In this document: one piece after another, positions 1 through 64,000 of the stretch
Layout: every line of letters starts with the position of its first letter
How positions within the stretch are numbered: position 1 is the first letter of the stretch
NCBI RefSeq assembly: GCF_001553625.1
Contig: NZ_CP014230.1
Location: forward strand, 1,364,001-1,428,000
Direction of reading: 5' to 3'
DNA length: 64,000 nt
From: Desulfomicrobium orale DSM 12838
GTDB lineage: Bacteria; Desulfobacterota; Desulfovibrionia; Desulfovibrionales; Desulfomicrobiaceae
Notes under the pieces: model-generated
Told to the model about the DNA's origin: nothing
The model's input: the letters and a program-made list of their open reading frames with translations, nothing else
Databases searched by the model: none
Position numbers and translations under genes: made by a program

Positions 1-277
1 GGTGCTGGCCGTGTACCGCTATTTCGTGGGTGCGGGCATCGATCCGGAAAAGCTGCGGGTGGAAGCCTTCGGGCGTTTTCATCCGGTGGCCGGAAATGAG
101 ACACCGGAAGGGCGGAGAAGAAACCGGCGGGTGGACATTACCCTGGACCGCCGTATCAGCGGCTGGTCGCCCGAACTGGCGGCCCGGGACGCGCAGGAAG
201 GGAAGGAGAAGGAAGAAGGGTTCCGGGTACGGGATTTCCTTTTCCGCTTCGATCTTCCGGGAGAGCGGCGCCCATGA
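1..277 (+). CDS. MotB/OmpA-type flagellar motor protein, C-terminal part (5' end outside window)
   Basis: Only the last ~91 residues are present. They carry the end of an OmpA-like peptidoglycan-binding domain: a GIDPEKL...VEAFGRFHP stretch followed by ETPEGRRRNRRVDI, the usual arginine-rich closing motif of MotB/OmpA proteins. The frame enters from upstream and its TGA overlaps the ATG of the next gene (ATGA). A second, complete MotB-type gene follows, so this is one of a tandem pair. By family knowledge such proteins anchor stator units to the cell wall; whether this copy is a stator subunit or an accessory OmpA protein cannot be told without the N-terminus. Confidence 0.8.
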   Translation, partial: VLAVYRYFVGAGIDPEKLRVEAFGRFHPVAGNETPEGRRRNRRVDITLDRRISGWSPELAARDAQEGKEKEEGFRVRDFLFRFDLPGERRP

Positions 278-1005
278 GCAGGCGCAAGGAATCCCGCGAG
301 GGCTCGTCGTCGGGTGGCCTGGGGTGGATGGTCACCTTCGCGGATTTGATGACCCTGCTGCTGACCTTCTTCGTGTTGCTGCTGTCCATGTCGTCCATGG
401 ACAAGTCCGTGCTGCGGGATGCGGTCGTTCATTTTGCGGGTGAGATGGATCTCGCGCCGAAGCGGGGTGCGGGCCGCATACCGGCGCGGTTTGAACTCGT
501 GAAGAAGATTCTGGAGGATCCGGAACGGGCTTTGCGGGAATCGAAGCGCATCAAGGATCTGCTGTTCCCCGACGAAGTGCTGCCCCCGGACATGATGCGC
601 AGCACGCTGGAGAAGAACCTGGAAATTCTGGCGCGGCCGGAAGGCGTCGCCCTGGTGCTTTCGGACAGTCTGCTCTTCGGCACGGGTCAGAGTGGTCTTG
701 ATGAAAACGGGCGGCGTCTGCTGAGCGAGTTTGCCGAATTCCTGGCCGGGACCACCATGCCGGTCAATGTGGCGGGCTATACGGACAACATACCGGGCGG
801 CCGCAAGGACAACTACGCCCTGTCCGGGGAGCGGGCCATGTCGGTGCTGGAGTATTTTCTGGAAAAGGAATTCGATCCGCACCGGTTTTCCGTATCCGCA
901 TACGGCGAGACTTTTCCTCTGGCTGACAACGCTTCGCCGGAAGGGCGGGCCAGAAACAGGCGTGTGGAAATTCTGCTGAAAACAAGAGGGCGGACATATC
1001 TTTGA
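274..1005 (+). CDS. motB: Flagellar motor stator protein MotB
   Basis: 243 residues. One N-terminal membrane helix (about residues 18-40) contains WMVTFADLMTLLLTFF, with Asp24 at the position of the proton-binding aspartate of MotB. The C-terminal OmpA-like domain (about 130-240) has AGYTDNIPGG, NYALSGERA and SPEGRARNRRVEI, typical of peptidoglycan binding. The start overlaps the stop of the preceding MotB-like gene, and fliL follows 58 bases downstream. The protein should pair with a MotA subunit, which is not in the visible part of the window, to form the ion channel of the flagellar motor. Confidence 0.9.
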   Translation: MSRRKESREGSSSGGLGWMVTFADLMTLLLTFFVLLLSMSSMDKSVLRDAVVHFAGEMDLAPKRGAGRIPARFELVKKILEDPERALRESKRIKDLLFPDEVLPPDMMRSTLEKNLEILARPEGVALVLSDSLLFGTGQSGLDENGRRLLSEFAEFLAGTTMPVNVAGYTDNIPGGRKDNYALSGERAMSVLEYFLEKEFDPHRFSVSAYGETFPLADNASPEGRARNRRVEILLKTRGRTYL

Positions 1006-1063
1006 GAGTACAGCCCGTAATGCGGCGCATGGGGCGGCCCGTGCGTGATCTTTGGAGAGACTG

Positions 1064-1573
1064 ATGGCCGAGAAGAACGGACAGGCGGCTGAGGAAAAGA
1101 AGAAAGGCGGAGGCATGAAGAAGCTCATTTTTCTGGTGCTGATTCTGGCCATCCTCGGGGGCGGTGGTTTCGCGGGCTGGAAATACTTCTGGGTGCCCCG
1201 GCAGGAGGCTGCGGCGGAAGCGGCGGAAAAGGCTGCCGAAGAGGCGGAGAATGCGTCGAAGGTGGCTCCGGCTGGGCCGCTGGTGCCTCTGGAGCCTTTT
1301 GTGGTCAATCTGGCAGACCCCATGGGGCGGCGCTACCTGAAAATGACACTGGATGTGGAAGTGCTGGACGAGGCCGCTTCGGCCGACCTGACCACGGCCA
1401 TGCCCAAGGTCAAGGATTCCCTGCTTCTTCTGCTGTCCAGCAAATCGTTCGAGGACATCGGCAGCATGGACCGCAAGCTGGAGTTAAAAAACGAGATTGT
1501 GGACCGGCTCAACCTTGTGCTGGGCAAGGGCCGGGTGCGCAACGTTTATTTCACGGAATTCGTGGTGCAGTGA
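1064..1573 (+). CDS. fliL: Flagellar basal-body-associated protein FliL
   Basis: 169 residues. A short charged cytoplasmic tail rich in Lys is followed by one membrane helix (about residues 18-38, LIFLVLILAILGGGGFAG), an Ala/Glu-rich linker, and a periplasmic FliL domain that begins near PLVPLEPFVVNLADP and ends TEFVVQ. ATG at 1064 is preferred over an upstream in-frame ATG at 1052 because GGAGAG lies just before it. FliL surrounds the stator units. The position between motB and fliM supports the call. Confidence 0.93.
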   Translation: MAEKNGQAAEEKKKGGGMKKLIFLVLILAILGGGGFAGWKYFWVPRQEAAAEAAEKAAEEAENASKVAPAGPLVPLEPFVVNLADPMGRRYLKMTLDVEVLDEAASADLTTAMPKVKDSLLLLLSSKSFEDIGSMDRKLELKNEIVDRLNLVLGKGRVRNVYFTEFVVQ

Positions 1574-1605
1574 ACTGACGCCCTGCGGCACGGCGGATTG
1601 CGCGT

Positions 1606-2583
1606 ATGAGCAAAATTCTGAATCAGGATGAGGTCGATGCTCTGCTCCGTGGAATATCGGGGGGGGAGATCGAAACCGAGGAAGAACCTGTTGAGAGTGC
1701 CGACGGCATCGTGCCGTTCGACCTGGTCAATCAGGACCGGATCATCCGCGCCCGGATGCCGGTTCTGGAGATCATCAACGACCGGTTCTCCCGGCTCATG
1801 GCCGGCGCGCTGGGCAATACCATGCGCAAGCGCATCGACGTGAACCCCATGTCCATAGAAATGTCCAAATTCGGGGATTTCATGCGCTCCCTGCCGGTGC
1901 CCACCAGCATCAACATTTTCAAACTGGAGCCCCTGCGCGGCAACGCCCTTCTGGTGGTGGACACCAGACTGGTATTCTCCCTGGTGGAGAATTTCTTTGG
2001 CGGGGTGGGCAGCCATCCCAAGATAGAGGGCCGCGACTTCACGCCCATCGAGCAGTCCGTCATCGCCAAGGTGGTGAAAATCATCCTGTCCAATCTGGAA
2101 GATGCGTGGCGGCCGGTGCACGAGATCGCCATCGAGCTGCTGCGTTCCGAGATCAATCCGCAGTTCGCCACCATCGTGCCGCCAAGCGATGTGGTGGTGG
2201 TCATTTCTTTCGAAGTGGAGCTGGAGAACGCCATGGGCACCATGGTTCTGGCCCTGCCCTATGCGACCATCGAACCCATCCGCGCGAAACTTTACGCCGC
2301 CTTTCAGACCGAGCGGCTGGAGATCGACCAGGTGTGGGTGTCCCGGTTTCGTGACCGGCTCATGGAGACTCCGGTGGACATGGACATCACTTTGGGCACG
2401 ACCCAGCTTACGGGCCGCCAGCTGCTGAATCTGAAAGTGGGGGATGTCGTGCTGCTGGATCAGGACGAAGACGATCTGCTTACGGCGCGCGTGCAGGGCG
2501 TCCTGAAGTTTCAGGGTGAACCGGGCCTGGTGAAAGGAAATAAGGCCTTTAAGGTGATCCGGGAACAGGAACTCAATTATTAG
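1606..2583 (+). CDS. fliM: Flagellar motor switch protein FliM
   Basis: 325 residues, the normal length. The N-terminus SKILNQDEVDALL matches the conserved CheY-P-binding peptide. The middle CheC-like domain includes NTMRKRIDVNP and VENFFGG, and the C-terminal SpoA domain (about 245-320) contains VGDVVLLDQD and VQGVLKFQGEPG. FliM sits in the C-ring, binds phospho-CheY and sets rotation direction with FliG and FliN. It lies 32 bases after fliL, with fliN 8 bases downstream, in one operon. Confidence 0.96.
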   Translation: MSKILNQDEVDALLRGISGGEIETEEEPVESADGIVPFDLVNQDRIIRARMPVLEIINDRFSRLMAGALGNTMRKRIDVNPMSIEMSKFGDFMRSLPVPTSINIFKLEPLRGNALLVVDTRLVFSLVENFFGGVGSHPKIEGRDFTPIEQSVIAKVVKIILSNLEDAWRPVHEIAIELLRSEINPQFATIVPPSDVVVVISFEVELENAMGTMVLALPYATIEPIRAKLYAAFQTERLEIDQVWVSRFRDRLMETPVDMDITLGTTQLTGRQLLNLKVGDVVLLDQDEDDLLTARVQGVLKFQGEPGLVKGNKAFKVIREQELNY

Positions 2584-2591
2584 AGGTAGAT

Positions 2592-3020
2592 ATGGTCGAA
2601 GATCAGGACAAGCTGGCCGAAGAATGGGCCAAGGCGCTGGCTGACGAAGAGGAATCCAAAATCCATCAGGACCGGCAGCAGAAGCAGGCCGTGTCTCAGA
2701 GCCGGGATTTCGAGTACAGGGATTTCACCCCGGAGGCCAAGAATGCCAAGGAAACCGTACGCAAGGACCTGGACTTCATTCTGGATATCCCTCTGGATGT
2801 GTCGGCGCAGCTGGGGAGCACCCGTCTGCTCATCAACGAACTTCTGCAACTCGGCCAGGGGTCGGTCATCGAGCTGAACAAGCTCGCCGGAGAGCCTCTG
2901 GAAGTGCTGGTCAACGGCAAGCTGGTGGCCCGGGGAGAGGCCGTGGTCGTCAATGAAAAATTCGGCGTGCGGCTGACGGACATCATCAGCCCCGTGGACA
3001 GGGTCAAGCAGCTTGGCTAA
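2592..3020 (+). CDS. fliN: Flagellar motor switch protein FliN
   Basis: 142 residues: a charged N-terminal half (about 1-60) and a C-terminal SpoA domain beginning FILDIPLDVSAQLGSTRLLINELLQLGQGSVIEL and ending KFGVRLTDIISPVDRVKQLG, nearly canonical for FliN. It forms the lower C-ring with FliM and helps dock export cargo. The stop overlaps the predicted TTG start of fliO by 8 bases. Confidence 0.95.
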   Translation: MVEDQDKLAEEWAKALADEEESKIHQDRQQKQAVSQSRDFEYRDFTPEAKNAKETVRKDLDFILDIPLDVSAQLGSTRLLINELLQLGQGSVIELNKLAGEPLEVLVNGKLVARGEAVVVNEKFGVRLTDIISPVDRVKQLG

Positions 3021-3369
3021 CGCGACGCTCCCGGTGCCGGAGGCGGGTCTGGGTCTTGCCTCCCTCAAAATGGCGGGAGCCATGCTCCTTCTGCTGGCCC
3101 TGCTGTTTCTGGGCCTGGCCCTGCTCAAGCGTTACGGTCTGGCCGCCAGATTTCAGGGTCGGGCGGGCTCGGCCCTGCGTATCGAGGATCGGGCCATGCT
3201 CGGGCCGCGCAAACAACTGCTGGTGGTCCGCTTCTTGAATAAGCGTCTGCTGTTGGGTGTAACCGATAACGGCATCAATCTGATCGCCGAGGACCAGGCA
3301 GACCATGCGGAACAACCGGATTTTCAGAAAACTTTGGAACAGGCGGGCGGCGAGGATTCTCCTCTGTAG
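3013..3369 (+). CDS. fliO: Flagellar biosynthetic protein FliO
   Basis: 118 residues from a TTG start inside the end of fliN. One hydrophobic helix (about residues 18-38, MAGAMLLLLALLFLGLALLKRYG) is followed by a small basic cytoplasmic domain with LGPRKQLLVVRFLNKRLLLGVTDNGINLI, the FliO/FliZ signature. FliO helps assemble the FliP ring of the flagellar export gate. Its 3' end overlaps fliP by 65 bases, so translation is probably coupled. The family diverges quickly; gene order carries much of the assignment. Confidence 0.85.
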   Translation: MANATLPVPEAGLGLASLKMAGAMLLLLALLFLGLALLKRYGLAARFQGRAGSALRIEDRAMLGPRKQLLVVRFLNKRLLLGVTDNGINLIAEDQADHAEQPDFQKTLEQAGGEDSPL

Positions 3370-4090
3370 CCTGCCGCTCGTCTTTTGTCCTCTCCTGCTT
3401 TTCGGGGCGCAGAATGCGCCGTCCATTTCCCTGCAACTCTCCAGCGGCCAGGCCGAGCCGCAGAAGGTGGCTCTGGCTCTGGAAATCCTCGGCCTTTTCA
3501 CGGTGCTGTCCCTGGCTCCGTCCATCGTGTTGACGGTCACGTCTTTCACCCGGATCATCATCGTCTTTCATTTTCTGCGTCAGGCCATCGGCACGCAGCA
3601 GATGCCTCCCAATCAGGTGTTGGCGGCTCTCGCCATTTTCATGACGGTGGTGATCATGATGCCTGTGGGCAAACAGATCAATGACACCGCCCTGCAGCCC
3701 TATCTTCAGGAGGAGATCGGTTACGACGACGCCCTCTCCAGAGCCCAGGGCCCCCTGCGGTCCTTCCTGTTCAAGCACACCAGGGAAAAGGACATTTCCG
3801 TATTTTTTTCCATCGCGGGGCTGGAACGGCCGCAGACCAAGGACGACGTACCGACCATGGTGCTCATTCCGGCCTATGTGATCAGCGAACTCAAGACGGG
3901 CTTCCAGATCGGTTTTCTGATCTACATCCCTTTTCTCATTCTGGACATGGTGGTGGCGAGTATTCTGCTGTCCATGGGCATGATGATGCTGCCGCCGGTG
4001 ATGGTGTCCCTGCCGTTCAAGATTTTGCTTTTCGTCATGGTGGACGGCTGGAATCTGATGATCGGTTCCCTTGTGAACAGCTTCGTGTGA
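3305..4090 (+). CDS. fliP: Flagellar export gate protein FliP
   Basis: 261 residues. A cleavable N-terminal signal segment (about residues 15-36) precedes PSISLQLSS. Four further membrane spans follow, with the family signatures FTRIIIVFHFLRQAIGTQQMPPNQVL, PAYVISELKTGFQIGFLIYIPFLILDMVVASILLSMGMMMLPPVMVSLPFKILLF and VDGWNLMIGSLVNSF. FliP forms the core of the FliPQR export channel. fliQ follows after 9 bases; fliR is not in this window. Confidence 0.96.
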   Translation: MRNNRIFRKLWNRRAARILLCSLPLVFCPLLLFGAQNAPSISLQLSSGQAEPQKVALALEILGLFTVLSLAPSIVLTVTSFTRIIIVFHFLRQAIGTQQMPPNQVLAALAIFMTVVIMMPVGKQINDTALQPYLQEEIGYDDALSRAQGPLRSFLFKHTREKDISVFFSIAGLERPQTKDDVPTMVLIPAYVISELKTGFQIGFLIYIPFLILDMVVASILLSMGMMMLPPVMVSLPFKILLFVMVDGWNLMIGSLVNSFV

Positions 4091-4099
4091 GGAGTGTAT

Positions 4100-4369
4100 A
4101 TGACCCCGGAATTCGTCATCGGGTTTGCCCGGCAGTCCATTGAACTGACCATGTCCATTTCCTTGCCCATGCTCGGCGTGGGGCTGGCTGTGGGCGTTGT
4201 GGTCAGCATCCTGCAGGCCGCGACCCAGATCCAGGAAATGACCCTGACGTTTGTGCCCAAGATCATTGCTGTTTTTCTGGCGCTGCTCATTTCCTTTCCC
4301 TGGGTCATGGACAAGATGATCACCTTCACTCAGGATATCTTTCTCAATTTTCCACAATACATCAAATAG
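4100..4369 (+). CDS. fliQ: Flagellar export gate protein FliQ
   Basis: 89 residues with two membrane helices (about 13-38 and 50-72), including SLPMLGVGLAVGVVVSILQAATQIQEMTL and FVPKIIAVFLALL, the FliQ/SctS signature. ATG 4100 is chosen over an in-frame GTG at 4094 because AGGAG sits six bases before the ATG. It packs around FliP in the export gate. This is the last gene of the plus-strand flagellar operon; the next gene is convergent, and fliR and flhB are absent. Confidence 0.93.
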   Translation: MTPEFVIGFARQSIELTMSISLPMLGVGLAVGVVVSILQAATQIQEMTLTFVPKIIAVFLALLISFPWVMDKMITFTQDIFLNFPQYIK

Positions 4370-4401
4370 TGGATGTCTTGTTCTTGCCTCCCGGAGCGGG
4401 A

Positions 4402-5196
4402 TCATCCCTGAGAAGGCCAGACCCCGCCACCGTGCTGGCGCAGCATTTCGCCCATGATCATGGCTCCGGCCTGGGCCACATTCAGAGAATCCCACCCCGC
4501 GTGCATGGGAATGGACAGTACGGCTTGACAGCGTTTGCCCACATTGGGGCGCATGCCTTTGTCCTCGTTCCCGAGGACGAGAACCGCGGGAAAAGAAAAC
4601 GCCGTACCGAAGAGAGGCCGCGTCTGCGGGTCAAGGCCGGTGCCGTAGACGGAGAATCCGCTGTCGCGGCAGGTATCCAGCGTTCTGGACAGATTGACGA
4701 CCTGGCACAGGGGCAGCCGGTCCAGGGCTCCGGCGGCGGCTTTGGCCGCGGCTTGTCCCAGAAAGGCGGAGCGGTCCCGGGGAAAGAGGAGTCCGCCGCC
4801 GCCCAGGGCGAGTAGAGTGCGGGCCAGAGTCCCCGCGTTGCCGGGGTCCTGGACCTGATCGAGAGCCAGAACAAGCGGCAATGGGCTGCGGGCGGCCTGG
4901 GCGAGAAAGGGTTCTATCTCCATGAATTCTCTGCCCCGGAGGCGGGCGACAACTCCCTGGTGCGCGCCCTGAAACATGCGGTCCAGTTCCCGGCGGGGGA
5001 TTTTCCGGAAGCGGACGCCGTGCTGTCTGCAGGCCTGGATGACTTCTCCCAGGCCGGGAGCGTCCTCGGCCAGAAAAACCGTATCCAGCATGTGCGGCCG
5101 GTCCATGATGCATTCGAGGACGGGTTTGCGGCCGGGAGTAAGGTGCGTGTCCGCTTGGTTCTCGCGTTTTCGGGAAGGCTTCGGAAGAATTTCCAC
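4402..5196 (-). CDS. rlmB: TrmH/SpoU-family RNA 2'-O-methyltransferase (RlmB-like)
   Basis: 264 residues. The N-terminal substrate-binding part (about 20-95) starts LTPGRKPVLECI. The C-terminal SPOUT domain has LALDQVQDPGNAGTLARTLLALGG, LVLGNEDKGMR and SLNVAQAGAMIMGEM, the three knot motifs. It uses S-adenosylmethionine to methylate a ribose 2'-OH in RNA; RlmB acts on 23S G2251, but other SpoU enzymes hit tRNA, so the exact target is inferred. GTG start. It is convergent with fliQ and divergent from the lytic transglycosylase. Confidence 0.85.
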   Translation of the reverse strand: MEILPKPSRKRENQADTHLTPGRKPVLECIMDRPHMLDTVFLAEDAPGLGEVIQACRQHGVRFRKIPRRELDRMFQGAHQGVVARLRGREFMEIEPFLAQAARSPLPLVLALDQVQDPGNAGTLARTLLALGGGGLLFPRDRSAFLGQAAAKAAAGALDRLPLCQVVNLSRTLDTCRDSGFSVYGTGLDPQTRPLFGTAFSFPAVLVLGNEDKGMRPNVGKRCQAVLSIPMHAGWDSLNVAQAGAMIMGEMLRQHGGGVWPSQG

Positions 5197-5301
5197 GAGG
5201 TTTGCCTTTTATGATTTTTTTTTGTAGCGCGGAAAAAATTTGAAGCCCGTTCAGGCGATTTGGCGCGGCCTGCGGGCATATACATCAACCTGGGGAATAT
5301 T

Positions 5302-6915
5302 TTGCGAATCGATATACGTCTTGTCGTACTGGTAGGAATGCTGGCTCTTGCCGGCTGTATGCCTGTCAAGAAAGCCCCGGCTCCGGGAGAGGCTGCGCAA
5401 GCTCCCGCTCAGGCTGAGGAATCCCTGAATGCGTCCGCCCTTTCGGACGATGCCGATGAGGATCTGAACTTGGGAGATGAGGGTGTCTTTTCGCCGGAAC
5501 AGGAAGAAGCCCGCGCAGCCGACCCGCTTTCTTCCGAAGAGCAGAAAATTCTGGATACGGACATTTCTTTCCATATCGGACTGGATACCGTCGAAAATGA
5601 GGATGTCCAGCGCTATTTTCATTACTACACCCACACCCATCGCAAGACCATGGCAGGGTGGCTCAAGCGGGCGCAGCGCTATTTGCCGCATATCCGGGCC
5701 CGCTTTCTGGAAGAGGGCCTGCCCGAGGACCTGATTTATCTGCCTTTTGCCGAGAGCGGGTTCAATCCTTTCGCCCTGTCCCGGAGCGGGGCTGCCGGAG
5801 TCTGGCAGTTCATGCCTCGAACGGGCATCCATTACGGCCTGACCGTGGACGACTGGATCGACGAACGGCGCGATCCGTATGCTTCCACGGAAGCGGCCAT
5901 CAAGTACCTGAAAAAAATCTACAATGATTTCGGAGACTGGTCCTTGGCTCTGGCCGCTTACAATGCCGGTGAAGGGACCATCGGCCGGGCTCTGGCCAAA
6001 ACGGGTTGTGAGGATTACTTCAGTCTGTGTGAGGCTTCCGATGATTTGCATCAGGAAACCAAATTGTACGTGCCCAAGTTTCTGGCTCTGGTCAAAATCG
6101 TCCGGAATCTGGAAGCCTTGGGCTTCGAACCTCTCGACTGGACGGTAAGCCTTCCTGTTCTGGCAAAACTCAAGGCCAAGCCGGGAACAGATTTGTCCGA
6201 ACTGGCCAAAGTGCTGGGCATGGACTGGAAGACTTTTCAGGAGCTCAACCCGGTATTGCGCAAGAAGGCGGCTCCGCCCAAGCGTTCCATCCATGTGGCC
6301 GTGCCCAGTCGTCTGACGGCCAAGGCCGAGGAATACCTCAAAAAACCCGTTCTGGTTCGGAGCAGCGCTCGGTACGCCTCATACAAGGTTCGGCCGGGGG
6401 ATACTTGGTGGGGCGTGGCCAAGAAGCACAAGGTATCCGTTGAAGCTTTGCAGGCGGCCAACAAGAAGGGCGCGGCAGGCAAGCTGCAGATCGGACAGGC
6501 ACTGAAAATACCCGGCGTCGCGGCCCTGGCAAAGGCCGAAAAGGCCGATGCCGGGGAGTGGGCCGCAAAAAGGGCCAATTATGTGGTGCGTGAAGGCGAT
6601 ACGCTGTGGGGTATCGCCAAGCAGTTCAAAATGGATGCGGCCACACTGAGCAAGGCCAACAACCTGTCGTCGAAGGCATTGAAAGTCGGGCAGAAAATCT
6701 ACGTGCCCGACATGGGGGGCGCGCGGACCATGGCGGCCAAGGCCAAGGCCGCAGCAGTGCGCCAGAAGCTTGCTCATTACAAGGTCCGGCAGGGGGACAG
6801 CCTGTGGAGCATTGCCAGACGTTTCGGCGTCTCTCCCGCCGATTTGCGGCAATGGAACAAACTGGCCGAAACATCGGTCATCCGGCCGGGCGATGAATTG
6901 AAAGTGTTGCAGTAG
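5302..6915 (+). CDS. mltD: Membrane-bound lytic murein transglycosylase with three LysM repeats (MltD-like lipoprotein)
   Basis: 537 residues from TTG 5302, chosen because GGGGA precedes it and it gives a compact lipoprotein signal ending LALAGC. The SLT goose-lysozyme-like domain (about 130-270) contains LPFAESGFNPFALSRSG, with the catalytic Glu in AESGF, GVWQFMP and LALAAYNAGEG. Three LysM repeats fill the C-terminus (KVRPGDTWWGVA, VVREGDTLWGIA, KVRQGDSLWSIA). It should cleave glycan strands to anhydromuropeptides at the outer membrane. A strong terminator follows. It is placed between flagellar blocks, but no direct flagellar role is shown. Confidence 0.9.
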   Translation: MRIDIRLVVLVGMLALAGCMPVKKAPAPGEAAQAPAQAEESLNASALSDDADEDLNLGDEGVFSPEQEEARAADPLSSEEQKILDTDISFHIGLDTVENEDVQRYFHYYTHTHRKTMAGWLKRAQRYLPHIRARFLEEGLPEDLIYLPFAESGFNPFALSRSGAAGVWQFMPRTGIHYGLTVDDWIDERRDPYASTEAAIKYLKKIYNDFGDWSLALAAYNAGEGTIGRALAKTGCEDYFSLCEASDDLHQETKLYVPKFLALVKIVRNLEALGFEPLDWTVSLPVLAKLKAKPGTDLSELAKVLGMDWKTFQELNPVLRKKAAPPKRSIHVAVPSRLTAKAEEYLKKPVLVRSSARYASYKVRPGDTWWGVAKKHKVSVEALQAANKKGAAGKLQIGQALKIPGVAALAKAEKADAGEWAAKRANYVVREGDTLWGIAKQFKMDAATLSKANNLSSKALKVGQKIYVPDMGGARTMAAKAKAAAVRQKLAHYKVRQGDSLWSIARRFGVSPADLRQWNKLAETSVIRPGDELKVLQ

Positions 6916-6967
6916 AGCGGTTCGGAAGTGTTGAATGCTCCAGGAAGAGCATGCTGATTTTATGGAA

Positions 6968-6998
6968 ATGCCCCGCCGGAGATGGCGGGGCATTTTTT
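6968..6998 (+). terminator. Rho-independent terminator after the lytic transglycosylase gene
   Basis: Perfect 10-bp stem (ATGCCCCGCC / GGCGGGGCAT) with loop GGAGAT and a six-T run. It isolates mltD from the flagellin promoter downstream. Confidence 0.9.
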
Positions 6999-7093
6999 CA
7001 CGATTGGAAATTCCGGTGGGTGTGCTTTTCTCATGAATCCCATCTGGATGGAGTTTATTTTCGTCTGACGAAAAATGTTTGACGAATTTCTCC

Positions 7094-7120
7094 TAAAGAA
7101 AATTCCGCTTCTGCCGATTC
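7094..7120 (+). promoter_or_regulatory. Sigma-28 (FliA) flagellin promoter
   Basis: TAAA at 7094-7097, exactly 15 bases, then GCCGATTC at 7113-7120; the consensus is TAAA-N15-GCCGATAA. It lies about 83 bases before the flagellin ATG and explains late-class expression. Confidence 0.85.
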
Positions 7121-7202
7121 CTTTATCAGGCACGAGAAAACAGCCTGATGTCCGGAAACATTTTCAAGGCAAGGAAGCCGATAATCTTCAAGGAGGAATG
7201 TC

Positions 7203-8123
7203 ATGTCTCTTGTTATCAATCACAACCTGATGGCCATGAACGCGAACCGTAATCTGGCCATGGCCTACAACAGTCTGTCCACATCCACCAGCCGCCTTTC
7301 TTCGGGTCTGCGCGTTACCGGCGCGGCCGACGATGCGGCGGGTCTGGCCATTCGCGAACTTATGCGTGCGGACATCGCGTCCCTGAATCAGGGTGTGCGT
7401 AACGCCAACGACGCCATTTCCCTGATCCAGACGGCCGACGGCGCGCTCCAGGTCATCGACGAGAAGCTGATCCGCATGAAGGAGCTGGCGGAACAGGCGG
7501 CCACGGGTACCTACAACTCGGATCAGCGCCTGATCATCGACTCCGAGTATCAGGCCATGGCTTCGGAAATCACCCGTATCGCCAACGCCACGGACTTCAA
7601 CGGCATCCATCTGCTGAACGGAAATCTTTCTTCGAAGGATGCCGCGGTTGCCAAGTGGGGCGAAAGCCACGACGGCAGCAAGCTTGAGGCCAAGGGCCCC
7701 CTCAAGGTGCACTTCGGCTCGGGCAACGATTCGGCTGAAGACTACTACTACATCGCCATCAGCAACTCCACTGCTTCGGCTCTGGGCGTGGGTAACAGCG
7801 CGGACACAAAGTCCGACGGTTATTCCATCTCCACCCAGCAGGGTGCGCAGAAGGCTCTGGACGCCATCAATCGGGCCATCACGTCCAAGGATAACATCCG
7901 GGCCAACCTCGGCGCGTTGCAGAACAGGCTGGAGAATACCATCACCAACCTGCAGATTCAGGCCGAAAACATGCAGGCGGCGGAATCCCGGATTTCCGAT
8001 GTGGATGTAGCCACGGAAATGACCAACTTCGTCCGCAACCAGATTCTGACCCAGTCTGCGGTGGCCATGCTGTCCCAGGCCAACTCCCTGCCGCAGATGG
8101 CTTTGCAGCTCATGCAGGGATAA
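7203..8123 (+). CDS. fliC: Flagellin
   Basis: 306 residues. The conserved D0/D1 N-terminus reads SLVINHNLMAMNANRNL and then LSSGLRVTGAADDAAGLAI; the C-terminal half has GALQNRLENTITNLQIQAENMQAAESRISDVDVA and ends ANSLPQMALQLMQG. The central variable domain (about 140-210) is short. GGAGG sits before the ATG. It is the filament subunit, exported through the FliPQR gate and capped by FliD encoded next door. A sigma-28 promoter precedes it and a terminator follows. The gene contains only Gly/Ser/Thr-rich surface candidates for glycosylation; none can be assigned from sequence. Confidence 0.97.
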   Translation: MSLVINHNLMAMNANRNLAMAYNSLSTSTSRLSSGLRVTGAADDAAGLAIRELMRADIASLNQGVRNANDAISLIQTADGALQVIDEKLIRMKELAEQAATGTYNSDQRLIIDSEYQAMASEITRIANATDFNGIHLLNGNLSSKDAAVAKWGESHDGSKLEAKGPLKVHFGSGNDSAEDYYYIAISNSTASALGVGNSADTKSDGYSISTQQGAQKALDAINRAITSKDNIRANLGALQNRLENTITNLQIQAENMQAAESRISDVDVATEMTNFVRNQILTQSAVAMLSQANSLPQMALQLMQG

Positions 8124-8149
8124 TTCGGGTAGCCAGACGTTTTGTCTCC

Positions 8150-8180
8150 GGCCGGGTCGCGGATGCGGCCCGGCCTTTTT
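8150..8180 (+). terminator. Rho-independent terminator after flagellin
   Basis: GGCCGGG (8150-8156) pairs with CCCGGCC (8169-8175), followed by TTTTT. It separates fliC mRNA from fliD, which has its own promoter. Confidence 0.85.
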
Positions 8181-8198
8181 CATCCTGAAATATCCTTC

Positions 8199-8214
8199 TG
8201 GCATCAGGATTGCT
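8199..8214 (+). promoter_or_regulatory. Sigma-54 promoter of fliD-fliS
   Basis: TGGCAT-CAGGA-TTGCT matches TGGCAC-N5-TTGCW with the essential GG (-24) at 8200-8201 and GC (-12) at 8212-8213. The expected transcript start is about 8225, 34 bases before the fliD ATG. Confidence 0.8.
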
Positions 8215-8258
8215 TTGATCCGGCAAATACATTCACCGCCGAGACCACAGGGTTTGTC

Positions 8259-10400
8259 ATGGCTATCGATCTGAGTTCATCCATCGCATCTTCCGGTTCT
8301 TCCCAGGGCAGGACCGCGGCTACGCCACGCCCGCAGGCAGGCAAGGACATCAATCTGACCGGGGCGGCCTCTTCCGGCTCCATCCGCTTCACCGGGCTCG
8401 GCTCCGGCTCCGACTTCGACTCCATGATCACCAAACTGATCGAGAAGGAGAAGCTCCGCACCAAGCGGTTACAGATCTGGAGATCCGAGTGGAAAACCAA
8501 GAGTGAGGAATTCGACAAGCTCTCCGCGGCCATGCGGACATTGAACGGTACGCTTCAGGGAATGAACACGCCGGATGAGTTTCTGATCAAGAAGATGGCC
8601 TCATCCAACCCCGGGGCTCTGACCGCCAAGGCTTCCAGCGGAGCGGAAGAAAATTCCCACACCGTGGACATCGTGTCTCTGGCCACCAGCGACATGCATA
8701 TGGGTTCGGCAATTTTTTCCTCGCGGGATGCGGTGATCAGCGGGGGCGGCGCAGGAGTTTTCACCTTCGTTTATGGCGGCAGGCAGGTTTCCGTGGATAT
8801 CGGTCCCGCCACCACGCTGGCCCAGTTTGCCGACCTGATCAATTCCGACCCGGATAACCGCAATCTTGTCCGGGCCGGCGTCATCAACGACGGAAGCGGC
8901 TACCGGCTTCAGATCAGAGGACTGGAGCCGGGCGCGGGCAACGATTTCATCGTGGACGACACATTGACCACCGTACCCAGATTTTCTTCCGGAGACTTCA
9001 TCCGCACCCAGAAAGCGGGCAATGCCCAGCTCAAGGTCGATGGATGGCCGAACTCTCTGACCCCCACGGCGGATGTGCTGAAGGCAACCACCTCGTACAC
9101 GGCGCCCACCGATGCCCTGGGCGCGGGCGGTACATTCAGGTTCGCCTACAACGGAGCGATTCATACGGTGGCGGTCACTGCCGGACAGACCCTTCAGCAG
9201 CTTGCCGACGCCATTACCGCCACCGGTTCCGGGGTGACCGCGTCCACAGCGATTGTGAACGGAAAAGTGGAGCTGACTCTGACCGGCCAGCCCGGCTCGG
9301 CCAACCAGATATCCATCGTCAATTCTCCGGGCACGACTCTGACCGGCATGCAGGCCCACGATTTCAGGCAGGAAACCGGGGCCACGGACGGATACATCGA
9401 GCGCCCCGGCAATACTGTTTCCGATGTCATCACCGGCGTGGAGCTGAACCTGACCAAAGCGGGGGAAAGCGTTACCTTGGCCGCGTCACTTGACAGCGAG
9501 GCGGTCACGGAGCGGGTGCGGACCTTCGTGAAGGAGGTGAACGACGTTCTTGGTCTGATCCGGAATCAGACCAAGGTTACCTCCGTGGGAGAGCGGACTT
9601 CCGGCTCGATTCTGACGGGCAACTACGGCGTGCAGATGATCCAGCAGCGTCTGAAGAGCATCCTGGCTCAGAAGGGCCTGGGCTTCGATTACGATCTGGA
9701 TCCGCTTGTGTCTCTGGCCAGTGTCGGCATCACCACCGACTCTTCGGAAGGCTCGCCCACGTTCGGCCTGCTGACCTTCGACGAGGGCACTTTTGCTTCG
9801 GCTCTGCGCGGCAATCCCGATGCCGTGACCCGGATTTTCAGCGCGGACTATACTCCTTCGGCCAAGGAGATTGTAAACGGCCAGGCCGTGGAAGCCCAGA
9901 GTTTCAGGGTCGAGTCCTTCATTCAGGGCGTGACCCGGCCAGGCGATTTCGACATCAGCTACACGGTTTCCGGCGGGGTCATTGCGGCCGTTCCACCGCC
10001 CACCATCAACGGTCAGCCGGCCAATATCGACGGCAACAAGCTGGTTGCCGCCGGAGGCGGAAATCCGGCCAGGGGCCTGTCCATCGAGGTCGTCAGACTT
10101 GTGGACGGCTCCTATTCCGGGCAGGCGCATCTCAAGGCCGGAAAAGCCGAGGAACTGTCCCAGGAGCTGAAGAAGCTGACAGACCCTCTGGCCGGACCTC
10201 TGGAAATATTGAAAGACAACTATCAGGACATCATGGACGCCATTGACAGCAAGATCGCCTATGAAGAACGGCGTCTGAGTCTGCTCGAAAAAAACATGCG
10301 TCAGCGTTTCGCCAATCTCGAAGCGCTGCTCGGCAAATACGACAAGATTTCCTCCCAGCTCAAATCGCAGATAGGCAGCCTGGGCGGCGGTTCAAAATAA
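8259..10400 (+). CDS. fliD: Flagellar filament capping protein FliD
   Basis: 713 residues, longer than the 450-500 of enteric FliD. The FliD N-terminal domain starts near residue 45 with FTGLGSGSDFDSMITKLIEKEKLRTKRLQ. Two hook-IN-like beta modules follow around 130-200 and 290-380 (NSDPDNRNLVRAGVINDGSGYRLQI is one). The C-terminal domain includes SVGITTDSSEGSPTFGLLTFDE and ends in a coiled coil (MDAIDSKIAYEERRLSLLEKNMRQRF). FliD caps the filament and folds incoming flagellin. ATG 8259 is used: it begins MAIDLSSSIASS; in-frame codons upstream read through the promoter. Confidence 0.92.
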   Translation: MAIDLSSSIASSGSSQGRTAATPRPQAGKDINLTGAASSGSIRFTGLGSGSDFDSMITKLIEKEKLRTKRLQIWRSEWKTKSEEFDKLSAAMRTLNGTLQGMNTPDEFLIKKMASSNPGALTAKASSGAEENSHTVDIVSLATSDMHMGSAIFSSRDAVISGGGAGVFTFVYGGRQVSVDIGPATTLAQFADLINSDPDNRNLVRAGVINDGSGYRLQIRGLEPGAGNDFIVDDTLTTVPRFSSGDFIRTQKAGNAQLKVDGWPNSLTPTADVLKATTSYTAPTDALGAGGTFRFAYNGAIHTVAVTAGQTLQQLADAITATGSGVTASTAIVNGKVELTLTGQPGSANQISIVNSPGTTLTGMQAHDFRQETGATDGYIERPGNTVSDVITGVELNLTKAGESVTLAASLDSEAVTERVRTFVKEVNDVLGLIRNQTKVTSVGERTSGSILTGNYGVQMIQQRLKSILAQKGLGFDYDLDPLVSLASVGITTDSSEGSPTFGLLTFDEGTFASALRGNPDAVTRIFSADYTPSAKEIVNGQAVEAQSFRVESFIQGVTRPGDFDISYTVSGGVIAAVPPPTINGQPANIDGNKLVAAGGGNPARGLSIEVVRLVDGSYSGQAHLKAGKAEELSQELKKLTDPLAGPLEILKDNYQDIMDAIDSKIAYEERRLSLLEKNMRQRFANLEALLGKYDKISSQLKSQIGSLGGGSK

Positions 10401-10412
10401 CGGGAGACCAAA

Positions 10413-10820
10413 ATGCACAAAGCGGCCAGCGCCTATATGCAGACGCACGTGACCACCACCACTCCGGGGCATCTGGTGGTCATGCTTTACGATGGAGCCA
10501 TCTCCTTTCTGGAGCAGGCCAAAGTCCGGATGCAGGAGAAGAACTACGCCCAGAAGGGTATCCTCATTTCCCAGGCCCTGGATATCATCGCCGAGCTCGA
10601 CGGCTCTCTGAACACGGAAAAAGGCGGCGACATCGCCCGGAACCTGCACAGTCTGTATGCATACTGTAACTCCCGCCTGCTTCTGGCCAACCTGCGGATG
10701 GAAACAGAGCCCATTGACGAGGTCATAGGCATTCTGTCTTCCTTCCGGTCCGCTTTCGCCGAGATATCCAGAGTCCCGCCGCATCCGGCGTCCAGGGCCG
10801 CCGTGCAGTACGCACGCTAG
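10413..10820 (+). CDS. fliS: Flagellin export chaperone FliS
   Basis: 135 residues, mostly alpha-helical. Typical features are the N-terminal AASAYMQTHVTTTTPGHLVVMLYDGAISFLEQA and later AYCNSRLLLANLRME. FliS binds the flagellin C-terminus in the cytosol and prevents early polymerisation. It starts 12 bases after fliD, so it should share the sigma-54 promoter. The last ~15 residues are Pro/Ala-rich and look unstructured. Confidence 0.93.
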   Translation: MHKAASAYMQTHVTTTTPGHLVVMLYDGAISFLEQAKVRMQEKNYAQKGILISQALDIIAELDGSLNTEKGGDIARNLHSLYAYCNSRLLLANLRMETEPIDEVIGILSSFRSAFAEISRVPPHPASRAAVQYAR

Positions 10821-10849
10821 GGCGGGGCTTTTCCCCGGAGACGGTTTTC

Positions 10850-12727
10850 ATGTGCGGTATCGCCGGCTTTTTTCATCCCAGCCATATTCCTTCCGATCCG
10901 GGCGTGCTGCGCGCCATGGCCGGAAGTATCGCCCATCGCGGGCCGGATCACGAAGGCCTGTATCAGGACAGCTACTGCGCCCTGGCTTCCAGACGGCTGG
11001 CCATTATCGATCTGCCCGGCGGCAATCAGCCTGTCATTCATCCCGAAACGGGTGCGGTGCTTGTCTTTAACGGTGAGATCTACAATTTCCGGGAGCTGCG
11101 CGCGGAACTGGCGTCTCTGGGACATGTCTTCCAGACCCGCTCCGATTCCGAAATTCTGCTGGCCGCCTATACGCAGTGGGGCGAGGACTGTCCTTCCCGG
11201 CTGGTCGGGATGTTCGCCTTCACCGTCTGGGAGCCCCGCGACCGGCGGCTTTTTCTGGCCAGAGACAGGATGGGCAAGAAGCCGCTTTTCTACACGGTTC
11301 TGCCTGACGAAACCCTGGTCTTCGCATCGGAAATAAAGGCGCTTCTGAGATTTCCCGGCGTCGCGCGGCGGTTTAACCCCGTGGCCATGGACCGCCTTCT
11401 GGACTACGGATTCAATCTCGCTCCATCCACATTCTTCGAGTCCATATTCCAGGTCATGCCCGGCTCCAGCCTGCTCTGCACGGGGAACACGCGCCGGGAG
11501 CGGATTTACTGGCGGCTGCCCGAGGAAACGGCGGCCCTGTCCGAAGACGAAGCGGCGGACGGCCTGCGCCACCATTTGACCGAGGCCGTACGCGCCCGGC
11601 TGGCGGCGGACGTGCCCGTGGCGTCGTATTTGAGCGGCGGCATCGATTCCAGTGCCGTGACGGGACTGTACGCCCGGCTGTCGGGGACGCCCGTGCACAC
11701 CCTGTCCATCACCTTCGAGGACGCCGGGTATGATGAGCGCCATTTCGCCCGGCTGGTTTCGGACCGGTTCGGTACAAGGCATCAGGAGTTCGCCTGCTCC
11801 ATCGGGGAGCACGAGCTGGAAAATCTGGTCTGGTATCTGGAAACGCCGCTGGTCACCCTGCTCAATCTGCCCCTTTATCTGCTCTCCCGCCAGATTCGGA
11901 GCATGGGCTTCAAGGTGGTGCTGTCCGGGGACGGTGCCGATGAAATCCTCGGCGGGTACGACTATTTCAAACTTCTGAAGCTCATGGCCTTTATCGGCCG
12001 GAAGGAGACACCGGGCCGGGCCGATCTTCTGCGCCGGGTCTTCCCGGCCCTGTCTTCGCCGGTTCAGGCCTGGGCGCAGTACCGGACGCTCAAATCCTAC
12101 CCCGTGACGCATCCGGCCCTGCCCTATCGTTTTCAGGTCTTCCAGTTCAAAGACCAGCTCCTTGCTCCGCTCTTCCACGAGCGTCTGACCTCCCGCCGGG
12201 GAGAGCGTCTGGGCGAACTGCCCGCTGTCCCTAAATCCGCTCCGATTCTCAATCAGGCGCTTCTTTTCGAAGCCCGCATGCGCCTGCCCAACCTGACCCT
12301 GACCCTGGCCGACGCCATGAGCATGGCCAACTCCGTGGAATTGCGTTCACCGTTCATGGATCACCGGCTGGTGGAATATGTTTTTTCCCTCCCGGCCCAT
12401 TACAAGATGCGCGGACTGAATGAAAAATTCCTGCTCAAGAAAAGCATGCGCGGCGTGTTGCCGGGGACCATCTGGCAGCGCCGCAAACAGCCTCTCGCTC
12501 CGCCATCCAAATGGTTCGTCCGGCGTTTCCGTACTGCGGTGGGGGATGTGCTCTCCGCCCGGACCGTGCGCGAAAAGGGCTATTTCCGGCCGGAATTCAT
12601 CGACCACATGCTGCGGGAGTTCGACGCGGACAGTCCCATGGATTACAGCGGCGTACTCATCGTGGCCTTTTTTCTGCATCTTTTCGATGATCTCTTTCTG
12701 CGGCCCGGAAGGGGCCTTGGTTGCTAA
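10850..12727 (+). CDS. asnB: Asparagine synthase (glutamine-hydrolysing)-type amidotransferase
   Basis: 625 residues. The N-terminal class II glutamine amidotransferase domain starts MCGIAGFF, so Cys2 is the nucleophile after Met removal, and has IAHRGPD and LVFNGEIYNF. The C-terminal synthetase domain carries the PP-loop YLSGGIDSSAV and VVLSGDGADEILGGYDYF. By family it transfers glutamine-derived ammonia to an adenylated carboxylate, classically aspartate. It begins 29 bases after fliS with no terminator between, which hints at co-expression with filament genes; homologues in polysaccharide clusters amidate sugars. Length also fits exosortase-associated amidotransferases, so the substrate is open. 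Confidence 0.85.
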   Translation: MCGIAGFFHPSHIPSDPGVLRAMAGSIAHRGPDHEGLYQDSYCALASRRLAIIDLPGGNQPVIHPETGAVLVFNGEIYNFRELRAELASLGHVFQTRSDSEILLAAYTQWGEDCPSRLVGMFAFTVWEPRDRRLFLARDRMGKKPLFYTVLPDETLVFASEIKALLRFPGVARRFNPVAMDRLLDYGFNLAPSTFFESIFQVMPGSSLLCTGNTRRERIYWRLPEETAALSEDEAADGLRHHLTEAVRARLAADVPVASYLSGGIDSSAVTGLYARLSGTPVHTLSITFEDAGYDERHFARLVSDRFGTRHQEFACSIGEHELENLVWYLETPLVTLLNLPLYLLSRQIRSMGFKVVLSGDGADEILGGYDYFKLLKLMAFIGRKETPGRADLLRRVFPALSSPVQAWAQYRTLKSYPVTHPALPYRFQVFQFKDQLLAPLFHERLTSRRGERLGELPAVPKSAPILNQALLFEARMRLPNLTLTLADAMSMANSVELRSPFMDHRLVEYVFSLPAHYKMRGLNEKFLLKKSMRGVLPGTIWQRRKQPLAPPSKWFVRRFRTAVGDVLSARTVREKGYFRPEFIDHMLREFDADSPMDYSGVLIVAFFLHLFDDLFLRPGRGLGC

Positions 12728-12778
12728 TCGGAGCGGGAGCGGGTATCGGTTGCGCCCAAGAAGGAGACAGCCTGTACC

Positions 12779-13702
12779 ATGAAAATCACCTGCCCCCAAT
12801 GCGGTTTTGCCCGCACTGTCGACGACGAGATTCTGCCCCCCAGGGCAGTCATGGCTACATGTCCCAAATGTGCCCACCGGTTCAAATTCCGGGACCGTCC
12901 TCCACAGTCTGAGCCCGCAGCGGATCCAAACCTTCAGGAAGAAACGTCTGAACTGCAGACGCAGACGGTTTCGCCGTCTGCGGAGGCTGCTCCCGGCCCC
13001 CGGCCCGTGCCGCAGCCTGAACCCGCTGCGGAAGAAGACCTGTGGGAAAATCTGGAAGCACTGAGCGAGGGTCAGGAAGACGCCCACCAGGATCATGAGC
13101 CGGAAGCCTCGACGCCGCCCGCGTGGGAGAAGAGCGGGGCGGCTCCGGTCCAGGCTTTTGCCCAGACGGTTCTGGACGTCCTGTCCGACCCCCGGCGTTT
13201 CTTCTCCTCCATGCTTATCCGCCGGGAGCTGCTGAAGCCCCTGCTTTTCTTGCTGCTTATCGTCGAGGCTGTGGCGCTGTCCCGGGTTGTCTGGCAGATG
13301 CTGGATATTCTGCCTCCCGGAGTGATGATGGACGGGTTCGGCCAGAACACGCAGGCGGTTCTGGCTCTCATCGTGTACCCGTTGCAGGCGGCCGTGGCGT
13401 TTTTTCTGGATGTGGGCGTAAACCATCTGCTGCTGCGGGTGTTCAATGCCGACTCCAAGGGTTTTTCAGGCACCTTCCGGGCGGCAGCTTACAGCTCAGT
13501 GCCCCTGCTTTTTCTGGTCGTGCCTTACATTGGTCTGCCCATCGGGTTGATCGGGTTCATGGTCTACAAGTTCTTCGGTTTCAAATACGTTCACCGGGCG
13601 GGCACGCAACAGGTTCTCGCGGTGCTGACCATCCCCATACTGCTGGGGCTGATCGGCCTTGTGCTCATGATTCTTCTGTTCAGAAACACTCCGGTGGTCT
13701 GA
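12779..13702 (+). CDS. MJ0042-type zinc-ribbon, Yip1-like membrane protein
   Basis: 307 residues. The N-terminal zinc ribbon (about 1-40) has CPQCGF and CPKCAHRFKF, two CXXC pairs typical of MJ0042 domains. An acidic Pro/Glu/Gln-rich linker follows (about 45-115). The C-terminal half (about 140-305) has five hydrophobic segments with FRAAAYSSVPLLFLVVPYIGLPIG, resembling Yip1-family membrane proteins. Function unknown. It lies 51 bases after the amidotransferase gene and 52 before ahbC, all on the same strand. Nothing in the sequence links it firmly to either neighbour. Confidence 0.75.
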   Translation: MKITCPQCGFARTVDDEILPPRAVMATCPKCAHRFKFRDRPPQSEPAADPNLQEETSELQTQTVSPSAEAAPGPRPVPQPEPAAEEDLWENLEALSEGQEDAHQDHEPEASTPPAWEKSGAAPVQAFAQTVLDVLSDPRRFFSSMLIRRELLKPLLFLLLIVEAVALSRVVWQMLDILPPGVMMDGFGQNTQAVLALIVYPLQAAVAFFLDVGVNHLLLRVFNADSKGFSGTFRAAAYSSVPLLFLVVPYIGLPIGLIGFMVYKFFGFKYVHRAGTQQVLAVLTIPILLGLIGLVLMILLFRNTPVV

Positions 13703-13726
13703 CGGCGGGTCTGCCCCTTCAACCAG

Positions 13727-13744
13727 GTGAACCTGCGGGTTCAC
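13727..13744 (+). repeat. Short perfect inverted repeat before ahbC
   Basis: GTGAACC (13727-13733) and GGTTCAC (13738-13744) flank TGCG. The hairpin ends one base before the likely ribosome binding site GCGAGG of ahbC and may influence its translation or bind a regulator. No U-run follows, so it is not a terminator. Confidence 0.4.
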
Positions 13745-13754
13745 GCGAGGTATC

Positions 13755-14948
13755 ATGATCGGCATTTCGAAACTTTACTGCGGCACGGTGGAACCCTCCG
13801 ACGCCTTGCGCTACGGCCGTCATTCCGGCAAACTGCCGTCCCACCTGCTGCAATTCGCCAAGGATAAGAAACCCGTTGTGGTCTGGAACATGACCCAGCG
13901 ATGTAATCTCAAGTGCGTCCACTGTTACGCGCACGCCGTGGAGCCGAGCAGGCACAAGGATCCCATTTCCACAGACCAGGCCAAGGCCATTATCGACGAT
14001 CTGGCGGCCTTCGGCGCGCCGGTCATGCTTTTTTCCGGCGGTGAACCCCTGGTTCGCGAAGATCTGGTCGAACTGGCCAAGTACGCCACATCCAAGGGCA
14101 TGCGGGCCGTCATCTCCACCAACGGGACGCTGATCACCAAGGCCAAGGCCAGGGAACTCAAGGATGTGGGGCTCTCTTATGTGGGCATATCCCTGGACGG
14201 AGCCGAGGAAGTGCACGACCGTTTCCGCGCCGTGCCCGGCTCGTACAAAATGGCGCTCAAGGGCGTGGAGAACTGTCAGGCCGAGGGCCTCAAGGTGGGT
14301 CTTCGCTTCACCATCAACAAGCGCAATGCGGCGGAAATTCCGCACCTTTTCGACCTCATCGAGGCCATGGAAGTGCCTCGCATCTGTTTCTACCATCTGG
14401 TCTATTCCGGGCGCGGATCGGAGCTGATCAAGGAAGATCTGGATCATGCCGAGACGCGGGCCGTGGTGGACCTGATCATGGACCGCACCCGTGCCCTGCA
14501 CGACAAGGGCCTGCCCAAGGAAGTGCTGACCGTCGACAACCACGCCGACGGCCCTTACGTTTATTACCGGCTGCTGAAGGAAGACCCGGAGCGCGCCGCC
14601 GAGGTCATGGAGCTGCTCAGGATGAACGAAGGCAATTCCTCGGGCCGGGGCATCGGTTGCATTTCCTGGGACGGTTCCGTGCATGCCGACCAGTTCATGC
14701 GCCATATCACCTTCGGCAATGTCCTGGAGCGCCCCTTCTCGGAAATCTGGACCGACCGGAACATCGAACTGCTGCACAAGCTGAAGGACAAGCGTCCGCA
14801 TGTGAAGGGCCGCTGTGCCGCGTGCCGCTTTCTGAACATCTGCGGCGGCAATTTCCGCGCCCGCGCCGAGGCCTATTACGACGATTTCTGGGCTCAGGAC
14901 CCGGCCTGTTATCTGACGGACGAGGAGATCACGGGCGAGCCCCTGTGA
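13755..14948 (+). CDS. ahbC: 12,18-didecarboxysiroheme deacetylase AhbC (radical SAM)
   Basis: 397 residues. The N-terminus MIGISKLYCGTVEPSDALRYG is characteristic of AhbC, as I remember the Desulfovibrio protein. The radical SAM motif is CNLKCVHC (Cys50, Cys54, Cys57), followed by FSGGEPLVREDL. A C-terminal SPASM-like cysteine set (GCISWDGSVHADQF, GRCAACRFLNICGG, DPAC) should bind an auxiliary Fe-S cluster. The enzyme removes acetate side chains from didecarboxysiroheme on the way to heme b in sulfate reducers and archaea. The other pathway genes (ahbA, ahbB, ahbD) are not in the window. AhbD is the main alternative. Confidence 0.85.
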   Translation: MIGISKLYCGTVEPSDALRYGRHSGKLPSHLLQFAKDKKPVVVWNMTQRCNLKCVHCYAHAVEPSRHKDPISTDQAKAIIDDLAAFGAPVMLFSGGEPLVREDLVELAKYATSKGMRAVISTNGTLITKAKARELKDVGLSYVGISLDGAEEVHDRFRAVPGSYKMALKGVENCQAEGLKVGLRFTINKRNAAEIPHLFDLIEAMEVPRICFYHLVYSGRGSELIKEDLDHAETRAVVDLIMDRTRALHDKGLPKEVLTVDNHADGPYVYYRLLKEDPERAAEVMELLRMNEGNSSGRGIGCISWDGSVHADQFMRHITFGNVLERPFSEIWTDRNIELLHKLKDKRPHVKGRCAACRFLNICGGNFRARAEAYYDDFWAQDPACYLTDEEITGEPL

Positions 14949-14955
14949 ATGTTTC

Positions 14956-15005
14956 GCGGGGCTTTTCCCGCATTCCACCGGGGATGCTTCCCGTCCCCTT
15001 TTTCT
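14956..15005 (+). terminator. Possible terminator after ahbC
   Basis: Two small hairpins, GCGGG/CCCGC at 14956-14971 and GGGGA/TCCCC at 14980-14998, are followed by a T-rich tail. The 128-base gap to the next start otherwise shows nothing. If real, the downstream lipid operon needs its own promoter, which I could not identify. Confidence 0.45.
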
Positions 15006-15076
15006 TTTACGGACCGGCCGATGAGCGCATTGAGCATGAGACAGAATCCGGACGCAGGCGCGCGTCTTTCGCGGTC

Positions 15077-16297
15077 ATGAACCGCGTGGCCATTACCGGT
15101 ATCGGCGTTATCTCCACTCTGGGCAACGACACGGATACGGTGTCCCGGGCTCTGTACCGGGGACGGTCCGGCATTGTCAGCGACCCCGAGCGGCTTCGGC
15201 GCGGTTTTTCTTCTTCCCTCACCGGCGTCGTCAAAGATTTTGATCCTTCCGCCTGGCTGAACCGCAAGCAGCTGAAGACCATGCCGGATTTCGCCGTCAT
15301 GGCCTATGCCGCTTCCATGGAGGCCGTCAGAATTTCCGGACTGGATCCCGATGACCTGCGCGATGACCGTACCGGTCTGGTTTTCGGTTCCGATTCCAGC
15401 TGTCTGGCCGCCCTCGAACAGGTGGAACTGCTTAGGGAGCGCGGGGAAACGGCGCTCATCGGCAGCGGGCTGGTTTTTCGCTCCATGACTTCCTGCGTGA
15501 CCATGAATCTGAATACGCTGCTCGGCACCCGCGGAGCGTGCTGGACCATCAGTTCGGCCTGTTCCAGCGGCGGGCACGCCGTGGGCCAGGCGGCGGATCT
15601 CATCGCTTTGGGCCGCCAGGACCGGGTTCTCTGCGGCGGGGCGCAGGAGATCAACTGGGAGTCCATGTGCAGTTTCGACGGGCTGGGCGCGTTCTCGGCC
15701 CGGCTGGATCAGCCCGAGGCGGCCAGTCGTCCCTTTGACCGGGCGCGTGACGGACTGGTGCCGAGCGGCGGGGCGGCCGCAGTGCTGCTCGAAAATTACG
15801 ATCTGGCCCGCAGGCGGGGAGCGCGTATTCTGGGAGAAGTGGCCGGGTACGGCTTTTCCTCCGATGGCGAGAGCCTGTCCGTACCCAGCCGGGGCGGTCT
15901 GGCCCGGGCCATGACCGCTGCGTTGCACGCGGCCGGGCTGACCCCGGACCGGATCGATTATATCTGCGCCCACGCCACCTCCACGCCCGCCGGAGACCGG
16001 GCCGAGGCTGAAAACATCCTCGATGTGTTCGGACCAGCCAAGCCTTGCGTCTCTTCCACCAAATCCATGACCGGGCACGAGCTGTGGATGTCCGGGGCCT
16101 CGCAGGTGGTGTACGCCACCCTCATGGCCAGGGACGGCTTCATCGCCCCCAGCATCAACTTCGAGGAACCGGACGAAATTTCGGCCGGCCTGAATATCGC
16201 GGCTTCGGTCATCGACCGTCCGCCGCGCACGGTGCTGTGCAACGCGGCGGGTTTCGGCGGCACCAATTCCTGCCTCGCACTGCGGTTTGGGACATGA
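15077..16297 (+). CDS. FabB-like beta-ketoacyl-ACP synthase of accessory acyl operon
   Basis: 406 residues. It aligns by eye with KAS I: Cys162 in SSACSSGGH, His299 in CAHATSTPAGD, His334 in KSMTGHELWMSGAS, and C-terminal AAGFGGTNSCLALRF, so the Cys-His-His triad is complete and the positions nearly equal those of FabB (163, 298, 333). GHELW replaces the usual GHSLG. It should condense malonyl-ACP with an acyl chain. No strong Shine-Dalgarno precedes ATG 15077, but MNRVAITGIGVIS is the normal KAS start. The stop overlaps the next ATG by 4 bases. Confidence 0.9.
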   Translation: MNRVAITGIGVISTLGNDTDTVSRALYRGRSGIVSDPERLRRGFSSSLTGVVKDFDPSAWLNRKQLKTMPDFAVMAYAASMEAVRISGLDPDDLRDDRTGLVFGSDSSCLAALEQVELLRERGETALIGSGLVFRSMTSCVTMNLNTLLGTRGACWTISSACSSGGHAVGQAADLIALGRQDRVLCGGAQEINWESMCSFDGLGAFSARLDQPEAASRPFDRARDGLVPSGGAAAVLLENYDLARRRGARILGEVAGYGFSSDGESLSVPSRGGLARAMTAALHAAGLTPDRIDYICAHATSTPAGDRAEAENILDVFGPAKPCVSSTKSMTGHELWMSGASQVVYATLMARDGFIAPSINFEEPDEISAGLNIAASVIDRPPRTVLCNAAGFGGTNSCLALRFGT

Positions 16298-17769
16298 CGC
16301 CCCGGTTCGTAGTCATCGGGGCCGGTGTTTCCGGCATGAGCGCGGCCCTGCTGCTGGCCCGGCACGGATACGCCGTGACCCTGGTGGAGAAATTTCCCCT
16401 TCCTGCGCCCACACTGCGCGGCTTTTTCCGGCAGGGGGCGTACTTCGACACGGGGTTGCACTATCTCGGCGCTTTCGGGCCGGGAGAAATTCTGGATACG
16501 TACTTCCGCGCTCTGGGCCTGACCGGACTCGAGCGCCGGCCTTATGCGGCGGATGGCTTTGATTGCATCCGCTACCCCTCACTGAACGCCGAATTTCGCA
16601 TCCCCGCCGGTTATGACCGGGCTCTGGAGACCCTGGGGGCCGCCTTTCCCCATGAAATTCCCGCCATCCGGACCTATCTGGCGGCTGTGCGAAAGGAGTT
16701 CGATGCCTCTCCGTTTCTGAATCCGGACCGGCCTTTTCGGAGCGCCGGGCTGGCCGCTATCGGCGACAGCAGCACGCTGGCCGGATATCTGGATTCCCTG
16801 ACGGACGACGCGCTGCTCAAGTCCGTTCTGTCCGTGCACTGTCTGTTGCATGGCGTGTCCCCGCAGGAGGTGGCCTTTGCCCACCACGCCAGGGTCGTGG
16901 GCTCGTATCTGCAATCCGTGCACGGCGTGGCGGGGGGCGGCCTGAGCCTGGTCCGCGCGTTCGAGCGCGCCCTGCGGGCGGCCTCGGTGGAACTGCGCTG
17001 CGGGTACGGAGCGCGGCGGATACTGCTGGACTCCGCCGGAACCGTCCGCGCCGTGGAGACTTCGGATGGCGGCGTTATCGAGGCTCGGGGCGTGCTGTGC
17101 ACCGCGCATCCGAAATTTTTGCCGGAACTTGCGCCCGAAGGCTTCCGCCCGGCCTACCGGCGGCGCATCAGGGCCCTGACCGACACTCCCTCTGCGTACA
17201 TGCTGTTCGGCCTTTCCGAGCCTGTCGGCGTTCTTGAAGGGCGAAACCTCTTCATCTGCCCGGAGACGGATGTCGCCGCGTTTTTCCGGCCCGGCCGGAC
17301 GCCGGAGCAGGGGCCGTTCTACGCCGTGTCCGGCGCGGAAGCGGGGAATGGCAGGCGGACCGTGACTGTCATCGCGCCGGGATATATGGATGATGTGGCG
17401 CAATGGGCGGATTCGCGGCCGGGCAATCGCCCCGGAGAGTACGGGCGGCACAAGCGCGCCCGGCTTGAGGCCATGGCCGGGGCTGTGCTGCGCCATGCTC
17501 CGGAACTTGCGGGCGTGTCTTTCGTGGATGGGGCCACGCCGCTCACCCTGCGCGATTTCATGCACGCTCCGGCGGGCAGTCTGTATGGCGCCGGGCACAC
17601 GGCGGGACAGTTCAATCCCGCACCCGTTACGCGCATTCCGGGCCTGTGGGCGGCCGGACAGGGCGTGGTCGCTCCGGGCGTGCTGGGCGCCGTGGTCTCG
17701 GCCTTTCTGGCCTGTGGCTGCGTGATCGGGCATGATATTCTGCGGGGGGAGGTGCGCGCATGCCGCTGA
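16294..17769 (+). CDS. FAD-dependent phytoene desaturase/carotenoid isomerase-like oxidoreductase
   Basis: 491 residues. The N-terminal dinucleotide-binding motif VVIGAGVSGMSAALLLARHG plus the acidic end of strand two (LVEK) bind FAD. GLHYLGAFGPGE and the C-terminal PGLWAAGQGVVAPGVLGAVVSAFLACG match the CrtI/CrtISO/amine-oxidase superfamily. Such enzymes desaturate or isomerise polyene chains. No carotenoid genes (crtE, crtB) are near; instead it sits between two ketoacyl synthase genes with overlaps of 4 and 10 bases. I infer that it modifies an ACP-bound or lipid-bound acyl chain. Substrate unknown. Confidence 0.8.
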   Translation: MTPRFVVIGAGVSGMSAALLLARHGYAVTLVEKFPLPAPTLRGFFRQGAYFDTGLHYLGAFGPGEILDTYFRALGLTGLERRPYAADGFDCIRYPSLNAEFRIPAGYDRALETLGAAFPHEIPAIRTYLAAVRKEFDASPFLNPDRPFRSAGLAAIGDSSTLAGYLDSLTDDALLKSVLSVHCLLHGVSPQEVAFAHHARVVGSYLQSVHGVAGGGLSLVRAFERALRAASVELRCGYGARRILLDSAGTVRAVETSDGGVIEARGVLCTAHPKFLPELAPEGFRPAYRRRIRALTDTPSAYMLFGLSEPVGVLEGRNLFICPETDVAAFFRPGRTPEQGPFYAVSGAEAGNGRRTVTVIAPGYMDDVAQWADSRPGNRPGEYGRHKRARLEAMAGAVLRHAPELAGVSFVDGATPLTLRDFMHAPAGSLYGAGHTAGQFNPAPVTRIPGLWAAGQGVVAPGVLGAVVSAFLACGCVIGHDILRGEVRACR

Positions 17770-18998
17770 GGCGGGTGGTCATCACCGGGCTTGGGGCTGT
17801 TTCGCCTTTGGGCCTTGGCGTGGAACCGATGTTTGCGGGGCTGCTGGACGGGGTCAGCGGCGTTGTCCGCGTGCCGGAACTGGAGCATATTCATGGTCTG
17901 GGGCCGAGAGTGGCCGGGCTGGTCCGCGATGTGGACGCCAGCGTTGTGCCGCGCAGGATCAGGCGTTCCATGTCGGCCATGTCGGTTTTTTCCCTGTTTG
18001 CGGCGCAGGAGGCCTTGGCCCAGGCTGGGGTGGACGCGGAGACGGTCGCGGGTGGCAGGCTGGGGGTGGCTCTGGGCTCCACCGTGGGCAGCGTGTCCAC
18101 CATGGAGGAGTTCTTTATGCAGTATCTGCCCGGCCAGAGCGTGGAACACACCAAATCCATGCTGTTTTTCCGCATCATGAGCCATTCCTGTGCATCCAAT
18201 CTGGCTCAGGCCCTGGGGATCACGGGGCGTGTTCTGGCTCCGGCGGCGGCCTGCTCCACGGGGTGTCAGGCTGTGGGACTGGGTTTCGAGACCGTGGCAC
18301 TGGGCCGTCAGGACATGATGCTCTGCGGCGGGGCGGACGAATTTCATCCCCTCACGGCGGCTACCTTCGACACCATTCAGGCCGCGTCCACAAAATACAA
18401 CGACACTCCGCAGCGTACGCCGCGTCCCTTCGACCGGGACCGGGACGGTATTGTCTGTGCCGAGGGTGCGGGTGTCCTGCTGCTGGAGGCTCTTGATTCA
18501 GCTCTGGCGCGTGGCGCGGACATCCTGGCCGAGGTGGCCGGATTCGCATCCACATCCGATACAACGAGCATCGCGAGCCCGGACCCGGAGCCGGTCCGCC
18601 GGTGCATGGAAGAAGCCCTTGACCATGCGCGTCTGCGCCCCGAAGACATCGGCTATGTCAACGCTCATGCGACAGGCACCGTGCAGGGCGACGAGGCCGA
18701 GGCCAGGGCCATCGAGCGGCTTTTCGGGGCGGCCACGCCCGTTTCCAGCCTGAAGGGGCATATGGGTCATACCATGGCGGCCAGCGGGGCGCTGGAACTT
18801 GCCGCCTGTGTGCGGATGCTTGTGGCCAGGCGGCTTGCCCCCACCCGCAATCTTGACAATCCCGCGCCCGAATGTTCAGGCCTGTTCTTGCCTCGCCGTG
18901 TTCTGCCGTTGGAATCCGGAGCGCTCATCAAGAACAATTTCGCCCTGGGCGGAGTCAATTGCTCGGTCGTACTCAGGAGATTCACCCATGACGAATGA
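17760..18998 (+). CDS. FabF-like beta-ketoacyl-ACP synthase of accessory acyl operon
   Basis: 412 residues. Complete triad: Cys165 in AACSTGCQAV, His303 in NAHATGTVQGD, His337 in KGHMGHTMAASG. KGHMGH departs from the KSMTGH of primary FabF, as does SLKGHMGH in many secondary-metabolism synthases. The start lies inside the end of the flavoprotein gene (10-base overlap) behind GGGGGAGG. The pairing of a FabB-like and a FabF-like enzyme recalls KAS/chain-length-factor pairs, but here both keep active-site Cys, so both may catalyse. The stop overlaps the ACP start. Confidence 0.9.
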   Translation: MPLRRVVITGLGAVSPLGLGVEPMFAGLLDGVSGVVRVPELEHIHGLGPRVAGLVRDVDASVVPRRIRRSMSAMSVFSLFAAQEALAQAGVDAETVAGGRLGVALGSTVGSVSTMEEFFMQYLPGQSVEHTKSMLFFRIMSHSCASNLAQALGITGRVLAPAAACSTGCQAVGLGFETVALGRQDMMLCGGADEFHPLTAATFDTIQAASTKYNDTPQRTPRPFDRDRDGIVCAEGAGVLLLEALDSALARGADILAEVAGFASTSDTTSIASPDPEPVRRCMEEALDHARLRPEDIGYVNAHATGTVQGDEAEARAIERLFGAATPVSSLKGHMGHTMAASGALELAACVRMLVARRLAPTRNLDNPAPECSGLFLPRRVLPLESGALIKNNFALGGVNCSVVLRRFTHDE

Positions 18999-19245
18999 GG
19001 AAGTCATCGCGCGCACCAACGCCGCCATTGCCACGGAATTCGAGCTGGACCCGTCGGCTCTGAAACCGGAGGCGTCCTTCAAGGATGATCTGGGGCTGGA
19101 CAGCCTGGACGCCGTGGACATGGTCATCGTGCTGGAGCAGGAATTCGGCGTCAAAATAGGCAAGGATCCCCGCATCGCGGCCATCCGCAATCTGGCCGAC
19201 CTGCATGCTTTCATGATCGAGAAGAAACAGGCCATGGACGCCTGA
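18988..19245 (+). CDS. Dedicated acyl carrier protein
   Basis: 85 residues. Phosphopantetheine site Ser39 in DDLGLDSLDAVDMVI, followed by EQEFGVKI. It differs from the primary AcpP at 36955 (GADSLD) and has a more polar, longer C-terminus. ATG 18988 overlaps the KAS stop by 11 bases. It should carry the growing chain for the two synthases of this operon. A second ACP is typical of specialised lipid or polyketide pathways. Confidence 0.92.
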   Translation: MTNEEVIARTNAAIATEFELDPSALKPEASFKDDLGLDSLDAVDMVIVLEQEFGVKIGKDPRIAAIRNLADLHAFMIEKKQAMDA

Positions 19246-19251
19246 ATTCCC

Positions 19252-20031
19252 ATGGCCGCACGGCGTCCTTTCCGGGAAATGCTCATGAACGCCGGTTTTT
19301 ACGGCGGCCTGCTGCTGTTGACCGCGATCACCATCATTTTTTCCCCGCCCGCATACTGCTGGCTGCGCGTGAAGGGGCTGGATTCCGGGCGGGCCGTGCG
19401 GCGTATCGTCTGGCTGTACGGACGGGGCTGGCTCCATCTTCTTTCCGTTTTTGTTCCGGTTCGCGTCAGAACCGGTGCCCGGGAGGACTATCCCGTCCCC
19501 TGCATCGTGGTGGCCAACCATCAGTCCTTTTTCGACGCCTTCTGCATGGGGGCGCTGCCCATTTACGATCTGGCCTTCGTGGTCCGGGCCTGGCCTTTTC
19601 GCATCCCTTTTTACGGGCCGTACATGCTGCTTGGAGAATATCTGAACAGCGAAAATCTTTCCGCCGCGGAATTTCTGGCCTTGGGGAAAGACCGCCTGAA
19701 CCGGGGTGTTTCGCTGATCATTTTCCCCGAGGGCACGCGCAGCGCCACCGGCAGGCTGGGACGCTTCTATTCCGGCGCCTTCACCCTGGCCATGGAGGCG
19801 GGCGTGCCCATTGTGCCTCTTTGCATCCACGGCACGGGGCGGTTTCTGTCCAGGGGGCGGGCCTGGGTCCGCCGGGCGGAGATTTCCATCACGGCCCTGC
19901 CGCCCCTGCATCCGGCGGCGTTCGCGGAGTACGGTCCCGGAGCGCATCTGTTGCTGCGCAGGGAAACGAAGAATGTCCTGGACAGCGAACTGCGCCGTCT
20001 GGACGGAAGCGCAAATTTTCACTGCCCATGA
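19252..20031 (+). CDS. PlsC-like 1-acyl-glycerol-3-phosphate acyltransferase family protein
   Basis: 259 residues. One N-terminal membrane helix (about 15-38, GGLLLLTAITIIFSPPAYCW). The catalytic block HX4D is NHQSFFD (His90, Asp95); FPEGTRSATGRLGRF is the phosphate-binding motif, and VPIVPLCIHGTGRF the fourth block. The family moves acyl groups from ACP or CoA to a glycerophosphate or other acceptor at the inner membrane. It starts 6 bases after the dedicated ACP, so I infer that it receives the chain built by this operon. Confidence 0.85.
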   Translation: MAARRPFREMLMNAGFYGGLLLLTAITIIFSPPAYCWLRVKGLDSGRAVRRIVWLYGRGWLHLLSVFVPVRVRTGAREDYPVPCIVVANHQSFFDAFCMGALPIYDLAFVVRAWPFRIPFYGPYMLLGEYLNSENLSAAEFLALGKDRLNRGVSLIIFPEGTRSATGRLGRFYSGAFTLAMEAGVPIVPLCIHGTGRFLSRGRAWVRRAEISITALPPLHPAAFAEYGPGAHLLLRRETKNVLDSELRRLDGSANFHCP

Positions 20032-20052
20032 ACCACAACAGAGGAGGAAAAA

Positions 20053-20463
20053 ATGAATTTCCGTTTTCTGCATTTTTCCATCATGGCTTTGTTTGCCTGC
20101 GCTCTGCTTTTCATGACGGGATGCCGCATCGCCACTTTGACCAATGTCAGGAATTCGCCCGTTCCGGTCATGAGCCAGAAGCAGAGTGCGGACAATGTCA
20201 AACAGGCCATCCTCAGGGCGGGTGCTGAACGCGGATGGCGCATGACCCCGGCCGGAGAAGGGCATATCGTGGGCGATCTGCGGCGCCGCTCGCATCGGGC
20301 CGTGGTGGATATTTTCTACACCGACAGAGCCTACGATATCATCTACAAGGACAGTTCCAATCTGAAGTACGACCGGGCGAAGTCCAGAATCCACAGCAAC
20401 TACAACGAGTGGGTCAGAAATCTCGACGACTCCATTCAGCGGGAGCTGACCATGGGGAGATAG
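20053..20463 (+). CDS. Small lipoprotein of the accessory acyl operon
   Basis: 136 residues. Signal peptide with lipobox FMTGC (Cys24). The mature part has about 110 residues with alternating charged stretches, including GRRRSHRAVVDIFYTDRAYDIIYKDS-like strands and a C-terminal YNEWVRNLDDSIQREL helix. No known family is certain. GAGGAGG precedes the ATG, 21 bases after the acyltransferase stop. A lipoprotein at the end of an acyl operon could handle or transport the lipid product across the periplasm; that is inference. A 208-base gap follows with no gene seen. Confidence 0.75.
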   Translation: MNFRFLHFSIMALFACALLFMTGCRIATLTNVRNSPVPVMSQKQSADNVKQAILRAGAERGWRMTPAGEGHIVGDLRRRSHRAVVDIFYTDRAYDIIYKDSSNLKYDRAKSRIHSNYNEWVRNLDDSIQRELTMGR

Positions 20464-20671
20464 CGCGGTTTTCCGCCGCGTCTGCGGTTCATGCCGGGAC
20501 GCGGCCTTTGATCCGGAGTCCCCGGGAACCGGTCGCCCCAGAACCGTGTTCCAGGAATATGTTTTGACGGAATGCTGCGTCGGCTTTATGCGGCCATAAT
20601 ATCCACTTTCCGGTTTCGGACGCGGAAATTTCGCGGCCCAGGCAAGTTTCATTTTCGAAGGAGATATTCCC

Positions 20672-20884
20672 ATGACCAAGGAGTTCACTGTTTCCACCAC
20701 ATGCCCCCAGTGTGGCCTGGAAAGCACGGAGACGTATGACGAGCAGACCATGCGGGAGCGTTTCGGCAACGACTCCACAGTGACGGTCCTGTGCGCCGGA
20801 TGCCAGGCGGACTTCGAGCAGCCTCTGGCATGCGCCGAGTGGGACGACTACTGCAAGGAAATCCCTCTGGCCGCCGACGTGTGA
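20672..20884 (+). CDS. Small zinc-ribbon protein
   Basis: 70 residues with two CXXC pairs (CPQCG near residue 10 and CAGC near residue 37), spaced as in a treble-clef or rubredoxin-like zinc ribbon, then an acidic C-terminus with a further Cys in ACAEWDDYCKEI. AAGGAGA precedes the ATG at good distance. Function not recognised. It is followed after 12 bases by another small cysteine protein and then dsrC. Confidence 0.65.
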   Translation: MTKEFTVSTTCPQCGLESTETYDEQTMRERFGNDSTVTVLCAGCQADFEQPLACAEWDDYCKEIPLAADV

Positions 20885-20896
20885 GAGGCGGAGCAT

Positions 20897-21067
20897 ATGA
20901 TCATCATTGCAACGGCATGCGGGCAGTGCCCTTTCCTGAGTCTGGAAGAGGACAGGCGGGTCTGTAATATTTCCCTGCCCAAGCATCGTCCGGTGGACGA
21001 TGAAAGCGGCCGTCCATCCTGGTGCCGGTTGCGCAAGGAGCAGGTCATTGTCCGGGATTTCAAGTAG
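20897..21067 (+). CDS. 56-residue cysteine-containing small protein
   Basis: A short frame beginning MIIIATACGQCPFLSLEED, with Cys at 8, 11, 23 and 43, and ending VIVRDFK. The CGQC pair and WCRLRKEQ suggest a small metal site. It starts 12 bases after the zinc-ribbon gene, with GAGGCGGAG upstream, and codon usage resembles neighbours. The family is not recognised. Position just upstream of dsrC makes a redox or sulfur-related job possible but unproven. Confidence 0.55.
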   Translation: MIIIATACGQCPFLSLEEDRRVCNISLPKHRPVDDESGRPSWCRLRKEQVIVRDFK

Positions 21068-21119
21068 TCTCTGATTTGGCGCTTCCCCGGAAAGCCGGAT
21101 GGATAACCGGCGGGGTGCA

Positions 21120-21148
21120 TTGACAGGAAGTTTTTTTTACTCTAGCAA
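21120..21148 (+). promoter_or_regulatory. Probable sigma-70 promoter of dsrC
   Basis: Perfect -35 TTGACA at 21120-21125, a 17-base T-rich spacer, then TAGCAA at 21143-21148. The transcript would start near 21155 with a leader of about 60 bases. The -10 box is weak, so this is moderate. Confidence 0.5.
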
Positions 21149-21217
21149 AGGCCCTTGCAAATTCTTTTTCCGGAACGGAAAAATTTTTATGGCACAACAT
21201 TCAAGGAGGAATCGAGC

Positions 21218-21535
21218 ATGGCACAAATTGAATTCGAGGGAAAAGCTTTCGAAATCGACGAAGACGGCTTCCTGCTGAAGTTTGAAGATTGGGCTCCCGA
21301 GTGGGTTGATTATGTCAAGGACAGTGAAGGTATCGCCGAAATCACCCCGGCCCACCAGGAAATTCTGGATTTCCTGCAGGATTACTACAAAAAGAATGGT
21401 ATCGCCCCCATGGTGCGCATTCTCTCCAAATCCACCGGCTACAAACTGAAACAGATCTACGAGTTGTTTCCTTCCGGCCCCGGCAAAGGCGCTTGCAAAA
21501 TGGCTGGCCTGCCCAAGCCCACTGGTTGTGTGTAA
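21218..21535 (+). CDS. dsrC: Sulfur relay protein DsrC (dissimilatory sulfite reductase partner)
   Basis: 105 residues. The C-terminal arm KGACKMAGLPKPTGCV carries Cys93 and the penultimate Cys104, 11 residues apart, exactly the redox pair that distinguishes true DsrC from TusE-like homologues. DsrC takes sulfite-derived sulfur from DsrAB as a trisulfide, which the DsrMKJOP membrane complex reduces. AAGGAGG precedes ATG 21218. It is monocistronic between its promoter and a strong terminator; dsrAB is elsewhere, as is normal. This is the clearest marker of dissimilatory sulfate or sulfite reduction in the window. Confidence 0.96.
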   Translation: MAQIEFEGKAFEIDEDGFLLKFEDWAPEWVDYVKDSEGIAEITPAHQEILDFLQDYYKKNGIAPMVRILSKSTGYKLKQIYELFPSGPGKGACKMAGLPKPTGCV

Positions 21536-21557
21536 TTCATTTTTTCCGGACCTTCGT

Positions 21558-21590
21558 GAGAAAACCCTGCTTCGGCAGGGTTTTCTCGTT
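21558..21590 (+). terminator. Strong terminator after dsrC
   Basis: Perfect 13-bp stem GAGAAAACCCTGC / GCAGGGTTTTCTC closed by a TTCG tetraloop. The stem itself ends in T-rich sequence. It suits a highly expressed monocistronic gene and could also stop read-through from the other strand. Confidence 0.85.
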
Positions 21591-21672
21591 TCAGGGACTG
21601 GTGTTTTATTCTCAGGACATGTTTGCCGGAAAGTTTTTCGCAGTAACAGAGTTTCTTCAGGGCCGGTCCGTA

Positions 21673-23013
21673 TCATAACCCTGGTTGTGCCGGTCTGGCC
21701 TTTCCGGCCAGTCTGTCCAGTTGGGAAAAGGACTGTTCCAGCGTACAGCGTTCGTCGATGCTCTGCTGCAGAAAGGAACGGATGGGCTGGTTCATTTCCA
21801 GAGCCAGATCGATCTCGGGATTACTCCCCGGAACATAAGCCCCGATATTGATCATGTCTTCCACCCGGTTGAACGTGGCCAGCATGCGGATCAGCCGTTG
21901 CGCGTGCATCCGCGTCTCTTTGGACGTAATGTCTCCGCTCAGGCGGCTCACGCTCTTCAGCACGTCGATGGACGGATAATGCCCCTGGTCCGCCAGCTCC
22001 CGGGTCAGGACGATGTGGCCGTCGAGAATGGAGCGCACGGCGTCGGCCACGGGCTCATTGAAATCATCGCCTTCCACCAGCACCGTGTAGATGCCGGTGA
22101 TGCTGCCCGTGGCCGACCGGCCCGCCCGTTCCAGCAGCCTGGGGAGCAGGGAAAAAACAGTGGGCGTATATCCGCGGGTGGTGGGCGGCTCGCCTGCGGC
22201 CAGGCCCACTTCCCGTGCGGCCATGGCGAAGCGGGTCACGGAATCCATCATAAGCAGCACATCCTTGCCCTGATCCCGGAAAAATTCGGCCATGGCCGTG
22301 GCCGCGTAGGCCGCGCGCATACGTATCAGCGGTCCCTGATCCGAAGTGGCCACAATGAGAACCGATCTGGCCAACCCCTCCGGCCCCAGATCTTTTTCGA
22401 TAAAGTCCACCACTTCCCGGCCGCGCTCGCCGATGAGTCCGATGACATTCACATCGGCAGAGGTGTAGCGTGCGATCATGCCCATGAGCGTGCTTTTGCC
22501 CACGCCCGAACCGGCCATGATGCCCACTCTCTGTCCTTTGCCCAGAGTCAGCAGCGCGTTGATGCTGCGCACGCCAACATCCAGCGGTTCGTTGATGCGC
22601 GGGCGGCTCAGGGGATTGGGCGGGTCGGCATGCAGGGGATTGTAGCGGGCCGGGGAAACAGGATGCTCCGGATCCAGAGACTGGCCGAAAGCATCCACGG
22701 CGCAGCCCAGATACCGGTTGCCCACGGGAAAGTGCGGAGGCGTGCTGGTGTTGCGGATGAGGCTGCCGGGCCGTACGCCGCGCATCTCGCCATAGGGCAT
22801 GAGCAGCACTACGTCGTCGCGAAAGCCCACCACTTCGGCGTTGACCGCCTGGCCGTGCTGGCTGTCGGGCACAATCTGGCACAGGGAGCCAAGCGGAGCC
22901 TTGATGCCCCGGCCCTCGGCCACCAGCCCGACCACCTTGGTCACTTTGCCGTAGGACTGGACCGGGCGGAGGCTGTCCAGAAGCTGGAGGGTGCCGTCCA
23001 GATCTGCGGTCAT
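21673..23013 (-). CDS. fliI: Flagellum-specific ATP synthase FliI
   Basis: 446 residues. Walker A is AGSGVGKSTLMGMIARYT, Walker B VLLMMDSVTRFA, with GERGREVVDFIEKDLG and the family stretch VGLAAGEPPTTRGYTPTVFSLLPRLLERAG. It is the export ATPase homologous to F1-beta, which unfolds or releases cargo from chaperones at the export gate. ATG overlaps the fliH stop (ATGA). It is the last gene of the flgB-led operon in this window; fliJ, which often follows, is not seen. Confidence 0.96.
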   Translation of the reverse strand: MTADLDGTLQLLDSLRPVQSYGKVTKVVGLVAEGRGIKAPLGSLCQIVPDSQHGQAVNAEVVGFRDDVVLLMPYGEMRGVRPGSLIRNTSTPPHFPVGNRYLGCAVDAFGQSLDPEHPVSPARYNPLHADPPNPLSRPRINEPLDVGVRSINALLTLGKGQRVGIMAGSGVGKSTLMGMIARYTSADVNVIGLIGERGREVVDFIEKDLGPEGLARSVLIVATSDQGPLIRMRAAYAATAMAEFFRDQGKDVLLMMDSVTRFAMAAREVGLAAGEPPTTRGYTPTVFSLLPRLLERAGRSATGSITGIYTVLVEGDDFNEPVADAVRSILDGHIVLTRELADQGHYPSIDVLKSVSRLSGDITSKETRMHAQRLIRMLATFNRVEDMINIGAYVPGSNPEIDLALEMNQPIRSFLQQSIDERCTLEQSFSQLDRLAGKARPAQPGL

Positions 23014-23738
23014 GGCATGTCCATGCCCGTTTCGGGGGTGGAAGGGCCGGGCTCCTGATATTCGTCAAGAATATGCCGCACCTGCTCGAAGCGGGAGGTT
23101 ACGGAGTTGTCCACCAGACCGTCTCCGCTTTCCAGACGCAGGCCGCCAGGGCCGAGATCAGGAGCGGAGCGGATGGTCAGTTCCGGCAATTCCGGCATGA
23201 TTTCCCGGGCATGTCCGGCCAGTTCGCGGGCCAGGGGCAGGTCGTCCGGGCAGACATGCAGGGTCACGGTGGTGCGCGCCTGAAGGTTGTCTACAGCTTC
23301 TTCCAGCAGGGTTTTCAGAATTTCCTCCCGCCGTTCCTCAAGCATCACGCCCAGGGTTTTTTCCAGCCCAGCGCGCATGATCTGAAAGAGCGTGTCTTTG
23401 TGCGCATGAAATACCCGCTTTTTTTCATCCATCAGAGCCTGTCTGAGGGAGGCCAGAAATTCCGCCGTTTTTTGGGCCTCGGCCTGTCCCAGGGCCACTG
23501 CTTCGGCCTGTCCGGCGCTGAATCCCTCGCCGCGGGCCTGCTCGCGGATACTTTCGGCCTCGGCCAGGGCCTGTTCCAGAATTTCTCTGGCCTTCTGCCG
23601 GGCCCGGCCGCGGACCTGTTCCATGTACAGGGCCTCGGTCTCATCGTTCCAGCGCAGATCGGTGCGGCAGTGCAGTGCGGCCGTGCCGCCATGGGGCACC
23701 ACCCGGCCGGGGGAAAAGGACAGGGCGTGATCAGACAA
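23010..23738 (-). CDS. fliH: Flagellar export ATPase regulator FliH
   Basis: About 242 residues. A long charged coiled coil (about residues 35-120, rich in Ala, Glu, Arg with REILEQALAEAESIREQARGEG-like heptads) is followed by a C-terminal domain similar to the F-ATPase delta subunit with DLGPGGLRLESGDGLVDNSV. FliH links FliI to the C-ring and restrains its ATPase. TTG 23738 is preferred because GGAGGAG lies six bases before it; an in-frame GTG at 23753 is the alternative. It overlaps the fliG stop. Confidence 0.9.
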   Translation of the reverse strand: MSDHALSFSPGRVVPHGGTAALHCRTDLRWNDETEALYMEQVRGRARQKAREILEQALAEAESIREQARGEGFSAGQAEAVALGQAEAQKTAEFLASLRQALMDEKKRVFHAHKDTLFQIMRAGLEKTLGVMLEERREEILKTLLEEAVDNLQARTTVTLHVCPDDLPLARELAGHAREIMPELPELTIRSAPDLGPGGLRLESGDGLVDNSVTSRFEQVRHILDEYQEPGPSTPETGMDMP

Positions 23739-24756
23739 GGACGTCTCCTCCACTGCCGGCGATGATGATGCGGCCCTCGGCTTCCAAGCGGCGCACCTGC
23801 TTGACGATATTCTGCTGGGCCGTCTCCACGTCGGAAAGCTTGACCGGACCCATGATTTCCAGGTCTTCGCGGATCATGTTGGCCGCGCGCTCCGACAGGT
23901 TCTTGAAGAACTTCTGGCGCAGGTCCTCCGCCGCGGTTTTCAGAGCCATGGTCAGGTCCTCGTTGCTGATTTCCTTGAGCAGTTCGCGGATGCCGCGCTC
24001 GTCGATCTTGATGATGTCCTCGAACACGAACATGAGCTGCTTGATCTCTTCGGCCAGCTGTGTGCTCTCTTCCTCTATGTCGGCCATGATCTCTTCTTCG
24101 GTGGCGCGGTCGATGGCGTTCAGTATCTCCGCCACGGAGCCGACTCCGCCGACCTTGCGGCCTTCCTTGCCGCCGATGGCGATGAGCTGGTTCTGCAGTA
24201 CGCGATCCACCTCCATGAGCATTTCCTCGGCCACGGATTCGAGCTTGGCCAGCCGCATGACCACCTCGGCCCGCACGCCCGCGCTCAGATGCTGGAGCAG
24301 ATTGGCCGCGCTGTCCGGAGGCAGATGTCCAAGGATGAGGGCCAAGGTCTGGGGATGCTCGTTTCTGAGAATCTGGGCCAGAATTTTGGGGCTGACGTTC
24401 TGGAGCTCCTTGAACGGCGCTGGTCCGGCGTCGAAGTCGAGCTCTTCCATGATGTACCGGGCCGTGTCCGAATCCAGATTGGAGGCCAGCATCCGGCGGA
24501 CCTGATCCTGCCCGCCGTAGAGCATTTCCTTGCCCAGAGCCATGGCCTGGTTGAATTCCCGCAGCACTTCCTCGGCCTGTTCCTTGGTCACGGTGTTCAG
24601 TTTGGCCATGGCCTTGGATACGGCCGTTATTTCGGGGCGGTCGAGCTTTTTGAAGACATCGGCGGCAAAGGCGTCGCCCAGAGCCAGAACGAGAATGGCC
24701 GTCTTCTGGGGCCTGTCAGTTTTTCGGCCATTTACGCTTCTCCCTGAGCCAGCCAC
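23731..24756 (-). CDS. fliG: Flagellar motor switch protein FliG (5' end apparently out of frame by one base)
   Basis: About 335 residues. The body is intact: N-domain from PQKTAILVLALGDAF, middle-domain NEHPQTLALILGHLP, and C-domain MFVFEDIIKIDERGIRELLKEISNEDL with the charged torque helix. The open frame runs to a GTG at 24756 inside fliF and gives an odd N-terminus. The better start, ATG at 24731, directly follows the fliF stop behind AGGGAGA, and reads MAEKLTGP before leaving the frame at a CCCC run (24708-24711). One more C would give the family-like MAEKLTGPQKTAI. FliG couples stator force to the rotor. Confidence 0.88.
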   Translation of the reverse strand: MAGSGRSVNGRKTDRPQKTAILVLALGDAFAADVFKKLDRPEITAVSKAMAKLNTVTKEQAEEVLREFNQAMALGKEMLYGGQDQVRRMLASNLDSDTARYIMEELDFDAGPAPFKELQNVSPKILAQILRNEHPQTLALILGHLPPDSAANLLQHLSAGVRAEVVMRLAKLESVAEEMLMEVDRVLQNQLIAIGGKEGRKVGGVGSVAEILNAIDRATEEEIMADIEEESTQLAEEIKQLMFVFEDIIKIDERGIRELLKEISNEDLTMALKTAAEDLRQKFFKNLSERAANMIREDLEIMGPVKLSDVETAQQNIVKQVRRLEAEGRIIIAGSGGDVLV

Positions 24757-26342
24757 TGGCGCATGATCAGCACTGCTTGGTCCATGTTCTGTTCCACCAT
24801 CTGCTGCGCCAGATATTTGGCGTTTTCGATGCGCTTGGCCGCGTCCACGGCCGCCAGATCCTCTTCGCTCATGTTCTCGGTCAGAGCCTTCATTTCCTCG
24901 GCGGCTCCCAGCTCCTGCTGTTCCTGCACGGTGGGATCCTCCACTTTCGGCCGGAGCAGGGCCAGCACCACGGGCCGGACCACAAAGAAGAGGAAGAGCA
25001 GGATGACCAGCACGTTCAGAACCGGTTTGCCCAGCAGCTGGAAATACCGCGAGGCCGTATCCAGGGCGGAGGAGCTTTCACCTTCCACGGGATCGCCGAA
25101 AGCGATGGAGGATACCTCGATGGCGTCCCCGCGGACCTCGTCGAAGCCTACGGCCCGCTGCGCGAGCTGGCGGATCTGGGCCAGCTGGTTCGCGCCGAGG
25201 GGCTCGAAAGTCCGGGAGCCATCCTGCTGCGTGACATATTTGCCGTCAACCAGGACGGCCACGCTCAGACGTTTGACCGCGCCGATCTGGGCAACAATCT
25301 GCCGTTCTTCGCGGTTGATGTCGAAATTGGTGGTGGAGGAGGTGCGCGTGCTCTCCTGAGTTGTGCCGGAGCCGCTCAGCAGGTCGTTCTCGCCCCGGTA
25401 ATTGGGATCCGGAGTACCGCCGCCCACGTTGGCTGCGCCCCTGTTTTCCTCTTCGTTTTTGACTTCGCTGCGGACCACGGCGGATTTGGGATCGAAGGTT
25501 TCCTTGCGGATGGTCGTCCGGTCGAAATCCAGGTCCGCATTGACCCGGACGATGGCCCGGCCGGGTCCCACGATGGGCGTGAGGAGCTGCTCCACGCGCT
25601 GTTCCAGCTGGCGCTGCATGTTCATCTGGTATTCGAGCTGGGTGGAGGTCATGCCGGCCATATCCGTGTCGGAGCGGGGTTCGTAGAGCACCTTGCCCCG
25701 GCTGTCGGCCACGGTGATGTGTTCGGGGCCCAGCCCTTCCACGCTGGTGGACACCAGATTGACGATGGCCTGCACCTGCTGCTGGGCGAGGTTCCGGCCG
25801 CCGCTGAGCTTGAGCATGATGGCCGCCGAAGGCGGGGCCTGCTCTTCCACGAACAGGCTTTTGCTGGGCAGCACCAGATGCACGCGGGCGCTCTCCACTT
25901 CGGGAAGCTCGGAGATGGTCCGGGACAGTTCGCCCTGCAGAGCCCGCTGGTAGTTGATATTCTGCACGAAATTGGTCTGGCCGATCTTGTTCTCGTCGAA
26001 AAGCTCGAATCCGATGCCCTGTCCGTGCAGCACATTCTCGCCGGCCAGCTTGAGCCGCGCCTCGTATACATGGCTTTCCGGCACCAGAAGGGTCGAGCCG
26101 GAATCGGCGATTTCGTACGGAATTTTTTCCTTCTTCAGAAAATTGACCACGCCGGCGGCGTCTTCCTGATACAGATGGCTGTACAGCACCTTGTACTCCG
26201 TCCTGTTCATCCAGAAGAGCAGCGCGGAAAGAACGATCAGAAGCGAAGCAAGCAGCCCGCCGAGCAGCACCCGCTGCGGCAGGGAGATGTTTTTCCAGAA
26301 ATCCGTGGCCCGGGCCAGGGAGTTTCGCACAAATGGGGGCAT
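24732..26342 (-). CDS. fliF: Flagellar MS-ring protein FliF
   Basis: 536 residues. Two membrane helices: about 26-46 (LLGGLLASLLIVLSALLFW) and about 433-455 (NVLVILLFLFFVVRPVVLALL). Between them lie the ring-building motifs, including YKVLYSHLYQEDAAGVVNFLKKEKIPYEI, GNLVxxx-type VHLVLPSKSLFVEEQAPPSAA and VNADLDFD. The C-terminal tail (QWLAQGE) binds FliG. It is the base of the basal body and housing of the export gate. fliE lies 21 bases upstream. Confidence 0.96.
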   Translation of the reverse strand: MPPFVRNSLARATDFWKNISLPQRVLLGGLLASLLIVLSALLFWMNRTEYKVLYSHLYQEDAAGVVNFLKKEKIPYEIADSGSTLLVPESHVYEARLKLAGENVLHGQGIGFELFDENKIGQTNFVQNINYQRALQGELSRTISELPEVESARVHLVLPSKSLFVEEQAPPSAAIMLKLSGGRNLAQQQVQAIVNLVSTSVEGLGPEHITVADSRGKVLYEPRSDTDMAGMTSTQLEYQMNMQRQLEQRVEQLLTPIVGPGRAIVRVNADLDFDRTTIRKETFDPKSAVVRSEVKNEEENRGAANVGGGTPDPNYRGENDLLSGSGTTQESTRTSSTTNFDINREERQIVAQIGAVKRLSVAVLVDGKYVTQQDGSRTFEPLGANQLAQIRQLAQRAVGFDEVRGDAIEVSSIAFGDPVEGESSSALDTASRYFQLLGKPVLNVLVILLFLFFVVRPVVLALLRPKVEDPTVQEQQELGAAEEMKALTENMSEEDLAAVDAAKRIENAKYLAQQMVEQNMDQAVLIMRQWLAQGEA

Positions 26343-26363
26343 GACGCGTCCTCGGGAAATTTA

Positions 26364-26681
26364 TCAGAATTGCAGGCGCATGAGTTCCTGGTAGGCCTGC
26401 ATGACCTTGTTCCGCACGGCGGCGGTCATATCCATGGCCAGTCCGGCCTTTTGCAGCGTGATCATCAGTTCGTGCACGTTCTGGTTCTTGCCTGTGGCGA
26501 AGTCCTGAATCATGGCTGTTTTCTCTGCCTGCATCTCGTTCACCTTGCCCAGGGATTCCTGGATGGTGGCGGCGAAGGACCGGGTGGCTTCCCCGGTTCC
26601 GGCGTTCTGTGCGGCGACTCCCTTGGAAGTGAGTCCCCCCGCCGCGGAGTATGCCTTGAGGGCCAAAGGTGTAATGGTCAT
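26364..26681 (-). CDS. fliE: Flagellar hook-basal body protein FliE
   Basis: 105 residues. The conserved C-terminal half is present: FAATIQESLGKVNEMQAEKTAMIQDFATGKNQNVHELMITLQKAGLAMDMTAAVRNKVMQAYQELMRLQF is too typical to doubt, notably NVHELMI and AYQELMRM-type ending. FliE joins the MS ring to the rod and needs the export gate to assemble. It lies between flgC and fliF, the standard order. Confidence 0.94.
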   Translation of the reverse strand: MTITPLALKAYSAAGGLTSKGVAAQNAGTGEATRSFAATIQESLGKVNEMQAEKTAMIQDFATGKNQNVHELMITLQKAGLAMDMTAAVRNKVMQAYQELMRLQF

Positions 26682-26735
26682 GTGTATCTCCCGGATGCCC
26701 GCCTCGGAGCGGGCGCTGGCTTATGTATTCCTTTA

Positions 26736-27173
26736 CTACCGGCCGATTTCCAGGGCCTTGGAGAACATGCTCTTGGCCGTGGTGATGGTGGATACGTTGG
26801 CCTCGTAGGCGCGCATGGCCGAAAGCATGTTGGTCATTTCCTCCACCACGTTGATGTCCGGATAGGCCACATAACCTTCGCTGTTCGCGTCCGGGTGTCC
26901 CGGCTCATAGACCATCTTCAGGGCACGGCGGTCATTCTGGATGGAGTCCACCCGCACGCCTTTGACTTCCTGATCCAAAGCCGAATTCATGGCCTTGGAG
27001 AAGGGGCTCTGGACTTCGGCTTCCCTGAAGATGACTTCCTTGCGGCGATATGGCCCGCCGCCCACGGTGCGGGTGGTTTTGGCGTTGGCCAGATTCATGG
27101 AAGTGACATTGAGATGCGTGCGTTCGGCCTTGAGCCCGGATGCGCCGACATCGATGGCGGTCATCAGATCCAT
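26736..27173 (-). CDS. flgC: Flagellar basal-body rod protein FlgC
   Basis: 145 residues. N-terminal rod motif AIDVGASGLKAERTHLNVTSMNLANAKTT, then VVYEPGHPDAN-like KMVYEPGHPDANSEGYVAYPDINVVEEMTNMLSAMRAYEANV, and a C-terminal helix TAKSMFSKALEIGR. Proximal rod subunit, exported without a cleaved signal. Its ATG shares a base with the flgB stop, so the two are translationally linked. Confidence 0.95.
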   Translation of the reverse strand: MDLMTAIDVGASGLKAERTHLNVTSMNLANAKTTRTVGGGPYRRKEVIFREAEVQSPFSKAMNSALDQEVKGVRVDSIQNDRRALKMVYEPGHPDANSEGYVAYPDINVVEEMTNMLSAMRAYEANVSTITTAKSMFSKALEIGR

Positions 27174-27583
27174 TACTTGCCTCCTTCCTGGATGAGCTGC
27201 TTCATGCCCGAGAAGTTTTTCTGCATGACGGTGGCCAGGGTGTTGTACATCAGGGTGTTCTTGGCCATGGTCGCTGTTTCCCTGTCCAGATCGACGTTGT
27301 CCGTGCCCTGGACCACGCGGGGATTCAGATCCCTGACGACGGAGGCCTCGGTGGCGTCCGGGGAGAATTTGGCGGGGAGGTGTTTGGGGTGCGTCCTGCT
27401 GACGGGACCATTCTGGGAAATGCCCAGGGCGGCCTGGAGGTCCTTTTCAAATTCCAGAGTCCGGGCTTTGTAGCCGGGAGTGTTTATATTGGCCAGGTTA
27501 CCGCTGACGATGTTTTGACGCTGAATCTGGAAGTCCATGACTCTGGCAGTCAAATCGATGTGGTCCGGGAAAAGGCTTTTCAT
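27173..27583 (-). CDS. flgB: Flagellar basal-body rod protein FlgB
   Basis: 136 residues. N-terminus MKSLFPDHIDLTARVMDFQIQRQNIVSGNLANINTPGYKAR contains the SGNLANxxTPGYKA rod motif; the C-terminus has DNVDLDRETATMAKNTLMYNTLATVMQKNFSGMK. It is the first gene of the minus-strand operon flgB-flgC-fliE-fliF-fliG-fliH-fliI, behind a sigma-54 promoter about 76 bases upstream. FlgB forms the rod base on the MS ring. Confidence 0.95.
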   Translation of the reverse strand: MKSLFPDHIDLTARVMDFQIQRQNIVSGNLANINTPGYKARTLEFEKDLQAALGISQNGPVSRTHPKHLPAKFSPDATEASVVRDLNPRVVQGTDNVDLDRETATMAKNTLMYNTLATVMQKNFSGMKQLIQEGGK

Positions 27584-27620
27584 TGCTGAACCTCGTGTGC
27601 CTCAAGGCTGTGTGTTTCCT

Positions 27621-27641
27621 GACGCCGAAAGCCTCGGCGTC
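27621..27641 (-). repeat. Inverted repeat in the flgB leader
   Basis: Perfect 8-base arms GACGCCGA (27621-27628) and TCGGCGTC (27634-27641) with a 5-base loop. It falls just downstream of the predicted sigma-54 start, so the flgB mRNA would begin with a hairpin about 38 bases before the ATG. It could stabilise the leader or act as a protein site. Confidence 0.55.
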
Positions 27642-27658
27642 ATTTGTGCCTACTCTTT

Positions 27659-27674
27659 AGCAATCACTGTTCCA
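27659..27674 (-). promoter_or_regulatory. Sigma-54 promoter of the flgB-fliI operon
   Basis: On the minus strand the sequence is TGGAAC-AGTGA-TTGCT, matching TGGCAC-N5-TTGCW with the essential GG and GC. Predicted start near 27648, about 65 bases before the flgB ATG. A flagellar enhancer-binding protein would be needed; none is in the window. Confidence 0.75.
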
Positions 27675-27858
27675 TTTTGTTCAGCATAAAATTTCCAGCA
27701 ATGAAGAATAGTTATGGCCTGATGGTGTGGCCAGGGAGCCTCTCGACGGGTTGTGGGCAATTTTGGTCTCCTTTTTGCTTGGCTGATTCCGAAACGGACA
27801 CGGATGCGAGGCGGCAGTCCGCCGGAAGCGCCGGGATATTTTCAGAAAGGAGAATACA

Positions 27859-28416
27859 ATGAGTTCCCATCTCGATTACGAAATCAACAAGGAACTGGGC
27901 GAATGTTATCTGTTCATGGGCGATCTGGATAAGGCCGAGGACTATTATCAGAAGGCCGCCGGAAACAATGGCGTGCATCCGGATCCGTATCTGGGGCTGG
28001 CCACCATCGCCGTGCAGCGCGGCGACCTGGAGCAGGCCCTGTCCATGTATGAAAAGGCCGACGGCATCGCCTCTTCGGACAAGTCTCTGGCGGGCATGGC
28101 GCTGGTCCGCGGCCAGCAGGGAGACCAGGACGCGGCGTGCGGACTTTATCTGCAATCCTTAGGCCGTAACCCCGGCAATATGGTGGCGCTTTTCGGATTG
28201 GTTCAGGCCGCTCATCTGGCCGGACGCACTCAGGACGCCGTTGCGCCGCTGAACAGCTATCTGGAGCTGCATCCATACAAGAGCGAGGTTCGCTACGCTC
28301 TGGCCGGGTGCCTGGTTTCCTGCGGCCGGAAAGACGAAGCCAAAGCCCAGCTGGAGCTGATTCTGAATCAGGATCCGGCATATGCCCCGGCAGCGGAGCT
28401 TCTGGGACAGTTATAA
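27859..28416 (+). CDS. Tetratricopeptide repeat protein
   Basis: 185 residues, no signal peptide. About five TPR units run from residue 8 to the end, for example LGECYLFMGDLDKAEDYYQKA, YLGLATIAVQRGDLEQALSMYEKA and ALAGCLVSCGRKDEAKAQLELIL. The protein is likely a cytosolic scaffold; the partner is unknown. AAAGGAGA precedes the ATG. It is divergent from the flgB operon across 275 bases and followed by a bidirectional hairpin, so it appears monocistronic. No flagellar role can be read from sequence. Confidence 0.8.
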   Translation: MSSHLDYEINKELGECYLFMGDLDKAEDYYQKAAGNNGVHPDPYLGLATIAVQRGDLEQALSMYEKADGIASSDKSLAGMALVRGQQGDQDAACGLYLQSLGRNPGNMVALFGLVQAAHLAGRTQDAVAPLNSYLELHPYKSEVRYALAGCLVSCGRKDEAKAQLELILNQDPAYAPAAELLGQL

Positions 28417-28471
28417 TGCCGGACCGCAGCCGGATGTGAGCCCTCGGGCATCGACCGGCCATGAGTGAAAA

Positions 28472-28520
28472 ACGGGCCGGCGGCCGCCAGTGTTCTGTGG
28501 AGGCCGCCAGCCCGTTTGTT
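28472..28520. terminator. Bidirectional terminator between convergent genes
   Basis: ACGGGC pairs with GCCCGT (28472-28477 / 28510-28515) and GGCGGCC with GGCCGCC (28479-28485 / 28502-28508). T-rich sequence follows on the plus strand and AAAAA precedes it, so it can serve the TPR gene and the convergent exported protein. Confidence 0.75.
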
Positions 28521-28555
28521 TTCGATGCGGAGGGAAAATCGCCCGTAATCCGGGG

Positions 28556-29464
28556 CTACTGCTTGGCCGGAGTCATCCTGTAGCGGTACACTTCGTGGAT
28601 TTCCTTGTCATAGCCGGGATAGAAGCCCTTGCCCATGCCCAGCACGATGCGCGCGCCGCGGTTGAAAAGCACCAAGAGCTCCCCTGTTTCCGGGTCCATG
28701 CTGAGGCCTTCTATCTCTCCCTGCCGTTTCACTTCGGTGAAGGTCTTTTCCAGAGTGACCTGGGCACTGGTCTGATCGGACACATTTACTTTGTACATGT
28801 GGTCCGGCTCGTCAAAATCGGCATCTCCGTCATCGGCCGTCACATACAGCGCACCCTTGTGATAATAGACGCCCTGCACCCATTGCGGCACAGGGAATAT
28901 ATGCACCTTGCGCAGATATTTTCCGCTGTCCAGGCTGTATTCGTACAGATAGCGGCCGCTTTCCTCGCCTACCCATGAGCACATCCAGACCGTGCGCTTG
29001 TCCCTGTCCACGCAGATGCCCGATACTTCCTGCTGTCCGGAGGAGGGGTCGAACTTGAATGTCCGTTTGAACTTCAGGGTTTCGGCGTCATGGATGGCGA
29101 TCTGGATATCCTTGCCCACGCCGTCCATGAAATTCTCGGCGCTGATGAAGAGTTCTCCCTCGAATACGTCGATATCGCCGATATGGTTGGACGGAATGGC
29201 ATAGCCTTCAAAGGGGTTTTCGTTGCTGAGCAGCAGCTTCCCGTCCTTGCCGTACTTGTAGAGGGACTTGCTGCCGCTGACGTAATAATATTTGCCGTCC
29301 GTGGCGATGCCCTGTCTGCCTTTGACTTCGAAATCACCCTTGAGGGCGTATTCGTATCCCGCCCGGCAATCGACCGCGCCGGGCATTTTGTCCCCGGCCG
29401 CGAAAAGTTGTCCGGCCCCGGCCAGGCAGAGCCCGGCCACCAACAGTCCAGTCAGTTTTTTCAT
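28556..29464 (-). CDS. Exported beta-propeller-like protein
   Basis: 302 residues. Signal peptide of about 22 residues (KKLTGLLVAGLCLAGAGQLFAA). The mature part has repeated strand blocks such as GIATDGKYYYVSGSKSLYKYGKDGKLL, IGDIDVFEGELFISAENF, VSGICVDRDKRTVWMCSW, GVYYHKGALYVTADD and IEGLSMDPETGELLVLFN, as in six-bladed or NHL/SMP-30-type propellers. No catalytic site is recognised. AAGGGGG precedes the ATG. It may bind a periplasmic ligand. It is divergent from the nrdG leader. Confidence 0.7.
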   Translation of the reverse strand: MKKLTGLLVAGLCLAGAGQLFAAGDKMPGAVDCRAGYEYALKGDFEVKGRQGIATDGKYYYVSGSKSLYKYGKDGKLLLSNENPFEGYAIPSNHIGDIDVFEGELFISAENFMDGVGKDIQIAIHDAETLKFKRTFKFDPSSGQQEVSGICVDRDKRTVWMCSWVGEESGRYLYEYSLDSGKYLRKVHIFPVPQWVQGVYYHKGALYVTADDGDADFDEPDHMYKVNVSDQTSAQVTLEKTFTEVKRQGEIEGLSMDPETGELLVLFNRGARIVLGMGKGFYPGYDKEIHEVYRYRMTPAKQ

Positions 29465-29617
29465 CTGTTCCCCCTTGGGTTTGAATGAATGGAGAAGGCG
29501 GAACTTCCCGTAAAAATTACGCGGAAATGCCTTCGGGTCTGTCCGCTTCTGTCAGCTTCTTCTGCCGGAAACAAGGGTGGAAGGTCCCGATTTCAGGATG
29601 GACGCATATGAAAACCG

Positions 29618-29654
29618 TTATCCACAGAAAAACTGGGCAATATCCTGTGGAAAA
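29618..29654. promoter_or_regulatory. Pair of inverted DnaA-box-like sites upstream of nrdG
   Basis: TTATCCACA at 29618-29626 is a perfect DnaA box. TGTGGAAAA at 29646-29654 is the complement of TTTTCCACA, which fits TTWTNCACA. Together they form a 9-base inverted repeat (TATCCACAG / CTGTGGAAA) just upstream of the nrdG promoter. DnaA control of ribonucleotide reductase is known in E. coli for nrdAB; here it is inference. An NrdR-like site is another possibility. Confidence 0.5.
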
Positions 29655-29662
29655 GATTTTTA

Positions 29663-29692
29663 TTGATACCGCCGGGCAAGGCTGCCTATAGA
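29663..29692 (+). promoter_or_regulatory. Sigma-70 promoter of the riboswitch-nrdGD transcript
   Basis: TTGATA at 29663-29668, 18 bases, then TATAGA at 29687-29692. The transcript would start about 15 bases before the riboswitch P1 helix, which is the expected layout. Confidence 0.55.
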
Positions 29693-29713
29693 CCCTTTTG
29701 TTCCACAAGAAAT

Positions 29714-29852
29714 CTTCAGGCGCAGGGAACCCGGTGCGAGTCCGGGACGGTCCCGCCGCTGTAACCTCTGCAAACACCGCGTACCACGATGCCACTGCCT
29801 GCAGGCGGGAAGGCGGTATGCGGAAAGGGGAAGTCAGAATACCGGCCTGAAG
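29714..29852 (+). ncRNA. Cobalamin (B12) riboswitch
   Basis: P1 is a perfect 8-bp helix (CTTCAGGC at 29714 / GCCTGAAG at 29845). Inside are the conserved core segments GGGAACCCGGTGCGAGTCC, CCCGCCGCTGTAA, the B12 box GATGCCACTG, GGCGGGAAGGCGG and GAAGTCAGAATACCGG, in order. The aptamer lies between a promoter and nrdG. B12 binding should reduce expression of this B12-independent class III reductase. A small hairpin CCGCA/TGCGG at 29870-29885 without a U-run suggests translational rather than transcriptional control. Confidence 0.95.
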
Positions 29853-29928
29853 CATTCCCTCTTAACTCTCCGCACGCGGATGCGGGGTGTTGGGAACTTC
29901 TCGAAACGCTGCACTTTTTCGGGCGTTC

Positions 29929-30552
29929 ATGACGGAAACGAATTCCGCGTGGAATCGCGTGCGCGGCATCGCGCCTGTGAGCCTTTGCGACTGGCCGGGC
30001 AGGGTATCCTGCGTCCTGTTCACGGGCGGGTGCAACCTGCGTTGCCCCACCTGTCACAATGGCGGGCTGGCCTGGACTTGGCAGACCCTGCCGGTTCTGG
30101 GCCGCAAATCCTTTCTGGAAGATATGCGCAGGCGGCGTTCCTGGCTGGATGGCATTGTGCTGTCCGGGGGAGAGCCTACCTGCGTTCCGGATCTGGAAAA
30201 TCTGCTGGCGGATCTGAAGACCATCGGCCTGCCGGTCAAGGTGGATTCCAACGGCTCGGCTCCGGATGTGCTGGAGCGGCTGCTGGTTTCGGATCTGGCG
30301 CAGACCCTGGCCGTGGACGTGAAAGGCCCCTGGAACCGCTATCCGGAACTGACCGGCGGCATGTCCGAGGCTTCGGCCCGGCAGAGCCTGCAGGAAGTTT
30401 TTGCTCTGGCTCTGGCTCATCCGGGGCGGGTATACTTCCGGTGCACCAAGGTCCCCGCGTTGTCCGCAGCCGATCTGACGCGGACCCGGGCCCAAGTTCC
30501 GGAGAAACTGCCCCTCGTGTTCCAGGAGTTCGTTCCACCGCCGGAAAAGTGA
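29929..30552 (+). CDS. nrdG: Anaerobic ribonucleotide reductase activating protein (radical SAM)
   Basis: 207 residues from ATG 29929. Radical SAM motif CNLRCPTC at about residues 36-43, preceded by SLCDWPGRVSCVLFTGG, and LSGGEPTCVPDLENLL. The pattern fits the NrdG2-type activases that use S-adenosylmethionine to place the glycyl radical on NrdD. No strong ribosome site is visible before 29929, and a TTG at 29887 is an alternative. It is the first gene behind the B12 riboswitch and 35 bases before nrdD, so both should respond to cobalamin. Confidence 0.88.
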   Translation: MTETNSAWNRVRGIAPVSLCDWPGRVSCVLFTGGCNLRCPTCHNGGLAWTWQTLPVLGRKSFLEDMRRRRSWLDGIVLSGGEPTCVPDLENLLADLKTIGLPVKVDSNGSAPDVLERLLVSDLAQTLAVDVKGPWNRYPELTGGMSEASARQSLQEVFALALAHPGRVYFRCTKVPALSAADLTRTRAQVPEKLPLVFQEFVPPPEK

Positions 30553-30587
30553 GACATTTTTGAAACTTCGCCTTTTTTGGAGAATGC

Positions 30588-32645
30588 ATGCCAAAGAACA
30601 TTGTCAAACGTGACGGCCGTATTGAAACTTGGTCTCTGGAGCGCATCGCCCAGGCCATTCTGAAATCCCTGAACGCCAGCGGAATCAAGGATCCGCTTCT
30701 GGCCAGACGCCTGGCCAGGAAGGTGGAGGCCAAACTGGAAGGAATGGCCAGTCCCGAACAGGAAATGGTTCAGGATACGGTGGAGCAGGTGCTCATGGAA
30801 TCGCGGCTGTACCATGTGGCCAGACGCTATATCGTCTATCGCGAAAAGCGGCGGCAGATCCGCAGTGAAACCGAAACGTTTCTGGACGTGACCGAGACCA
30901 TTGACAGCTATCTGAACAAGTCCGACTGGCGGGTTAGCGAGAACGCCAACATGGCCCATTCCTTTCAGGGGCTCATGCTGCATCTGTCCGGATCGGTGCA
31001 GGCCCGGTACTCTCTGGAAAAATATCCCGAAGAAATCCGCCAGGCCCACGAGCACGGCTATTTTCATATCCACGACCTGTCTTTCGGCCTGGCCGGGTAC
31101 TGCGCCGGGTGGTCCTTGCGGGATCTGCTGTTGGAAGGCTTCAACCTGGAAGGCCGCTGCTCTTCCGGGCCGCCGCGGCATTTTGACGCGGCTCTGGGGC
31201 AGATGGTCAATTTCCTCGGCACGCTGCAAAACGAATGGGCCGGGGCCCAGGCCTTCAACAATGTGGACACGTACCTGGCCCCTTTTGTCCGGCACGACGG
31301 CTTGAGCTACGACGATGTCCGGCAGGCCATGCAGAAATTCGTGTTCAACCTGAACACCACCTCGCGCTGGGGAGGGCAGAGCCCCTTCACCAACCTGACT
31401 TTCGACCTCACGCCGCCCGCGCACATCGCTTCGGAAGCGGCCATTATCGGCGGGGCGCTGACGGACTCCGTGTACGGTGATTTCAGACCGGAAATGGAAA
31501 TGATCAACCGGGCCTTTCTGGAAGTAATGCTCGGCGGAGACTACCACGGGCGCATCTTTTCCTTTCCCATTCCGACCTACAATGTGACGCCGGATTTTCC
31601 CTGGTCCTCCGAAGTGGGACGACTGCTTCTGCAGCTGACAGCCAAATTCGGGGCTCCGTATTTCCAGAACTTCATCAATTCCGACCTCAAGCCCGAAGAC
31701 GTGCGCTCCATGTGCTGCCGTTTGCAGATGGATCTGCGCGAGCTGCGCAAACGCACGGGCGGCCTTTTCGGCGCGGGTGATCTGACGGGCTCCATCGGTG
31801 TGGTGACTCTGAATCTGCCCAAGCTGGCCTATCTGGCTCAGGGCGAGGAGGATTTTCTGGATCTGGTGGGAGAGTATGCCACCTTGGCCAAGGATTCCCT
31901 GGAGTTCAAGCGCAAGATGGTCGTGGACAACATGGAAAAGGGCATGTTTCCCTTTTCCCGGCGGTATCTCAAAAACGGATTTCGCGGACACTTCAGTACT
32001 ATCGGCCTGGTGGGCGGCCACGAGGCCTGCCTGAATCTGCTGGGCAAGGGCATTGAAACCGAGGCCGGAACGCGCCTCATGATCCGCACTCTGGACTATC
32101 TGCGCGAGCTGACATCTTCTTTTCAGGAAGAAACGGGTAATCTGTACAATCTGGAGGCCACTCCGGCCGAAGGCACGAGCTACCGCCTGGCCAAGATCGA
32201 CAAGAAGCTCTACGCCGACATCCAGGCCTCCGGAAACGGCGTGCCCTATTACACCAATTCCACCCTGTTGCCGGTGGGCCACACCGAAGACGTCTTCACC
32301 GCCCTGGAGCATCAGAACCGCCTGCAACCTATGTATACGGGCGGCACCGTGTTCCACAGCTTTCTGGGCGAGTCCGCTCCGGACATGGAGTCTCTTCAGA
32401 AATTCATTGTGCGCGCCTTAAGCGAGACCAAGATCCCCTATATCTCCATTACGCCGACCTTCTCGGTCTGCAAGGATCACGGCTATCTGACCGGAGAGCA
32501 GGCCGTATGCCCGACCTGCGGAGCGGAAACCGAAGTCTACACGCGGGTGGTGGGGTACTACCGGCCCGTCAAGCTGTGGAACAAAGGCAAACAGGCCGAA
32601 TACAAGGATCGGGTGGAATATTCTCAGGCGTCCTGCTTTGAGTGA
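30588..32645 (+). CDS. nrdD: Anaerobic (class III) ribonucleoside-triphosphate reductase
   Basis: 685 residues. N-terminal ATP-cone (about 1-95, KNIVKRDGRIETWSLERIAQAI). The central ten-strand barrel includes QNEWAGAQAFNNVDTYLAPFVR and NLNTTSRWGGQSPFTNL. The C-terminal zinc site has VCKDHG and CPTCG, then the glycyl-radical loop RVVGYYRPVKLWN with Gly in RVVGY. It reduces NTPs to dNTPs under anoxia. TTTGGAG lies before the ATG. The gene order nrdG-nrdD is reversed from enteric nrdDG. Confidence 0.96.
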   Translation: MPKNIVKRDGRIETWSLERIAQAILKSLNASGIKDPLLARRLARKVEAKLEGMASPEQEMVQDTVEQVLMESRLYHVARRYIVYREKRRQIRSETETFLDVTETIDSYLNKSDWRVSENANMAHSFQGLMLHLSGSVQARYSLEKYPEEIRQAHEHGYFHIHDLSFGLAGYCAGWSLRDLLLEGFNLEGRCSSGPPRHFDAALGQMVNFLGTLQNEWAGAQAFNNVDTYLAPFVRHDGLSYDDVRQAMQKFVFNLNTTSRWGGQSPFTNLTFDLTPPAHIASEAAIIGGALTDSVYGDFRPEMEMINRAFLEVMLGGDYHGRIFSFPIPTYNVTPDFPWSSEVGRLLLQLTAKFGAPYFQNFINSDLKPEDVRSMCCRLQMDLRELRKRTGGLFGAGDLTGSIGVVTLNLPKLAYLAQGEEDFLDLVGEYATLAKDSLEFKRKMVVDNMEKGMFPFSRRYLKNGFRGHFSTIGLVGGHEACLNLLGKGIETEAGTRLMIRTLDYLRELTSSFQEETGNLYNLEATPAEGTSYRLAKIDKKLYADIQASGNGVPYYTNSTLLPVGHTEDVFTALEHQNRLQPMYTGGTVFHSFLGESAPDMESLQKFIVRALSETKIPYISITPTFSVCKDHGYLTGEQAVCPTCGAETEVYTRVVGYYRPVKLWNKGKQAEYKDRVEYSQASCFE

Positions 32646-32880
32646 AAGATAGAAATGATGCGGGATGCCGTTCCGTGCCATCATCCGGACGCGGCGAACC
32701 CGCTCCCATGACCGTAAAAGGCCTTGGAGAATATCTTCGAGGTCTTTTTTATAACGTCTTCACGAGGCTTCTTGGATTCGCCATGATCGGTACTGACGGC
32801 TCGGACGGTCCGCGCCGGAATTCCATGGGCTATCCGCCGCTTCACACGGCCGATTGAGCGCGTGCTTCCGAAAAGCCAAC
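32646..32880. other. Gap after nrdD with no convincing gene
   Basis: About 235 bases. A 71-codon plus-strand frame (32642-32857) starts with GTG overlapping the nrdD stop and would encode a peptide with an amphipathic GLFYNVFTRLLGFAMIG segment, but it lacks a ribosome site and a recognisable family. I see no clear terminator for nrdD here. Confidence 0.4.
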
Positions 32881-32908
32881 AAAAAACCCCCGTCCTTGGA
32901 CGGGGGTT
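32881..32908 (-). terminator. Rho-independent terminator of rpmB
   Basis: On the minus strand a 10-bp stem with ACCCCCGTCC / GGACGGGGGT and a two-base loop is followed by a six-T run (complement of AAAAAA at 32881). It lies 27 bases past the rpmB stop. Confidence 0.88.
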
Positions 32909-32934
32909 GAAATTTTTCGGCCTGAAGATGCGCC

Positions 32935-33135
32935 TTACTTCACTTCGGGCTTGGTCACGGCGCCTGAACGGATGCACTGGGTGCAGACCTTCATTCTCTT
33001 CACCTGGCCGGACTTCAGCTGGGCGCGGACAGACTGGAGATTGGGCATGAAGCGCCGCTTGTTCTTGTTGTTCGCATGGCTGACATTGTTTCCCACTTTC
33101 GGCCCTTTGCCGCAGATTTCACAAACTTTCGACAT
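32935..33135 (-). CDS. rpmB: 50S ribosomal protein L28
   Basis: 66 residues, complete. [34 protein letters not shown] is the classic L28 N-terminus, with zinc-type Cys pairs CEIC near residue 5 and CTQC near residue 52. GGGAGG lies before the ATG. It is monocistronic and divergent from the yceD-plsX-fab operon, a common arrangement in this group. Confidence 0.97.
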
Positions 33136-33261
33136 GGTGTCCTCCCTGATGCTTAAATATCTCTTGCGTCCTGAGCCCTGCCGTTTGCGGACGCCATCCG
33201 TATCATCGACAATGAGAGCGGACTCTTATACCCGGCGGGGATGGATGGCAAGTGAAAATCC

Positions 33262-33289
33262 TTGACAGAAAAAAAGATGCGTCTATACG
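33262..33289 (+). promoter_or_regulatory. Sigma-70 promoter of the yceD-rpmF-plsX-fab operon
   Basis: Perfect TTGACA at 33262-33267, 16 bases, then TATACG at 33284-33289, about 22 bases before the yceD ATG. This is the best sigma-70 match in the window. Confidence 0.75.
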
Positions 33290-33310
33290 GGTCCTCTTTC
33301 GAGGTAATCA

Positions 33311-33841
33311 ATGACCGGACAATGGATAAGCCTGACGAATCTCCCGGCGCACGGCCGGGAATTTTCTTTTGAGGATCAGGGGTTCTGGCGGGATATCTGG
33401 GAAGAATTCAGCGGCTGGTGCGAGATTCTTGAGCCCTTTTCCGCCAGGCTTACGATTTCTCCTCAGGCGGACGGGTTTCTGATCCGGGGAACTCTTCGCG
33501 GCGTGATATCCACGCCTTGTCACCGCTGCACCGAACCGGCCCGGATAGACATTGTCCAGGATTTCGACTCCTTTGAGGCATTTGAGGATGCCGAAGCTCC
33601 CGAAGGGGAGAGCACGCTGCTGCGCGATACGGATAACGGCTGGGAGCTTAATGTTGCCGCTTTGTTACGCGAAGAATGCCTCCTGTCCCTGCCTGAAAAA
33701 ATTCTTTGCAGCGACACATGTTTGGGGCTATGCCCCCAATGCGGAAAAAACAGGAACCTGGAAAATTGCGTATGCAGCGGTCTGGATGTTCAGTCTCCAC
33801 TGGCCAGAGCACTGCAGGGCGTTAAAATAAAAGACAACTAG
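33311..33841 (+). CDS. yceD: YceD family (DUF177) protein
   Basis: 176 residues. It has the DUF177 pattern: an N-terminal beta-rich part, a central CHRCTEP with VQDFDSFE, then EECLLSLPEKILCSDTCLGLCPQCGKN with four Cys likely binding zinc. The gene nearly always precedes rpmF, as here (21 bases). Its role is linked to 23S rRNA or ribosome assembly in bacteria and plants, but mechanism is unclear. Confidence 0.88.
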   Translation: MTGQWISLTNLPAHGREFSFEDQGFWRDIWEEFSGWCEILEPFSARLTISPQADGFLIRGTLRGVISTPCHRCTEPARIDIVQDFDSFEAFEDAEAPEGESTLLRDTDNGWELNVAALLREECLLSLPEKILCSDTCLGLCPQCGKNRNLENCVCSGLDVQSPLARALQGVKIKDN

Positions 33842-33862
33842 ATTTTATGTAGAGGTGCCGTC

Positions 33863-34042
33863 ATGCCATTGCCCAAGAAGAAAACATCCAAATCCAAACG
33901 GAACATGCGCCGCTCTCACGATCACGTGGCCGTTCCCAATTTCATTTATTGCGAATGCGGCGAAGCCAGTCTGCCTCACTGCATCTGCCCTGGTTGCGGC
34001 AAATACAGAGGCCGCCAGTACGTCAAGGCTGCGGATGCCTAA
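33863..34042 (+). CDS. rpmF: 50S ribosomal protein L32
   Basis: 59 residues. Basic N-terminus MPLPKKKTSKSKRNMRRSHD and zinc-type cysteines CEC, CICPGCG (residues 30, 32, 40/42, 45), ending GRQYVKAADA. AGAGGTG lies before the ATG. The 3' end overlaps plsX by 8 bases. The yceD-rpmF-plsX-fabH order is widely conserved and couples ribosome and membrane synthesis. Confidence 0.97.
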   Translation: MPLPKKKTSKSKRNMRRSHDHVAVPNFIYCECGEASLPHCICPGCGKYRGRQYVKAADA

Positions 34043-35102
34043 ACCCATCTGCCTCGCCGTGGACGCCATGGGCGGGGATTTCGGCCCGGAAGTCAATGTT
34101 CCGGGCTCTCTTGCGGCCGCCCGGGAGACCGGTGCGGCCATTGTCCTTGTCGGCGATGAAGCCGCCATCCGCCAGGAGCTCGAACGTCACCCTCACGCCG
34201 ATGTAACGGTAGACGTCGTACATACCACGCAGGTCGCGGGCATGGCCGAAAAACCGTCGGACATCCTGCGCCGCAAAAAAGACAGTTCCATTCAGGTGGC
34301 TTTTCGTCTGGTCCGGGACGGCCAGGCCCACGGCGTGGTCACGGCGGGGAATTCCGGTGCGGCCTTGGCCTGCGGCATGTTCATTCTGGGCCGCATCGCC
34401 GGGGTGGACCGTCCGGCTCTGGCCACCATCCTGCCGACCCTCAAAAAACCCATCGTGCTGATCGACGTCGGCGCCAACGCGGACTGCAAACCGTACAATC
34501 TGGTGCAGTTCGGTCTCATGGCCGAGGTTCTGGCCCGGTACGTGCTGGATATTTCAAACCCCAAGGTGGGCATTTTGAGCATCGGTGAGGAAGAGGGCAA
34601 GGGAAACGCCCTGACCAAGGAGGCCTATTCCCTGCTCAAGGGTTCTTCCCTTAATTTCGTGGGCAATGTCGAAGGCCGCGACGTATATACCGGCGATACC
34701 GACATCATTGTCTGCGACGGTTTTGTGGGCAACGTGGCCCTCAAGCTGAGCGAAGGGCTGGGGGCGGCTCTGGCCTCCATGCTCAAGACCGAGCTGAAGA
34801 AGTCCCTGTGGTCTCGTCTGGGAACGCTCATTGCCTTACCCGCGTTCAAGCGCTTCGGGAAAAAGATCGATTACGCCGAGTATGGCGGCGCGCCCATTCT
34901 GGGGCTGAACGGCATCGCCATCGTCTGCCATGGAGCGTCCAACGCGCGGGCCATCAGCACGGCTTTGCAGCAGGCCGCGGCCTTTGTCCGCAAGGACGCC
35001 AACACCCAGCTCGTTCAGGGGCTGCGCGCCAATACCGAACTGAGTCTGTTTTCGCGGACCGGGCGCACTCTGGCCCCGGCCGGTTCGGATGCGGCGCTGT
35101 AA
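34035..35102 (+). CDS. plsX: Phosphate acyltransferase PlsX
   Basis: 355 residues from ATG 34035, inside the end of rpmF. Motifs: ICLAVDAMGGDFGPE at the N-terminus, TAGNSGAALACGMFILGRI, VLIDVGANADCKP, GSSLNFVGNVEGRDVYTGDTDIIVCDGFVGNVALK. It makes acyl-phosphate from acyl-ACP at the start of phospholipid synthesis, working with PlsY. Its location with fabH and acpP fits. Length is normal. Confidence 0.96.
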   Translation: MPKPICLAVDAMGGDFGPEVNVPGSLAAARETGAAIVLVGDEAAIRQELERHPHADVTVDVVHTTQVAGMAEKPSDILRRKKDSSIQVAFRLVRDGQAHGVVTAGNSGAALACGMFILGRIAGVDRPALATILPTLKKPIVLIDVGANADCKPYNLVQFGLMAEVLARYVLDISNPKVGILSIGEEEGKGNALTKEAYSLLKGSSLNFVGNVEGRDVYTGDTDIIVCDGFVGNVALKLSEGLGAALASMLKTELKKSLWSRLGTLIALPAFKRFGKKIDYAEYGGAPILGLNGIAIVCHGASNARAISTALQQAAAFVRKDANTQLVQGLRANTELSLFSRTGRTLAPAGSDAAL

Positions 35103-35127
35103 TCTCCGACAACGGAATCCGAGATAC

Positions 35128-36117
35128 ATGGCTTCAAGGTGCTTTATCGCCGGTCTCGGCGCACACTTGCCCCGAAGGATCGTGACCAACGCGGATATGG
35201 AGCGCCTGGTCGATACTTCGGACGAATGGATCCGGACCCGGACGGGCATCGGCCAGCGGCACTTCTCCGGCCCCGATGAACCCTGCTCCGTCCTGGCTCA
35301 TCAGGCTTCCCTGCGGGCCCTCGACGACGCCGGTCTGACTCCCGCCGACCTGACTCACATCATGGTCGGTACCTTTTCCGGCGATTACAATCTCCCCACC
35401 ACCGCCTGCCTGTTGCAGGACATGCTGGGTCTCAAGGGCCTGCCCGCCTTCGACCTCGCTGCCGCCTGCTCCGGATTCCTCTACGGCCTGGAAACGGCCA
35501 GAGCCTATTGCTCGTTGTACCCGGATGCCCGCATTCTGGTGGTGGGCAGCGAGGTGGTCACGTCGCGCATCAATTTCGAGGATCGCAGCACCTGCGTGCT
35601 GTTCGGGGACGGTGCCGGAGCGGCGGTGGTCACGGGACAGGACCATCCCACAGGGATTCGCGTGCTCGATGTCATGCTGAAGGCCGACGGCTCGGTGGGC
35701 GAGCTCCTGACCGTGCACGGTGGTGGCAGTGCCTGCGCCCCAGTGCTGGGGCAGACCATCGGGGAAGAGTATTTTGTGCGCATGAACGGGCGGGATGTGT
35801 TCAAGCACGCCGTCCGCTACATGAGCGACGTCTCGGCGGCCCTGCTGGAGCGTAACGGGCTGGGCGCGGCGGATGTGGATCTGGTCATTCCGCATCAGGC
35901 CAACATCCGCATCATCGAGGCCGTGGTCAGGAAACTTGATGTGGATATGGACCGGGTCTATGTGAATGTGGACCGCGTGGGCAACACTTCAGCCGCGTCC
36001 ATTCCCATCGCCCTGACCGAAGCCGCCTCCTCCGGCCGCATCCGGTCCGGTATGAAGGTGCTTCTGACCGCCTTTGGCGGCGGGTTCACCTGGGCGGCGG
36101 CCTTGTTGCAATTTTAA
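35128..36117 (+). CDS. fabH: 3-oxoacyl-ACP synthase III FabH
   Basis: 329 residues from ATG 35128. Catalytic residues are visible: Cys in DLAAACSGFLYGLE, His in VIPHQANIRI and Asn in RVGNTSAASIPIAL. N-terminal SDEWIRTRTGI is typical. FabH starts chains by joining acetyl-CoA (or branched acyl-CoA) to malonyl-ACP. The gap of 56 bases to fabG holds a small inverted repeat (TGAAT/ATTCA at about 36127-36140). Confidence 0.96.
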   Translation: MASRCFIAGLGAHLPRRIVTNADMERLVDTSDEWIRTRTGIGQRHFSGPDEPCSVLAHQASLRALDDAGLTPADLTHIMVGTFSGDYNLPTTACLLQDMLGLKGLPAFDLAAACSGFLYGLETARAYCSLYPDARILVVGSEVVTSRINFEDRSTCVLFGDGAGAAVVTGQDHPTGIRVLDVMLKADGSVGELLTVHGGGSACAPVLGQTIGEEYFVRMNGRDVFKHAVRYMSDVSAALLERNGLGAADVDLVIPHQANIRIIEAVVRKLDVDMDRVYVNVDRVGNTSAASIPIALTEAASSGRIRSGMKVLLTAFGGGFTWAAALLQF

Positions 36118-36173
36118 AGGCGATTGAATAAGCATTCAGCCTTTATTCTCCCCGCATTTTCACGAGGTCATTT

Positions 36174-36917
36174 ATGAACGGAACACGAAAAACGGCCCTG
36201 GTCACCGGCGGCACTCGCGGCATCGGCAGGGCCATCGTGAAAAGCCTTGCGGCCCGGGATTACCAGGTCTATTTCACTTACGTCAGCCGCCCCGAGCTGG
36301 CTCGGAGCCTGTGTGACGAAATTGCGGCGGCGGACGGTACGGTCCGGGGATTTCAGCTGGATGTCGGCAACTGGGACGCGGTGGCGGAATTTTTCACCTC
36401 GGAGATAAAGGACAAGGTTTTTCTCGAAGTTCTGGTCAACAATGCGGGCATCACCAAGGACGGCCTCTTGGTGCGTATGAAGCGCGAGCAGTGGGAGCAG
36501 GTCCTCGCGGTCAATCTGACGGGCGCCTTCGCCTGCCTGCAACAGGCCGCGAAAATCATGATGAAGCAGCGCCAGGGCCGCATCGTCAACATTTCTTCCG
36601 TCAGCGGGCAGGCCGGCAACGCGGGGCAGGCCAACTACTGCGCCGCTAAGGCCGGCCTCATCGGTCTGACCAAGACCGCCGCCCTGGAACTGGCTCCGCG
36701 CGGCATCACGGTCAACGCCATTGCTCCCGGCTTCATCGAGACTGACATGACGGACGCGCTGCCGCAGGATCTCCGTGACAAATATCTGGAGCGCATCCCG
36801 CTGGGTGCTCTCGGGTCGGCCCAGGCTATCGCCGACGCGGTGGTTTATTTTGCATCGGACCAGGCGGCGTACGTCACCGGTCAGATACTCGGGGTCAATG
36901 GCGGCATGTACATGTAG
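36174..36917 (+). CDS. fabG: 3-oxoacyl-ACP reductase FabG
   Basis: 247 residues. Short-chain dehydrogenase: nucleotide loop [22 protein letters not shown], catalytic Ser in NISSVSGQ, YxxxK as YCAAKAG, then PGFIETDMT. It reduces 3-oxoacyl-ACP with NADPH in each elongation cycle. The accessory operon at 15-20 kb lacks a reductase and may share this one. Confidence 0.96.
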
Positions 36918-36954
36918 CCGGGCCCGTCAACACAGCACACAATCTGGAGGAACA

Positions 36955-37188
36955 ATGTCTATCGAAGCGAAAGTGAAGGAACTGGTGGTGGAGCAGCTGG
37001 GCGTGTCTGCGGACGAGGTCAAGCCCGAATCCTCTTTCATGGAGTCTCTTGGAGCCGACTCTCTGGATATCACGGAGCTGATCATGGCCATGGAAGAGGA
37101 GTTCGACATCGAAATCGATGATGAAGACGCCCAGAAGATCGTCACGGTTCAGGATGCCGTGAACTACATCAAATCCAAGACGGCCTAG
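36955..37188 (+). CDS. acpP: Acyl carrier protein AcpP
   Basis: 77 residues, acidic. Phosphopantetheine Ser36 in [30 protein letters not shown] precedes the ATG. It is the primary fatty-acid carrier between fabG and fabF. A terminator-like hairpin follows, which may let acpP be transcribed in excess of fabF. Confidence 0.97.
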
Positions 37189-37217
37189 CTTTTCGCTCCG
37201 GCAAATACGGACTCTCC

Positions 37218-37247
37218 GGTACCCCGCGCCCACGGGGTACCTTTTTT
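37218..37247 (+). terminator. Intra-operon terminator after acpP
   Basis: Perfect 9-bp stem GGTACCCCG / CGGGGTACC, 6-base loop, then six T. Because fabF follows 44 bases later in the same direction, partial read-through is likely. Confidence 0.85.
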
Positions 37248-37290
37248 CAATGGCGGAAACCCGCCCCATACCTGTAAATTCGGGAAGAAC

Positions 37291-38532
37291 ATGATTGGAA
37301 AACGTGTTGTCGTGACCGGCCTTTCGGCTCTGACGCCCATCGGCAACTCCCTGAAGGAGAGCTGGGACAACCTTGTGGCCGGAGTGAGCGGCATCGGCCC
37401 CATCACGCTCTTTGACTGCTCGGATTTTGAAACGAAGATCGCGGGGGAGCTGAAAAATTTCGATCCCGAAGCCTGGGTCAGCGTCAAGGAGGCGCGGCGC
37501 ATGGACCGTTTCGTCCAGATTGCCGTGGCCGCGGGCAAGCAGCTCATGGCCGACTGCGGCCTGGAGATGACTGACGCGATGGCCCCTGAGGTGGGCGTGC
37601 TTCTTGGCTGCGGCCTGGGCGGCCTCGGCACCATCGAGGAATTTCACGGCAAGCTCGTGCAGGCCGGACCCCGCCGCGTGTCGCCGTTTTACATCCCCAT
37701 GCTCATTTCCAACATGGCGTCGGGACAGATTTCCATCCATACCGGGGCCAAGGGGCCCAACCTGGTGACCACATCGGCATGCGCCTCGGGTTCTCACGCC
37801 ATCGGCTGCGCCTTCTCCGACATCAAGCTCGGGCGGATCAAGGCCTGCATCACCGGAGGGGTGGAATCCACCATCACGGCCATGGCCGTTTCCGGATTCA
37901 ATGCCATGAAGGCGCTGACCACGCGCAACGGCGAGCCGCAAAAGGCCAGCCGCCCCTTTGACGCGGGCCGTTCCGGCTTTGTCATCGGAGAGGGGGCCGG
38001 ACTGCTCATGCTGGAAGAGCTGGAGCACGCCAAGGCGCGCGGGGCCAGGATTTACGCCGAAGTCGTCGGTTACGGCGCTTCCGGCGACGCCTTCCACATG
38101 GCCGCCCCCCAAGAATCCGGCCAGGGCATGTCCCAGGCCATGCGTTCGGCCCTGCGGGATGCGGAGATCGCCGCGGAACAGATATCCTTCGTCAACGCCC
38201 ACGGCACTTCCACCAAGCTGAACGACAAGACCGAGACCACGGCCCTCAAAACCGTGTTCGGCAGGCATGTCTACAAAATGCCTGTCACGGCCAACAAGAG
38301 CATGATCGGGCATCTCCTTGGCGCGGCGGGTGGGGCCGAAGCCGTATTCACGGCCATGAGCCTTTTCACCGGAGTGGTCCCCGTGACCATCAATCAGGAC
38401 ACCCCCGATCCCGATTGCGACCTGGACTACACGCCCGGAGAGAGCAGAAAGATGGACCTGGAATACGGCATCAGCAATTCCTTTGGGTTTGGCGGCACCA
38501 ACGCATCCATCATTTTACGCCGCTTCAGCTGA
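37291..38532 (+). CDS. fabF: 3-oxoacyl-ACP synthase II FabF
   Basis: 413 residues. N-terminus KRVVVTGLSALTPIGNSL; nucleophile in TSACASGSHAIGCAF; His in NAHGTSTKLNDKTET and NKSMIGHLLGAAGGAEAV; C-terminal NSFGFGGTNASIIL. It is the general elongating condensing enzyme. The C-terminal NAHGTSTxxND and GHLLGAAG distinguish it from the two accessory synthases at 15077 and 17760. Confidence 0.96.
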   Translation: MIGKRVVVTGLSALTPIGNSLKESWDNLVAGVSGIGPITLFDCSDFETKIAGELKNFDPEAWVSVKEARRMDRFVQIAVAAGKQLMADCGLEMTDAMAPEVGVLLGCGLGGLGTIEEFHGKLVQAGPRRVSPFYIPMLISNMASGQISIHTGAKGPNLVTTSACASGSHAIGCAFSDIKLGRIKACITGGVESTITAMAVSGFNAMKALTTRNGEPQKASRPFDAGRSGFVIGEGAGLLMLEELEHAKARGARIYAEVVGYGASGDAFHMAAPQESGQGMSQAMRSALRDAEIAAEQISFVNAHGTSTKLNDKTETTALKTVFGRHVYKMPVTANKSMIGHLLGAAGGAEAVFTAMSLFTGVVPVTINQDTPDPDCDLDYTPGESRKMDLEYGISNSFGFGGTNASIILRRFS

Positions 38533-38649
38533 AGACCGACGGCGCGGGCTTTTCTGCTTCCCGTCGGGCAGCGCGGCCAACGCCGGGAACGCCGCGCGGC
38601 GGTATCGAACCACTGACCCGCCACAAGCGGGATGACACGGAGTACTCTT

Positions 38650-39888
38650 ATGGACGAACTCACCCGCCAGGATCCGCAGATAGCCAAGGCTGTCCAACTG
38701 GAAACCAACCGGCAGATCACCAAACTGGAACTCATCGCCTCGGAAAATTTTGTTTCTCACGCGGTGCGGCTGGCTCAGGGCAGCGTCATGACCCACAAGT
38801 ACGCCGAAGGCTATCCCGGCAAGCGTTACTACGGGGGCTGCGAATATGTGGACATGGCCGAAAACCTGGCCATCGAGCGGGCCAGGCAGCTGTTCGGGGC
38901 GGAGTACGCCAACGTGCAGCCGCATTCTGGTTCCCAGGCCAACATGGGGGCTTATTTTGCCGCCATTGAGCCCGGAGATACCGTTCTCGGCATGAACCTG
39001 TCCCACGGCGGACATCTCACCCACGGCAGTCCGGTCAATTTTTCCGGCCGTCTGTTCAAAACCGTGTTTTACGGCGTGGACCGCGAAACCGGACGCATCA
39101 ATTACGACGAAGTGGAAGCTCTGGCGGCCGAGCACCGGCCCAAGCTGATCGTCGCCGGAGCGAGCGCCTATCCGTGCGTTCTGGACTTCGCCCGCTTCCG
39201 GGCCATCGCCGACACCGTGGGGGCCAAGCTGCTGGTGGACATGGCCCACATCGCTGGGCTGGTGGCCGTGGACCTGCATCCGTCGCCCGTTCCCCACGCT
39301 CATTTCACCACCACGACCACGCACAAGACCCTGCGTGGCCCCCGCGGCGGCATGATCCTCAGCTCGGAAGAGTTCGGCAAGACGCTCAACTCCCAGATAT
39401 TTCCCGGCATTCAGGGCGGACCGCTCATGCATGTCGTGGCGGCCAAGGCCGTGGCCTTCGGCGAAGCCCTCAGGCCGGAATTTCGCGACTATCAGCAGCA
39501 GGTGCTGGACAACGCCCAGGCTCTGGCCGGGGAGTTGCGGGACGCCGGGTACAATCTGGTTTCCGGCGGCACGGAAAATCATCTGATCCTGATGGACCTC
39601 ACAAAGCAGGACATCACCGGAAAGGACGCGGAAATCGGTCTGGACAAGGCCGGCATCACCGTGAACAAAAACACCGTGCCCTTTGAGACCCGTTCGCCCT
39701 TCGTCACTTCGGGTGTCCGTCTGGGCACTCCGGCCCTGACCACGCGCGGCATGAAGACCGACGATATGCGCCGGGTGGGCAAATGGATCGTGCAGGTGCT
39801 GCAGAATCTGGATAATGAAACCCGCCTGACGGAAACCCGGCTGGAAGTGGAAAAATTCGCGGGACAGTTTCCCCTTTTCGCCTGGTAG
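38650..39888 (+). CDS. glyA: Serine hydroxymethyltransferase
   Basis: 412 residues. [12 protein letters not shown] near the N-terminus, [18 protein letters not shown], and PLP lysine in [17 protein letters not shown]. It interconverts serine and glycine with tetrahydrofolate. ATG 38650 is chosen because GGAG lies seven bases before it; an in-frame ATG at 38632 is weaker. fabF lies 117 bases upstream. Confidence 0.97.
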
Positions 39889-39912
39889 GCGCTGCCCCGC
39901 ACTTTCTCCCGC

Positions 39913-39956
39913 CAACCACAGCGCCGGGTTTCCGGTCCTGTGGTTGCTTTGTTTTC
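39913..39956 (+). terminator. Probable terminator after glyA
   Basis: CAACCACAG / CTGTGGTTG (39913-39921 / 39938-39946) with an inner CCGG/CCGG, then T-rich CTTTGTTTTC. It may separate glyA from the riboflavin block. Confidence 0.65.
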
Positions 39957-39973
39957 TTCGGAAGGAGGGCCGC

Positions 39974-40438
39974 ATGGACAAACGCATCCCCTGGGCCGAG
40001 TATTTCATGAACATCGCCTATCTCGTGGCCGAACGCTCCACCTGTCTGCGCCGCCGGGTGGGGGCGCTGGCCGTCAAGGACAAGCGCATTCTGGCCACGG
40101 GCTACAACGGTGCTCCGGCGGGGCTGGCACACTGTCTGGATATCGGCTGTCTGCGGGATCAGCTCGGCATCCCCTCGGGTCAGCGTCACGAACTCTGCCG
40201 TGCCCTGCACGCCGAGCAGAACGTCATCATCCAGGCGGCCATGCACGGCGTGAGCATCGAAGGCGCGGACATTTTCTGCACCACGCAGCCCTGTATTCTT
40301 TGCGCCAAAATGCTCATCAACTGCCGGGTGAAAACCATCCATTTCGCCGAAGGCTATCCCGACGACATGTCCCGGCAGATGCTGGACGAAGCGGGCATTC
40401 CTTATCATCTCATGGAGCGGCCCGCTCGTGAGTCCTGA
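39974..40438 (+). CDS. dCMP/cytidine deaminase family protein (ComEB-like)
   Basis: 154 residues. Zinc site: HAE in [15 protein letters not shown] and PCxxC in [12 protein letters not shown]-terminal [25 protein letters not shown] and the extra cysteines (CLDIGC) fit deoxycytidylate deaminases, which make dUMP for thymidylate. AAGGAGGG before the ATG. The stop overlaps the ribD GTG by 11 bases, tying it to the riboflavin operon although the reaction is unrelated. Confidence 0.88.
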
Positions 40439-41540
40439 AGACTTCATGGACCGGGCCATCGCCCTGGCCCGGCGCGGAGAGGGCCGCACCGCTCCCAACC
40501 CTTGCGTGGGAGCGGTGCTGGTCCGCGATGGAGTCATCGTGGCCGAAGGCTGGCACACGGCCTGGGGGCGCCCTCACGCCGAGGTGGAAGCCCTGGCCGA
40601 CGCTTGCCGGAAAAATGTGAACCCGGCGGACTGCGCTCTTTTCGTGACCCTCGAACCCTGCAACCATCACGGCAAGACGCCGCCCTGCACTCAGGCCATT
40701 CTGGATGCGGGCGTCCGCGAGGTGACCGTGGGCTGTGCTGATCCCAATCCTGCGGTGACGGGTGGGGGGGCAGATTTTCTGCGCAGCCGGGGCGTGGCGG
40801 TCCGCGTGGGTGTGCGCGAGCGGGAATGCCGGGACCTCATCGCCGATTTCCGCATCTGGCAGACCACGGACCGGCCTTTTTCCATCGTCAAGCTGGCCAC
40901 CACCCTGGACGGCAGAATCGCGGCCCGCACCGGTCAGACAGCCTGGATTTCGGGCGAAGCCTCACGCCGGGAAGTGCATCGACTGCGTTCCTGGTGCGGT
41001 GCGGTCATGGTGGGCGGGGAAACCTTCCGGACCGACAACCCCAGGCTGACCTGCCGCCTGCCCGGATATGAAGGCCCCCAGCCTCTGGCGGTGGTCGTCA
41101 CCCGCAGGCTGCCGGAAACGCCGCACGACCACATTCTGCTCATCGAAGGGGCGGATCGGGTCATCTTCTGGACATCGCCGGATCAGGCCCGTTCCGGACG
41201 GGCCACGCGGCTGAAGGAGCTGGGAGCCGCCGTGTGGGGGCTCCCTGAAGGCGGACACGGCCTGGATCTGGCCGAAGGCATGCACCGTTTGCGCCGGGAC
41301 CGGAACACTCATTACGTTCTGGCCGAGGGCGGCGGACGGCTGGCCGCTTCCCTGCGTATTCAGGGGCTCATGGACGAACTGCGTATTTTCCAGGCCATGA
41401 AGATTCTGGGCGACGAGGACGGGCGCCCGGCGTTTGCCGGCCGGGGCGCAATCTCCATGGAAGAATGCTGGAGTTTCAGGCTGGTGGAGCAAAGTTTCCA
41501 CGGCACGGATCTGTATTTGCGCCTGCATCCCGAGGAGTAG
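40428..41540 (+). CDS. ribD: Riboflavin biosynthesis deaminase/reductase RibD
   Basis: 370 residues, two domains. Deaminase (about 1-145): [30 protein letters not shown]. Reductase (about 150-368): [37 protein letters not shown]. It converts the GTP cyclohydrolase II product to 5-amino-6-ribitylamino-uracil phosphate. GTG start at 40428; ATG 40446 is an alternative. ribE follows after 3 bases. Confidence 0.95.
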
Positions 41541-41543
41541 CAC

Positions 41544-42206
41544 ATGTTTACCGGCATCGTGCAGGGTGTCGGCACCGTGGCGGACATCGCGCGTCACGGC
41601 GGCGAAACCCGGCTCACCCTGTCCCCCCGCTTCTCCCTCACGGACTATGTCCGGGGAGAGTCCATCGCGGTCAACGGCGTGTGCCTGACCGTGGAGTCCT
41701 TTTCGTCCGGCGCCTTCACGGCGTATGCCTCGGCCGAAACCATGACTGTGAGCAATCTCGGCCTGCTGCGGCCGGGGGCGCCCGTCAATCTGGAACGGGC
41801 CCTGCGTCTGGGAGACCGCCTGGGTGGACATCTGGTCTCGGGGCATGTGGATGCTCTGGCTACGGTGCGTTCCATCCGCCAGGCCGGGGAATCCCGTCTT
41901 TGCCGTCTGGAGTTTCCCGTCCGTCTGGCAGCGCAGATTATCCCGAAGGGCTCGGTGGCTCTGGACGGCGTCAGTCTTACGGTCAACGATTGCGGTCAGG
42001 ACTATTTGGAAGTAAACGTCATCCCGGCCACGCAGGGGGAAACCACCATTTCCGGCTGGACTCCGGGAACGCGGGTCAACCTGGAAACCGATGTCATCGG
42101 CAAGTACGTCGAGCGCATGCTCGGCCCCTGGGGCGCTGGCCCCGATAGTACCCGGCGACCGGGCATTACGCCGGATTTTCTGCGGGAACACGGATTCGGC
42201 TTCTGA
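41544..42206 (+). CDS. ribE: Riboflavin synthase alpha subunit
   Basis: 220 residues with the duplicated beta-barrel: first half MFTGIVQGVGTVADI...SIAVNGVCLTVE, second half GDRLGGHLVSGHVDALATV...SVALDGVSLTVND. It dismutates two 6,7-dimethyl-8-ribityllumazines into riboflavin. GGAG lies before the ATG. It belongs to ribD-ribE-ribBA-ribH. Confidence 0.96.
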   Translation: MFTGIVQGVGTVADIARHGGETRLTLSPRFSLTDYVRGESIAVNGVCLTVESFSSGAFTAYASAETMTVSNLGLLRPGAPVNLERALRLGDRLGGHLVSGHVDALATVRSIRQAGESRLCRLEFPVRLAAQIIPKGSVALDGVSLTVNDCGQDYLEVNVIPATQGETTISGWTPGTRVNLETDVIGKYVERMLGPWGAGPDSTRRPGITPDFLREHGFGF

Positions 42207-42224
42207 ATTCGTCACGAGGACTCT

Positions 42225-43439
42225 ATGCACAGATGCACGGCCGAGGAGGCCATCAAGGAAATACATGAAGGCCGGATGATCATTCTGGTGGATGACGAAG
42301 ACCGGGAAAACGAGGGCGACCTGACCATCGCCGCCGAAAAGATCACGCCCGAGGCCATCAATTTCATGGCCAGATACGGACGCGGCCTGATCTGTCTGGC
42401 TCTGGAACCCCCTCTGGTGGACAGATTGCAGCTGCCGCTCATGACCAAGCGCAATACGTCCAAGTTCGGCACCAATTTCACCGTGTCCATCGAGGCGAGT
42501 CAGGGTGTGACCACGGGCATTTCCGCCCATGACCGGGCGCTTACCGTCCAGACCGCCGTGGCCGACGGCGTCACGCCCGAGGACATCGCCACGCCCGGGC
42601 ACGTCTTTCCTCTGCGAGCCAAGCCGGGAGGAGTGCTGGTCCGCGCCGGACAGACCGAAGGTTCCGTGGATCTGGCCCGTCTGGCCGGCCTGAAGGGGGC
42701 GGCCGTGATCTGCGAGATCATGAACGACGACGGCACCATGGCCCGTATGCCCCAGCTCTGCGAATTCGCGGCCGAGCACGACATGAAGATCGCCACCATC
42801 GCGGATCTCATCGCCTACCGTTCCCGCAAGGACTCCTTGGTCCGCCGCGTGGCCGACGCCCGCATGCCCACCAGCCACGGCGAGTTCACCATCATTGCCT
42901 ATGAAAACGATATCGATGTTCACACGCACATCGCTCTGGTGAAAGGGGAGATCAACGAGGACACGCCTGTTCTGGTGCGCGTGCACAGCGAATGTCTGAC
43001 CGGAGACGTGTTCGGGTCCCTGCGCTGCGACTGTGGCGGCCAGCTCAGGCACGCCATGCGCATGATCGACCGGGAAGGCGCGGGCGTGATCCTGTATATG
43101 CGTCAGGAAGGCCGGGGCATCGGGCTTGGCAACAAGATCAAGGCCTACCATCTTCAGGATGAAGGGCGCGACACGGTGGAGGCCAATCTGGAGCTGGGCT
43201 TTGCTCCGGATCTGCGCGACTACGGCCTGGGCGCGCAGATTCTGGTGGACCTCGGCGTGAAGCGCATGCGCCTTCTGACCAACAATCCGAAGAAGATCAT
43301 CGGCCTGGAGGGCTACGGGCTCAAGGTGGAGGAGCGGGTCCCCATTGAAATGCCGCCCGGCGCCGAGAATGAATGCTACCTCCGCACCAAACACGACAAG
43401 CTCGGGCACCTGCTGCATCTGGACGCCGGAAAAAACTGA
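42225..43439 (+). CDS. ribBA: Bifunctional DHBP synthase / GTP cyclohydrolase II
   Basis: 404 residues. RibB domain (about 1-205): [57 protein letters not shown]. RibA domain (about 206-402): [24 protein letters not shown] with three zinc Cys, and [20 protein letters not shown]. It opens both branches of riboflavin synthesis. A REP-like repeat follows before ribH. Confidence 0.96.
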
Positions 43440-43445
43440 GCAGAA

Positions 43446-43499
43446 GTTTTGCGGGACTCCGCCCGCACCCCGCCAGGGACTCGTCCCTGGACCCCTTTT
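43446..43499 (+). repeat. REP-like intergenic palindromic repeat, copy 1
   Basis: GC-rich element with GCGGGACTCCGCCCGC and then CCAGGGACTCGTCCCTGG, two adjacent palindromes ending in ACCCCTTTT. A diverged copy in the opposite orientation lies at 44571-44626. Such elements are common between genes in Desulfovibrio-like genomes. Confidence 0.7.
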
Positions 43500-43570
43500 C
43501 GGAATCGGTGCGATTTTCAGAGAATCCGGCAGTATCATCCCGAATCATCTCGTCCATCCAAGGAGACGTC

Positions 43571-44041
43571 ATGCCGCATATCAAGACCATCGAAGGCCAG
43601 TTGCAGGCCCAGGGGCTGAAATTCACCATCATCGCCACCCGCTTCAACGATTTCATCGTGGACCGGCTGACGGGCGGAGCGGTGGATTATCTGCTGCGTC
43701 ACGGCGCGGTCCGCGAGGATATCACCATCATCCGCGTGCCCGGAGCCTTTGAGCTGCCCATCGTGGCCAGCAAGGCGGCGAAGGCCGGAAAATCCGACGC
43801 CATCATCTGTGTGGGCGCGGTCATTCGCGGGGCCACGCCCCATTTCGATTATGTGTGCAGCGAGGCCACCAAGGGCATCGCCCATGTGGCTCTGGAAACA
43901 GGCGTGCCCGTCGGATTCGGTCTTCTGACCACGGATACACTGGAACAGTCCATCGAGCGCGCGGGCAGCAAGGCCGGCAACAAAGGCGTGGAGGCCGCGG
44001 CCGCGGCTCTGGAGACTCTGCGCGTGCTGCAACAGATGTAG
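43571..44041 (+). CDS. ribH: 6,7-dimethyl-8-ribityllumazine synthase
   Basis: 156 residues from ATG 43571 behind [53 protein letters not shown], and [22 protein letters not shown] with the catalytic His in PHFDYV. It condenses ribitylaminouracil with DHBP to give the RibE substrate. nusB follows after 9 bases, the usual order. Confidence 0.97.
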
Positions 44042-44050
44042 GAGCGGCTC

Positions 44051-44476
44051 GTGACGCCCAACCGCAGGCAGCAGCGCCGTTTTGCCTTCCAGCTCGTCTA
44101 TGCGCTGAGCTTCGGCCAGAACCCGTCGAAGGACGTTCTGGCCGCGTCCTTCGACAATTTCTGGGCCGAGGAAGAGACGGATATGGACCGGGAGCAGTCT
44201 TACGCCTGGATTCTGACCGAGGGTGTATTCGAGCACCGGGAGGCTCTGGACAACATCATCGCCGGGCATTCCCGGCACTGGAAACTGGAGCGCATCGCCA
44301 GAGTGGAGCTGGCCATTCTGCGCCTGGCCCTGTTCGAGCTGCTTCATATGCCCGATGTGCCGGCCAAGGTGGTCATCAACGAGGCCGTCGAACTGGCCAA
44401 GGATTTTGGGGACGACAATTCCGGGACCTTCGTGAACGGCGTGCTGGATGCCGTGGCCAGGGAAAACGGACGATAG
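44051..44476 (+). CDS. nusB: Transcription antitermination factor NusB
   Basis: 141 residues, all-helical. NRRQQRRFAFQLVYAL, then LERIARVELAILRLALFELLHMPDVPAKVVINEAVELAKDFGDDNSGTFVNGVLDAV, the complete family signature. It binds BoxA RNA with NusE for rRNA antitermination. GTG start 44051 behind AGGAG. Confidence 0.95.
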   Translation: MTPNRRQQRRFAFQLVYALSFGQNPSKDVLAASFDNFWAEEETDMDREQSYAWILTEGVFEHREALDNIIAGHSRHWKLERIARVELAILRLALFELLHMPDVPAKVVINEAVELAKDFGDDNSGTFVNGVLDAVARENGR

Positions 44477-44570
44477 TGCATCGCTTCGGATACGGACCGA
44501 AAAAATACGGAAAAACAGGGCCTCTTCAATATGGGCGGACTTCAGATGGTTTCCTGAAGATCCGCCAAGA

Positions 44571-44626
44571 AACGGGTCAGGGGCCTTGGCTCTTGCGGGG
44601 TGCGGGGCGGAGCCCTGCAAAAAACA
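44571..44626 (-). repeat. REP-like intergenic palindromic repeat, copy 2 (inverted)
   Basis: On the minus strand the order of blocks is the same as in copy 1: TTTTTTGCAGGGCTCCGCC, CGCACCCCGC, then a second degenerate palindrome ending CCCCTGACCCGTT. With copy 1 it brackets ribH-nusB in inverted orientation. It ends just before the leuS ribosome site. Confidence 0.65.
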
Positions 44627-44635
44627 GAGGGAAAC

Positions 44636-47110
44636 ATGGCGCATTACGATTTCAAGCAGATAGAAGCGAAGTGGCAGAAAGTCTGGGCCGACCAGAACTG
44701 TTTCCGCACGGAAGAGGCTTCGGGCGGGAAGAAATATTATGTTTTGGAAATGTTTCCCTACCCCTCGGGCCGCATCCACATGGGGCACGTGCGCAACTAT
44801 TCCATCGGCGATGTGGTGGCCCGGTACAAGCGTATGCGCGGCTTCAGCGTCTTTCATCCCATGGGCTGGGACGCCTTCGGCCTGCCCGCCGAGAATGCGG
44901 CCATCAAACACGGGACCCATCCGGCCAAGTGGACCTACGAGAACATCGCCCACATGCGCGCCCAGCTGAAGAGCCTGGGCTATTCCTACGACTGGGAACG
45001 GGAAATCGCCACCTGCCATCCTGGATACTATCGTTTCGAGCAGGAATTTTTCCTCAGGTTTCTGGAAAAGGGTCTGGTGTACCGCAAGAAAGCGCCGGTC
45101 AACTGGTGCCCGGACTGCCACACGGTGCTGGCCAACGAACAGGTGGAAGAGGGTCTGTGCTGGCGGTGTGACGCCGTGGTGCAACAGAAGGAACTGTCCC
45201 AGTGGTTTCTGCGCATCACGGATTACGCCGAGGAGCTGCTGGCCGATCTGGACAAACTGGCCGGAGGCTGGCCGGAGCGCGTGCTGACCATGCAGCGTAA
45301 CTGGATCGGCAAGAGCGTGGGCGCGGAGATAACCTTCTCCATCAAGGAGATGGACGAAACCGTCACGGTCTTCACCACCCGGCCGGACACGCTTTTCGGC
45401 GCGACCTTCATGAGTCTGGCTCCGGAACATCCGCTGGTGGAGAAGCTCATCGCAGGTACCGGGCAGGAAGGGACCGTGCGGGAGTTCGTGGAGCGCGTGA
45501 GCAGGATGGACCGCATCGTGCGTACGGCCGAGGACCTGGAAAAGGAGGGCGTCTTCACCGGACGCTATTGCCTGCATCCTTTCACCGGCCGGGAAATGCC
45601 CATCTACGTGGCCAACTTCGTGCTCATGGGATACGGCACCGGCGCGGTCATGGCCGTGCCCGCCCATGACGAGCGCGATGGTGAATTCGCCGCCAAATAC
45701 AATCTGCCCGTACGCACGGTCATTGTTCCCGGGGACGGCCAGACCGTGGAGGGCGTCTTTACCCGGCCCGGCGTCATGACAGATTCCGGGAAGTTCGACG
45801 GCATGGACAGCGAGGCCGCCAAGAAAGCCATCGTGGATGAGCTGGCCGCCAGGGGTGTGGGTAAACCCACGGTCAACTACCGCCTGCGGGACTGGAACAT
45901 CTCCCGCCAGCGCTACTGGGGCGCGCCCATCCCGGTCGTTTATTGCGATCAGTGCGGCATTGTCCCGGTCTCCCGGGAAGATTTGCCGGTGGAGCTGCCT
46001 CTTGACGTGCAGGTCAATCCCGACGGCCGCTCGCCCCTGCCGGACTGCGCGGCTTTCGTTGATACGGTCTGCCCGGCCTGCGGCAAGCCCGCCCGCCGGG
46101 AAACGGACACCATGGACACCTTTGTGGAATCCTCATGGTATTTCGCCCGCTATACCGCCGCCCGCAACGAAGATGCTCCTTTTTCTCCGGAAACCGGCGG
46201 CTGGCTGCCCGTGGACCAGTACATCGGCGGCATCGAGCACGCCATTTTGCACCTGCTTTATTCCCGTTTCTTTACCAAGGCCCTGCGCGACGAGGGCTAT
46301 CTGAACCACGACGAGCCCTTCCAGAATCTGCTGACCCAGGGCATGGTGCTGCTGCACGGCTCGAAGATGTCCAAATCCAAGGGCAACGTAGTGGACCCTG
46401 ACGAGATGATCGCCAGATTCGGGGCCGATACGGTGCGGCTGTTCTGTCTTTTTGCCGCGCCGCCGGAAAAGGATCTGGAATGGAACGACAAGGGCATCGA
46501 GGGGGCCAGCCGTTTTCTGAACCGGCTGTGGCGGCTGGTGGACGAACTGGAAGGCGTGCTCTCTCCCGTGTCCCCGTGCGTGGCCGCACCCGGAGCGCTG
46601 AGCGCGGCGGAGGCGGAACTCAGGCGCAGGGAACACGACGCCGTGCGCCGGGCCGAGCGGGACATCGAGAACAAATTCCAGTTCAATACGGCCATCGCGG
46701 CCATGATGGAGCTGGTCAACGCCCTTTACACCCTGAAGGACGAGCTGCGGACAAGCCCCTACGGCCCCCTGCTGTTGTCCTCGGCCGTGTCGTCGCTGCT
46801 GGCGATTCTGTCGCCCATCGCCCCGCATATCTGCGAGGAACTCTGGGCCCGGCTGGGCCATGCCGGCGGTCTGACCGGACAGCTGTGGCCGGTGTACGAT
46901 CCGGAAGCGTTGAAGACGGCCGAGGTCACCATCGCCATCCAGGTCAATGGCAAGCTGCGCGGGCAGATCAGCGTGGCGGCCGGGGCCGGGGAAGAAGAGG
47001 TGCGCTCCCTGGCTCTTAAAGATCCCAACGTCACACGGCATATTGAGGGCAAAAACATTGTCAAAGTCATCGTCATCCCGGAAAAACTGGTCAACGTGGT
47101 GGTGCGCTAG
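44636..47110 (+). CDS. leuS: Leucyl-tRNA synthetase
   Basis: 824 residues. Class I signatures: HIGH-equivalent HMGH in [22 protein letters not shown] in [15 protein letters not shown], editing domain with [12 protein letters not shown] and [15 protein letters not shown]. The C-terminal anticodon and tail domains are complete ([13 protein letters not shown] end). GAGGG lies before ATG 44636. lptE begins inside its 3' end. Confidence 0.97.
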
Positions 47111-47585
47111 CACTCTGGCGCTTCTGTGCCTGCTTTCGGCCTGCGGGTACCGGCTTTCGGCCCAGGCCCCCATCAGCCTGCCTCAGGACAATACTCGTCT
47201 GTACCTGGGCAAGGTCACCAATCCTTCCACTGAAACATGGCTGGAGCCCATGCTTCGAAGCGGCCTGCGGGACGAACTGACCCGCAGGGGCCGGGTGGTC
47301 TGGGTGGACAGAGAGCAGGCCCAGAGCCGTGTGACTCTGAACGTACGCCAGTACAGCTCCTCGGATTCGGTCAAGGGTCTGGACGACGTGACCGTTACCT
47401 CTCAGGTGGTCATCCAGCTGGAAGTCAGCTTTTTCAGTACCGAGACCAATTCCCTCATCTGGACTTCCGGGCTGGTCACCGCCTCGGAAAGCTACCGCGG
47501 CGCGGGCGCCAAGCGGCAGGCCACGCAGAACGCCGTGGATCTGGCCATGCGCATGGTGGCCGACAGACTGGCCCAGCAGTTCTGA
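47058..47585 (+). CDS. lptE: LPS-assembly lipoprotein LptE
   Basis: 175 residues from a TTG at 47058, within the last 53 bases of leuS, preceded by GAGGG. This yields a lipoprotein signal with lipobox LLSACGYRL (Cys at about residue 27). The mature part has [30 protein letters not shown] and [29 protein letters not shown], as in LptE. It plugs LptD in the outer membrane. The leuS-lptE-holA order is the standard one. No ATG gives a better start. Confidence 0.85.
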
Positions 47586-47588
47586 TTC

Positions 47589-48542
47589 ATGGACAGACAG
47601 GGCTTTTCCTTTCTGCTCAGTCCGGACCCGGAACTCATCAAGGACCGGGTGGCCGAGCTTCTGGACGGAACGGGCTTTGCGCCCAGAATTTTCTGGGGAG
47701 ATGAGGAACTGCCCGCCGACTATTGGCAGGTCCTGACCGTTCCTTCCATGATGGGGCCGCCCAACGCCGTGGTGTTGCGCCGGGCTCAGGAGCGGGACGA
47801 GGAATTCTGGTCCCGCATGGACGGCGCTCTGGCCATGGCCCGGCCCTCCGTGTGGCCCATGTTCTGTCTGGAATCGGAATGGAAGGCCGGCAAGCCCGCC
47901 CCGGCCAGGGCCGTGACCAAAGGCCGGTACTGGGCGGCGGCCCGGAAAAACGGCTGGATATGGGAGCATCCGGGCCTGTCCCGCGCCACCATCGGCCGCG
48001 AAGTGGACGGTTTTGCCGCCCGTCACGGGCTGACTTTCGCCCCCGGGGTCAGGAAAGTCCTGATCGAATCCCTGCCCCTTGCCACTATCGCCCTGCGCAA
48101 CGAGCTGGAAAAAATCCTGCTTCTGGCAGGAGACGGTGGAGTCATCCGCCCGGAGCATCTGGATACTCTCCAGCCGGAAGAGCCCTTTGAAATCTTCGTC
48201 TTCCTGCGTGAACTGCAAAGCCCCGAGGGCCGCCGCCGCGCCTGGGACACGCTTTTGAACGATCCGGCCATGGCCGACGGAGACATGGTTTTTCCCATTT
48301 CCGCCCTGCTGGTGCGCGAGGCCCGTCTGCTTTGGCGGCTTCTGCACGGCGAGGAATCCAAGGTGCAGCTCCCTCCCGGCATAAAAAAACAGAAGCAGCA
48401 GCTGGCCCGGCAGCTCGGGCCGGATCGCGTCGCCCGCCTGTGGGACCTGGCCCTCAGAACCGACACGGACATCAAGACCGGCCGGATGCGTCCGGCTCAG
48501 GCTCTGGAAAGTCTGGTCAGGGACGCGCAGCGCCTGTGGTAG
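47589..48542 (+). CDS. holA: DNA polymerase III delta subunit
   Basis: 317 residues, no P-loop signature, as expected. N-terminal FSFLLSPDPELIKDRVAELL; middle GREVDGFAARHGLTFAPGVRKVLIESLPLATIALRNELEKILLLAG; C-terminal collar helices with LRTDTDIKTGRM, a typical closing motif. It opens the sliding clamp in the loader. Starts 3 bases after lptE and overlaps radC. Confidence 0.88.
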   Translation: MDRQGFSFLLSPDPELIKDRVAELLDGTGFAPRIFWGDEELPADYWQVLTVPSMMGPPNAVVLRRAQERDEEFWSRMDGALAMARPSVWPMFCLESEWKAGKPAPARAVTKGRYWAAARKNGWIWEHPGLSRATIGREVDGFAARHGLTFAPGVRKVLIESLPLATIALRNELEKILLLAGDGGVIRPEHLDTLQPEEPFEIFVFLRELQSPEGRRRAWDTLLNDPAMADGDMVFPISALLVREARLLWRLLHGEESKVQLPPGIKKQKQQLARQLGPDRVARLWDLALRTDTDIKTGRMRPAQALESLVRDAQRLW

Positions 48543-49207
48543 AGCACCATCTCGGACACCGCCAGCGCCTGCGGGAGCGTCTGAACGCTTCGCCCCGGAG
48601 CCTGGCCGACTACGAACTGCTGGAACTGCTTCTGACCTACGTCCTGCCCCGGCGGGACACCAAGCCACTGGCCAAGGACATTCTGGCCCGTTTTGGCTCT
48701 CTGGACAGGGCGCTCATGGCCGATCCGGCCGCCTTGCGGGACATCCCCGGCCTGGGCGATGCCGTGGTCACCTTCTGGACGGCCCTGCGCGAGTGCCTGG
48801 TCCGCAAAAGCGCCGCGCCTCTCGCCCGCCGCGAAACCTTTTCCTCCCCGGAGCAGGTCCGGGAGTTGGTCCGGGCCCGTCTGGGCGGCCTGACCAAGGA
48901 GGAATTCTGGGTTATCCTGACGGACACCCAGAACCGGCTGCTCTGCTTCGAGCGGGTCTCCAGGGGCACCGTGGACCAGACCCCGGCCTATCCCAGGGAG
49001 ATTCTCGAACTGGCTCTGCGCCATCATGCCAGCGGCGTGATTCTGGTGCACAACCATCCCGGCGGTAGTCCGAATCCATCCCGGCAGGACCGGGAACTCA
49101 CGGACACCCTCTCCCGTCTGTCCTCTGAACTGGGCCTGCGCCTGCTGGACCATCTCATTGTCGCTGGCGACGATTTCGTCAGCTTCCGTGCATCGGGGCT
49201 GCTGTAG
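48536..49207 (+). CDS. radC: RadC family JAB/MPN-domain protein
   Basis: 223 residues from a GTG at 48536 overlapping holA by 7 bases. N-terminal helix-hairpin-helix region (LADYELLELLL, IPGLGDAV) and a C-terminal MPN metal site HNHPGGSPNPSRQD preceded by a conserved Glu region. Biochemical role is unsettled despite the DNA-repair name. It is the last gene before lon. Confidence 0.93.
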   Translation: MVEHHLGHRQRLRERLNASPRSLADYELLELLLTYVLPRRDTKPLAKDILARFGSLDRALMADPAALRDIPGLGDAVVTFWTALRECLVRKSAAPLARRETFSSPEQVRELVRARLGGLTKEEFWVILTDTQNRLLCFERVSRGTVDQTPAYPREILELALRHHASGVILVHNHPGGSPNPSRQDRELTDTLSRLSSELGLRLLDHLIVAGDDFVSFRASGLL

Positions 49208-49294
49208 CCCCGGCCCGCGATTTCCGATCCCGCCCCTGTACGGCGTCGATGCCCCGGATGAACCGGAAAACATATCTCTTGCGGGCTCTTTCCC

Positions 49295-49322
49295 TTGCCT
49301 GGACTGGAAACGGCCTTATATG
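49295..49322 (+). promoter_or_regulatory. Possible promoter of lon
   Basis: TTGCCT at 49295-49300, 16 bases, TATATG at 49317-49322, 63 bases before the lon ATG. I found no clear heat-shock (CTTGAA-N13-CCCCAT) or CIRCE element. Confidence 0.4.
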
Positions 49323-49384
49323 GGGGCGCAGCTTTTTGCTCCGCGCCTCCGATATGCGCGGACATACCACACGAGGAGGCTCTC

Positions 49385-51787
49385 ATGAGCGATGAAACGC
49401 CCCTGACGCCGGAAACAGAAGAAAAGGAAACGGCCGGTGCGGAAAACAACACGCAGGAAGCGGAAATCCCCACGGTCATGCCGCTTCTGGCCGTGCGCGA
49501 CATAGTCGTGTTCAATTATATGATTCTGCCCCTGTTCGTGGGCCGGGAAAAAAGCGTGCAGGCGGTGGACGCGGCTCTGAACAGCAACCGCTACATCCTC
49601 ATCTGCACCCAGAAGGATGAAAGTGTCGAGAATCCGGAGCCCGGCGACCTGTATGAGATCGGCACCGTGGCCATGATCATGCGCATGCTGAAAATGCCCG
49701 ACGGCCGCCTGAAAGTGCTGGTGCAGGGGCTGACCCGCGCCCGCATCACGGAATTCGTGCAGCATGCGCCCTTTGGCAAGGTGCGTGTGGAGCCCATCAG
49801 CGAACTGGTGCTGGAAAATCCCGGCCCGGCCGAGGAGGCCCTGCTGCGTTCGGTGAAGGAACAGAGCGAGAAGATTCTGACTCTGCGCGGTATCGACGCC
49901 GGGGAAATCATGGGCGTGCTGAATACCGTGAACGAGCACGGCCGCCTAGCGGATCTGGTGGCTTCCAACCTGCGCATGAAATCTTCCGAAGCCCAGCGCA
50001 TTCTGGAAAGTCTCGATCCCATCGAACGGCTCGGCCTGGTCAACGCCCAGCTGGCCAACGAGGTGGAAGTGGCGGCCATGCAGGCCAAGATCCAGTCCAT
50101 GGCCAAGGAAGGCATGGACAAGGCTCAGCGCGAGTATTTCCTGCGCGAGCAGCTCAAGGCCATCCGCCGGGAACTGGGCGACAAGGGCGGAGAAAGCGAG
50201 GAATTCGAGGAGCTCAGAAGCGCACTGAACTCCATCGGGCTGCCCAAAAAGGTCAGGAAGGAAGCCGACAAGCAGTTGTCGCGGCTGGAATCCATGCATC
50301 CGGACAGTTCCGAGTCCACCATTTTGCGTACCTATCTGGACTGGATCATCGATCTGCCCTGGAAGAAGAGTTCCAGAGACCGCCTGGATATCAAGGAGGC
50401 GGCCCGCATCCTGAACGAGGACCACTACAATCTGGAGAAGGTCAAGGAGCGCATTCTGGAATATCTGAGCGTGCGCAAACTGAATCCCGGCATGAAAGGC
50501 CCCATTCTGTGTTTCGTGGGGCCTCCGGGCGTGGGCAAGACATCTCTTGGCAAATCCATCGCCAGGGCTCTGGGCCGCAAGTTCGCGCGCATGTCTCTGG
50601 GCGGAATGCGGGACGAGGCCGAAATCCGGGGGCACCGCCGGACCTACATCGGAGCCATGCCCGGCCGGATCATCCAGTCCATGAAGGATGCCGGAACGGT
50701 CAATCCGGTCATCATGCTGGATGAAATCGACAAACTCGGCAGCGATTTCCGGGGCGATCCGTCTTCGGCCCTGCTGGAAGTGCTGGACCCGGAGCAGAAC
50801 AATTCCTTTACGGACCACTACCTGAACGTACCCTACGATCTGTCCAGGGTCATGTTCATCTGCACGGCCAACATGCTGGACACCATTCCCGCAGCCCTGC
50901 TGGACCGCATGGAGGTCATCCGCATCCCCGGCTATACGGAGCAGGAAAAAATCGCCATCGCCCGCCGCTATCTCCTGACCCGTCAGGTCAAAGAGAACGG
51001 GCTGACGGAGGACACCCTGATCATCTCCGATGCCATCCTGGCCGAGATCATCCGCGGTTACACGCGGGAGGCGGGTCTGCGCAATCTGGAGCGGGAGATC
51101 GGCTCCATCTGCCGCAAGTACGCGCGCAAGGTGGCGGAAGGAAAGAGCGGGCCGTTCCGGGTGACCGGCCAGGCCCTGACCAGGCTGCTGGGACAGCCCA
51201 GATTCATGGATGAGGAGCGCGAAAAGGCCCTTCCGCCGGGCGTGGCTCTGGGATTGGCCTGGACGCCGTACGGCGGGGAGATCCTGCATATTGAATGCAG
51301 TCTGCTGCCGGGCAAGGGCAAGCTCATTCTGACCGGCAAGCTGGGCGACGTGATGAAGGAAAGCGCCCAGGCCGCCCTGAGCTATGCACGGGGCAAGAGC
51401 GCCGGGCTGAATCTGGGTGAGGATTTTTTCGACACCCGCGACATTCATATTCACGTTCCGGCCGGGGCCACGCCCAAGGATGGCCCTTCCGCCGGAGTGA
51501 CTCTGGTTACGGCTCTCATGTCGGCCCTGACCGGCCAGCCCGTGGCCTCGGATGTGGCCATGACCGGAGAAATCACCCTGCGCGGCCGGGTCATGCCCGT
51601 GGGCGGCATCAAGGAGAAAATTCTGGCGGCTGTCAGCCACGGCGTGAGCCGGGTATTCCTGCCCGCCAAGAACGCCCACGATCTGGATGAAATCCCCAAG
51701 GATCTACGCAGGCGGATCACCATCCGGACCGTGGAAACTATCGATGAAATCTGGCCCGCGGCGAGCCACGCGCAATCTTTGAACTGA
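49385..51787 (+). CDS. lon: ATP-dependent protease Lon
   Basis: 800 residues. N-terminal LON substrate domain (about 35-230) from MPLLAVRDIVVFNYMILPLFVGREKS. AAA+ with Walker A GPPGVGKTSLGKS and sensor region. Proteolytic Ser in TPKDGPSAGVTL and Lys in GGIKEKILAA. It degrades damaged and regulatory proteins. AGGAGG lies before ATG 49385. Monocistronic. Confidence 0.97.
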   Translation: MSDETPLTPETEEKETAGAENNTQEAEIPTVMPLLAVRDIVVFNYMILPLFVGREKSVQAVDAALNSNRYILICTQKDESVENPEPGDLYEIGTVAMIMRMLKMPDGRLKVLVQGLTRARITEFVQHAPFGKVRVEPISELVLENPGPAEEALLRSVKEQSEKILTLRGIDAGEIMGVLNTVNEHGRLADLVASNLRMKSSEAQRILESLDPIERLGLVNAQLANEVEVAAMQAKIQSMAKEGMDKAQREYFLREQLKAIRRELGDKGGESEEFEELRSALNSIGLPKKVRKEADKQLSRLESMHPDSSESTILRTYLDWIIDLPWKKSSRDRLDIKEAARILNEDHYNLEKVKERILEYLSVRKLNPGMKGPILCFVGPPGVGKTSLGKSIARALGRKFARMSLGGMRDEAEIRGHRRTYIGAMPGRIIQSMKDAGTVNPVIMLDEIDKLGSDFRGDPSSALLEVLDPEQNNSFTDHYLNVPYDLSRVMFICTANMLDTIPAALLDRMEVIRIPGYTEQEKIAIARRYLLTRQVKENGLTEDTLIISDAILAEIIRGYTREAGLRNLEREIGSICRKYARKVAEGKSGPFRVTGQALTRLLGQPRFMDEEREKALPPGVALGLAWTPYGGEILHIECSLLPGKGKLILTGKLGDVMKESAQAALSYARGKSAGLNLGEDFFDTRDIHIHVPAGATPKDGPSAGVTLVTALMSALTGQPVASDVAMTGEITLRGRVMPVGGIKEKILAAVSHGVSRVFLPAKNAHDLDEIPKDLRRRITIRTVETIDEIWPAASHAQSLN

Positions 51788-51812
51788 TCCGCATCCTCCG
51801 GATACGTTGCCA

Positions 51813-51848
51813 AAAAGCCTTTCCGCTTACCACGGAAAGGCTTTTGCG
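51813..51848 (+). terminator. Terminator after lon
   Basis: 13-bp stem AAAAGCCTTTCCG / CGGAAAGGCTTTT with a 7-base loop. Confidence 0.8.
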
Positions 51849-51970
51849 TTTGAGGCAGAATGATAAAAAAGTATAGCCAGACAATACGATTGGAGGTATG
51901 ATCTATTTGATTTAAAAGGTTTTTTCATTAACCTGTAAAGGCGGTACAGAGGCCGCAGGGAGAAGTGTCT

Positions 51971-52405
51971 ATGCGATGGATGAAAAAGATGTTGGTTTTT
52001 CTAGCAGGAATCTCTGTACTTTTTTGTGCCGGTTCTGCTTTTGCGGAGAGCTTTTCAATAGAAGTCCCCTATGCCGTACATGGAGGCGATTGGTGGTCCG
52101 GCTTGGCCTTGTCCAATACGGGGACCGACCCGATTGATGTCGTAATCCGGACATACAATTCTGGAGACTCGGTAATTGTTGGAGAGCTTACGTTGGAACC
52201 GTATTCAATGGAAACCCGTCTACTCCCGGGTTTTTTTACAAAGAAGCCGTATCCAACCGCGGATGGGGGGCGGGTCAATTTGGGCATCAGCGCTGACGGC
52301 TTTTACGCCAAAAGAGATTTCAAGTTTACTCTGTTCGTGGGCAGCCCCCTGGGATTCAGCTTTCAGAGTTATGATCATCATGACATAAGATTTGACCATG
52401 AATGA
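51971..52405 (+). CDS. Orphan secreted protein
   Basis: 144 residues. Signal peptide ends in GSAFA before ESFSIEVPYAVHGGDWWSG. The mature part is beta-rich with GLALSNTGTDPIDVVIRTYNSGD and LTLEPYSMETRLLPGFF. No known family recognised. ATG 51971 follows AGGGAG at good distance. It stands between two terminators and its upstream region is AT-rich compared with neighbours, which hints at acquisition or strong individual control. No cysteines remain after the signal. Confidence 0.65.
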   Translation: MRWMKKMLVFLAGISVLFCAGSAFAESFSIEVPYAVHGGDWWSGLALSNTGTDPIDVVIRTYNSGDSVIVGELTLEPYSMETRLLPGFFTKKPYPTADGGRVNLGISADGFYAKRDFKFTLFVGSPLGFSFQSYDHHDIRFDHE

Positions 52406-52414
52406 TAGAATTTG

Positions 52415-52441
52415 TGCGCGGCCTTCTGGCCGCGCATTTTT
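52415..52441 (+). terminator. Terminator after the orphan secreted protein
   Basis: 9-bp stem TGCGCGGCC / GGCCGCGCA closed by TTCT, followed by TTTTT. It lies 10 bases past the stop. Confidence 0.88.
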
Positions 52442-52455
52442 ACATTCTCCTCGAC

Positions 52456-52629
52456 ATGATTTCCAACAAGAAGGAGGCCTGTGCGTATTTTGCCTGCGCC
52501 CACGGTCTGAATTCCGCCTGTATGGGGTGCTGCCCCCCCTATGCGGATTGTGTGCGCCGATGCAGCCACACCTGCCTGCATTCCAGAGCCCGAAATAGCC
52601 GCGCCCCGCTTGTGACGGCGAGGCGCTGA
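52456..52629 (+). CDS. Doubtful cysteine-rich 57-codon reading frame
   Basis: Nine Cys in 57 codons, arranged C-X4-C-X7-C-X2-CC-X5-C-X3-C-X3-C, in a peptide that begins MISNKKEAC. The density is striking, and CMGCCPPYADC could bind metal. Against it: no convincing ribosome site, position directly after a terminator, and long frames on both strands here. The remaining bases to 52717 hold only the 3' edge of the efflux operon. Confidence 0.3.
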   Translation: MISNKKEACAYFACAHGLNSACMGCCPPYADCVRRCSHTCLHSRARNSRAPLVTARR

Positions 52630-52717
52630 AAAGCCGGAAGTGAGGCATTTCAAAAGGCAAAAGCGAAGCAAGTTCAAATCGCGTTGGTCCTGCCCGCCGG
52701 ATGTCCGGGCTAACCCG

Positions 52718-54148
52718 TCACTGGCGTGTTTCAGTGACCTCCGCGGCCGCCTGGCCGTCCGCCCCTCCTTCTTCCCATCCGCCGCCCAGGGCGGAGAACA
52801 ATTCCACCACAGCGAGCTTCTGTCCCAGGCGGACCCGCAGCAGGTCCATCCGGGCTGAAAACAGGGTGCGTTCGGCGTCATATACTGCAAACAGGCTTTC
52901 CAGCCCGACCTGATTACGCTGCTCCACCAGAATCCGGCTCTGCCCGGCGCTGGCTACCCGCCGCGTCTGGGCCTGCACCTGTCCGGCGAAGCCCTTGTTT
53001 TTGGCCAGAGCGTCCGCCACTTCCCGGAAAGCTGTCTGGATGGCTTTCTCGTATGCGGCCACACGGATTTTCTGCTCGGCCTCGGCGGCCGCCAGATTGG
53101 CCCTGTTCCGTCCCGCATCGAAAATCGGCAGGCGAAGGCTGGGCACGAAAGTCCAGGTGCGCTGTGAGATGTCGAACAGATCTGTCAGTTCCAGGCTGCT
53201 CAGCCCGGCCGTGGTCGTCAGGGTGATGCGGGGAAAGAAGGCGGCCCTGGCCGCTCCGATCCGGGCTCCGGCGGCCCAGAGCCGGTGCTCCGCCTCCAGA
53301 ATGTCCGGCCGCCGGGTCAGAAGTTCTGAGGAAAGTCCGGCCGGAGGAGCGTCTTCCATGATGATTTCATTCAGGGAATGAGCGGGCAGCGCCAGACGCG
53401 AGACCGGGACTCCGGTGAGCAGGGACAGGGCGTTGCGGTCCATATCCACTTGGGCGGTCAGACGCGCCGCCTCGGACTGGGCCACGGCCACGGCCTCCTC
53501 GGCCTGGTGGCGTTGCAGTTCCGTGGCCAGCCCGTTCTCCACCTGCGCCCGGATGAGCCCCAGAGTATCCTCACGGCTTTTCATGGTCTTTCTGGCCAGG
53601 GCCAGGGCCTCGCGATCCCCGGCCAGCGTCAGGTAGCCCTGCGCGATCTGGGACACGAGGCTCATATGCACGGACCGCCGCGCTTCTTCCGTGGCGAGAT
53701 ATTCTTCCAGTGCCGCGTCTTCCAGACTTTTTACGCGTCCGAAGAGGTCCAGCTCGAAAGACGTCACGCCGAGTCCCACGCTCCACTGCCGGCTGATTCC
53801 CGCCTCGCCGCGATTGATGTCCGCTGGCGTGCGCTGCACGGAATGCTGCCCTGTGGCGTCTATATTGGGCCAGCGGTCGGCTCGGACAATGCCCAGCTGG
53901 GCTCTTGCTTTTTCCAGGGACAGGACGGCCTGGCGCAGATCCCGGTTTTCCTCCAGGGCGGTGGTGATGAGTTTTTGCAGGGCCGGATCGGGAAAGGCCG
54001 TTCTCCATTGGAGCGCCTCCGCGTCCGTCGAGGGCGCGGACGAATCCGGCCAGAATCCGGGCACGGGCATGGCCGGGAGCTCCCGCTTGGGAGCCATGGA
54101 GCAGCCCATGAAAATGACGAACACCAGAGAAGAGATCAGTCCTCGCAT
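52718..54148 (-). CDS. RND efflux outer-membrane lipoprotein (OprM/NodT family)
   Basis: 476 residues. Lipoprotein signal with lipobox VIFMGC (Cys16). Two OEP domains: the first holds [26 protein letters not shown]-type helix and [25 protein letters not shown], the second [32 protein letters not shown]. It forms the trimeric outer-membrane tunnel. It overlaps the pump gene by 13 bases; last gene of the operon. Confidence 0.92.
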
Positions 54149-57100
54149 GGACGGCCTCCGGGGATGATGCGTGTGTTTGAGGCGGTCTTTCTGCGGGATG
54201 TGCTCAGCCGGACCACCAGGACGAAGAAAACAGGCACCAGCAACGAACCGAGGATGGTGGATGCGATGGTGCCGCCGATGACACCCGTGCCGATGGCGTT
54301 CTGGCCTCCGGAACCCGCTCCGGAACTGATGGCCAGAGGCAACACGCCCAGTCCGAAAGCGAGGGAGGTCATGATGATGGGGCGCAGCCGTTGCCGCGCC
54401 GCTTCCACCACGGCGGGAACCAGTTCCATGCCGGACTCGTGCAGGCTCTTGGCGAATTCCACGATGAGAATGGCGTTTTTGGCCGCCAGACCGATGGTGG
54501 TTAGAAGTCCCACCTGGAAATAAACGTCGTTGTTGAATCCGCGCAGGGTCACGGCGGCCAGAGCGCCGACCACGCCCAGGGGAATGACCATGATGACGGA
54601 GGCGGGCAGCCCCCAGCTTTCATATAGAGCGGCCAGGGACAGAAAGACGACCAGAATGGACAGGCTGTAGAGGAGCAGCGTTTGCGCCCCGGCCTGGCGT
54701 TCCTGATAGGACAGGCCGGTCCAGGAATAGCCGATGCCTTCCTCCAGTTGACCCGCCAGTTCCTCCATGGCGGCCATGGCCTGTCCGGTACTTTTGCCCG
54801 GCGCGGGAGCGCCCAGAATCTCTCTGGCAGGCATACCGTTGTAGCGTTCCAGGCGCGGCGAGCCCATGGTCCAGCGGGAGGAGGCCATGCTCGACATGGG
54901 CACCATCTGCCCGTCGCTGTTGCGTACATGCCACAAACGCAGATCTTCGGGCATCATGCGGAAAGGCGCGTCGCCCTGCATGATCACTTTCTTGATGCGT
55001 CCCTGGTCCATAAAGTCGTTTACATAGGAACTGCCCCAGGCCGTGGAGACCACATCGGTCACATCGGAAACGGCCACACCCAGCGCGCCCACCTTTTCCC
55101 AATCGATATCGATGCGGTACTGGGGCGTGTCTTCCAGGCCGTTGGGCCGGACTCCGGTCAGATTGGGATGCTGAGCCGCCATGCCCAGCAGCTGATTGCG
55201 TGCGGCCATGAGTTTCTCGTGCCCCAGGCCGGCCATGTCCTGCAATTCGAAGTCGAATCCGAGGGCATTGCCCAGCTCCATTACGGCGGGTGGCACGAAA
55301 GCGTAGACGAGCCCGTCCTGATACCGGGCGAATTCGCCCATGGCCCTTGCGCCGATGGCCTGAGCCCTCAGGTCCGGGCTTTTCCGGGAATCCCAGTCCT
55401 TCAGACGTACAAAGGTCATGGCCATATTCTGTCCCTGACCGCTGAAACTGAATCCGACCACACTCAGTACGGATGCCACGCCACTTTTTTCTTTCTCCAG
55501 AAAGTAGCGTTCCACGCGTTCGATCACTTCCAGCGTCTGCGGCTGGGTGGCGCCCGTGGGCATCTGGACCTGTACGAAAAGAATGCCCTGGTCCTCCTCG
55601 GGCAGAAAACCTGTGGGCAGGCGCAGTATCAGAAAGGCCATGCCGGCCACGATCAGCATGTAGGCCAGCATGGAGCGTCCCCAGCGGCGGACCAGACGGC
55701 CGACCAGACCCTGGTATCCGGAGGTCAGACGCTCGAAAAAGCGGTTGAACCAGGCGAAAAATCCCCTGCGCCGCTGAGTGTGGCTGGCAGGTTTGAGCAT
55801 GGTGGCGCACAGAGCCGGTGTGAGAATCAGGGCCACCAGCACGGACAGTATCATGGCCGAGGCCACGGTGATGGAAAACTGGCGGTAGATGACGCCTGTC
55901 GCGCCGCCGAAAAAGGCCATGGGCAGGAAAACCGCCGAAAGGACCAAACCCACGCCGACCAGCGCCCCGGAAATCTGGGTCATGGACAGTCTGGTGGCTT
56001 CTCTGGGCGAAAGGCCGTCCTCATGCATGATCCGCTCCACGTTTTCCACCACGACGATGGCGTCATCGACCAGCAGGCCGATGGCCAGAACCATGCCGAA
56101 CATGGTCAGGGTATTGATGGAATAACCGAAGGCAGCCAGCACGGCGAAGGTGCCGAGCAGGACCACCGGGACGGTGATGGTCGGAATGAGCGTGGCCCGG
56201 AAGTTCTGCAGAAAAAGAAACATGACCAGAAAAACCAGCAGAACCGCTTCGAGCAGGGTCGTGACCACACCTTTGATGGAAATTCGGACGAACGGAGTGG
56301 TGTCGTAAGGATCAACGACTTTCAGTCCTTCCGGAAAGGCTCCCTTGATGGAATCGATATATGCCCAGACGCCCTGAATCGTGGTCAGGGCGTTGGCTCC
56401 AGTGGCGAGGCGGACGGCCAGGGCCGCAGAGGGCTGGCCGTTGTAGCGGGACAGGACAGCCGCGCTTTCCGCGCCCAGTTCCACCCTGGCCACATCGCCC
56501 AGACGCACGGCTGCGCCGTCGGCTCCCACGCGGAGCAGGATGTTTTTGAATTCCTCGGGCGTCTGGAGGCGCTCTTGCACGATGACCGTGAAGTTGATGC
56601 GCTGGCTTTCCACGGAAGGCAGACCGCCCAGCTGGCCGGCGGATATCTGGACATTCTGGGCTCGTATGGCCGAACGCACATTAGCCGGAGTCAGACCGTA
56701 GGACATCAGTTTGTCGGGATCGAGCCACACGCGCATGGCGTTCTGGGAGCCGAAGAGGGTGACCTCGCCCACGCCGTCCACGCGGCTCAGTCCGTCCTGC
56801 ACATGGGCGGCCACGTAGTCTGCCAGCTGCACGTTGGTCATGGAGCCGTCCTCGGACACGAAACCGATGACGGCCATGAAATTCATGGCCGCCTTGGTGA
56901 CCGAAATGCCCTGGGCCTGCACCTCCTGGGGGAGCAGAGCCGTGGCCAGCTGCAGTTTGTTCTGCACCTGGACCTGGGCGATATCCGGGTTCACCTTGCT
57001 GTCAAAGGTCAGTGTAATGGAAGAGGCGCCGGTAGCTTCGCTGGTGGAGGACATGTAGGCCAGCCCATCGAGTCCTTTCATCTTCTGCTCGATGACCTGG

Positions 57101-57285
57101 GTCACGGAGTCTTCCACGGTTTTGGCCGAGGCGCCGGGGTACACGGCGGAAATCCGTACAGCCGGCGGCGCGATGGTGGGATACTGGGCTATGGGCAATG
57201 TGGCGATGGACAGCACGCCCGCGAGCATGACCACGATGGCCAGGACCCACGCGAAAATGGGACGGTCAATAAAAAAATGTGACAT
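54136..57285 (-). CDS. RND multidrug efflux pump, AcrB/MexB type (HAE1)
   Basis: 1049 residues, full length. [20 protein letters not shown] at the N-terminus, [14 protein letters not shown] in helix 4 with the proton-relay Asp pair, and [19 protein letters not shown]. Twelve membrane helices and two large periplasmic loops are predicted. It exports hydrophobic drugs by proton antiport. Start ATG 57285 lies 9 bases after the adaptor gene. Confidence 0.95.
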
Positions 57286-57294
57286 TTTAACCTC

Positions 57295-58431
57295 TTATTG
57301 CTCTGGAGCAATACGCACCTTCACACCGGGGCGCACTCTCTGCGCGCCGGAAACGACGACTCTGTCGCCGCTGGACAACCCCTCCCGCACAATCCAGTTG
57401 CCTTCGACGGCTCTGTCCAGAACAACGGGACGAGCGGCAATGGTGTCCTGGGCATCCATCAGAAGCACCTGGGCCTGCCCCCTGGCATCGCGGGTCACGG
57501 CATTCTGGGGTACGAGAATGACCCCATCCAGCGTACCTTCCGTGATCACGGCGCGCAGAAACATGCCCGGCAGGAGATCGCGTCCGGGATTGGGCACTTC
57601 CACACGAATGGTCACTGCCCCGGTGCCGGGATCGACGCTGGCTTCGGCGAGTTTCAGAGTGCCGTTCTGTGGGTAGGGAGTTCCGTCCTCCAGAGTGAGG
57701 CGAACCTGTGCTGCCGCCGCGTTCGCGGACTGTACCTGGCCGCTCTCCAGAGATCTTTTCAGGCGCATGAGTTCCGTGCTGGACTGGGTCAGGTCCACGA
57801 ATACGGGATCGAGCTGCTGCACCACGGCCATGGCTTGCGCCTGATTCGCCGTGACCAGGGCTCCGGGAGTGACGCTGGAGCGTCCGATGCGCCCGGAGAT
57901 GGGTGATGTGACTTTGGTCCGCCGCAGGTCGATGCGGGCCGCGTCCAGTTCCGCCTGAGCCTGGGCCACCTGGGCCTGGGCCAGAGCCAGGGCTGCCTGT
58001 GCGTCGTCGAAGTCCTGCTGGCTGACGGCTTTGGAAGCGACCAGTTCCCGGTAGCGGCTGGCCTTGAGTCGGGACGGTTCGAGGTTGGCCCGCGCCGAAG
58101 CCAGCGCCGCTTTGGACCGCGCAACGGCTACGTCGTATGTGTCGGGGTCTATTTGGTACAGCACTTCACCGGCCTTGACCTCGGTGCCTTCGGTAAAAGC
58201 CCGCTTCTGAATGATGCCGCTGACCTGCGGGCGGATTTCCGCAGTCTGGTAAGCGGAAGCCCTGCCAGGAAGTTCGGTGGTCAGCGTTACTGAAGTGGGC
58301 TTCAGAACGAGTACGTTGACTTCCGGTAAGGCTCCTTGCTCCGCGTTTTGATCCGCGCTGGACGGCCGATCGAATACGAAGTGCACAAGGGTCAGAGCCA
58401 GAACAGGCATGAGCAACAATACTTTTTTCAT
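57295..58431 (-). CDS. RND efflux periplasmic adaptor (MexA/AcrA type)
   Basis: 378 residues. N-terminal signal or anchor (LLLMPVLALTLVHFVF). Lipoyl half-motifs EIRPQVSGIIQKRAFTEGTEVKAGEVLYQIDPDTY and VTSPISGRIGRSSVTPGALVT flank a coiled-coil hairpin of Ala/Gln-rich heptads. It bridges pump and outer-membrane tunnel. No lipobox Cys, so it may be anchored by the helix. 29 bases after tetR. Confidence 0.94.
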   Translation of the reverse strand: MKKVLLLMPVLALTLVHFVFDRPSSADQNAEQGALPEVNVLVLKPTSVTLTTELPGRASAYQTAEIRPQVSGIIQKRAFTEGTEVKAGEVLYQIDPDTYDVAVARSKAALASARANLEPSRLKASRYRELVASKAVSQQDFDDAQAALALAQAQVAQAQAELDAARIDLRRTKVTSPISGRIGRSSVTPGALVTANQAQAMAVVQQLDPVFVDLTQSSTELMRLKRSLESGQVQSANAAAAQVRLTLEDGTPYPQNGTLKLAEASVDPGTGAVTIRVEVPNPGRDLLPGMFLRAVITEGTLDGVILVPQNAVTRDARGQAQVLLMDAQDTIAARPVVLDRAVEGNWIVREGLSSGDRVVVSGAQRVRPGVKVRIAPEQ

Positions 58432-58460
58432 ACGGTGTGCCTTGGTGGATTTTTCAAAAA

Positions 58461-59057
58461 TCAGGGCAGAATGCCCCGGACAAAAATTTGCCAGTTGGCC
58501 TTAGATTGGGCCTCGATATCAATCATATTTCCCTGTCGGCAATGCAGAACGGCGACGCTCAGAAATTGTCCAAAAAACTGGGCGAAAATCTGACTGGCGC
58601 CAATATCCGTCCGGATTTCCCCTCCCTCCTGTCCGTGCCGGACAAGGGCTTCCACTTGAAGTTGATGGGCATGGTAGCTCTTCAGAAAACGGTCACGGAG
58701 TAAAGGAAATTCAATCCACAGAGTATCTGACAGAAGAAGGCAGGGCAGAGCGCGGAAGCGCTGGATCAGGCTGATCTGCTGGTCATAGAAATGCCGCAAC
58801 TTGTCCACGGCCGTTCCCGGTGTTTCGTGGGCTGCTTTGAGTCCGGCCGTTTTGATGTCCTCCAGCAAATCCAGAATGCTGGCCAGAATGTTCTCCTTGC
58901 CTCCGGGAAAATGTCTGTACAGCGCGGGAGCGGTCAGTCCTACGGTCTTGGCCAGATTCCTGGCCGTCAGTCCGCCCAGTCCCTGCTCGGAGAGGAGGGT
59001 CAGGGCCGCTTCGGCAATTTGCTCGCGCCGGACGAGAGTGGTCATGCGTTTAGCCAT
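58461..59057 (-). CDS. TetR/AcrR family repressor of the efflux operon
   Basis: 198 residues from ATG 59057 (MAKRMTTLVRREQIAEAAL); the frame is open farther upstream but that part overlaps the presumed promoter. HTH region GGLTARNLAKTVGLTAPALYRHFPGGKENIL at about 30-62. The C-terminal ligand domain is variable. It leads the operon tetR-adaptor-pump-tunnel, so repression is probably autogenous. A palindrome lies just upstream. Confidence 0.9.
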   Translation of the reverse strand: MAKRMTTLVRREQIAEAALTLLSEQGLGGLTARNLAKTVGLTAPALYRHFPGGKENILASILDLLEDIKTAGLKAAHETPGTAVDKLRHFYDQQISLIQRFRALPCLLLSDTLWIEFPLLRDRFLKSYHAHQLQVEALVRHGQEGGEIRTDIGASQIFAQFFGQFLSVAVLHCRQGNMIDIEAQSKANWQIFVRGILP

Positions 59058-59066
59058 GGAGCGCGT

Positions 59067-59082
59067 GTTAACGATTGATAAC
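59067..59082. promoter_or_regulatory. Candidate TetR operator
   Basis: GTTAACGATTGATAAC is an imperfect palindrome (6 of 8 pairs) placed 10 bases before the tetR ATG, downstream of a TTGACG element on the minus strand at about 59090-59095. Such siting would block transcription of the whole operon. Confidence 0.5.
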
Positions 59083-59189
59083 TTGTCCGTCAAGCATCGC
59101 GGAAAGCTTGGGAGGCAATGCTTTTTTGCCTTGTTTTCACCAGAAATGTGGAGCTCTTCGGGAATGTTCGACAGTGGATAAAATTTCTC

Positions 59190-59218
59190 TTGCCGTGGGA
59201 GAAAGATTTCTTTAAATA
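59190..59218 (+). promoter_or_regulatory. Possible rubrerythrin promoter
   Basis: TTGCCG at 59190-59195, 17 bases, TAAATA at 59213-59218. Downstream, AATATT at 59243 and 59259 flank the ribosome site GGAGGAGG. No clear PerR box was found. Confidence 0.4.
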
Positions 59219-59267
59219 TCATTTTTAGGAAAAGTTACTATTAATATTTTGGAGGAGGAATATTCCC

Positions 59268-59762
59268 ATGAGCAAGACCACTGAAAATCTGAAGGCTGCT
59301 TTTGCCGGAGAATCTCAAGCCAACCGTAAATATCTGGCATTCGCCAAAAAAGCGGAAGACGAAGGATTGGGCCAAGTGGCCAAGCTGTTCCGGGCCGCGG
59401 CGGAAGCGGAAACCATTCATGCCCATGCCCATCTGCGGCTGATGAAGGGTGTCGGAGATACGGCCGCCAATCTGAAGGATGCCGAAGCCGGAGAAGTCTA
59501 CGAGTTCAAGTCCATGTACCCGGATATGATCGCCGATGCCCAGGCCGAAGGAGAAAAGGCGGCGGAGCGTTATTTCGTTTTCGCCAACAAGGCCGAGGAA
59601 TGTCATGCCAACCTTTACGCCAAGGCCGCCAAAATGATGGGCGATCTCCCCGAAGTGACCTACCATGTATGCGGCGTCTGCGGACACATCCACGAGGGCG
59701 AGCCCTCTGAAAACTGTCCCATCTGCGGTTCCGCGCCCAAGGTTTACTACGCGGTGGCCTGA
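59268..59762 (+). CDS. rbr: Rubrerythrin
   Basis: 164 residues, the short form. N-terminal four-helix diiron domain: Glu in AGESQANRKY, EXXH in AEAETIHAHAH, and a second EXXH in KAEECHANLYAK. C-terminal rubredoxin-like iron site CGVCG and CPICG. It reduces hydrogen peroxide in anaerobes. GGAGGAGG lies before the ATG; monocistronic, with its own terminator. Confidence 0.95.
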   Translation: MSKTTENLKAAFAGESQANRKYLAFAKKAEDEGLGQVAKLFRAAAEAETIHAHAHLRLMKGVGDTAANLKDAEAGEVYEFKSMYPDMIADAQAEGEKAAERYFVFANKAEECHANLYAKAAKMMGDLPEVTYHVCGVCGHIHEGEPSENCPICGSAPKVYYAVA

Positions 59763-59795
59763 CGCTGCTTCCTTCTGGATGGTTTGACGGCTGTG

Positions 59796-59821
59796 AACGC
59801 GCCCTTTTGGGCGCGTTTTTT
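59796..59821 (+). terminator. Terminator after rubrerythrin
   Basis: 9-bp stem AACGCGCCC / GGGCGCGTT closed by TTTT, ending in a T-run. Confidence 0.9.
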
Positions 59822-59948
59822 ATGGGATGGGCTTTTCTATTGGGTTTGCGAGCCGGTCGGAACCCGGAGAGCCAGAGTTGTCCCCGCATTCTCTGCATTC
59901 ATTTTCTTGGGCTGGTATCGCCCATCAGAGGTCAGCGGGGCGGCGTCC

Positions 59949-59977
59949 TTGACGCCTGATATCAATTTGCCTATGCG
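59949..59977 (+). promoter_or_regulatory. Possible promoter of the ffh operon
   Basis: TTGACG at 59949-59954, 17 bases, TATGCG at 59972-59977, 33 bases before the ffh ATG. The stretch 59822-59948 shows no gene. Confidence 0.45.
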
Positions 59978-60009
59978 TGACTTCTTTTATTTTGCACAGG
60001 ACTCCGCAT

Positions 60010-61455
<1,446 letters not shown>

Positions 61456-61511
61456 GTGGGGATCGGGTAACGATCCATACGCCATACATTACAGTTCAGG
61501 GAGAATATCAC

Positions 61512-61757
61512 ATGGCTTTGAAACTCAGACTGACCCGCATGGGCTCCAAGAAGAAACCGTTCTACCGTATCGTGGCCGTGAACAGCGAGTCCCGCCGCGA
61601 CGGCCGGGCTCTCGATTATGTCGGGTACTACAACCCCATGACCAAGCCCGCCGACATCAAGATCGATCAGGAAAAGATCAGGATCTGGATGGAGCGGGGC
61701 GCGCACCCCTCGGATACCGTCCGTTCCCTGCTCAAGCAGGCAGGCTTTGCCGGTTAG
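61512..61757 (+). CDS. rpsP: 30S ribosomal protein S16
   Basis: 81 residues. [41 protein letters not shown] is the family hallmark, and the C-terminus [22 protein letters not shown] is complete. CAGGGAGAA lies before the ATG. In the ffh-trmD operon. Confidence 0.97.
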
Positions 61758-61803
61758 TTCCGTCGGCGGTTTCTGTGTTTGCCGTATCCGCTGAAGGTGT
61801 CCC

Positions 61804-62037
61804 ATGCCCAAGGAGCTGATTGAATACATCGCCAGATCCCTGGTGGACGACCCGGATGAGGTGCTTGTCACCGAGACTCCCGGCGAACAGGCTGCTGTGA
61901 TCGAACTCAAGGTCGCCAAGGAGGACCTGGGCAAGGTCATCGGCAAGCAGGGCCGTACGGCCAGGGCCATGCGTACCTTGCTGAGTGCGGCCAGGGCCGG
62001 AGCAGGGAAGCGCTTGGTGCTGGAGATTCTGGAATAG
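61804..62037 (+). CDS. khpA: KH-domain RNA-binding protein KhpA
   Basis: 77 residues. One KH domain with the [22 protein letters not shown] loop. N-terminal [18 protein letters not shown] is typical of KhpA/YlqC. Found between rpsP and rimM in many bacteria; binds small or ribosomal RNAs. Confidence 0.93.
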
Positions 62038-62038
62038 C

Positions 62039-62593
62039 ATGTCCGGTCCGCGCCGGGAGCCGGCCCGGCTGGTGCAGGTGGGCCGGGTGCTCAAGCCTCA
62101 CGGTCTCAGGGGGGAGCTTTGCGTAGAAATCCACGCGGGCTCCCCGTTCCTCTTTGAGGGGATTTCACGCGTCTATCTGGAGCTTCCCGGCAAGAAAGCC
62201 AGACCATGTGTTCTTGAGGCCTGGAGGCCGCACCGGGAACGCGTGTTGATACTGGTGGACCGCTGTCAGGGCAGGGATCAGGCCGAAACGTTGCGAGGGG
62301 CTCTGGTCCTGGTGCGCGAGCGTGATCTGCCCGACACGGATGAAGACGGACTTTGTCCCGAGGATATTCTGGGACTGCCGGTGGTCCGCCCCGACGGCTG
62401 CCGGATAGGCGTACTGGAAGACATGCGGGACATGGCGGGGCAGGAAATCTGGTTCGTACGCGACGAAGCAGGAAATGAAATCCTGCTGCCCGCAGTGGAG
62501 GAGATCGTGGTGGAAATCGATCTGGGGCAGGGGCTGATCAGGGTGGACCCGCCCGACGGTCTGGTCGAGCTGTATCAGAATCAGAACGGATAG
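62039..62593 (+). CDS. rimM: 16S rRNA processing protein RimM
   Basis: 184 residues from ATG 62039, one base after the khpA stop. N-terminal LVQVGRVLKPHGLRGELCVE and PRC-barrel C-terminus with EDILGLPVV and GNEILLPAVEEIVVEIDL. It matures the 30S head domain near S19. Confidence 0.93.
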   Translation: MSGPRREPARLVQVGRVLKPHGLRGELCVEIHAGSPFLFEGISRVYLELPGKKARPCVLEAWRPHRERVLILVDRCQGRDQAETLRGALVLVRERDLPDTDEDGLCPEDILGLPVVRPDGCRIGVLEDMRDMAGQEIWFVRDEAGNEILLPAVEEIVVEIDLGQGLIRVDPPDGLVELYQNQNG

Positions 62594-62637
62594 ACCCGAA
62601 GACAGCGGGTGTTTCATCCACTGCGAACCAGACGGCC

Positions 62638-63912
62638 ATGCGGTTTTCCATCATCAGTATTTTCCCGGAATTTTTCGAGTCCCCCTTATCCTGCGGTCTG
62701 TTGTCCAAAGCCGTGGACAAGGGGCTGATCAGCTTTCAGTTCATCAATCCGCGTCATTATTCCACGGACAAGCACCATAATGTGGATGACCGCCCTTACG
62801 GCGGCGGACCGGGAATGGTTATGGCCGTGGAGCCGCTGCGCCGGGCTCTGGAAACGCTGCCCCCGTCGGTGCGCATCCTCATGCTGAATCCCAAGGGCCG
62901 TCCTCTGACCCAGAAACTGGCCAGGGAACTGGCTGCGGAAGAGGAACTGGCGCTTTTATGCGGGCGCTACGAAGGTGTGGACGCCCGGCTGGAGGAACTG
63001 TGCGCCGTGGAGCCCGTTTCCGTGGGGGATTTCGTCCTGAACGGAGGAGAAAGCGGCGCTCTGTGTCTGATAGAGGCCGTGAGTCGTCTGGTGCCGGACT
63101 TCATGGGCCGGGACGAAAGCGCGGACGAGGAGAGCTTCAGCTCCGGACTGCTGGAATACCCGCACTACACCAGACCCGAAGAATACGAGGGCTTGGCTGT
63201 GCCCGAAGTGCTGTCTTCGGGACACCATGGGCGGATCGCGGTCTGGCGGCGGGAGAAAAGCCTGGAAGCCACGCTGGCCCTGCGGCCGGACATGCTGGAC
63301 ACCGCACTTCTGACCGACCAGGATATCCGCCATCTGCGGAGCATCGAGCGTGTCCGCCCGGGGCGGAATCTGTATGTGGCTCTGGTGCACTATCCGGTGG
63401 AGAACAAGCGGGGAGAGACCATTACAACCTCTTTGACAAATCTGGACCTCCACGATATTGCGCGCGTTTCGCGTACCTATGGACTTGGCGGCTACTATCT
63501 GTGTACGCCCCTTGCCGATCAGCGGGAAATGGCCCGGACATTGATCGGCCATTGGAAGGACGGCTTCGGAGCCACCGCCAATCCCGACCGGAGTGACGCG
63601 CTGGGCCGGGTGCGGGTGACCGGCCTTCTGGAGGAAGCTATCGCGGACATCGAGTCCCGGACAGGACTGCGGCCCAAGGTGGTGGTCACCAGCGCCAAGG
63701 CCGGAGATATGACCTGCAGCCAGGTCGTGGAATGGCTCGAAGCGTTTCCGGTGCTTTTGGTGCTGGGCACGGGCCATGGGCTGGGGCGGGAAGTGCTGGC
63801 CGCCGCTGACGGGGCCTTGCGGGCCATACGCTTTCTGGATGGGTATAATCATCTTTCCGTCCGCTCGGCGGCTTCCATCATGGTGGACCGGCTTCTTGGC
63901 GACACGGGCTGA
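62638..63912 (+). CDS. trmD: tRNA (guanine-N1)-methyltransferase TrmD fused to a second SAM-dependent RNA methyltransferase domain
   Basis: 424 residues versus about 245 for TrmD. Residues 1-238 are TrmD: SIFPEFFESPLS, YGGGPGMVM, NPKGRPLTQKLARELA, LCGRYEGVDAR, VGDFVLNGGESGAL, the trefoil-knot motifs that methylate G37 of tRNA. From about residue 244 a second domain starts (NLYVALVHYPVENKRGETITTSLTNLDLHDIARVSRTYGLGGYYLCTP), matching the PF09936 family, which is a separate gene in other phyla. The C-terminal target is unknown. GGTTTTCC-start is normal; no internal stop. Confidence 0.93.
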   Translation: MRFSIISIFPEFFESPLSCGLLSKAVDKGLISFQFINPRHYSTDKHHNVDDRPYGGGPGMVMAVEPLRRALETLPPSVRILMLNPKGRPLTQKLARELAAEEELALLCGRYEGVDARLEELCAVEPVSVGDFVLNGGESGALCLIEAVSRLVPDFMGRDESADEESFSSGLLEYPHYTRPEEYEGLAVPEVLSSGHHGRIAVWRREKSLEATLALRPDMLDTALLTDQDIRHLRSIERVRPGRNLYVALVHYPVENKRGETITTSLTNLDLHDIARVSRTYGLGGYYLCTPLADQREMARTLIGHWKDGFGATANPDRSDALGRVRVTGLLEEAIADIESRTGLRPKVVVTSAKAGDMTCSQVVEWLEAFPVLLVLGTGHGLGREVLAAADGALRAIRFLDGYNHLSVRSAASIMVDRLLGDTG

Positions 63913-63986
63913 TGCCCGGACTTACTGGTACGGCAAATATGACCATATTTGGCGGCTTCGGCCGTCTCAGATAAAGGAGAGCATCA

Positions 63987-64000
63987 ATGAACATCATAGA
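63987..64000 (+). CDS. rplS: 50S ribosomal protein L19, first codons
   Basis: Only MNII and two further bases are visible, behind AAAGGAGA. The MNII start and the position after trmD fit L19. The assignment rests mainly on context. Confidence 0.75.

Follow-up and report, generated by a model that had tools for sequence, protein, structure and literature searches.

A TrmD-Tm1570 fusion in Desulfomicrobium orale and the question of its second methylation target

In Desulfomicrobium orale DSM 12838, the reading frame of trmD continues into a second RNA methyltransferase domain. This raises the question of whether a single gene encodes two enzymes in this bacterium and, if so, what the second half of the protein does. 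The window analysed here is the whole stretch of 64,000 nucleotides in which this gene was noticed. The original prediction, made from the sequence of the window, assigned residues 1-238 to ordinary TrmD and the remainder of the frame to a domain of the PF09936 type.

Our results indicate that the protein is very likely (rough probability 0.88) an ordinary representative of the already described TrmD-Tm1570 family, in which the TrmD half forms m1G37 and the Tm1570 half uses its own SAM, most likely for ribose 2'-O-methylation of RNA. We favour this reading because both Pfam domains, each scoring far above its cut-off, lie in one frame, because the protein matches the crystal structure 8b1n over its full length, and because exactly this fusion has been described before. 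The architecture is not new. It has been in the literature since 2007, it has been crystallised and it is fixed in a whole order, and its presence here is therefore no surprise.

The fusion gene and its two domains

The gene lies in the run ffh - rpsP - KH - rimM - trmD, which comprises the following features:

59977..61455, plus strand: ffh (signal recognition particle protein); TIGR00959, 621 bits (cut-off 473)
61512..61757, plus strand: rpsP (ribosomal protein S16); TIGR00002, 110 bits (cut-off 45.3)
61804..62037, plus strand: KH-domain RNA-binding protein, between rpsP and rimM; NF001748, 100.5 bits, just below the cut-off of 106
61985..62593, plus strand: rimM, upstream neighbour in the operon-like run; TIGR02273, 95.5 bits (cut-off 66.2); the start was called mechanically, and the actual one probably lies inside the frame
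62638..63912, plus strand: trmD-Tm1570 fusion gene, 424 aa; ORF list, DNA, Pfam and full-length PDB match
62638..63351, plus strand: TrmD domain, residues 1-238 (tRNA m1G37 methyltransferase); NF000648, TIGR00088 and aligned catalytic residues
63352..63366, plus strand: short inter-domain linker, residues 239-243, inside the weakly conserved stretch 226-243
63367..63909, plus strand: Tm1570 domain (PF09936/COG4752 SPOUT methyltransferase), residues 244-424; PF09936, AlphaFold model and Foldseek

Both the ORF list and a reading of the DNA gave one frame of 424 codons without any stop between the domains. A profile search of the source genome found PF09936 in a single copy, with the fusion frame unbroken in one contig. 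The N-terminal half matches PF01746 at residues 23-217 (197 bits) and exceeds the cut-offs of two TrmD equivalog models (NF000648, 296 bits against 220; TIGR00088, 269 bits against 195), which confirms it as TrmD. PF09936 is matched at residues 244-421 over the full profile (1-182 of 182) with 227 bits, against a cut-off of 22.6. The protein thus has TrmD followed by Tm1570 in one chain, the arrangement that defines the TrmD-Tm1570 (PF01746-PF09936) family. Majority-residue conservation is lower in the stretch 226-243 (0.45) than in TrmD (0.66) and Tm1570 (0.62). Inspection of the DNA by eye revealed no internal start for the Tm1570 half: an in-frame ATG is absent around residues 226-250, and the domain is not preceded by a clear ribosome-binding site.

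Reading by eye further suggested a rubrerythrin-like protein just upstream of ffh (59268-59762, plus strand), preceded by a TetR-like regulator (58461-59222, minus strand) and an efflux-pump adaptor-like frame (57295-58431, minus strand). Directly beyond the window end, the DNA appears to continue with an rplS-like frame and then rnhB-, yraN- and rsmI-like frames. Counterparts of the rplS-, rnhB- and yraN-like frames are also found in loci L008 and L020. A scan for promoters and terminators performed at chance level.

In the TrmD half, E112, R150 and E165 align with the catalytic residues E116, R154 and D169 of Haemophilus influenzae TrmD. E112 and R150 are invariant in 27 fusions, and the SG-H motif (SGHH in H. 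influenzae) is kept. The position of Asp169 is taken by Glu165 here and by Glu in 24 of the 27 fusions, a conservative change that is shared with some unfused relatives and with the active fusion of Calditerrivibrio nitroreducens.

The Tm1570 half retains R276, GTGHGL (377-382) and NHLSVR (404-409), which are invariant or almost so among the 27 fusions; the loss of SAM-binding residues that would have told against the original prediction is not seen. In all 27 fusions R276, G377, T378, G381, H405, V408 and R409 are unchanged, and the corresponding positions do not vary among 42 Tm1570 domains, which come from fused as well as separate genes. The arginine of COG4752 occupies the position of the catalytic arginine of 2'-O-methylating SPOUT enzymes (PMC1829167). 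When we tested whether the second domain has lost its cofactor site or is no longer under purifying selection, we saw neither.

In a sequence search against the PDB, the best full-length match was 8b1n (E 2.9e-110, residues 2-419), and the Tm1570 domain alone matched 3dcm, Thermotoga maritima TM_1570, at E 4.2e-47. With the AlphaFold model of this domain (pLDDT 93.2), Foldseek ranked 3dcm (TM-score 0.96), 8b1n and 8ri0 on top, all of them SAM complexes, followed at far lower scores by TrmJ and other SPOUT 2'-O enzymes. The full-length profile match and the resemblance of the model to 3dcm bear out the identification of the second domain as a PF09936 domain of the SPOUT class. The predicted model of the full-length protein (pLDDT 85.6, pTM 0.70) also found 8b1n as its best Foldseek match (E 2e-47). 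Its rmsd to 8b1n is as high as 8.4, and hence the relative placement of the domains in this single-chain model is not trustworthy. The published homologue from C. nitroreducens is a homodimer in an open arrangement with a double trefoil knot (PMC11187310). The original prediction of two SPOUT-like active sites in one dimer is right in that the second domain is truly SPOUT, while the number of sites needs refinement, as the published dimer is described with a SAM site in each knot, four in all (PMC11187310).

This doubly knotted TrmD-Tm1570 protein of C. nitroreducens (UniProt E4THH1), studied in 2024 with the structures 8b1n, 8ri0 and 8byh (PMC11187310), is among the closest known systems, together with the D. 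vulgaris, L. intracellularis and T. maritima proteins described below. It shares with our protein the domain order and boundaries, the Glu at the position of Asp169 and the Tm1570 motifs. In contrast, sequence identity is ~40%, and the organism belongs to another phylum (Deferribacterota, according to the literature). The same study lists 66 TrmD-Tm1570 proteins, mentions Desulfovibrio vulgaris and O. alaskensis where it treats composite knots, and describes gene arrangements that range from separate through overlapping to fused (PMC11187310). The fusion had already been reported in 2007 for DVU0836 of D. vulgaris, for LI0220 of Lawsonia intracellularis and for one deltaproteobacterium (PMC1829167). 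DVU0836 and LI0220 have the same architecture as our protein, in a comparison based on their published description. T. maritima TM_1570 resembles our C-terminal domain but is encoded by a separate gene, which overlaps trmD by 7 nt (PMC11187310).

Distribution and origin of the fusion

PF09936 was present in each of the 41 genomes that represent the genus, family and order of D. orale in our sample. Every member of the order that we inspected, each from an independent assembly, has the fusion or has the gene cut by a contig end. Short frames in three draft genomes of the genus (G004, G006, G014) at first resembled unfused copies. They were rejected as such, as they lie at contig ends and still contain the C-terminus of TrmD.

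The survey across Desulfobacterota that the original prediction called for was run on a sample of 394 genomes. The fusion is fixed in the order (19/19 members without a stop) and in one further family, f31 (14/14), and is otherwise scattered; one more genome (G207) has it in stop-free form. In 23 further genomes the two frames share a register but are interrupted by one to three stops; many genomes give two separate matches, and in others TrmD occurs alone. Inspection of 19 unfused loci, selected for having the frames in register (L059-L073, L078-L081), showed exactly one stop between trmD and Tm1570 in 14 of them, and therefore the loss of a single stop would be enough for a fusion. The same observation might suggest that a stop was lost from the D. 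orale frame through a mistake in assembly or sequencing. We consider this explanation refuted, and its probability negligible, since all members of the order that we inspected share the fusion in independent assemblies. The fusion is thus real, and neither chance nor a sequencing artefact: the 424-codon frame is unbroken, it recurs in the assembled genome, relatives agree, and the stop between the domains that might have been feared is absent.

We examined 80 PF09936 loci from GTDB genomes. Of these, 37 were fused and 40 had the gene directly downstream of trmD, in agreement with the original prediction that in some phyla the domain follows trmD as a gene of its own. Together these are 77 of the 80 loci, which were chosen as best-scoring relatives, so that these shares do not describe bacteria at large. 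The other three had no TrmD in the examined piece, in one case owing to a contig end. Two loci, from metagenome-assembled genomes of Clostridia (L123) and Desulfurobacteriaceae (L132), have PF09936 without TrmD in the 2.5 kb upstream and are useful as natural cases in which the two functions are apart.

A tree built by a quick method from the two domains combined (98 rows) placed the fusions of the window's order in one clade (SH-aLRT 100) and those of family f31 in another (98). The window protein grouped with fusions of Desulfovibrionaceae and allied families; the Mucispirillum fusions, which like that of C. nitroreducens come from Deferribacterota, did not join the fusions of its order. The distribution of fused and separate states requires at least 6 changes, of which well-supported branches force only 2. 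Judged from these sequences, the fusion likely arose repeatedly, with an uncertain number of independent events. Two adjacent genes, trmD first and Tm1570 second, would probably have been joined when the intervening stop or frame break disappeared, and probably more than once. Neighbouring genes that were apparently joined more than once point to a functional partnership.

Function of the two halves

The N-terminal half would dimerise in the manner of TrmD and methylate N1 of G37 in tRNA. Formation of m1G37 in tRNA was demonstrated for the homologous fusion of C. nitroreducens, whose dimer is active on tRNA through TrmD, with the function of Tm1570 left open (PMC11187310); by analogy with the family, the window protein is expected to have this activity as well. 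The C-terminal half would pair with its counterpart and bind its own SAM in the second trefoil knot. It would then transfer the methyl group, most likely to the ribose 2'-OH of RNA and probably of tRNA, at a position that TrmJ, TrmL, TrmH and RlmB do not modify. Our best guess that Tm1570 is a 2'-O-ribose methyltransferase of RNA draws on its fold, on the catalytic-arginine argument and on a weak similarity to PF00588 (14 of 42 members, best E 1.5e-5).

In the literature that we searched, we found no demonstrated methyltransferase activity for any Tm1570 domain and no Tm1570 target. The question of the target concerns a SPOUT family that occurs across several phyla without a known product. Lineages with a separate Tm1570 gene, or without Tm1570, make this question testable without touching the essential TrmD.

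An alternative explanation might be that the Tm1570 half no longer methylates and serves as a docking or stabilising extension, which helps TrmD to hold tRNA or keeps the dimer together. In the one published assay, the TrmD half of the C. nitroreducens protein alone retained 86% of the activity, while isolated Tm1570 was near background on tRNA-Leu(CAG), so that activity was governed by TrmD, and the authors themselves suggested a role in binding or stability (PMC11187310). Nevertheless, we regard this explanation as unlikely, because a mere tether would need neither invariant sites, nor SAM binding, nor a gene of its own. In contrast, the cofactor-loop and catalytic-arginine residues are invariant in separate and fused forms alike, 3dcm and 8ri0 bind SAM, and half of the loci encode Tm1570 separately. 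Less probable still is that Tm1570 replaces a missing tRNA 2'-O-methyltransferase, either TrmJ (position 32) or TrmL (position 34). TrmJ is indeed the nearest solved fold after Tm1570 itself (Foldseek; PMC11187310). Yet the source genome encodes four enzymes of the SpoU type, which match RlmB, TrmH, TrmL and TrmJ best, all slightly below curated cut-offs and named by best match. Moreover, full-length TrmJ-like matches (>130 bits) were equally common in genomes with PF09936 (21/23) and without it (20/22), and we rejected Tm1570 as a stand-in for TrmJ. Since TrmJ occurs independently of PF09936, and RlmB-, TrmH- and TrmL-like genes are present, the target of Tm1570 is likely another site.

Within the preferred reading of two methyltransferases in one chain, a more specific proposal is that Tm1570 actively methylates the ribose 2'-O at a tRNA site near the anticodon, unserved by the bacterial enzymes described so far, and that the fusion couples this mark to m1G37 on the same tRNA. 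We put this forward tentatively, as a possibility that may well prove wrong. The broader suggestion of the original prediction, that the two methylations fall on one RNA or on neighbouring ones, is plausible in view of the fusion and the gene neighbourhood. The association of PF09936 with trmD is strong, but it would also fit shared expression only, and the published assay on tRNA-Leu(CAG) put isolated Tm1570 near background.

The window protein itself gave no match to TIGR00050 (TrmJ) at E 0.01 in NCBIfam and none to PF00588 at E 1 in Pfam. A full-length TrmJ-like match was absent from two genomes with PF09936 (G050, G061) and from two without it (G064, G099). The window contains a second RNA methyltransferase gene at 4453-4875 on the minus strand, a SpoU-family protein with RlmB as its best family (147 bits, below the cut-off of 160). 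In locus L021, a fliP-like frame lies near the RlmB-like gene.
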